This document shows, piece by piece, positions 1 to 26,626 of a stretch of 26,626 nt of DNA. The stretch spans positions 1 through 26,626 of the IMG/VR virus record IMGVR_UViG_3300013122_000017. One strand, given 5' to 3'. A program made the position numbers and the translations under genes. The DNA is from a virus. The notes under the pieces were generated by a model, which was not told the origin of the DNA, did no database searches, and worked only from the letters and a program-made list of their open reading frames with translations. The stretch's first letter is position 1. Each line of letters starts with the position of its first letter.

Positions 1-114
1 GAAACGGCGTTCGCTAACGGCGTGCGCGGTCTGCATGTGTTCGGCGCGAAAGTTGTAAAACCCAACGAAATGGCTGTTGGTACGCTCACTTATACGGCTG
101 AAACAGCCATTTAA
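1..114 (+). CDS. Probable major capsid protein, C-terminal end (partial)
   Basis: The reading frame is open from the first base and ends at TAA 112-114, giving 37 residues that include GVRGLHVFGAKVV and a beta-rich tail. Only the end of the gene is present. The identification as the major capsid (coat) protein is inferred from position: it lies directly before small head genes and an adaptor-like gene. The HVFGAKV-type ending also resembles coat protein C-termini I know. It could instead be another head protein. Confidence 0.5.
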   Translation, partial: ETAFANGVRGLHVFGAKVVKPNEMAVGTLTYTAETAI

Positions 115-133
115 GGGAAAGGGGGTTTGAATA

Positions 134-511
134 ATGTCTAATATTGCAATCACTCCGGCCAATTTGACGGCCTTTAGGACTGGTGCTGACAGCGCGACGG
201 CTGCTGCTACTTCCGAAGTTGCGGACGCTACGGAAACTTTTGAATTCACCGCTACGGGCAAACCGTTCATTGTTATGGCTTCGCTGGCTAACACCCACGG
301 CCCTGTTGCATTGACGACCGTCGCGGGTGACGGATGGGCAGGAAAAGCTATTTCGCTTGGTACGACCGTCCAGAACAAAGTAACCGCTTTCCTTGTTGAA
401 TCCGGTTATGGTGTCAACACTGACGGTAAAGTGGAAATCCTTGCTACTCCCGCGAGTGGCAAAAAACTGCTGACCGATCACGCCTTGACATTAAGGGTAA
501 TTCAGTTATAG
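134..511 (+). CDS. Small head protein, possible capsid decoration or fibre protein
   Basis: This 125-residue protein starts at ATG 134 after a purine-rich GGGAAAGGGGG ribosome site. It is rich in Thr, Ala, Val and Gly with alternating hydrophobic residues, as expected of a beta-sandwich, and has no signal peptide or membrane segment. It follows the probable capsid gene by 19 bases and is followed by a strong terminator, so capsid and this protein would share the most abundant transcript. That fits a protein needed in many copies, such as a head decoration protein. The function is inferred from position and composition only; I do not recognise a named family. Confidence 0.5.
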   Translation: MSNIAITPANLTAFRTGADSATAAATSEVADATETFEFTATGKPFIVMASLANTHGPVALTTVAGDGWAGKAISLGTTVQNKVTAFLVESGYGVNTDGKVEILATPASGKKLLTDHALTLRVIQL

Positions 512-517
512 GACAAT

Positions 518-546
518 GGGCGGCTTAACCGCCGCCCTTATTTTCT
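518..546 (+). terminator. Rho-independent terminator after the capsid genes
   Basis: A perfect 7-bp stem, GGGCGGC (518-524) with GCCGCCC (531-537), closes a TTAACC loop and is followed by the T-rich run TTATTTTCTC. It sits seven bases after the stop of the small head gene and just before the ribosome site of the next gene. It probably attenuates transcription so that capsid genes are made in excess over the connector and tail genes. Confidence 0.8.
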
Positions 547-558
547 CTAGGAGGATAT

Positions 559-774
559 ATGAAGTTCAAGGGAACACCCAATATGTTGGTTACAGACCAC
601 AGAACCAACAAGAAATACAGATTTGACGAAAACGGTTTTTTTGAAACCGATAATGAAGATTTAGCGCGGAAGTTTGCGCGGAAGTTTGAAGAAGTGAAAC
701 CCGTGAAGGAGATTGCAAATGGCAAACCTGACGCTGGAAGATTACAAAAAGAAAATTCTAAAAAATCTAAATGA
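559..774 (+). CDS. Small phage head-region protein, hypothetical
   Basis: This 71-residue basic protein starts after a strong TAGGAGGATAT ribosome site. It begins MKFKGTPNMLVTDHRTNKKY and contains an acidic stretch DNEDLARKFARKFEEV predicted to be helical, with a lysine-rich end. Small proteins of this type, with a YRFDENG-like strand followed by an acidic helix, are common between capsid and connector genes in Gram-positive phages; their role is unknown. Its end overlaps the start of the adaptor gene by 56 bases, so the two are probably translationally linked. Confidence 0.6.
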   Translation: MKFKGTPNMLVTDHRTNKKYRFDENGFFETDNEDLARKFARKFEEVKPVKEIANGKPDAGRLQKENSKKSK

Positions 775-1609
775 TTATGATTCCACGGTTAGCGGTTTTA
801 CCGACGACGAGGATTTAAAAGCGCGGTTTAACGATGTGATAAATGAAGCCGTGCGCTTTGCTTTCTATGGAAAAGCCGTTCCCGAAAACTGGAACATTGT
901 ACAGGGTAAATCCGCGAACAAAATCACCACGCAGGACGACGTTTATACCTCGATGGGCTACGACATTGAATTTACCGTTGATGAAGCATTTGCCTACAAT
1001 TTTGAGGTTGACGATGCCTGTACGGTCACCATAAGCCAAGCGGGGGTTGATTTAGTTACAATAACCCACGCGGCGCAGACGGGCGCGAGGACGTTCACAG
1101 CGTATAAGGGTGCGATAGCGGGCGCGGCGGCTGATACTCAAACCACAATGAAATTTGCGGGCGGGACGTATTACAACTTTAGAAACGTTGCTTTGTATGG
1201 GGTGTCGTTCTCGGCGGCTGGAAGAATCCCCGCTTTTGATGTATGGAATGCCTATGCTATACCCGCGAATCTGTACAAGGTTTTACGGGCGTTTGACAAA
1301 GACGCAATGCCGGTTGATTACCGGATAGTGGGCGGCGATCTACTGTTAAGATATGACACCATAGGCGAAATAACCGTTGAATCTATATATTTCCCCGACG
1401 CGATCACAGAGGACACAATAGACAGTACAGAAATAGACGTTCCGTATGAATTACAGGACGTTATCGTTGACAGGGCTTGTGCTTTGATAACAAGACCAAA
1501 TCAGAAATACGGGGATTATATCGCGCATTCAGAGCAAAAAATGGCTATGCTTGAAAGCCGCGAAGGTGTCGCTTCGGCAAGGGCTGTTAAATTCTATGAC
1601 ATTGATTAG
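719..1609 (+). CDS. Putative head-tail adaptor with an inserted beta domain
   Basis: ATG 719 is chosen over an upstream in-frame TTG at 713 because AAGGAG at 706-711 gives seven-base spacing; the product has 296 residues. The N-terminal 55 residues (LTLEDYKKKILKNLNDYD and onward) and the C-terminal 85 residues (ELQDVIVDRACALI and a following helix) are helical and resemble phage adaptor/connector proteins that dock under the portal. Between them, residues about 60-160 are strongly beta-rich, with Thr/Ala/Gly repeats that look like a carbohydrate-binding-type sandwich. It lies between the head genes and the tail hub, where an adaptor is expected. The fold assignment is inference. Confidence 0.5.
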   Translation: MANLTLEDYKKKILKNLNDYDSTVSGFTDDEDLKARFNDVINEAVRFAFYGKAVPENWNIVQGKSANKITTQDDVYTSMGYDIEFTVDEAFAYNFEVDDACTVTISQAGVDLVTITHAAQTGARTFTAYKGAIAGAAADTQTTMKFAGGTYYNFRNVALYGVSFSAAGRIPAFDVWNAYAIPANLYKVLRAFDKDAMPVDYRIVGGDLLLRYDTIGEITVESIYFPDAITEDTIDSTEIDVPYELQDVIVDRACALITRPNQKYGDYIAHSEQKMAMLESREGVASARAVKFYDID

Positions 1610-1617
1610 GTGATTGT

Positions 1618-3720
1618 ATGTTAATACCGCTTAAAGTACCCGAAACAAAAACCAAAATCATAACCAAACGGTTTGGTCCGGTCATAGGCGTGGATTTTCG
1701 CAACGAAGAAACCGCGCCGTTTCGCGTACCCGAAAGTGTGAATTATTACAGAGGTAAGTCCGGCGATTGGGAAACGCATCCAGGTTACAGAAAATTCGGC
1801 ACGTTTCCGGTACAGGCGGGGGAAGATGATCCCATCTGCTACGGCATAGAAAAATTCGAGTACGTTTCAAGCGGCTCCACGGTGACAAAGGTAGTTATCC
1901 ACGTTGGAAATAGGTTATACACATGGGATAACTATCCAATAGCCTTTACCGATGAAACCAATCTCACAAGCATTTATTCAGATATGCCCGCGCAGATTAT
2001 GAAATTTATACAGTTTAACAATATGCTTATCATGCTTGGCGGCGGCGAGTTTTTATATTACGACGGGACGACAGTCGGGGAAATGAAGGATATTGCTTTC
2101 ATACCTACGATGTGGATTGGAAAATCACCGGATGCCGGAGATGGTACGGTTTATCAGCAAAGGAACATTATCCAGCCGAAGTTTAAAGAAACATTTGTCG
2201 GCGACGATACAAGCGACGAATACCAACTTTCCTTAACCACACTTGACGCGGCGGCAGTTACGGCGACGGTCAATGACGTTGCGAAAACAGAAGATACGCA
2301 TTTCACGGTAAACAGAACAACCGGACTTATAACATGGACGGTTGGAAACATACCACCTGCGCCATCCACAACCGGCGCGGCAAACGTTGAGTTTACACCG
2401 TCAAAAACCACAAGCGGTTATCTTGAAATGATAACCGGCTGTACTGAAATGCTTGTATTTGATAATAGGCTATTTGTTACGGGTAATCCGCTATATCCAA
2501 ACAGGATATTATGGACAGGGTTTAACGATTCCTCTTATTTCGGGGAGGTCATGTACAACGACAGGGCAGGGGCGGGGGCTTCGCCCATCGTTTCCATGCA
2601 GATGCTTGGTACAGGTGATAGTTTTCTTGCGTTAAAGCAGGACACACAGCAGGACGCTTCTTATAGCATTGTATCCATCGAAGAATTTGACGATGAATTA
2701 AACCCGAAAACCTATAAAGCAGTACAGGGAATAGGTACAATAGGCGCGTTAAGTTATAAAAATTCGTGCGTGTTTGTTGACGATAATATCTTTTTGAGCA
2801 ACAACGGCGTGAACGCTATTTCAAGAGAACTGAATATATCCAGCGAAAGGAACATTGAACACAGATCCACGTTGATTGATAACAAACTTTTGCTTGAAAC
2901 TTTAAGCAACGCGATATTTGAACAGCACGGAAATTATTTGTATATTTATTGCCCCGACACTGGAAACGCTTATTTAGCGGACAGCAATATAAAAGCATAC
3001 GGCGATACGGCGGTATCTCAATATGTTGAATACGAATGGGCTTGCCTTAAAAATCTTGGGACATGGACAGGACAATACCCTGAATACATCGACGACAACG
3101 GGGATGTGACAAACCCGCCCGACACAAGCGGAACCGAAACAGGCACAAGGGACGGAGCAACAGCAACGGGCGCATACATCGGCGGAGTTTTTACTCCGGC
3201 GTATAATTTAAAATCGTTTGGTGAAGATGAATTTTATCTTTGTTGCGACAGTTGCATTTATATGTTCAACCTTGACTTAACAAGAACCGGAACGGTAAGC
3301 GAACTAACATCATCGGCATATGCGTATGACAACCGGTTCATCGAAGATTATTTCTGCCTTTCGTTTGATTGGTACGGATATACGAACTATTTCAAAACGA
3401 TTGTGCAGGGGCGAAATGATATGCTGCTTACCACCCGCGAACAAGCGGAGGTTGACGTTACCTGGAGAACGGAGCAAACCGATTTAGCCAACAGCAAAGT
3501 AATCACGCTGAAATCTACTTCCTATTGGAACTACGGATTATACAACTACGGCAACTTTGCATACGGCGGCAGGGTGAACGTGTCTTATATCTTAAAGAAG
3601 TTGAAAACCAAAGAATTTAGGCGGTTGCAGATAAAAATTGCATCAGCGCGGGCGTTCAGATGCACGGCGTTTCAGTCTTTAACGCTTGAGGTTGAAGTAT
3701 CTGAATCAAATTTGAAGTAG
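1618..3720 (+). CDS. Putative tail hub/nozzle protein (P22 gp10-like stabilisation role)
   Basis: The protein has 700 residues and starts at ATG 1618 after TAGGTGATT, eight bases past the adaptor stop. The N-terminus ([20 protein letters not shown], then a Tyr-rich segment) is typical of large beta-propeller tail proteins in short-tailed phages: a short strand-turn preface followed by repeated blades with aromatic and Gly-Asp turns. Examples are [18 protein letters not shown] and [12 protein letters not shown]. There is no signal peptide, coiled coil or tape-measure-like helix. Its place after the adaptor and before the fibre matches the P22 gp10 / T7 gp12 position, where the protein closes the DNA channel. 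Homology to gp10 is inferred from size, order and propeller-like pattern. Confidence 0.5.
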
Positions 3721-3728
3721 GTGTCGGC

Positions 3729-5180
3729 ATGGGTATAGTAGACAACAAAATAACCGCTAGAAAAATACTTGGACATGATTTATCTTCGCTTACGTTGCGC
3801 AAAAACAGTATTTTGACACCTGCCGTAAAAGAACGCAGTGATAGCTTATCTTTAAACGTAATCATACCGGCTCATAATCAGTTGATTGACGATATTTTGG
3901 TTAGCGGTGTTGAGGGTGCAACAGGCCCCACTGGACCGACGGGAGCGACCGGACCCGCGGGTGCAACTGGTCCCACGGGCGCGGGGGTTACGGGAGCAAC
4001 GGGACCTGCAGGTGCAACAGGACCTACCGGAGTTGGAACCACCGGCGCAACTGGACCGATAGGCGAAACAGGCCCAGTTGGCGTAACCGGACCAATTGGC
4101 GCAACTGGTGCTACCGGAGAACAAGGCCCTACCGGACCAATCGGCGCAACTGGACCGGCTGGAGCAGACAGTACGGTTGCAGGACCAACCGGCCCCACGG
4201 GACCGGCAGGACCAACCGGCCCTACGGGGGTGGGAACAACTGGCGCGACTGGACCAGCAGGAGCTACAGGCCCGACTGGACCAATAGGCGCGACCGGACC
4301 GACTGGTGTTGGTGTTACGGGTGCAACCGGCCCCGCCGGCGCAACGGGTCCGACAGGGGTAGGTACCACCGGTGCTACCGGTCCAACTGGAGTAGGCACT
4401 ACTGGTGCGACTGGTCCAACGGGTCCAACAGGGCCAACTGGTGTCGGCGCGTCGATAACAGGATGGACGGCATCTGCTGATACATGGACATATTCCAGCG
4501 TTGACGACCCGATAGGTATCATAACAATAAACAGGGACGTAACCGGAGAAATAGGAATTTGTACGCGGTTAAAGTTTACAAACAACGGTCAAGTTGTTTA
4601 CGGCATTGTTGTAAAAGCACCATCGTACTCAAGCCCAAACACAACCGTAACGTTCCTGCACGAAATAGACCCGACTGACAGCTTGGCGTTGTATCTAATG
4701 GCAAACTCGGCGATCACGAACACGTATTATTCAATATACAAATCTCCGATAGATTTTCCATCAGAAGAACAGAAGTGGACGGTTTATTTAAAGTCAACGT
4801 CAGATACGGAACAAACGAGCCCTGGAAACGGAACATATTATACATGGCTTACGTTTTATCTTCCTATCGGTTCGTGGAAACAGTTCGGATGGTCTGCTTT
4901 GTTGAAAAGCGAGGAAGCCGCAAATACATTCCAGGCCGCCAATTTTGGATTGTCAACATCAAACAGTTCATTTTCTGACAACGAACTTGTAACGCGGATA
5001 TTGCTTAATGTAACAAAACTTTCATTGTGGTGTCCTGCGAACCTGTCTAAATCTATAACCGTAGCGTCAAAAACAACGTATTACATGATGGGCGTTTCTT
5101 TGACGGCCAATACCGACAAAATAGGACTTGCGGGTACGGTACAAACAACGGTAATAAAGGCGGTATGTGCGTTTCTATGA
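3729..5180 (+). CDS. Collagen-like tail fibre protein
   Basis: This 483-residue protein has three parts. Residues 1-59 are a short N-terminal anchor ([20 protein letters not shown] and on). Residues about 60-240 are Gly-X-Y repeats dominated by GPT, GAT and GVT with one interruption, [11 protein letters not shown]. Residues about 241-483 form a beta-rich C-terminal domain beginning [15 protein letters not shown]. Collagen-like triplets form trimeric rods, and the globular end probably starts trimer folding or contacts the receptor. Nearly every second triplet has Thr in the Y position, as in glycosylated bacterial collagens such as BclA. The stop overlaps the start of a glycosyltransferase (ATGA). 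Identification as a fibre rests on the repeats and tail-gene context. Confidence 0.85.
3906..4448 (+). repeat. Gly-X-Y collagen triplet array
   Basis: About 60 nine-base triplet units encode GPT/GAT/GVG-type repeats inside the fibre gene. Codons vary at synonymous sites (ggc, gga, ggt; acc, acg, aca, act), so the array is old rather than freshly expanded, unlike the hexapeptide array at 12881-13258. The repeats also leave long meaningless open frames on the other strand. Confidence 0.9.
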
Positions 5181-6250
5181 GAATACATATTATATCTCAA
5201 CCGCATACACAACTTACTTCTGAATACAACCGGTGCGCTTATACATCAAAAGCTATAAAAATGTGTAAAATGCTCACCAAAGAAGGTATAAAAGTGTGTG
5301 TTTACGCGGGAGAAGATAACGACACCCCCGCCGAACTTGCAACTTGTATGAAAAAGCAAGATTTAAGCAAGTTTGGTTTCAACGGTCCTGAAGATTACCT
5401 CAAAAACGATTTTGACAACAGTAAACCGTTGTGGCAGGAGTTTCACAAAAACTGCATAGCGGAGATCGGCAAGAGAATCCAGACGGGAGACTTCATCGGT
5501 ACGTTCTCCGGCATAGCGGACAAGCCGATAAAAGACGCTTTCCCCAACAGGTTTATCGAGTTAGGCATAGGCTACACGGGCGTATTTGCAGATTTTAAAG
5601 TGTTTGAATCCTACGCATGGCAGAACTACGTTTACGGTATGCAGAAAAGCGACGGCAGGTTTTACGACACGGTTATACCAAACTACTTCGACCCGACAGA
5701 GTTTCCCGAAGGCGAACCGCATGACTATTACCTGTTTGTAGGGCGGATGATCACCCGTAAAGGATTGCAGATCATTGATGAAATGGCGCGGCGTATGACT
5801 GATGAAAGATTTATCCTTGCAGGACAGGGTGGCAAAACCGAAGGAAACAGGGTTTATTATGAAGGCGGGTATCTGGAAGGCAACAACATTGAATACATAG
5901 GCGTGATAGACAGCAAACAAAGGGCCGATTTAATGAGCCACGCAAAAGCATTGATATGCCCCACTCTCTATGTTGGTCCGTTTGAGGGCGTACACGTTGA
6001 ATCTATGATGTGCGGTACTCCGGTTATAACAACGCCATACGGATGTTTTACGGAAACATTTATACACGGTCAGCACGGGTTCAGATGCCATACGATAAAA
6101 GAGTTTGTCGAAGCCGCAACTGCGAAGATGGACAGAAAAGCGATACGGAAATACGCGCAGTCGAGATATTCAATGGACGTTGTTGCAAAACAATATATGC
6201 AGTATTTCAAACTATTACAAGGGTTGGACAACGGCGGATTTTATGAATAA
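5177..6250 (+). CDS. Glycosyltransferase, GT4-like
   Basis: ATG 5177 is preferred over ATG 5165 because it makes an ATGA overlap with the fibre stop and begins [20 protein letters not shown], the usual start of this phage glycosyltransferase family; the product has 357 residues. The second Rossmann half contains [20 protein letters not shown], then the donor-binding FEGVHVE motif (Glu 270 and Glu 275) and [11 protein letters not shown]. These are hallmarks of GT-B fold retaining enzymes that transfer sugar from a nucleotide sugar. Being coupled to the collagen-like fibre, it may glycosylate fibre threonines; the target is inference. Host wall glycan modification is the alternative. Confidence 0.85.
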
Positions 6251-6263
6251 GGAGTAAAAAATT

Positions 6264-6971
6264 ATGGCTGGAATTGCAGATTATAAGGTAAATATTTTAG
6301 CAGACTACGCGGGGCGCGATCACGCTTCAAACGTGGACGAGTTTTCGGGTTTACCAGCAACGGGAAAAGCGAGATTTGACGCGCTTCCAAAATATTTAAT
6401 TGAAGATAAGTATAATCCCTTAATTGATTCGTTAGCGTCAACAGACGCGGGCGAGGGTATCAGTCAATTAGGCATGGAGCCGATTGACGGAATGACCGCC
6501 ACTGACCCGCAAGGTGTACTTGAAGAATTAAAAGCGGGATTAGATGGAGTTAGCGGACTTGATATAGATAGCACCCCCGACACAGACGCAACGGTATCAG
6601 GAATAACGGCGGATTTTGTAGCCGCTGGAAACATAGCCTTTGGTGATGTTTGCTATATCGCATCAACCGGCAAAGCAACGTTGGTAGACGCGGACGCGAT
6701 TGCATCAATGTCCGGTCTTGTGATGTGCGCCGATGCCACGATAAGCGCAGACGCAACCGGCAGTTTTTTAATGATTGGCTTTGCTCGCAACGACGCATGG
6801 AACTGGACGGTTGGCGGGTTGATTTACGGAACGGTCACGGCAACAACCGGAAATACATTAAGCCAGACTGCGCCTAGTGGTGCGTCCGACGTTGTACAGG
6901 TTTTGGGTGTTGCCACCCACGCCGACAGAATGTTCTTTAATCCTAGCTTGGTGCAAGTGGAGATAGCATAA
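6264..6971 (+). CDS. Tail appendage/fibre protein with modular C-terminal domain
   Basis: The 235-residue protein starts after AAGGAGT. Residues 1-60 contain VDEFSGLPATGKARFDALPK, a motif I associate with the N-terminal part of tail fibre and baseplate-like proteins of Gram-positive phages. Residues about 110-235 (from DFVAAGNIAFGDVCYIASTG to FFNPSLVQVEIA) form a compact beta domain that recurs at the ends of unrelated phage fibres. It is therefore probably a receptor-binding or adaptor component. The stop overlaps the next start as TAATG, indicating coupled translation with the LamG-like protein. Confidence 0.65.
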   Translation: MAGIADYKVNILADYAGRDHASNVDEFSGLPATGKARFDALPKYLIEDKYNPLIDSLASTDAGEGISQLGMEPIDGMTATDPQGVLEELKAGLDGVSGLDIDSTPDTDATVSGITADFVAAGNIAFGDVCYIASTGKATLVDADAIASMSGLVMCADATISADATGSFLMIGFARNDAWNWTVGGLIYGTVTATTGNTLSQTAPSGASDVVQVLGVATHADRMFFNPSLVQVEIA

Positions 6972-7735
6972 TGGCGATAAGTAAGTTTTTAGGCGTTACC
7001 GTCGCCGACGCGCGAAGTATAGGTGGCGTAAGCAATTCAACCGTAAGAGACCTTTTTGCGGGTGATTCCAGTTTACTGGCTTACTATCGCTTTGACGGCG
7101 ATTTATTAAAAGATATGTCCGGTAATGGGTTGACCTTATCAAACGGCAATTCCGTATCGCAGGGCGCGTCTGGTAAATTTGGCAAATGCGCTGATTTCGG
7201 CAGTACGCAACTGCACAATAAAACATTAAGTACGACAGGACTTACAGGGCTGACGGGTGATTTGTCCGTTGCGTTTTGGATGAAACTGAACGCCGAAGTA
7301 AACGGTGCAGGGTATGTTTACACGATATTTGACGCGGCGGTGAATGGGTATAAGGGCGTTTCGCTAAAATATTCCTATAACTCCGGCAATAGACAGGTTT
7401 ATCTGACTGCTGGCGGCTCAAACATTAACGTTTCGTCTTACTCAATAGGAACGGCGGCATGGGTTCATTTCGTTGTAACAAGGGGAACGAACACCGTTTA
7501 TAAGTACAGGAACGGCTCAAGGGAAGATGGCTCTTTAGGAACAACGCAGGGTTCATCGAACGCTGCCGCGACAAACTTTGTAATCGGAAACATAGCAGCC
7601 GCAAACGCAGGAACCGCGGGTTTATTTGATGAAGTTTTGGTTTTCAACAAGGCATTAAGCCAAGACGAAATAAATAGCATTTATAATTTGACCGCAACAA
7701 CAAAAATAGGGAAAATAACGGGAGTTGCTATTTAG
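6971..7735 (+). CDS. LamG/concanavalin-like lectin domain protein, probable receptor binder
   Basis: The protein has 254 residues. After a 30-residue leader there is a LamG (Laminin_G_3 / ConA-like) jelly-roll over about residues 35-245. It shows LLAYYRFDGDLLKDMSGNG, then LSVAFWMKLNA, AAWVHFVVTRG and the closing FDEVLVFNKALSQDEINSIY, all standard strands of this fold, which binds glycans. There is no signal peptide, consistent with a virion protein. It sits between a fibre-type gene and the lysis genes and is probably the sugar-binding tip of the tail. Specificity cannot be read from sequence. Confidence 0.8.
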   Translation: MAISKFLGVTVADARSIGGVSNSTVRDLFAGDSSLLAYYRFDGDLLKDMSGNGLTLSNGNSVSQGASGKFGKCADFGSTQLHNKTLSTTGLTGLTGDLSVAFWMKLNAEVNGAGYVYTIFDAAVNGYKGVSLKYSYNSGNRQVYLTAGGSNINVSSYSIGTAAWVHFVVTRGTNTVYKYRNGSREDGSLGTTQGSSNAAATNFVIGNIAAANAGTAGLFDEVLVFNKALSQDEINSIYNLTATTKIGKITGVAI

Positions 7736-7744
7736 GGGGTAAAA

Positions 7745-8503
7745 ATGAAAATATGTATTGATGCCGGACACGGCGGGACGGATAGCGGAGCCGTTGGAAT
7801 CGGCGGAAGATTTGAAAAAACCGATGTATTGAGGTTTGCAAACGCTCTTGCGGCAAAATGTAAAGCCGCAGGGATTCAGGTTGTTCAGACGAGGACGGGC
7901 GATACATACCCGTCTTTGGAAGCGCGGGCGCAACTGGCGAACGCTACGGGATGCAATTACTTTGTATCTATACATCGTAATTTGTACTGGCTGGCAAGCG
8001 CAAACGGGATTGAATGCCTTGTGCCAAAAACAAAAGTAGTCACTGCGGCAATCGATGGCAGTAAACGTTTAGCGGCGGCGATACAAAAAAAGATGCTGGC
8101 GGTTGGCGGCAGGGATAGGACAAGCGAGGTAGGATATAAACTGCAAAATGCAACGGTGCTTTGCAAAACTGATATGCCAGCGACGACGGTTGAAATACTT
8201 TTTGTCACCAATGCGGCGGACAACCTGTTATTTGACATGAAGTTTGACCAGTACGTCCAGGCGGTATATGACGGGATTATTGAAGCAAGCGGGTTTAAAC
8301 CGGTTGTAAATGATCTGACTTATTCCGCAATAAAAGACACTTTATTCATCACGGGCGCGTCGGTGGTAAAACAAGGCGAAACTGTTGAATTGCTGGCGTA
8401 CCCGATGAAAACAGCAGATTTAAACAGTAAAACAGTAGCAAGGGCAAGAATTAACGGTAAAGACGGAATCATTATTTACGGTGATTTCAAGAAGGGAGAA
8501 TAA
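7745..8503 (+). CDS. Endolysin: N-acetylmuramoyl-L-alanine amidase (Amidase_3)
   Basis: The 252-residue protein starts at ATG 7745 behind AGGGGGT. The zinc-dependent Amidase_3 fold is clear: MKICIDAGHGGTDSGAVG gives His 9, FEK gives Glu 24, VSIHRN gives His 77 and TVEILFVTN gives the catalytic Glu 150. It cleaves the bond between muramic acid and L-alanine in peptidoglycan. Residues about 185-252 form a small extra C-terminal domain without a recognised wall-binding repeat. There is no signal peptide, so release depends on the holin gene just downstream. Confidence 0.92.
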   Translation: MKICIDAGHGGTDSGAVGIGGRFEKTDVLRFANALAAKCKAAGIQVVQTRTGDTYPSLEARAQLANATGCNYFVSIHRNLYWLASANGIECLVPKTKVVTAAIDGSKRLAAAIQKKMLAVGGRDRTSEVGYKLQNATVLCKTDMPATTVEILFVTNAADNLLFDMKFDQYVQAVYDGIIEASGFKPVVNDLTYSAIKDTLFITGASVVKQGETVELLAYPMKTADLNSKTVARARINGKDGIIIYGDFKKGE

Positions 8504-8506
8504 ACA

Positions 8507-8536
8507 ATGGCAAAGCTAAAGAAAGGAGTAAAATGA
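8507..8536 (+). CDS. Possible nine-residue leader peptide before the holin
   Basis: A mini-frame encodes MAKLKKGVK. It has its own GGGAG site eight bases upstream and ends at TGA 8534-8536, overlapping ATG 8533 as ATGA. Its final codons contain the holin ribosome site AAAGGAG. It could tune holin translation by coupling, or be chance; such a short frame cannot be proven from sequence. Confidence 0.25.
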   Translation: MAKLKKGVK

Positions 8537-8721
8537 TGGAGCAGAAAAAATACCAGTCTTGGGCTTTGTGGTTGGCTGTCGCCGCTTTGGTGGTTTTTGT
8601 TGTAAAAACTACTGCCGGTATTGACATTCAGCCCACAGCTGACGGACTTATGAACGTGCTGTTACCCGTTCTGATCGGGTTTGGCGTGGTAAACAATCCG
8701 AATGTAAAAAATAAGTTTTAA
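8536..8721 (+). CDS. Phage holin
   Basis: Two consecutive ATG codons lie at 8533 and 8536; the second has better spacing (seven bases) from AAAGGAG 8522-8528 and gives 61 residues. The protein has two hydrophobic segments, about residues 8-25 (WALWLAVAALVVFVVKT) and 38-52 (LMNVLLPVLIGFGVV), separated by a short polar loop, and ends VNNPNVKNKF. This is the layout of small Gram-positive phage holins, which open the membrane to release the amidase. The double Met start recalls the dual-start control of holin and antiholin in phage lambda, but here the products would differ by only one Met. Confidence 0.8.
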   Translation: MEQKKYQSWALWLAVAALVVFVVKTTAGIDIQPTADGLMNVLLPVLIGFGVVNNPNVKNKF

Positions 8722-8735
8722 AAGGGGTACTCAAA

Positions 8736-8957
8736 ATGGCAGAAGAATATTACAAGAGAGACGGCGTATTTATAAGCCGCAAAGAATGTGAAGAATACCG
8801 CGAAAAGTGCATGGCGCATACTAATTCGCAGGATGAAAACATTATCATCATAAAAACAGAATTAGCCTTTGTTAAAAAAATGATGTGGATGATTCTCACG
8901 GTTCTTGTCGGTGGGTTTGGCGGAGTAATATTTGCCGTTTTGAGATTGGGAAGTTAA
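8736..8957 (+). CDS. XhlA-like membrane protein (holin accessory)
   Basis: The 73-residue protein has a charged N-terminal half (YYKRDGVFISRKECEEYREK and on), a central helix, and one C-terminal transmembrane segment (MWMILTVLVGGFGGVIFAVL). This is the layout of haemolysin XhlA proteins, which sit beside holin and amidase genes and assist lysis in Bacillus PBSX-type phages. It follows the holin by 14 bases behind an AAAAGGGG ribosome site and is the last gene of the structural-lysis transcript. Confidence 0.7.
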   Translation: MAEEYYKRDGVFISRKECEEYREKCMAHTNSQDENIIIIKTELAFVKKMMWMILTVLVGGFGGVIFAVLRLGS

Positions 8958-8962
8958 AAGGG

Positions 8963-8987
8963 GGGTTATCTTCTAACCCTCTTTTTT
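8963..8987 (+). terminator. Terminator ending the late (structural-lysis) transcript
   Basis: GGGTTA (8963-8968) pairs with TAACCC (8974-8979) around TCTTC, extendable by G-T/G-C pairs, and is followed by TTTTTT at 8982-8987. The stem overlaps the stop and last codons of the convergent transglutaminase-like gene. Confidence 0.75.
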
Positions 8988-9868
8988 ATTACCATTATAA
9001 CCGCTATCACAGCACCAACCACAATAAACCACCATACGGGGCTTGTAGAATCGCTAGGCGGCGTTTCTTCTATCGTTACGGATAAAACAGTAGGCTCCGG
9101 CGTTGGCTCCGGTGTAGGGGCTTGTACGGGCTCCATATACTTCTTTGATGTACAGGCGGGTAATGGTGGGTTTAAACTTTCGCTTGGATGGTTGAACCGC
9201 AGGAATGAATCGTCCTTTAGAAAATATACCATCGTTCCGGCCTTGATGGAAAGTAAATCGTTTGTCAAGTCGGCATAATACCAATTCCCATCTATTTCTA
9301 TGATATTCCATGCGTGGGCCTGTTCGGGCGTGCTAATTACCGTTAAAGCGCGTATATCAAGCTGATATAATATATATTGAAGTGAATCACTTATGCCGCC
9401 GCAAGTGGCTTTTCGTTCAACAAGGCCGCCAATAATAGAATGCTGATTTTCGCTATCAACGTATTGAATACCGTTCCCAAGATATTCATAAACAGTTTGT
9501 ACTTTTTCATAATCGCTTGCATTATCTGAAACCATATTTATAATTTCTTCGGATGTTTTTGCAAGTTCGGCGTTAAATCCTTCAATTTCTTCATCCGTAA
9601 ACCGCCCGTCATAATTCCATAGTTCGGGGGAATCATTAAACACATAAGATATTATTTCCCTTGCGCGTTCTTCGGTTATATCATAGTTTTCCGGATAAAC
9701 CCTACTGTGTTCGTTTGTCATCCTATCATAAACATGATCGTAAAATTCCAGTTCATTCTCCTCCAGCGTTGACCGCGCGTAATACTGATCTTTTGTGATC
9801 TGCGCATAAGCGGTTGAACCAAAAGACAAAATTGCGATACATATTATAATGGAAAGAAGTTTTTTCAT
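8966..9868 (-). CDS. Secreted, membrane-anchored transglutaminase-like protein
   Basis: Start ATG 9868 follows AGGTGAT; the product has 300 residues. Residues 1-22 are a signal peptide (MKKLLSIIICIAILSFGSTA, Ala-Tyr-Ala cleavage site). The transglutaminase-like core lies about residues 115-205 and keeps the triad: Cys 156 in KATCGGISDS, His 185 in QAHAWN and Asp 200 in WYYADLT. A Pro/Thr/Glu spacer (PTPEPTPEPT) precedes a transmembrane helix (about 279-294) and a KKRVRR stop-transfer tail, so the domain faces outside. Gene order and its own promoter on the opposite strand mark it as cargo, plausibly changing the lysogen surface. Protease, peptidase or cross-linking activity cannot be separated by sequence. 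Confidence 0.8.
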   Translation of the reverse strand: MKKLLSIIICIAILSFGSTAYAQITKDQYYARSTLEENELEFYDHVYDRMTNEHSRVYPENYDITEERAREIISYVFNDSPELWNYDGRFTDEEIEGFNAELAKTSEEIINMVSDNASDYEKVQTVYEYLGNGIQYVDSENQHSIIGGLVERKATCGGISDSLQYILYQLDIRALTVISTPEQAHAWNIIEIDGNWYYADLTNDLLSIKAGTMVYFLKDDSFLRFNHPSESLNPPLPACTSKKYMEPVQAPTPEPTPEPTVLSVTIEETPPSDSTSPVWWFIVVGAVIAVIMVIKKRVRR

Positions 9869-9884
9869 AATATCACCTGATTCT

Positions 9885-9912
9885 ATTATACTACGATGCA
9901 ACAAAAATGCAA
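9885..9912 (-). promoter_or_regulatory. Promoter of the transglutaminase-like gene
   Basis: On the minus strand TTGCAT (9912-9907) and TATAAT (9890-9885) are separated by 16 bases, a good sigma-70/sigma-A promoter 17 bases before the start codon. The -35 box lies within the left 20-bp arm-type repeat (9896-9915), so any protein bound there would block it. Confidence 0.7.
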
Positions 9913-9915
9913 CAT
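9896..9915 (+). repeat. Left arm-type repeat of putative attP
   Basis: ATGCAACAAAAATGCAACAT, itself a tandem pair of ATGCAAC spaced 11 bases apart (one helical turn). An identical 20-bp copy lies at 10127-10146, and the tRNA-end-like core lies between them. Paired direct repeats on both sides of a core are what tyrosine-integrase arm-binding domains recognise. Confidence 0.6.
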
Positions 9916-10043
9916 GACAGTTTAAAAATGATGTATATTCACTTCAATCGGTTGCAAGGCAAACCCTTTAAAAACATGATTCTAATGCGGTTATTACAAG
10001 CGTTTTCATATTTATAAACATTGGTTTCAAACGCCTTTACATA

Positions 10044-10067
10044 GTTCGAACCCTAGTTCCGCTGCCA
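10044..10067 (+). other. Putative attP core: 3' end of a tRNA
   Basis: The bases GTTCGAACCCTAG followed by TTCCGCTG and CCA match positions 53-76 of a tRNA. They give a T-loop TTCGAAC, the 3' half of the T-stem CCTAG, an acceptor strand TTCCGCT, discriminator G and CCA. The 5' half of the T-stem (CATAG) does not pair and no D- or anticodon arm is visible upstream. It is therefore a tRNA tail, not a tRNA gene. Temperate phages commonly carry such a tail so that integration rebuilds the host tRNA. The acceptor 5' strand in the host would be AGCGGAA. Discriminator G and A1-U72 would suit a tRNA-Trp, but this is a guess. Confidence 0.6.
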
Positions 10068-10070
10068 CCT

Positions 10071-10097
10071 AAAAAGCCTTTTAAATAGGGCTTTTTT
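10071..10097. terminator. Bidirectional terminator beside the tRNA tail and repressor stump
   Basis: AAAAAGCC (10071-10078) pairs with GGCTTTTT (10089-10096). The T-run serves + transcripts, and the A-run serves the minus-strand repressor gene whose stop is at 10097. A terminator three bases after CCA is what normally follows a tRNA gene, so it may be part of the segment shared with the host. Confidence 0.65.
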
Positions 10098-10282
10098 CAT
10101 ATATTTTTGTATTTTGAAACGCCGAAATGCAACAAAAATGCAACATCATATTTTCTTGATATATTTATCCAGGTTTCATATTTATGTATGGCAGCTTTCT
10201 GCACGCCTATTTTCTCGCCCAATTCCTCTTGGGACATTTCTTTCGCGTTTCGCAGATCGCGAATCCTTTTTCCAATATCCAT
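10097..10282 (-). pseudogene. Truncated CI-type repressor (HTH stump)
   Basis: ATG 10282 follows GGAGG and encodes MDIGKRIRDLRNAKEMSQEE followed by LGEKIGVQKAAIHKYET, the first three helices of an Xre/CI DNA-binding domain. After residue 37 the sequence (WINISRKYDVAFLLHFGVSK and on to a stop at residue 61) no longer matches helices 4-5. There is no C-terminal dimerisation or protease domain. The tail runs through the right arm-type repeat of the putative attP. The likely history is a deletion joining the attachment region to the repressor after codon 37. The promoter and ribosome site remain, so a 61-residue product could be made, but a working repressor is unlikely. Confidence 0.65.
10127..10146 (+). 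repeat. Right arm-type repeat of putative attP
   Basis: Exact copy of the 20-bp sequence at 9896-9915, in the same orientation and 231 bp away. It lies inside the out-of-family 3' tail of the repressor stump, supporting the idea that this stretch was non-coding attachment DNA before the deletion. Confidence 0.6.
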
Positions 10283-10306
10283 TTTTTTGTCCTCCGTTAT
10301 ATCTTT

Positions 10307-10334
10307 ATTATAATAAAAATAATTTAAAATGCAA
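10307..10334 (-). promoter_or_regulatory. Promoter of the repressor stump
   Basis: On the minus strand TTGCAT (10334-10329) and TATAAT (10312-10307) are 16 bases apart, followed by GGAGG (10295-10291) and ATG 10282. It diverges from the early promoter at 10347, the usual arrangement of a lysis-lysogeny switch. Confidence 0.65.
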
Positions 10335-10342
10335 GAAAAAAA

Positions 10343-10357
10343 TATCTTGACAAGATA
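10343..10357. promoter_or_regulatory. Operator 1
   Basis: TATCTTGACAAGATA is a perfect 15-bp palindrome around a central A and covers the -35 box of the early promoter. It matches operators 2 and 3 in half-site and length. Confidence 0.7.
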
Positions 10358-10375
10358 CGTCGGATAATGTAAACT
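10347..10375 (+). promoter_or_regulatory. Early promoter (PR-like)
   Basis: TTGACA (10347-10352) and TAAACT (10370-10375) are separated by 17 bases. The -35 box lies within the palindrome TATCTTGACAAGATA, so a bound repressor would block it. It drives the Cro-like gene and the whole rightward early operon. Confidence 0.75.
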
Positions 10376-10380
10376 AAAAG

Positions 10381-10395
10381 TATCTCAAAAAGATA
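10381..10395. promoter_or_regulatory. Operator 2
   Basis: TATCTCAAAAAGATA has the same 15-bp layout with one half-site mismatch and flanking G/C that extend the symmetry (GTATCT and AGATAC). It lies between the early promoter and the Cro-like gene ribosome site. Confidence 0.65.
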
Positions 10396-10417
10396 CGCTT
10401 CCGAAAGGAGAAAAAAC

Positions 10418-10636
10418 ATGAACAAAAGCCTTTTTAGGTCTCATATGATTAAGCATAAAGACATACAGCGCACATTAGCGTCCGCAATGGGATTGAGTTT
10501 ATCGCGCTTAAATGCGAAAATCAACCAAAAAAACGGCGCAGAATTTAATCAACAGGAGATGGCTTTTATAAAAGAAAGGTATGGTTTATCCGCAAAGGAT
10601 ATGGATAATATTTTTTTTGCGAAACAAGTATCTTAA
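10418..10636 (+). CDS. Cro-like HTH regulator
   Basis: The protein has 72 residues and an AAAGGAG site eight bases before ATG 10418. The first half, SHMIKHKDIQRTLASAMGLS followed by LSRLNAKIN, fits an HTH of the Xre/Cro type, and the second half (FNQQEMAFIKERYGLSAKDM) fits the closing helices. It is the first gene of the rightward early operon, divergent from the repressor stump and bracketed by operators 1-2 and 3. In intact switches such proteins turn down both promoters and favour lytic growth. Confidence 0.75.
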   Translation: MNKSLFRSHMIKHKDIQRTLASAMGLSLSRLNAKINQKNGAEFNQQEMAFIKERYGLSAKDMDNIFFAKQVS

Positions 10637-10643
10637 AAAGATA
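10629..10643. promoter_or_regulatory. Operator 3
   Basis: TATCTTAAAAAGATA repeats the operator pattern and includes the stop codon of the Cro-like gene (TAA 10634-10636). It precedes the antirepressor ribosome site, so it could control or roadblock transcription into the antirepressor. Confidence 0.65.
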
Positions 10644-10661
10644 TTTTACGGAGGTAATACC

Positions 10662-11372
10662 ATGAACAATTTAATACCAGTTGAACATAACAATCAAAGA
10701 GTATTGACAACAGCGCAAATCGCAGAAGGTTACGGAACGGACGCAAGAATAATATCTAATAATTTTAATCGCAACATTGAGAGATACGAAAGCGGAAAAC
10801 ATTATTATGCACTTTCAGGACAGGCCAAAACGGACCTTTGCAACCATCATCAAATTGATGACGGTTCAAAAAAGGCACAAACCGTTTATCTATGGACGGA
10901 AAAAGGCGCGTTGCTCCACGCTAAAAGTCTGAACACCGACAAGGCCTGGGAGGTATACGATCACCTTGTTGAAACATACTTTAGGGCGCGTGATATGTTC
11001 CATGTTCCTAAATCGTTACCGGAAGCCCTGCGGATGGCGGCTGAACTGGCGGAGAAGATCGAGCAGGACAAACCGAAAGTATTATTTGCCGAAACGTGCC
11101 AATCAAGCAAGGATAGCATTTTAATCAGGGAACTTGCAAAGGTATGCTCCAAACACGGTAAAACAATCGGGCAAAATAACCTTTTCCGCGAACTGCGTAA
11201 ATGGGGATTGCTCAACAGCCAAAACGAACCATATCAAAGGTACATCGAAAACGGATATTTTGAGATCATCGAACGGCCTATCCATACGAGCGACGGCGTT
11301 ATATTGAAATTTACCCCAAAGGTTTTACCCAAAGGCCAAAAATACATTATGAACAGGCTCCAAAATGGCTAA
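10662..11372 (+). CDS. Phage antirepressor (ORF6N + KilAC)
   Basis: ATG 10662 follows CGGAGG; the product has 236 residues. Residues about 4-95 are an ORF6N domain (NQRVLTTAQIAEGYGTDARI, then SNNFNRNIERYESGKHYYAL). Residues about 125-235 are a KilAC-type C-terminal domain (ILIRELAKVCSKHGKTIGQN, NLFRELRKWGLL, YFEIIERPI, TPKVLPKGQKYIMNRL). Proteins of this form bind or sequester CI-type repressors and push prophages to lytic growth. Here its usual target is truncated, so its present partner is unclear; the Xre protein at 23384-23584 is one candidate. Confidence 0.88.
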   Translation: MNNLIPVEHNNQRVLTTAQIAEGYGTDARIISNNFNRNIERYESGKHYYALSGQAKTDLCNHHQIDDGSKKAQTVYLWTEKGALLHAKSLNTDKAWEVYDHLVETYFRARDMFHVPKSLPEALRMAAELAEKIEQDKPKVLFAETCQSSKDSILIRELAKVCSKHGKTIGQNNLFRELRKWGLLNSQNEPYQRYIENGYFEIIERPIHTSDGVILKFTPKVLPKGQKYIMNRLQNG

Positions 11373-11562
11373 AACGGTTTACACCATAACCGACGTTGCA
11401 AAGGTTCTTCTTATATCAGACAGGACGGTATATGAGTACATCTATCGAGGCGAACTAAAGGCGGCGAAGATAGCCAATCAAAGGCGCATAAAGCCGGAAT
11501 GGGTAGATCAGTTTATAGAACGCAAGGCGGAGGGTGAATCATGGACACAAAAGAACAAATAA
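11365..11562 (+). CDS. Excisionase-like / MerR-type HTH protein
   Basis: The 65-residue protein carries an excisionase-family winged HTH (HTH_17): YTITDVAKVLLISDRTVYEY followed by IYRGELKAAKIANQRRIKPE. ATG 11365 overlaps the antirepressor stop by eight bases. Such proteins bend DNA at attachment sites as recombination directionality factors or act as small regulators. Since a putative attP lies 1.3 kb upstream and no integrase is visible, it may be an orphan excisionase or a plain regulator. Confidence 0.75.
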   Translation: MAKTVYTITDVAKVLLISDRTVYEYIYRGELKAAKIANQRRIKPEWVDQFIERKAEGESWTQKNK

Positions 11563-11696
11563 CAGCACTATCAAAACGTCACCATGAAAATGCAATCAAA
11601 CACGATATGCTTATCAAGGCAAAAACAAAGTACGAAGAAAAACGAATTAAAGAACGTATGCAAAAATTTGAGCGATTGACATTTAGTGATAGATAA
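11541..11696 (+). CDS. Small charged helical protein, hypothetical
   Basis: ATG 11541, behind GGAGGGTGA, encodes 51 residues beginning MDTKEQITALSKRHHENAIK. The product is almost wholly charged and helical, with a Lys/Glu-rich middle and no Cys or membrane segment. It overlaps the end of the HTH gene by 22 bases in another frame. The ribosome site and packing support it as a gene. Function unknown. Confidence 0.55.
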   Translation: MDTKEQITALSKRHHENAIKHDMLIKAKTKYEEKRIKERMQKFERLTFSDR

Positions 11697-11702
11697 TCTA
11701 AC

Positions 11703-11730
11703 GGGCGGGGTTATCCTCCTTTCCACGCCC
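11703..11730 (+). other. Hairpin with anti-Shine-Dalgarno-like loop
   Basis: GGGCG (11703-11707) pairs with CGCCC (11726-11730) and, after one mismatch, GG (11709-11710) with CC (11723-11724). The loop contains TCCTCC. There is no T-run, so it is not a terminator. It lies between the 51-residue gene and the small membrane gene. Confidence 0.4.
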
Positions 11731-11743
11731 ATAGGTAAACAAC

Positions 11744-11830
11744 ATGGAATATGTTTTAATAATAGTTTTATGCGGTTTAGGATTAACCGCGATAGCATAT
11801 GTGATTGAACGCTTTAAGGGGCGGGGCTGA
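11744..11830 (+). CDS. Possible 28-residue membrane peptide
   Basis: The frame encodes one hydrophobic helix (MEYVLIIVLCGLGLTAIAYV) with a positively charged end (IERFKGRG), so the C-terminus would be cytoplasmic. The ribosome site is weak (ATAGGT). Tiny single-span proteins are common in phage early regions. It fills an otherwise empty gap, but its last codons also form one side of an inverted repeat, so the coding call is tentative. Confidence 0.4.
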   Translation: MEYVLIIVLCGLGLTAIAYVIERFKGRG

Positions 11831-11888
11831 TATTTGAAATTGAGTTGTGACGGTTTTGGATATAAAACAATCGGTCTCGCCCTTTAAA
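11813..11888 (+). other. Long-range inverted repeat, possible structured RNA
   Basis: TTTAAGGGGCG (11813-11823) can pair with CGCCCTTTAAA (11878-11888) as 11 pairs including one G-U, enclosing 54 bases that are T/A-rich. It is not a terminator. I do not recognise a riboswitch class. Confidence 0.35.
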
Positions 11889-11898
11889 TAAACACTAA

Positions 11899-11944
11899 CC
11901 GAGCGCGGCGGTATATCCGCGCAGTAAATTATATGGAGGTAGAT
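11899..11944 (+). promoter_or_regulatory. Hairpin-leader cassette, copy A
   Basis: GCGCGG (11903-11908) pairs with CCGCGC (11917-11922) around CGGTATAT, followed by AGTAAATTATATGGAGGTAG and the start ATG 11945. Copies B (12173) and C (12479) share the same hairpin, and B shares the same ribosome site. It forms the 5' leader of the zinc-ribbon gene. Confidence 0.7.
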
Positions 11945-12169
11945 ATGAAAATCAAACAAATCACTTATCAACACAGACGCGACTTTGAGGCCGACTATGA
12001 GTGTGAGGGCTGCGGTCATGTAAGTAAGGGCCGAGGATACGACGATGCTAATTTTCACGAAAACGTTATACCGGCCATGCGCTGCCCTAAATGCAACAAA
12101 ACTAGCACAGAGATTGGCGTTGAGTACAGGCCGCTAACAACAAAATATCCAGAGGGATTTCAAATTTAA
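11945..12169 (+). CDS. Small zinc-ribbon protein, hypothetical
   Basis: ATG 11945 is preferred to an in-frame ATG at 11933 because the latter is itself part of the ribosome site ATGGAGGT. The 74-residue protein has two CxxC knuckles, CEGC (about residues 20-23) and CPKC (about 47-50), spaced 23 residues apart, forming one zinc ribbon. Short phage zinc ribbons often bind nucleic acid or modulate host RNA polymerase, but nothing here shows which. Its leader is duplicated before the next gene, as if the two were inserted as cassettes. Confidence 0.65.
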   Translation: MKIKQITYQHRRDFEADYECEGCGHVSKGRGYDDANFHENVIPAMRCPKCNKTSTEIGVEYRPLTTKYPEGFQI

Positions 12170-12172
12170 ACC

Positions 12173-12220
12173 ACCGAGGCGCGGCGGTATATCCGCGCAG
12201 TAAATTATATGGAGGTAAAT
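12173..12220 (+). promoter_or_regulatory. Hairpin-leader cassette, copy B
   Basis: Same GCGCGG/CCGCGC hairpin (12179-12184 with 12193-12198) and the same AGTAAATTATATGGAGGTAA leader as copy A. It starts three bases after the zinc-ribbon stop and ends at ATG 12221. Confidence 0.7.
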
Positions 12221-12478
12221 ATGGATTACGAACCTAAAGGCACATGCAAACCAAAAGAAAATATTGACATGCTGACATCCGAAATAAGAGCCACACTAAA
12301 AGACGTTTTAGGCGACGTTGAATTGGTGAGAGCGTTTATTTTGGGACAACGAGTTGAGCAAGACTGCCTCGATAGAGTGTGCGTTAAGTCTCTTTGTAGC
12401 CGTCAAAAAGAACTATTGGAAACAGCCTGCCAGATACTCAGGGCACTAACAGAAATCAGAATTTCCTTAATCGGCTAA
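12221..12478 (+). CDS. Hypothetical helical protein
   Basis: The 85-residue protein starts at ATG 12221 (an earlier in-frame ATG at 12209 is part of the ribosome site). It begins MDYEPKGTCKPKENIDMLTS and is mainly helical. Cysteines occur in CLDRVCVKSLCSRQ and near the end, but without paired CxxC knuckles. No family is recognised. It is flanked on both sides by identical hairpin leaders. Confidence 0.55.
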   Translation: MDYEPKGTCKPKENIDMLTSEIRATLKDVLGDVELVRAFILGQRVEQDCLDRVCVKSLCSRQKELLETACQILRALTEIRISLIG

Positions 12479-12507
12479 CCGAAGCGCGGCGGTATATCCG
12501 CGCAGTA
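12479..12507 (+). promoter_or_regulatory. Hairpin-leader cassette, copy C
   Basis: Third copy of the GCGCGG (12484-12489) / CCGCGC (12498-12503) hairpin, beginning directly after the stop at 12478. After AGTA the usual AT-rich Shine-Dalgarno segment is replaced by the three-way-junction sequence at 12508. Confidence 0.7.
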
Positions 12508-12561
12508 TGGGAGAGATAGAACGCCAAGAGCGTCGGCAGGCAATCAATCCTGCCTCTCCCA
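12508..12561 (+). ncRNA. Putative three-way-junction RNA in the leader of the hexapeptide-repeat gene
   Basis: Three stems nest cleanly. P1 is TGGGAGA (12508-12514) with TCTCCCA (12555-12561). P2 is ACGC (12521-12524) with GCGT (12530-12533) around CAAGA. P3 is GGCAGG (12535-12540) with CCTGCC (12549-12554) around CAATCAAT. Junctions are six, one and zero bases. No T-run follows, so it is not a terminator. It lies 13 bases before the ribosome site GGAGG (12574-12578). It is a plausible cis-acting element or small RNA; no known class is recognised. Confidence 0.5.
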
Positions 12562-12586
12562 CCTTATTAAATCGGAGGATGGAAAA

Positions 12587-13603
12587 ATGGCATATAAGAT
12601 TTTAAACAATGACTGGACGTGTAAAGATTATCAATTTAAAGACCCGAACAGGTTTCCAAACGAAATTTACTCAATGGATGAAAAACCCATTATATGCGAG
12701 CGTGGGTTTCATTATTGCGATAAGTTAGAAGATTGCTTTTCGTACTATGATTGCGTTCAATGGAATCACATTGTAGAGGTTGAACCGCTTGGTGATGTTG
12801 TAGATCACAGCGATGACAGCAAACACGCAACCAACAAAATAAAGATAGTGCGCGAAATACCGTTTGACAAAATAAAAAAAGGCGTTGCGTGGTCGGAAGG
12901 TGTTGCGCGGTCGAAAGGCGTTGCGGGGTCGGAAGGTGTTGTGGGGTCGAACGGCGTTGCGCGGTCGTACGGCGTTGCGTGGTCGGAAGGCGTTGCGTGG
13001 TCGGAAGGTGTTGCGCGGTCGAAAGGCGTTGCGGGGTCGGAAGGTGTTGTGGGGTCGAAAGGCGTTGCGGGGTCGTACGGCGTTGCGTGGTCGGAAGGTG
13101 TTGTGGGGTCGAAAGGCGTTGCGGAGTCGTACGGCGTTGCGCGGTCGAACGGTGTTGCGGGGTCGAACGGCGTTGCGCGGTCGGAAGGCGTTGCGGAGTC
13201 GTACGGCGTTGCGCGGTCGGAAGGCGTTGCGGGGTCGAAAGGCGTTGCGGGGTCGTTTGGCATACTAAATTCGTTTGGTGTAGATAGCGCGTTATTTCTT
13301 GCAAATCAAGTGCGCCAGTATAGTATTTTTGGCAAAATCGTTTCACGGGATCGTTTTCAAGAAATCAATAAAAACTTATATGCCGCTTTGGATGGATGGC
13401 GTCCAACTTTTAACAATTTAAAATCGCTTTACATTCAATCGGGATGCGATTGGAAAAAAACGCCAATCACAAACGCATCTGAAATTCAAAAAGAGGAAGC
13501 GTGGCGCGATATGCCAAAAGACGCGATAGACTATGTGCGATCGCTTCCGGAATATGACGCAAAAATGTTTTTTGAAATAACTGGAATTTGGGAGGACAAA
13601 TAA
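12587..13603 (+). CDS. DUF7666-like protein with 21 GVAxSx hexapeptide repeats
   Basis: ATG 12587 follows CGGAGG; the product has 338 residues. Residues 1-98 look like the DUF7666 type of phage domain: a CERGFHYCDKLEDCFSYYD motif and TNKIKIVREI ending. Residues 99-224 are 21 tandem repeats of Gly-Val-(Ala/Val)-x-Ser-x plus a degenerate GILNSF unit. Position 4 is only Trp, Arg, Gly or Glu, and position 6 is only Glu, Lys, Asn, Tyr or Phe. Residues about 230-338 are a mixed helical domain with Trp-rich segments. A period of six with alternating small residues suggests a beta-solenoid rod displaying positions 4 and 6 on its faces. Function unknown; it is in the early region, so probably not a virion protein. 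Confidence 0.7.
   Translation: MAYKILNNDWTCKDYQFKDPNRFPNEIYSMDEKPIICERGFHYCDKLEDCFSYYDCVQWNHIVEVEPLGDVVDHSDDSKHATNKIKIVREIPFDKIKKGVAWSEGVARSKGVAGSEGVVGSNGVARSYGVAWSEGVAWSEGVARSKGVAGSEGVVGSKGVAGSYGVAWSEGVVGSKGVAESYGVARSNGVAGSNGVARSEGVAESYGVARSEGVAGSKGVAGSFGILNSFGVDSALFLANQVRQYSIFGKIVSRDRFQEINKNLYAALDGWRPTFNNLKSLYIQSGCDWKKTPITNASEIQKEEAWRDMPKDAIDYVRSLPEYDAKMFFEITGIWEDK
12881..13258 (+). repeat. 18-bp tandem repeat array (21 units)
   Basis: The unit is GGY GTT GYG NRG TCG NNN in frame. GTT and TCG are identical in all 21 units, while codon 4 (tgg, cgg, ggg, gag) and codon 6 (gaa, aaa, aac, tac, ttt) vary. Units 1-4 and 7-10 (12881-12952 and 12989-13060) are identical except for the last codon, showing block duplication. 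Confidence 0.92.
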
Positions 13604-13711
13604 ATGAAAATTCGTAGATATTCATTCATATGGTGGATAACAAGAATCGCTATCGGTATGGCATGGTTTTTAGCCTGTTATGCGGTAGTGGTTATATGGT
13701 GCACATTATGA
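13604..13711 (+). CDS. 35-residue membrane peptide
   Basis: ATG 13604 directly follows the previous stop and has GGGAGGAC upstream. After basic MKIRRYSF there is a long hydrophobic helix (IAIGMAWFLACYAVVVIW). The stop overlaps the next start as ATGA. Its ribosome site and coupling make it more convincing than the 28-residue candidate at 11744. Function unknown. Confidence 0.55.
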   Translation: MKIRRYSFIWWITRIAIGMAWFLACYAVVVIWCTL

Positions 13712-13851
13712 CACAAGCAAATAAAATCAAAAAAGCGTTGATGAAAGCGGTTTCAGATTGTGACCGTTTGGAAATCATAAAAGCATTAAAACGGCTCGAA
13801 ATGGAGAAAAACAGATGGAAAAATGGGAAAGCGCGCTCGATAAGTGGATAG
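13708..13851 (+). CDS. Small basic helical protein, hypothetical
   Basis: This 47-residue protein begins at ATG 13708 inside the ATGA overlap with the membrane peptide. Earlier in-frame starts would run through the membrane peptide gene without a ribosome site. The sequence (MTQANKIKKALMKAVSDCDR and on) is a single Lys/Arg-rich helix with a basic tail. It overlaps the next gene by 37 bases. Function unknown. Confidence 0.45.
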   Translation: MTQANKIKKALMKAVSDCDRLEIIKALKRLEMEKNRWKNGKARSISG

Positions 13852-14039
13852 CTGTAAGGGGCGAGTCCGGATATCCGGCATTGGATTGGCCTGACGACGA
13901 CGACTTGCAGCTTCCTGCTTGCGACAAGTGCGGAAGGCCAGCAGATCCGGAAACATCGGCACGGGTACACGGCGAGGTTATTTGTCGAAGATGCTACGAA
14001 AACATGATAGAAGAAAGGGGAAGGGAAAATGACGCATGA
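13815..14039 (+). CDS. Small zinc-ribbon protein, hypothetical
   Basis: The 74-residue protein starts at ATG 13815 behind ATGGAGA. An acidic N-terminal half (DWPDDDDLQLP) is followed by two knuckles, CDKCGRP and CRRCYEN, about 20 residues apart, typical of one zinc-binding ribbon. The end (MIEERGREND) is charged. It sits in a run of overlapping small early genes and could bind nucleic acid or a host protein; nothing shows which. Confidence 0.6.
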   Translation: MEKWESALDKWIAVRGESGYPALDWPDDDDLQLPACDKCGRPADPETSARVHGEVICRRCYENMIEERGRENDA

Positions 14040-14295
14040 AAACAATCAACTATGGACAAAGACATATAGCGGATTACTGGCGTTAAAAAGCATCACAAGC
14101 GGTCAATGTTACGCAACAATATATACATCGGGGTTTTTTAACAGGGTTGACGTAACAGTATTCAGAACAGCAGAGGATTTAATTGATTACGTTATAGTGA
14201 TGAAAACATTGTATCTTGATAAGGACATTAAAGAGGACGTTGAAGAAATCGAAAGCAAAATAGACAAGGCATTGTTGGAGGTGCTGAATGGATAA
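14029..14295 (+). CDS. Hypothetical early protein
   Basis: The 88-residue protein starts at ATG 14029 behind AGGGGAAGGG. The first half is beta-like (CYATIYTSGFFNRVDVTVFR), and the second half is an acidic helix (LDKDIKEDVEEIESKIDKAL). It overlaps its neighbours on both sides (11 and 8 bases), so it belongs to the same translational run as the annealing protein. No family is recognised. Confidence 0.55.
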   Translation: MTHENNQLWTKTYSGLLALKSITSGQCYATIYTSGFFNRVDVTVFRTAEDLIDYVIVMKTLYLDKDIKEDVEEIESKIDKALLEVLNG

Positions 14296-14878
14296 ACTGC
14301 AAACCATTGACATCAAAGGCAAAGACTACGTTTTGGTAAACGAGCGCATAAGGGCGTTCAGGGAACTGTATCAGGGGTATCGCCTTATATCTGAAATAGT
14401 TAGTCTCGAAAACGGCGTATGTGTCATAAAGGCGACCGTACAGGACGGAAACGGCAACGTTGTTGCGACTGGTCACGCCTATGAAAAAGAAGGCTCAACC
14501 TACATCAACAAAACATCGTATATTGAGAACTGCGAAACATCAGCATGGGGCAGGGCTTTAGGAAACCTTGGTATTGGTATTGACACAAGCATAGCCAGTT
14601 TTGAAGAGGTAGCAAACGCTGTTATTCAGCAAAAACAGCCTACAGAAGAACAAAAACAGGCAACCAAAGAAGCGCAACAGAATTTTAACGATACGTTTCG
14701 TTCAGAATACACCCCTCCGACAAAAGAACAGATTGATAAACAGATCATGGATTTGTGCGCCGATACTGGCACAGAACTTGCGGCCATTTTAAAAACCTAT
14801 AAAGTATCAAGCCTTGACGATATGACAAGGGAAGATTCGCTTAAAGCGTTGGCTATATTGAGGAAAAAAGCAAAATGA
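14288..14878 (+). CDS. Putative single-strand annealing protein (Erf/Rad52-like)
   Basis: ATG 14288 follows GGAGG; the product has 196 residues. The first 120 residues show strands followed by INKTSYIENCETSAWGRALG and NLGIGI. This signature is characteristic of phage ssDNA annealing proteins of the ERF/Rad52-like groups. It is followed by a Gln-rich linker and a C-terminal helical segment (residues about 145-196) that could contact SSB. It precedes NinB-like, HNH-like and SSB genes, the usual recombination module. These proteins promote strand annealing during phage DNA replication and repair. The exact subgroup cannot be told without profile searches. Confidence 0.65.
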   Translation: MDKLQTIDIKGKDYVLVNERIRAFRELYQGYRLISEIVSLENGVCVIKATVQDGNGNVVATGHAYEKEGSTYINKTSYIENCETSAWGRALGNLGIGIDTSIASFEEVANAVIQQKQPTEEQKQATKEAQQNFNDTFRSEYTPPTKEQIDKQIMDLCADTGTELAAILKTYKVSSLDDMTREDSLKALAILRKKAK

Positions 14879-15417
14879 CATTCACCGGAAAGATAGCAGA
14901 AATATTAATACTTTCGGGCGGGAAACAGCGCATATCGTTGGAACTGAACGAGAAAAAAGACGTCCTGCACATGAAAGACGATCTGCTTGATATTGAGATT
15001 AAAAAGCATCGGGAGAAGCGCAGCGACGAAGCGAACCGTTATATGTGGGAATTATGCAAGCAAATATCAGAAGCATTAAGAGGCGAGCATACAAAGCTGG
15101 AGATATACCATCAGGCGTTACGGGCGGTTGGGCAGTTTGAAATAGTACCCATTAAAAACGCTGATGTTGAAAAGTATCAAAAACGATGGGCGGCGCTTGG
15201 CTATGGATGGCTGACCGATATTGTTGGGGCAAGTAAGATTGAGGGCTATACAAATGTAATTCAATACTACGGGTCCAGCTGCTACGATACCCGCGAAATG
15301 TCAATACTGATTGATTTTATAGTAGACCATGCAAAAAATATGGGAATTGAAACAGAATCAGACGAAAATCTAAAATCAATGTGCGAAGCATACAAGTGTA
15401 AAAAATCCGGTCAATGA
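14875..15417 (+). CDS. NinB-like recombination protein
   Basis: The 180-residue protein overlaps the annealing gene as ATGA. It contains HREKRSDEANRYMWELCKQI (a basic-acidic helix with a conserved Ser-x-x-Ala-Asn-x-x-Trp-like motif) and the later YYGSSCYDTREMSILIDFIV. The latter is strongly conserved in a family of Gram-positive phage proteins usually placed near lambda NinB/Orf. Those proteins bind single-stranded DNA and assist recombination. The position between an annealing protein and an HNH-like protein agrees. Assignment is by motif memory. Confidence 0.6.
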   Translation: MTFTGKIAEILILSGGKQRISLELNEKKDVLHMKDDLLDIEIKKHREKRSDEANRYMWELCKQISEALRGEHTKLEIYHQALRAVGQFEIVPIKNADVEKYQKRWAALGYGWLTDIVGASKIEGYTNVIQYYGSSCYDTREMSILIDFIVDHAKNMGIETESDENLKSMCEAYKCKKSGQ

Positions 15418-15429
15418 TGGAGGCGTGGG

Positions 15430-15711
15430 GTGGCAAATAGTATTTTACAAACAGAAAAGGTCTGTTTTATGACAGGCTCAACCGATAGCCTTCATAAACA
15501 CCACGTTTTTGGTGGCTCTAACCGCAAATGGTCTGAAAAATATGGTTTATGGGTTTATCTTCGTGCAGACTGGCACAACATGAGCGATTACGGCGTGCAT
15601 TTTGACAAGGCGTTTGATACGGAACTAAAAGAATTTGCTCAAACGAAATTTGAAGAAGTGCATGGAATAAGGGAAGATTTTATGCAGATATTCGGGAGAA
15701 ACTGGCTTTAA
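15430..15711 (+). CDS. HNH-like phage nuclease-type protein
   Basis: GTG 15430 is the start, seven bases after GGAGG; the product has 93 residues. The motif LHKHHVFGGSNRKWSEKYGL followed by WVYLRADWHNMSDYGVHF matches a small phage HNH-type family. Its histidines (22, 24, 25, 49) and Asn 50 would bind metal. The usual leading CxxC is degraded here to VCFMTG, so a full zinc knuckle is absent. It may be a structure-specific nuclease acting in recombination, or a non-catalytic relative. Confidence 0.65.
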   Translation: MANSILQTEKVCFMTGSTDSLHKHHVFGGSNRKWSEKYGLWVYLRADWHNMSDYGVHFDKAFDTELKEFAQTKFEEVHGIREDFMQIFGRNWL

Positions 15712-15726
15712 AGAAAGGAAATTTAG

Positions 15727-16143
15727 ATGAATAAAGCGATACTTGTTGGAAATTTGACAAAGGACCCCGAACACAGAACAAGCGAAAAAGGCATATCAAT
15801 TACCACCTTTACGGTGGCGGTACAAAGAAGGTTTACACAGGGAGAACAGAAAGCGGATTTTTTAAACATCGTCACATGGCGCGTGCTTGCTGACAACTGC
15901 GTGAAGTACCTGCAAAAAGGCTCAAAGGTTGGTATAGTAGGGCAGATACAAACACGCAACTATGAGGACAAACAGGGCGTTAAAAGGTATGTTACCGAGA
16001 TCATAGCGGACGAAGTGGAATTTTTGTCAAGCAAAGATTTGCATGGTAACGATGTTAATGTTACAAAAGAAAAAACAGCTGATGATTTATTCGGCGACGA
16101 ACTTTCAGAATTTCAGCCTGCAGACGGCGAACTTCCGTTCTAA
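15727..16143 (+). CDS. ssb: Single-stranded DNA-binding protein
   Basis: The protein has 138 residues and an AAAGGAA site before ATG 15727. The OB fold is clear: MNKAILVGNLTKDPEHRTSE, FTVAVQRRF, ADFLNIVTWRVLADNCVKYL and GIVGQIQTRNYEDKQGVKRY. The acidic tail ends DGELPF, the partner-binding tip by which SSB recruits replication and repair proteins. Residues about 108-130 form the usual flexible linker. It protects ssDNA in phage replication. Confidence 0.95.
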   Translation: MNKAILVGNLTKDPEHRTSEKGISITTFTVAVQRRFTQGEQKADFLNIVTWRVLADNCVKYLQKGSKVGIVGQIQTRNYEDKQGVKRYVTEIIADEVEFLSSKDLHGNDVNVTKEKTADDLFGDELSEFQPADGELPF

Positions 16144-16147
16144 ACCG

Positions 16148-16230
16148 CCCATGCTTTAAAAAGCACTTATGTGGGCATGGGGGATAGATATAAGTAGTAG
16201 TAGGGTTACGGGGCCGTAGGTAGCGGCCCC
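16148..16230 (+). other. Two hairpins in the helicase leader
   Basis: CCCATGC (16148-16154) pairs with GCATGGG (16175-16181), and GGGGCCG (16210-16216) pairs with CGGCCCC (16224-16230) around TAGGTAG. The second is enclosed by GGGT (16203-16206) and ACCC (16236-16239). Neither has a T-run. They lie in the 107-base gap before the helicase ribosome site AAAGGAG. Confidence 0.5.
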
Positions 16231-16250
16231 AATATACCCAAAGGAGCGAT

Positions 16251-17654
16251 ATGGAGTACGCAGATTTTTTAAAAACAAAACAAATGGCATTTCACGAAAG
16301 CGGATTTGATTATCCGGTTGAAAAAATAAACGCAAAGTTATTTGACTGGCAAAAGGATATTGTTCATTGGGCTATAAAAAAAGGAAAGGCGGCATTATTT
16401 GAGGATTGCGGGCTTGGCAAAACGCCGCAGCAGCTTGAATATGCAAGGATAGTCCATGAGCGCACAAATAAGGATGTTTTGATTGTTGCACCGCTTGCGG
16501 TTTCACAGCAGACAAAACGCGAGGGACAAAAGTTTTGTATTGATGTTAATATTGCACGGTCTCAAATCGAAGTTAAGCGCGGAATAAACGTAACAAATTA
16601 TGAGATACTAGAGCATTTTGACGCGGCGGCTTTTTCGGGTATTGTGCTTGACGAGAGCAGTATTTTAAAGCACCAAAGCAGTAAGACGCGGCAATATTTA
16701 ACAGACACATGGAAGATGCAATATCAGCTTGCATGTACAGCTACGCCCGCGCCAAATGATTTTATGGAACTTGGTAATCATTCTGATTTTTTCGGCATAA
16801 TGACACAACCCGAAATGCTATCAACGTTTTTTGTACACGATGGCGGCGACACGGCAAAGTGGAGACTAAAGGGCCACGCGGAGGATAAATTTTGGGAGTG
16901 GATTGCGTCGTGGGCATGTGTACTGCAAAACCCATCCGATTTAGGATATGAACAGGACGGTTTTGAATTACCCGAATTGAAAATACATGAGCATATTGTA
17001 AAAGCTGAAAACATGACAGACGGAAACGGGCAGTTTGTGTTTATATCAGATGTAATAAAACAGACACTAAATGACCGCAGGGCGGCGCGAAGAAACAGCA
17101 TAGACGGAAGAACCGACGAGGCCGCCAAAATTGCTTACGAAGCACTACGGGGCGGCAGACAGGTTTTAATATGGTGTGATCTCAATACCGAATCCGAATT
17201 ACTGGCAAAAAAAATTGACGGTTCGGTTGAGGTGCGCGGTTCTGATAGTAGCGACTACAAAACAGAATCAATGCTCGGCTTTTCGTCGGGTGATGTTAAG
17301 TGTTTAATTTCAAAACCGTCCATATGCGGATGGGGTATGAACTGGCAAAATTGCGCGGATATGATTTTTGTTGGTTTATCGGATTCATTTGAAGCATACT
17401 ACCAGGCCGTTCGGCGGTGCTGGCGGTTTGGGCAGAAAAACCCCGTAAATGTTCATATTGTTATAAGCGAAAATGAGGGCGCGGTAAAACAAAACATTGA
17501 GCGCAAACAAAAAGACGCGCAAAGGTTGATGGATGAACTCGTCGAACATACAAAAAAAATATTATACGGCGATATACGAAATACCGTCAGAATAAGCGAA
17601 AGTTACAACGCATTTGAAAAAATTATCTTACCGGAATGGTTAAGGAGTGCATGA
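16251..17654 (+). CDS. SNF2-type DNA helicase/ATPase
   Basis: The 467-residue protein has the superfamily 2 motifs. A Walker A of GLGKT lies at residues 54-58, with LFDWQKDIVHW as the upstream Q-like motif. IVLDESSILK (Asp134-Glu135-Ser-Ser) is the DExx box and CTATPAPNDFMELGN is motif III. The C-terminal motifs include ISKPSICGWGMNWQNC and YYQAVRRCWRFGQKNPVNVH, the motif VI arginine pair. SNF2-like phage helicases of this form commonly replace a hexameric helicase next to a methyltransferase and replication initiator. It would unwind or translocate on phage DNA. The stop overlaps the methyltransferase leader region. Confidence 0.88.
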   Translation: MEYADFLKTKQMAFHESGFDYPVEKINAKLFDWQKDIVHWAIKKGKAALFEDCGLGKTPQQLEYARIVHERTNKDVLIVAPLAVSQQTKREGQKFCIDVNIARSQIEVKRGINVTNYEILEHFDAAAFSGIVLDESSILKHQSSKTRQYLTDTWKMQYQLACTATPAPNDFMELGNHSDFFGIMTQPEMLSTFFVHDGGDTAKWRLKGHAEDKFWEWIASWACVLQNPSDLGYEQDGFELPELKIHEHIVKAENMTDGNGQFVFISDVIKQTLNDRRAARRNSIDGRTDEAAKIAYEALRGGRQVLIWCDLNTESELLAKKIDGSVEVRGSDSSDYKTESMLGFSSGDVKCLISKPSICGWGMNWQNCADMIFVGLSDSFEAYYQAVRRCWRFGQKNPVNVHIVISENEGAVKQNIERKQKDAQRLMDELVEHTKKILYGDIRNTVRISESYNAFEKIILPEWLRSA

Positions 17655-17656
17655 GT

Positions 17657-18529
17657 ATGGTAATAGATCAGGTTATAAAAGACAGATACGCATTGTATCA
17701 CGGGGATTGCATTGAAGTTATGCGGGATATGCCGGACGATTCAATACATTACAGCATATTTTCCCCGCCGTTCGCGTCGCTTTACACTTATTCAAACAGC
17801 GAGCGAGATATGGGAAACTGCCGGACGCATAGCGAATTTTACGATCAGTTTAAATTCATGGTTGCGGAATTGTACAGGGTTATGATGCATGGGCGGTTGC
17901 TGTCGTTTCACTGTATGAATTTACCCACCAGCAAAGAGCGCGACGGGGTTATTGGTATAACGGATTTCAGGGGCATTTTAATTAGTATTTTTCAAGACGC
18001 GGGATTTATCTATCATTCGGAAGTTTGTATATGGAAAGACCCGGTAACGGCCATGCAAAGGACAAAGGCTTTAGGGTTGTTACACAAGCAGATAAAAAAA
18101 GATTCATGCATGAGCAGACAGGGAATACCGGATTTTTTAGTCACCATGCGGAAGCCCGGCGACAACCCCGAGCGCGTAACGCATACAAACGAAAGTTTAC
18201 CGGTTAATTTATGGCAACGGTATGCTTCTCCCGTATGGATGGATATAAACCCGTCAAATACACTTCAAAAAACGAGCGCAAGGGAAGATAAGGACGAACG
18301 GCATATATGCCCGCTTCAATTACAGGTTATCGAAAGGGGCATTGAACTTTGGACAAATCCTAACGACGTTGTTTTTTCTCCGTTTGGCGGCATTGGAAGC
18401 GAGCCGTACACTGCATTAAAGATGGGACGCAGGGCGGTTGCGGTTGAATTAAAAACATCATATTACGCACAGATGGTTGCAAATTGCGCAAACGCGATCG
18501 AGACGGAGCAGATCAGGTTGGAGGTATAA
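17657..18529 (+). CDS. DNA methyltransferase, probable N4-cytosine/N6-adenine beta class
   Basis: Of the ATGs at 17636, 17651 and 17657, the last has nine-base spacing from AAGGAG (17642-17647) and gives 290 residues. The catalytic motif IV is SPPF (residues 36-39, in HYSIFSPPFASL), and the AdoMet-binding motif I is FGGIGS (243-248, in VVFSPFGGIGSEPYTALKMG) towards the C-terminus, the order of the beta class. SPP[WYF] is more typical of m4C enzymes, but N6-adenine activity cannot be excluded. No restriction endonuclease is next to it, so it is probably an orphan enzyme that protects phage DNA from host restriction. Confidence 0.88.
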   Translation: MVIDQVIKDRYALYHGDCIEVMRDMPDDSIHYSIFSPPFASLYTYSNSERDMGNCRTHSEFYDQFKFMVAELYRVMMHGRLLSFHCMNLPTSKERDGVIGITDFRGILISIFQDAGFIYHSEVCIWKDPVTAMQRTKALGLLHKQIKKDSCMSRQGIPDFLVTMRKPGDNPERVTHTNESLPVNLWQRYASPVWMDINPSNTLQKTSAREDKDERHICPLQLQVIERGIELWTNPNDVVFSPFGGIGSEPYTALKMGRRAVAVELKTSYYAQMVANCANAIETEQIRLEV

Positions 18530-18530
18530 A
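18515..18530 (+). repeat. 16-bp direct repeat, left copy
   Basis: AGGTTGGAGGTATAAA spans the end of the methyltransferase gene and is repeated exactly at 18686-18701. Both copies encode the ending Arg-Leu-Glu-Val-stop. Confidence 0.8.
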
Positions 18531-18571
18531 GTGCAGTTGTTGTAAAAGGAATTTAAACATGAATGATAATT

Positions 18572-18700
18572 ATGAGCCTTGACGTTCACGCTCTTATTGC
18601 AAACGAAACTAACACAAACGACACGAACCCTTTAAAAATATCGTGCTATTCGTTAAAAACAAAGAAAAACGCGAACGACATAAAGAGGTTGGAGGTATAA
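18572..18700 (+). CDS. Possible 42-residue protein, hypothetical
   Basis: The frame encodes MSLDVHALIANETNTNDTNP followed by a basic tail ending RLEV. It has no good ribosome site of its own. AAGGA at 18546-18550 lies before a seven-codon frame at 18559-18582 (MNDNYEP) that overlaps this start, so expression would need coupling. The segment is flanked by exact 16-bp repeats, which suggests insertion or duplication. Tentative. Confidence 0.4.
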   Translation: MSLDVHALIANETNTNDTNPLKISCYSLKTKKNANDIKRLEV

Positions 18701-18701
18701 A
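18686..18701 (+). repeat. 16-bp direct repeat, right copy
   Basis: Exact copy of 18515-18530. It carries the GGAGGT ribosome site for the replication initiator gene at 18704, so the repeat spreads a ready-made translation signal. Confidence 0.8.
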
Positions 18702-18703
18702 CA

Positions 18704-19459
18704 ATGCCGAATAGAATCATAAAGGAAACAATTTGCAGAAGTGACACGATAGATCAATTAAGCTGGTTTGAAGAAGTGCTTTTTTACAGGCTTATGGTTA
18801 ATTGTGACGACTACGGCAGATTTGATGCACGTCCTGCGATTATAAAAGGAAGTTTATTTCCTCTTAAAAATGTATCCGAAAAGCACATAATAACGGCATT
18901 AAATAAGTTTTCAGATATAGGGCTAGTGGTTTTATACGAACATAATGAAAGGCAATATATACAATGTGCAACTTGGAACAACCACCAACAGATACGATCA
19001 AAAAAAAGCAAATATCCAGAACCTGAAAACATATGCAATCAAATGATATCAGATGATATCAAATGTCCCCGTAATCCAATCCAATCCAATCCGAATACGG
19101 AATCCAATCCGAATGCGCTAAATGCGCGGTTTGATTCTTTCTGGAAATCATACCCCAGAAAAACAGGTAAGGGCGAGGCTCGAAGGTCATTTGAAAAGTT
19201 AAAGGTTGGCGAACCGCTTCTTGCGGACATTCTCAAAGCAATAGAACGGCAGAAAGCAAGTGATCAATGGAAACGTGACGGGGGGAGATATATTCCAAAT
19301 CCTTCAACCTGGCTAAATCAGGGCAGATGGGAAGATGAACTACCAAAACAAAAGACGGGCGATTTTGAGCAACGGGAATACAGCGCAGAACATTTTGAGA
19401 AAGACAGGTTGGAATCAGACGAGATATTAAACGGGTTTTATGAGGAGAATACAACATGA
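18704..19459 (+). CDS. Replication initiator / replisome organiser-like protein
   Basis: ATG 18704 follows TTGGAGGTATAAACA; the product has 251 residues. Residues about 1-110 form a winged-helix type N-terminal domain (FYRLMVNCDDYGRFDARPAI). A low-complexity linker follows (NPIQSNPNTESNPNALN). Residues about 140-215 carry FWKSYPRKTGKGEARRSFEK and RYIPNPSTWLNQGRWEDE, a segment that recurs in DnaD/replisome-organiser proteins of Gram-positive phages. It probably binds the phage origin and recruits helicase or loader. The Asn/Pro linker region is A/T-rich and repetitive (several AATCCAATCC units at 19073-19110), a possible origin site, as many phages place the origin inside the initiator gene. 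Confidence 0.72.
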   Translation: MPNRIIKETICRSDTIDQLSWFEEVLFYRLMVNCDDYGRFDARPAIIKGSLFPLKNVSEKHIITALNKFSDIGLVVLYEHNERQYIQCATWNNHQQIRSKKSKYPEPENICNQMISDDIKCPRNPIQSNPNTESNPNALNARFDSFWKSYPRKTGKGEARRSFEKLKVGEPLLADILKAIERQKASDQWKRDGGRYIPNPSTWLNQGRWEDELPKQKTGDFEQREYSAEHFEKDRLESDEILNGFYEENTT

Positions 19460-19812
19460 AGTTTACAATACCCATACCGCCCCGAACTAAAAAGAACAGC
19501 CAGCAGATCACGAAGAACGGAATCATTCAATCCGCAGCATATAGGCAATACGAAAAAGACTGCGCCTGGTTTATGCCAAAGTGTGAACCGATAGGGTACA
19601 AGATAAACCTGAAAGCCGTGTTCTACATCGACGCAGACAGAAAAAGTGATTTAGTGGGGTATATTCAAGCAATACAAGACATTCTAGTAAAATACGGGGT
19701 GCTGGAGGACGACAACAGGCGAATAGTGCATACGGTTGATGGGAGTTGCGTTGAGGTGGACCGGGAGAACCCAAGAACCGAAATCGAAATAACGGATAAA
19801 TTTGATTGGTAG
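19456..19812 (+). CDS. rusA: RusA-type Holliday junction resolvase
   Basis: The protein has 118 residues and overlaps the initiator gene as ATGA. RusA features are clear: MKFTIPIPPRTKKNSQQI at the start, FYIDADRKSDLVGYIQAIQD, YGVLEDDNRRIVH and a closing PRTEIEI strand. It resolves branched DNA made by recombination and replication. Asp 65 and Asp 85/86 are present. The residue expected at the second catalytic position (Asp in the RusA motif Asp-Leu-Asp-Asn) is Val 67, and the Asn is Gly 68. I recall similar DLV forms in Gram-positive phages, so this may be a subfamily trait rather than a dead enzyme. Confidence 0.88.
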   Translation: MKFTIPIPPRTKKNSQQITKNGIIQSAAYRQYEKDCAWFMPKCEPIGYKINLKAVFYIDADRKSDLVGYIQAIQDILVKYGVLEDDNRRIVHTVDGSCVEVDRENPRTEIEITDKFDW

Positions 19813-19915
19813 GAGGTAAAGAAAGATGGATGAATTAAAGCAACAAGGCACACATTCAACAAAACATGGTTTTTAGACCGCGCATCCGCAGAGGCCGTGA
19901 GAAAGGAGCGGGAAG
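19813..19915 (+). pseudogene. Collapsed remnant of a duplicated gene cassette
   Basis: Bases 19813-19842 are identical to 20192-20221 (ribosome site and first codons of the Lar-like gene). Bases 19871-19920 match 20646-20695 at 44 of 50 positions (end of the coiled-coil gene and ribosome site of the repeat gene). The frame from ATG 19826 stops after 16 codons. The segment is what remains of a second copy of the neighbouring two-gene cassette after internal deletion. Its right end now supplies the ribosome site for the gene at 19916. Confidence 0.7.
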
Positions 19916-20191
19916 ATGAATAACGTCACTATAACAAGAATACCAATTCCGTCTGAAATTTTAAAAGGTGAATGGTACGGGATTGTCTATGCAATAGACA
20001 CCGAAAGCGAATCATTTGAAGCGCATAACGCGGAAGTAGAGGACGTAATAGAAAAACTAAAAGAGGATTACGACAATAATGATCACTATACAGTATCACT
20101 TCGAGAGGTAAAACGACAACTGGTATATTCTGATGAATGTATACAACGATACTGTACGTTGGTGCAATTTAGGGTTAGGGACTCATATTAA
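19916..20191 (+). CDS. Hypothetical early protein
   Basis: The 91-residue protein starts at ATG 19916 behind the duplicated AAAGGAGCGGGA leader. It alternates strands and acidic helices (HNAEVEDVIEKLKEDYDNND, then YTVSLREVKRQLVY) with no Cys motif or membrane segment. No family is recognised. It lies between the cassette remnant and the intact Lar-like cassette. Confidence 0.6.
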   Translation: MNNVTITRIPIPSEILKGEWYGIVYAIDTESESFEAHNAEVEDVIEKLKEDYDNNDHYTVSLREVKRQLVYSDECIQRYCTLVQFRVRDSY

Positions 20192-20204
20192 GAGGTAAAG
20201 AAAG

Positions 20205-20453
20205 ATGGATGAATTAAAGCATTGCCCGTTTTGCGGAGGAGAAGCAAAGTTATACGAAACCGATCACGGCAGCATAACAAGCGCAATGATTGAGTGTAAA
20301 GGATGTCGTGCAACGATTTGTGATATATGTAGATTTAAGGATTATTGCGATAAAAAAATAGTTCTGCAAGCAAATTATGAAAAATCAGAACATAACATTA
20401 ACGCCTGTCAGTATTGGATGCCACTACCGCAACCGCCGAAAGGAGAAAAGTAA
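20205..20453 (+). CDS. Lar-like zinc-ribbon protein (possible restriction alleviation)
   Basis: The 82-residue protein begins MDELKHCPFCGGEAKLYETD, the standard opening of the Lar (restriction alleviation) zinc-ribbon family. A second CxxC (CKGC) and further CDIC/CRFKDYC cysteines follow, and the end NACQYWMPLP replaces the usual Asn-Ala-Trp-Asn-x-Arg closure. Lar of Rac prophage reduces type I restriction; most phage relatives are untested. The start region is the parent of the fragment at 19826. The stop overlaps the next start as TAATG. Confidence 0.65.
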   Translation: MDELKHCPFCGGEAKLYETDHGSITSAMIECKGCRATICDICRFKDYCDKKIVLQANYEKSEHNINACQYWMPLPQPPKGEK

Positions 20454-20710
20454 TGACAGACCAAATATCGCAGTTCCTACAACAGCTTGATGATTGTAAC
20501 GCAGAAATTGCAATACTTAAAGAACAAAACGCCTCTCTTCTTGCCGAACTTGAACGGTATAGGAAATCGGAGAGAGAAATACGGGTTTATGTTAAATACA
20601 ATAGCAAAGATTCTACTTGGTTTATAAACGAACATATACTTTGGATTTTAGACCGCGCCTCCGCAGAGGTCGCAAGAAAGGAGCATGAAGATGAAAATAG
20701 TAACGATTGA
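20453..20710 (+). CDS. Coiled-coil small protein, hypothetical
   Basis: ATG 20453 lies in a TAATG overlap behind AAAGGAG, giving 85 residues. Residues 1-45 are a heptad-like coiled coil (FLQQLDDCNAEIAILKEQNA, then SLLAELERYRKSE). The second half has IRVYVKYNSKDSTWFIN and a charged end. Its last 20 codons contain the duplicated leader that also precedes 19916. Function unknown. Confidence 0.6.
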   Translation: MTDQISQFLQQLDDCNAEIAILKEQNASLLAELERYRKSEREIRVYVKYNSKDSTWFINEHILWILDRASAEVARKEHEDENSND

Positions 20711-21212
20711 ACAGATATTAAACTTTAATCTATGCTATAAAAAAGACAAAATTTTACAGCTTGCAAACGGCAGGGTGGAATGCAACGCATACGATGTGCT
20801 CGCGCTTGATATTCCGGCAAAAGATAAGCTATGGCTCGTTTTACGTGAAGAATTTATAGATGCGCCCATACTGCATGAATTTGCGTGCAGATGCGCGGAA
20901 GAAGCACTTAAACTTATTGACAATCCCGACTCGCGAAGTTTAAATGCCATCGTAATAAAAAGAAAATGGATCAAAGGCGATGCGACTGACGAAGAACTGT
21001 ATGCGGCTATGTCTGCGGCTTGGTATGCGGCTATGTCTGCGGCTATGTATGCGGCTATGTCTGCGGCTATGTATGCGGCTATGTATGCGGCTATGTATGT
21101 GGCTATGTATGCGGCTATGTATGCGGCTATGTATGCGGCTAGGGATGCGGCTAGGGAAAATCAAATAAAAATTTTAGATGAATTGTTGAGGGAGCAGAAA
21201 GATGGAGATTGA
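20691..21212 (+). CDS. Imm-5-like putative immunity-family protein with Ala-rich repeats
   Basis: ATG 20691 is chosen over ATG 20685: it has seven-base spacing from AAAGGAG, and the homologous leader at 19916 starts at the same place. The 173-residue protein has an N-terminal helical domain (FACRCAEEALKLIDNPDSRS, then LNAIVIKRKWIKGDATDEEL) resembling the putative immunity (Imm-5-like) family found in many phages. Thirteen four-residue repeats of (Tyr/Ser)-Ala-Ala-(Met/Trp/Arg) occupy residues 104-155, ending in REQKDGD. The repeats would form one long amphipathic Ala helix with an aromatic stripe. The name of the family comes from toxin-immunity contexts; here the role is unknown. Confidence 0.6.
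   Translation: MKIVTIEQILNFNLCYKKDKILQLANGRVECNAYDVLALDIPAKDKLWLVLREEFIDAPILHEFACRCAEEALKLIDNPDSRSLNAIVIKRKWIKGDATDEELYAAMSAAWYAAMSAAMYAAMSAAMYAAMYAAMYVAMYAAMYAAMYAARDAARENQIKILDELLREQKDGD
21000..21155 (+). repeat. 12-bp tandem repeat array (13 units)
   Basis: The unit tatgcggctatg encodes YAAM. GCG GCT is constant in 12 of 13 units (one gtg), while the first codon is tat, tct or gat and the last is atg, tgg or agg. Low synonymous divergence points to recent expansion. Confidence 0.9.
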
Positions 21213-21594
21213 ACAGGCAATAAACGATAGACTGGAAGAAATAAAAGAGCGGTGTGATGCGGCAACGCCGGGGCCGTGGGGTTGTGGGTACGGTTATGAT
21301 CATGGGACACGGATATATTTGACGGTAGGGAATGACAATAAGGATGTATGTAAGGATTGCATGATGGGGGACGCTGTTTTTATATCAAATTCACGCGAGG
21401 ACGTTCCCTATCTCCTCTCCCGCCTTGAAGCCGCAGAAAAACGGGCGGAGGCGGCGGTGAGGGATTGTGGCGGATATTGTGCAACATGTGCATTTGTGAA
21501 TGATTGTTCAAAACACGATAACAATGATGCAACAAATACAGTTTGGTATTATGGAGACTGTGAGGAATGGGAATGGCGCGGAGAAGGTAAGTGA
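21202..21594 (+). CDS. Hypothetical phage protein with ATPGPW motif
   Basis: The 130-residue protein overlaps the repeat gene by 11 bases. It begins with an acidic helix then CDAATPGPWGCGYGYD, continues with DAVFISNSREDVPYLLSRLE, and ends with a Cys cluster (CGGYCATCAFVNDC). The ATPGPW and REDVPYLL pair is a widespread phage and prophage family of unknown role. The Cys-rich end suggests a bound metal. Confidence 0.65.
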   Translation: MEIEQAINDRLEEIKERCDAATPGPWGCGYGYDHGTRIYLTVGNDNKDVCKDCMMGDAVFISNSREDVPYLLSRLEAAEKRAEAAVRDCGGYCATCAFVNDCSKHDNNDATNTVWYYGDCEEWEWRGEGK

Positions 21595-21605
21595 AAGGAG
21601 AACGA

Positions 21606-21758
21606 ATGAATATCATATGCTTTTTTATCGGAATTAAACGAACGTTGCGCTACTGGTGGCGCACAGGATGTTTTGAAAATACAATAAGCGGTCACAGTTA
21701 TGTAGAACAGGATGATGGTAGTTTGGTTTGCAAAAGGTGCTTGCATAAAAGCGAATGA
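21606..21758 (+). CDS. Small basic protein with CxxC, hypothetical
   Basis: ATG 21606 is five bases after GAAAGGAG. The 50-residue product begins MNIICFFIGIKRTLRYWWRT and ends VCKRCLHKSE. The N-terminal half is hydrophobic and basic and may lie on a membrane; the CKRC knuckle may bind metal with an upstream His/Cys. Function unknown. Its ribosome site and fit between neighbours support it. Confidence 0.55.
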   Translation: MNIICFFIGIKRTLRYWWRTGCFENTISGHSYVEQDDGSLVCKRCLHKSE

Positions 21759-21771
21759 AAAGGAGGCGCGT

Positions 21772-22152
21772 ATGTCAAAAAGAGATTTAACACAAGCAGA
21801 AGAAAAACGGTTTAGAGACCTGTATCACAATACAACCAACATAGAATTGGGCGAGATGTTCAATATGCACGTAAATACGGTAAGCAGGTTAGGTCACAAG
21901 TTGGGATTAAAAAAAGACCAGTCGCACTTGCGTGGCGTAAACGGATTCAACTGCCGTTATGACAGAGAAAAAACAGATATGCTTTGTTGGGAATGCAGGG
22001 GCGCAACCAACCCGCCGGACCATAAATGTTTGTGGGCGTCGAGGTTTGAAATGCCGAAAAGCGTGAAAACAAAAGAACGGACATACTACAAAGATAACGA
22101 AAGATGCAAAAGAACGTATATCGTAGCGTGTCCGAATTTTGAAAGGGGATAA
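21772..22152 (+). CDS. HTH protein with Cys-rich C-terminus
   Basis: ATG 21772 is behind AAGGAGGCGCG; an earlier in-frame ATG lies inside the previous gene without a ribosome site. In the 126-residue protein, residues about 8-45 form an HTH (EEKRFRDLYHNTTNIELGEM, then FNMHVNTVSRLGHKLG) of the sigma-region-4 or transposase-like type. The rest is rich in Cys and basic residues (LCWECRGATNPPDHKC and IVACPNF), suggesting a zinc site. It may be a DNA-binding regulator of later genes. Confidence 0.6.
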   Translation: MSKRDLTQAEEKRFRDLYHNTTNIELGEMFNMHVNTVSRLGHKLGLKKDQSHLRGVNGFNCRYDREKTDMLCWECRGATNPPDHKCLWASRFEMPKSVKTKERTYYKDNERCKRTYIVACPNFERG

Positions 22153-22153
22153 C

Positions 22154-22453
22154 ATGAGAAGAACAGAAAAAGAAAAATTAAACTTAATTACTACGAATGT
22201 TATGGTATTGGCAGACTTGGTAGAAATATTGTATAAGCATAGCGGGATTGTAAAAAACCCAAAAGACACAACAAGAGAAGGGCTGAGGCAAAATGCGCCA
22301 TTAAAGGAGATGTTGGAGTATCAATTAAGGCATTTGCGAAGGACGCGAAGCATGATAAACGAAATAACAGATAATTTAGAGTATGCAAAAGATAGGGACA
22401 CAGAGCCAGCCGAAGCAGTAACGATAGGAGGAATGTTGATTTCAAAGCCGTAA
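22154..22453 (+). CDS. Hypothetical helical protein
   Basis: ATG 22154 follows GAAAGGGG; the product has 99 residues. It is almost wholly helical (LNLITTNVMVLADLVEILYK, then LKEMLEYQLRHLRRTRSMIN) with an acidic C-terminal segment. No family is recognised. It is the last gene of the rightward early run before a break that holds a minus-strand terminator and an inverted repeat. Confidence 0.55.
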   Translation: MRRTEKEKLNLITTNVMVLADLVEILYKHSGIVKNPKDTTREGLRQNAPLKEMLEYQLRHLRRTRSMINEITDNLEYAKDRDTEPAEAVTIGGMLISKP

Positions 22454-22460
22454 AATAAAG

Positions 22461-22479
22461 AAAAAGCGGCTTGCGCCGC
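22461..22479 (-). terminator. Minus-strand terminator with GCAA tetraloop
   Basis: Read on the minus strand, GCGGC, GCAA, GCCGC is followed by TTTTT. On the plus strand no T-run follows, so it acts leftward. It would stop antisense transcription coming from the island at 23384-24104 that passes the first terminator. Confidence 0.65.
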
Positions 22480-22484
22480 AATGT

Positions 22485-22513
22485 ATGGTATCCAATCAAA
22501 ACCATTATACCAT
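22485..22513. promoter_or_regulatory. Inverted repeat before the late-region genes
   Basis: ATGGTAT (22485-22491) and ATACCAT (22507-22513) are exact inverted copies 15 bases apart, just upstream of the gene at 22527. Placement between early and packaging genes suggests a regulator-binding site; no clear -35/-10 pair is visible. Confidence 0.4.
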
Positions 22514-22526
22514 ATGTTGGGGGTAA

Positions 22527-22808
22527 ATGCCATTGTATTTTAAAAAAATGCGCGGTGTCGGGTTATCGTATGAGGACCAGGGATATTTATTCTTCCACTG
22601 CAAGAGGTATTGCAAGCTGACAGAGGACGAAAGGGAGAAGATTGACAGGTTGATTGCACGGATAGCAGGACCGCACTTCATGGCGTTGCAGGACGCTCTG
22701 ACGGGGCGTAAATCCATAACATTGGCGGCGATGGATAATTACATTGACAAAACGCTGCTATACAGATTGCGGCATAGGTTTTTTGAGGAGTGGTATAGAA
22801 TAAAATAA
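22527..22808 (+). CDS. Hypothetical protein, possible late regulator
   Basis: The 93-residue protein starts at ATG 22527 after TTGGGGGT. It is basic and helical: YCKLTEDEREKIDRLIARIA, then HFMALQDALTGRKSITLAAM. It ends with a Tyr/Arg-rich helix (LLYRLRHRFFEEWYRI). Small basic helical proteins at this place before terminase sometimes control late transcription (ArpU/RinA position), but no signature of those families is seen. Confidence 0.5.
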   Translation: MPLYFKKMRGVGLSYEDQGYLFFHCKRYCKLTEDEREKIDRLIARIAGPHFMALQDALTGRKSITLAAMDNYIDKTLLYRLRHRFFEEWYRIK

Positions 22809-22827
22809 GTTATACGGGGGAATAAAA

Positions 22828-23331
22828 ATGAAAACAGTACAATGCGATTGTGTAGACAAAATAAAAAACGACATGATAAAAAAATATACAGTTAATGGGA
22901 TTGAGCCAAGAGTTGGAGTGTGGGGATTAAATTGTCTTTGCGGTCATGTGTGGCTTGAAATATGGGACGTTTTCCTTAACAGATACAAGAAAACAAAGAC
23001 TATTGAAGTGGATCACAGTTTTTGTCCGTTTTGTGGAATGGAATATAAAACAGAAGATACATGCCTAGACGATTCAGAAAAAAAAATAGCGGAGGTTATA
23101 AAACATAGCAGTGAGGAAATTGAATTGCTCATGGTCAAAAACATGGACATACCTACTATGGCGAGAAACGCATTATTGAGGGCTCAAAAATATACATTAC
23201 AATCGGTGGCAGATATGGACGAAACGGAAGTGTGTCGAATCAGACAACTGGGGAAACTGGGACGATATCAGGTATATGAACGCCTGACGAGGGCGGGTTT
23301 TCAACCAAAATGGAAGACGATTTTCGATTGA
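22828..23331 (+). CDS. Zinc-ribbon protein with RNA polymerase alpha-CTD-like domain
   Basis: The 167-residue protein starts after TACGGGGG. Cysteines in the first half (CLCGH about residues 36-40 and CPFCG 66-70) form a likely zinc ribbon. Residues about 105-158 (DIPTMARNALLRAQKYTLQS, then VADMDETEVCRIRQLGKLGR) resemble the helix-hairpin-helix of the bacterial RNA polymerase alpha C-terminal domain: entry helix, a Leu-rich turn, Arg-x-Leu-Gly-Lys. That domain in RNA polymerase binds UP-element DNA and activators. A phage copy could bind DNA or compete with the host domain. Similar short phage proteins exist, but their role is not settled. Confidence 0.6.
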   Translation: MKTVQCDCVDKIKNDMIKKYTVNGIEPRVGVWGLNCLCGHVWLEIWDVFLNRYKKTKTIEVDHSFCPFCGMEYKTEDTCLDDSEKKIAEVIKHSSEEIELLMVKNMDIPTMARNALLRAQKYTLQSVADMDETEVCRIRQLGKLGRYQVYERLTRAGFQPKWKTIFD

Positions 23332-23336
23332 TAGAT

Positions 23337-23358
23337 AAAAAAAAGAGCCTTGCGGCTC
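23337..23358 (-). terminator. Minus-strand terminator with GCAA tetraloop
   Basis: On the minus strand GAGCC, GCAA, GGCTC is followed by an eight-base T-run (plus-strand A-run 23337-23344). It lies downstream of the Xre gene and ends the leftward three-gene transcript. Confidence 0.75.
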
Positions 23359-23383
23359 AATTAGATTCATACCAGTCTGCGTT

Positions 23384-23584
23384 TCATTTCTCTACCTCCC
23401 ATAACCTTTCCGGCTCTACATCGAGAGCCTTTGCCAATGCCAGGACTATATGCGCCCTAGCGTTTTTGAGATCGCGGCGATTTTGCTCGTACATTTCTAT
23501 TGTACGCTCGCCGATCCCGCTTTTTTTTGCAAGGGCGGCGCGGCTCATACCGGCCGCCTTGCGTAGCTGTTTGACGTTGTTCAT
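23384..23584 (-). CDS. Xre-family HTH regulator
   Basis: The 66-residue protein is one complete five-helix Xre/HTH_3 domain: MNNVKQLRKAAGMSRAALAK, KSGIGERTIEMYEQNRRDLK, ALAKALDVEPERLWE. It has no oligomerisation domain. ATG 23584 overlaps the previous stop as ATGA (23581-23584). Single-domain Xre proteins repress or activate phage promoters. Because the CI-type gene at 10097 is truncated, this may be the only intact repressor-type protein in the window. Confidence 0.82.
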   Translation of the reverse strand: MNNVKQLRKAAGMSRAALAKKSGIGERTIEMYEQNRRDLKNARAHIVLALAKALDVEPERLWEVEK

Positions 23585-23802
23585 GCGCGCCTCCCATTAA
23601 GCATGGCGATTGTTGCATAATCCCCCCATGCTGTTATCCTTTCCTTGTGTTCCCTTTTTTGCGGCTCCACCCCTGTCAATTTTTGCGCCTGTTTCGTTGT
23701 AATAAATCCAATGTCTTTTACAAAATATCCACCTTTGCCATAATATACTTCATGGCCGCGCTCCTCTAGCAATTTTATAATTTGTTGTTGTTGTTGTGTC
23801 AT
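23581..23802 (-). CDS. Hypothetical protein of the minus-strand island
   Basis: The 73-residue protein starts at ATG 23802 with a GGAGG-type site upstream. It begins with a Gln tract (MTQQQQQIIKLLEERGHEVY), followed by YGKGGYFVKDIGFITTKQAQ and a basic end. It is coupled to the Xre gene by ATGA. The Gln run is encoded by five CAA codons and may vary by slippage. No family is recognised. Confidence 0.6.
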   Translation of the reverse strand: MTQQQQQIIKLLEERGHEVYYGKGGYFVKDIGFITTKQAQKLTGVEPQKREHKERITAWGDYATIAMLNGRRA

Positions 23803-23861
23803 TTTCGTTTCCTCCTTTTTAATACGCCGGATATAAACCGTCCGGCCGCGGTGAGTGGTTG

Positions 23862-24104
23862 CTAGATTCTTGTTAGCGTTGCTCTTCCTTGCCTATATGC
23901 CGCCCTGTATTCCGGTAAAACGCTGTCATACTTGTCTATCATATATGCGTAATAGGTTTCATTCTCTCTTACATTAAAGTGTTTGTTTAGTCCGTCTATA
24001 AATGCGCTCACTTTGTTTTGTTTCCAGCTTTCCGGTATCTGTACTGCTGCATACCGACTATAAATAAATTCTCTTCCTTTGATTGTTTTGGCTAGTATCT
24101 TCAC
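23862..24104 (-). CDS. Hypothetical protein of the minus-strand island
   Basis: GTG 24104 is the start, behind GGGAGGATAAGAAA; the product has 80 residues. It contains IKGREFIYSRYAAVQIPESW and a Tyr-rich segment (NETYYAYMIDKYDSVLPEYR). No Cys or membrane segment is present. It is the promoter-proximal gene of the leftward operon. No family is recognised. Confidence 0.6.
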   Translation of the reverse strand: MKILAKTIKGREFIYSRYAAVQIPESWKQNKVSAFIDGLNKHFNVRENETYYAYMIDKYDSVLPEYRAAYRQGRATLTRI

Positions 24105-24150
24105 TTTCTTATCCTCCCTTTTATTACGGCGTGCGCCGCTCTATGATTCC

Positions 24151-24179
24151 ATCATATCACGTCGTTTGCAGTATGTCAA
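24151..24179 (-). promoter_or_regulatory. Near-consensus promoter of the minus-strand island
   Basis: On the minus strand TTGACA (24179-24174) and TATGAT (24156-24151) are exactly 17 bases apart. It faces away from the terminase genes and drives the three leftward genes. The small hairpin GGCG-CAC-CGCC-like GC-rich segment (24127-24139) lies in its leader. Confidence 0.8.
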
Positions 24180-24283
24180 TACTTTTTTTTAAAAAATGAA
24201 AAATATTTTTAATGGCAAAAAAACGGTAATCTTGCACTTAACCGCCCAGCTTATAAGTTATGTTAATGTCGGAGGGGTTTGAA

Positions 24284-24727
24284 ATGGCATTAACCCAAAA
24301 GCAGGAAAACTTTATACAAGGGCTTGTCAAGGGCATGAGTCAAAGGGAAGCATACAAGGCGGCTTATGACTGTAAGAAAATGACAGACAAGACAGCCGAT
24401 GAAACGGCATCTAAATTATTAAAGAACCCCAAGATAGCCGCAAGGTACGATCAGCTTATGACAAAGGTACGGGAAAGGGCAGAAGAAAAGACGCTGGTTT
24501 CTGTTGAATGGGTATTGCAGAACTTAAAAGAGGTTGCCGAGAGGTGCATGCAGGTGTATCCGGTAACAGACGCAGACGGAAACGAAACGGGCGAGTACAG
24601 GTTTGAGCATAGCGGTGCAAATAAATCCCTTGAACTTATAGGAAAGCATCTTGCCATGTTCACGGAACGCATAGACGCGAACGTGAAAGAAGATATAACC
24701 GTTCGCGTTGAGATTGTAGATGAGTAG
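24284..24727 (+). CDS. Terminase small subunit
   Basis: ATG 24284 has GGAGGGG six bases upstream and is preferred over ATG 24260; the product has 147 residues. The N-terminal LTQKQENFIQGLVKGMSQRE, AYKAAYDCKKMTDKTADETA is the DNA-binding domain of the Terminase_2 family. Residues about 75-147 include VSVEWVLQNLKEVAERCM and end in an acidic strand. It recognises the phage packaging site and activates the large subunit. The stop overlaps the large-subunit start by eight bases. Confidence 0.92.
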   Translation: MALTQKQENFIQGLVKGMSQREAYKAAYDCKKMTDKTADETASKLLKNPKIAARYDQLMTKVRERAEEKTLVSVEWVLQNLKEVAERCMQVYPVTDADGNETGEYRFEHSGANKSLELIGKHLAMFTERIDANVKEDITVRVEIVDE

Positions 24728-26210
24728 CGTCACCGTACAGATACCATCAAAGGCGTTTAACGATATCTTCTTACCGTACCTGGACGACAAACATAGGTAC
24801 ATGGTATTTTACGGCGGCGGTGGTAGTGGTAAATCGTATTTTGTAGTGCAAAGGTACATATACAAGCTACTGCAAAATACAATGACCAATCTACTGGTGG
24901 TAAGAGCGGTGGCAAAGACAAACAGGGATTCCACGTTTGCGTTGTTTAAACAGGTAATACGCAAATGGAACCTGTCAAAGTATTTCAGGATATACAACGG
25001 GGAACTGCGCGTTAAATGTTTACTGACAGGGAATGAAGTCATATTCGCAGGACTGGACGACGTTGAAAAGCTGAAATCAACCACGTTTGAAAAAGGCGAG
25101 TTGACGGACGTATGGGTTGAGGAAGCAAGTGAGATACTGGAAGCTGACTTCAACCAGTTAGACATACGATTAAGGGGTTTGGGTTCGGATAAGCAGATAA
25201 CACTGTCCTTCAACCCGATAGACGTAAACCATTGGCTAAAGCATAAGTTTTTTGATCAGAAGAACATTGACGCGGTTATACTGCACACGACTTACAGGGA
25301 TAATAGGTTCCTTGACGACGCATACAAAAGGCTTCTTGAAAGTTACAAGGACACAGACCGGTACTACTACGATGTGTACTGCCTGGGCATGTGGGGCGTG
25401 ACCGGAAAGAGTATATTCAATAAGGCCGCCATCAACGACAGGATTGTAAGGCTGCAAAAGCCGGTAAAAGTAGGCCGGTTTGAGTACAAACAGGAAATCA
25501 CGCAGGGGATTGACGGGGTTTCCGTTGAGATAAAAGACGTTTATTGGGTGGACGATGTAGACGGTTGCACCACGATATACAAAGACATTGAAAGGTATCA
25601 TCCATACGTCATAGGCGGCGACACGGCGGGCGAAGGTTCGGACTTCTTTGTAGGACAGGTCCTTGACAATTCAACGGGTGAACAGGTGGCAGTGCTGCGC
25701 AACCAGTTTGACGAAGATTTATATGCGCATCAAATGGTATGTTTGGGGATGTACTACAACAACGCACTGGTAGGCGTGGAGAGCAATTTTTCAACATATC
25801 CAATCAGGGAAATGCAGCGGGTAGGGTATGACAATCAATACTGGAGAGAGACGGTTGACAGCATCACACAAAAGGTTGAAAGGCGTTACGGGTTTAAAAC
25901 AACATCGTCAACCCGTCCGGTGGCGATAGCTGGGCTGGTGACGTTTGCAAGAGAACACATTGAAAAGATAAACGACAAAATAACACTTGAAGAAATGCTG
26001 ACGTTTGTACGAAACGAGAAAGGAAAGCCGGAAGCGCAGGAAGGGGCGCACGATGATTGTGTCATGGCATTGGCAATAGCGCACGCTATACGAGATCAGC
26101 AGGATTATATCGTAAGCATACCGTTGGGCGCAGGGAGAGACGATTTTGGAGCATACGAGCGCAAGGAAACCAACCCAATGGGTTACGGTCAAAAGCAGGA
26201 GGTGTTTTAG
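24720..26210 (+). CDS. Terminase large subunit
   Basis: The 496-residue protein has an ATPase with Walker A GGGGSGKS (32-39), Walker B VWVEEA (131-136, catalytic Glu 134/135) and the coupling motif LSFNPID (162-168). The C-terminal RNase H-like nuclease has Asp 301 (GGDTAGEGSD), Glu 354 (GVESNF) and Asp 445/446 (GAHDDCVMALAIA). It cuts the phage concatemer and drives DNA into the procapsid through the portal. All motor and nuclease residues are present, so it appears intact. Small and large genes overlap, and the next gene starts in a TAGTG overlap. Confidence 0.95.
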   Translation: MSSVTVQIPSKAFNDIFLPYLDDKHRYMVFYGGGGSGKSYFVVQRYIYKLLQNTMTNLLVVRAVAKTNRDSTFALFKQVIRKWNLSKYFRIYNGELRVKCLLTGNEVIFAGLDDVEKLKSTTFEKGELTDVWVEEASEILEADFNQLDIRLRGLGSDKQITLSFNPIDVNHWLKHKFFDQKNIDAVILHTTYRDNRFLDDAYKRLLESYKDTDRYYYDVYCLGMWGVTGKSIFNKAAINDRIVRLQKPVKVGRFEYKQEITQGIDGVSVEIKDVYWVDDVDGCTTIYKDIERYHPYVIGGDTAGEGSDFFVGQVLDNSTGEQVAVLRNQFDEDLYAHQMVCLGMYYNNALVGVESNFSTYPIREMQRVGYDNQYWRETVDSITQKVERRYGFKTTSSTRPVAIAGLVTFAREHIEKINDKITLEEMLTFVRNEKGKPEAQEGAHDDCVMALAIAHAIRDQQDYIVSIPLGAGRDDFGAYERKETNPMGYGQKQEVF

Positions 26211-26626
26211 TGGGGTTTGGTGTTATGGACGATTTAAAGATGATTGTTGTGAACACGCCAAAGGAATTAGAATACATAGACATATACCCGATAGCGGACG
26301 TACATTGCGGGGCAGTGAGTTTCGATCATAAACGATGGACACGGTTTAAAAAACTATTGCAACCGGATAATGCTTATACGGTGATAGCTGGCGACGTATT
26401 TGAAAACGCAACCAAATGCGGTAAATCAAACGTGTACCATCAAACAATGTCACCGCATCAGCAGAAAGTATTTATGACAAACGAACTGTATGATATTAAA
26501 GACAAGGTTCTTTGCATTATGCCAGGCAACCATGACGACAGAAGCGAAAAAGAAGTAGGGCAAAAGCCCGTATATGACATAGCCGCCAGTTTGGGGATTC
26601 AAGACAAATATAGAGACGCGATATGC
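26210..26626 (+). CDS. Metallophosphoesterase (partial, runs off the window)
   Basis: GTG 26210 overlaps the terminase stop and has AGGAGGT five bases before it; the frame is open for 139 codons to the window end. Calcineurin-like metal motifs are seen in order: ADVHCG (Asp and His), AGDVFEN (Asp), PGNHDDR (Asn-His-Asp). It would hydrolyse a phosphoester, possibly DNA ends or nucleotides. Related genes lie between terminase and portal in some Gram-positive phages. C-terminal motifs are outside the window. Confidence 0.82.
   Translation, partial: MGFGVMDDLKMIVVNTPKELEYIDIYPIADVHCGAVSFDHKRWTRFKKLLQPDNAYTVIAGDVFENATKCGKSNVYHQTMSPHQQKVFMTNELYDIKDKVLCIMPGNHDDRSEKEVGQKPVYDIAASLGIQDKYRDAIC

Follow-up and report, generated by a model that had tools for sequence, protein, structure and literature searches.

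Attachment sites (attP) of temperate phages with a core derived from the 3' end of a tRNA-like gene are described in Cluster K1 mycobacteriophages such as CrimD, in which the core corresponds to the tmRNA 3' end and is flanked by two pairs of 11-bp arm-type repeats (PMC3203893). The same group of viruses also illustrates how the capacity for lysogeny is lost: mycobacteriophage TM4 is a lytic derivative of a temperate parent that has lost the integrase gene (int) and attP, has kept a predicted xis and is thought to have lost its repressor, and D29, when compared to L5, has lost its repressor through a 3.6-kbp deletion (PMC3203893). The locus described here resembles these systems in part. On balance, we consider it probable that positions 9896-10146 represent the remnant of an attP in a temperate-type phage of Clostridia from which a deletion removed int and most of the cI repressor gene, and that the phage is a lytic derivative.

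The genome fragment and its gene order

The analyzed stretch of DNA (hereinafter the window) is the entire 26,626-bp IMG/VR record IMGVR_UViG_3300013122_000017. As it contains no recognisable portal or capsid genes, the record is a genome fragment; it starts within the tail module and ends just past TerL. From left to right, the tail module is followed by genes for a glycosyltransferase, a tail fibre, an endolysin, a holin and a transglutaminase-like protein, and then by the putative attP region and a repressor-like open reading frame (ORF) on the minus strand; to the right of the latter are located the cro-like, antirepressor and excisionase-like genes and the replication genes, with the terminase at the right end (Table 1). 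A search of GenBank phages with the window using megablast yielded no match. A 4,435-bp contig (L003), of which the first 2,999 bases were compared, corresponds to the window from position 21895 onward and differs from it in one base.

Several features of the fragment are worth recording in their own right. The transglutaminase-core protein has a signal-peptide-like start and no relatives in IMG/VR; its gene is likely to be a lysogenic-conversion gene. Three near-identical G+C-rich 30-bp repeats (11897-11926, 12173-12202 and 12478-12507) contain a short hairpin, GCGCGG...CCGCGC, and two of them directly precede the ribosome-binding sites of small genes. Another repeat, of 33 bp (TAGGAGGTAAAGAAAGATGGATGAATTAAAGCA; 19810-19842 and 20189-20221, 97% identical, with starts 379 bp apart), covers a ribosome-binding site together with the start codon. 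A 338-amino-acid protein (12587-13603) contains a long run of GVAxSxGVA-type repeats, encoded by DNA that is itself highly repetitive (12879-13239), and the protein encoded at 20685-21212 carries a repeat tract of the MYAAMSAAMYAA type close to its C-terminus.

Table 1. Features of the putative attP region and of the adjacent lysis and lysogeny genes in the window
Feature	Position	Strand	Description
Endolysin	7745-8503		
Holin	8533-8721		
Transglutaminase-like gene	8966-9868	-	Between holin and left arm
Left arm-type repeat (putative P arm)	9896-9915	+	Exact 20-bp copy of ATGCAACAAAAATGCAACAT; tandem ATGCAAC pair, 11-bp period
Putative attP core	10044-10067	+	3' end of tRNA-Gln(CUG): last T-stem base, T-loop, acceptor stem, discriminator G, CCA
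Rho-independent terminator	10071-10096	+	10-pair stem and T-rich tail, 3 bases past CCA
61-aa ORF	10097-10282	-	Start of a cI/Xre repressor (36-37 codons) joined to a 24-codon tail through the right arm
Right arm-type repeat (putative P' arm)	10127-10146	+	Identical to left arm (ATGCAACAAAAATGCAACAT); site of the integrase 3' end in relatives
Operator-like palindromes TATCT(T/C)-N3-AGATA, two copies	10343-10395 (at 10343 and 10381)	.	cro promoter; third copy at 10629-10643
cro-like gene	10418-10636	+	Resembles the gene beside L164 cI; both products end in FFAKQVS (translations compared by eye)
ORF6N/KilAC antirepressor	10662-11372	+	
Excisionase-like HTH_17 gene	11365-11562	+	PHROG excisionase families; TIGR01764 above cut-off

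A core derived from the 3' end of tRNA-Gln

A sequence-only reading of this region had proposed a tRNA 3' end, including CCA, as the core, and this assignment is borne out by comparison with host genes. A relaxed scan of GTDB r220 for any tRNA with the same acceptor stem, discriminator base and CCA returned at least 118 loci, mostly from Clostridia, which ARAGORN identified as tRNA-Gln(CTG). Among these, at least 29 Clostridia tRNA-Gln(CTG) loci match 22 of the 23 bases of positions 10045-10067 (TTCGAACCCTAGTTCCGCTGCCA), and nearly all of them differ from the window solely at T-loop base 60, which is T in the hosts and C in the window; we estimate the probability that the window would match a given 23-mer at 22/23 positions by chance at about 5e-8. 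The same reading had predicted, from base pairing alone, a host tRNA with the 5' end AGCGGAA, which is indeed how the matching genes begin. It had also noted a terminator 3 bases behind the CCA, where a terminator-like stem-loop is found; similar terminators are located behind the host tRNA-Gln genes. Its expectation of a host tRNA whose 3' end is identical to the core held as far as the 22/23 matches go and failed for the complete sequence: the exact 23-mer is absent from the 84,980 GTDB species (r220).

Exact core patterns of 25, 23 and 22 bases had no match in IMG/VR or GTDB r220, and the exact core is likewise absent from 396 genomes of the order that includes the Christensenella metagenome-assembled genome (MAG) discussed below. 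Identity to the host tRNA gene begins at 10044; given that the bases preceding this position do not form a T-stem, the window does not contain a whole tRNA. A search of the window core against Rfam produced no tRNA match, as expected for 24 bases. In 34 host genomes carrying the tRNA-Gln, only distant relatives of TerL were detected.

Arm repeats and sites that carry an integrase

The two exact 20-bp copies of a tandem ATGCAAC pair, spaced 11 bp from start to start, were confirmed as originally described. Their origin by chance is excluded: the window has two occurrences of ATGCAAC-N4-ATGCAAC, and none arose in 100 shuffles that preserved the dinucleotide composition; furthermore, 30 simulated windows contained no repeated 18-mers. 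Relative to the T-loop TTC, the arm motifs are located at -149, -138, +82 and +93. Within IMG/VR, the exact 20-bp arm was found nowhere except in the window.

The closest parallel comes from an integrated element (L225/L228) in the MAG of Christensenella sp. UBA1431 (G056). Behind a complete tRNA-Gln(CTG) gene, this MAG has a terminator, then tandem ACCCTTTA arms (+82/+94), and an integrase gene that is split over two frames and whose last codons overlap the arm. A second contig of this MAG contains a bare tRNA-Gln 3' end, without the tRNA gene, and tandem arms at -136/-124, so that the two sites resemble the attL and attR of a single element assembled on separate contigs. This element and the window share the target gene, the layout of core, arms and terminator, and the distance to the right arm; they differ in the arm sequence and in the position of the left arm, which is 13 bp closer to the core in the MAG, and the element has no detectable gene in common with the phage. 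In another MAG (L160), an integrase gene lies 95 bp behind the same tRNA-Gln(CTG). A few kb from the attR-like tRNA-Gln 3' end of the Christensenella MAG, the same contig encodes Cas1, Cas2 and Cas10/Csm1 of a type III CRISPR-Cas system (L230, contig C15, 1470-6554).

The arm motif itself also occurs at such sites. A scan of IMG/VR for ATGCAAC-W4-ATGCAAC identified 39 contigs, only three of which (L236, L242 and L259, from G473-G475) contain two copies, two of the three with identical site sequence. In all three, a PF00589 integrase directly adjoins the copies, and the sequence between the copies is GGGTTCAAATCCCTCCACTCCGACCA or GGGTTCAATTCCCCCCATCTCCACCA, which we take to be tRNA or tmRNA 3' ends. 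These contigs apparently come from phages of other hosts than that of the window. Since the motif copies, an integrase and a tRNA/tmRNA-like 3' end are combined in these contigs, the arm code of the window surrounds the same type of core in the presence of an integrase, which suggests that phages with little else in common repeatedly use one arm motif and one core plan. Contig L232, whose sample number is adjacent to that of L003, was weighed as a possible sister phage and rejected: its arm match is isolated inside a coding sequence and is not accompanied by an integrase.

The missing integrase and the gene order in relatives

Neither a tyrosine (PF00589) nor a serine (PF00239) recombinase was detected in the 26,626-bp record, in agreement with the sequence-only reading, which had seen no integrase gene and had offered no explanation for its absence. 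The expected position of this gene is indicated by related phages. In G010 (L164), with a TerL 60% identical to that of the window, lysis-type genes are followed by the arms with a tRNA 3' half between them, int, a gene for a 403-amino-acid protein, a 106-amino-acid cI and cro. The tandem arms are 221 bp apart, the right one being overlapped by the integrase 3' end, and the tRNA 3' half is recognised by Rfam as tRNA (30.3 bits); its strand relative to int is opposite to that in the window. In L212, the order is cI (253 amino acids, with an S24 peptidase), a gene for a 149-amino-acid protein, int (342 amino acids), a repeat and the endolysin; here a 9-bp repeat overlaps the int stop codon, and its partner copy lies 162 bp further on. 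Thus, int is located between the arm and a full-length cI in both phages, whereas the window has just about 20 bases between the right arm and cI codon 37. Neither an intact sister phage nor a close parent was found in IMG/VR.

Taken together, the spacings in the Christensenella MAG, the sites in L236, L242 and L259, and the gene order in the relatives support the proposed core-and-arms plan and, as far as sequence comparison can tell, the assignment of 9896-10146 as an attP. The locus possesses a core that corresponds to a tRNA-gene 3' end (22/23) and arms on both sides at characteristic distances; the adjoining integrase is what it lacks.

A truncated repressor among retained lysogeny genes

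The HTH_3 match in the 61-amino-acid ORF covers positions 1-30 of 55, compared to 1-55 in the cI proteins of L164 and L212. Over residues 1-36, the window ORF shares 69% identity with the cI of L212; beyond them there is no similarity. The repressor gene of the window is accordingly truncated relative to both, the kind of damage to a lysogeny gene that marks deletion derivatives of temperate phages. The remainder of the ORF reads in frame as WINISRKYD, then the arm-encoded VAFLLH, then FGVSKYKNI and a stop codon. The ORF is likely to be a cI'-'int deletion fusion, in which the 24-residue tail probably is the end of the lost integrase, given that in L164, L212 and L225 the 3' end of int reaches into the arm or directly adjoins it. 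An alignment test revealed no significant similarity of the tail to known integrase C-termini; the tail resembles helix 5 of one cI, that of L164 (p 0.004-0.0075), but not the cI proteins taken together (p 0.19-0.28), and the statistics assign it to neither int nor cI. On this basis, a small internal deletion in cI combined with a separate loss of int is a possible alternative.

Other components of the lysogeny region have been retained. The three TATCT(T/C)-N3-AGATA palindromes around cro are likely operators of the lost repressor, and similar palindromic sites are present upstream of cro in L164. The excisionase-like gene persists even though the record contains no integrase. A second small Xre-type gene (23384-23584) lies outside the repressor position.

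A probable relic attP and its alternatives

As an attP, the region would be bound by a tyrosine integrase at both tandem ATGCAAC arm sites, and the integrase would mediate recombination between the core and its counterpart at the 3' end of the host tRNA-Gln(CUG) gene. With the tRNA end and terminator supplied by the phage, the lysogen would regain a functional tRNA gene, whose transcription would stop at that terminator. A single deletion extending from about codon 37 of cI to the 3' end of int, suggested by the point at which the repressor beside the right arm is cut, would have removed int and at least the last two thirds of cI and left behind the attP, the fusion ORF, the operators, cro, the antirepressor and an orphan excisionase. 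We infer this event from distant relatives because IMG/VR yielded no intact sister. The phage probably descends from one capable of dormancy and is now unable to integrate alone; it could neither integrate nor establish repression by itself and would be lytic unless an integrase acts in trans.

The retention of the attP and the incompleteness of the record invite other explanations. The integrase of a functional attP might be encoded in the missing part of the genome, between terminase and tail genes, given that the record lacks the portal and capsid region and has an excisionase-like gene; this is unlikely, however, because int adjoins the arms in all comparators and the neighboring repressor gene breaks off exactly at the place expected for int. 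Equally improbable in our judgment is a misassembly that joined two places of a living phage with int and a full cI. The record is a single metagenome contig, and the near-identical L003 covers only its terminase end, but the fused ORF stays open over the junction, which does not coincide with a long repeat: the only nearby repeats of at least 18 bp are the two arms, both of which are kept.

We assign still less weight to the possibility that the attP is maintained because other elements, with the ATGCAAC-N4-ATGCAAC arms and the tRNA-Gln(CUG) target in common, provide integrases that integrate the phage in trans. The two perfect arm copies and the intact core are compatible with such use, as are the identical arm motifs in different phages and the integrases of other elements that use the tRNA-Gln(CTG) 3' end; nevertheless, no helper was found, and with the repressor truncated as well, lysogeny would be unstable. 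Finally, the absence of an integrase from the record might mean that a chance tRNA-like segment lies between repeats with another role, for example in regulation. With the spacing, arm motif and core type all matching integrase-bearing sites, this is the least credible of the alternatives and is nearly refuted. The relic attP, created by deletion, accordingly is the explanation that we favor.

Comparison with known systems

The window phage likely is a natural case in which a temperate phage infecting uncultured Clostridia lost integration and repression together, with the attachment site left as a fossil; this site points to tRNA-Gln(CUG) as the probable target gene and hence to the likely host class. 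The CrimD attP and the window share a tRNA-like 3'-end core, paired flanking arms and a terminator between the core and one arm. In CrimD, however, the integrase gene is located next to the attP, and P3/P4 are in inverted orientation, whereas the window has directly repeated arms and lacks int. Loss of the integrase by deletion is already known from TM4, and the window would add another case. TM4 and the window phage have in common the deletion of the integrase, probable in the window phage, the retention of the excisionase and the loss of the repressor, presumed in the case of TM4; in TM4, attP is gone and the losses of int and of the presumed repressor are separate, whereas in the window attP stays and one deletion could account for both. 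With D29, the window phage shares a repressor deletion in a temperate lineage, the difference being that the 3.6-kbp deletion of D29 is described for the repressor, whereas the window phage is devoid of int as well.
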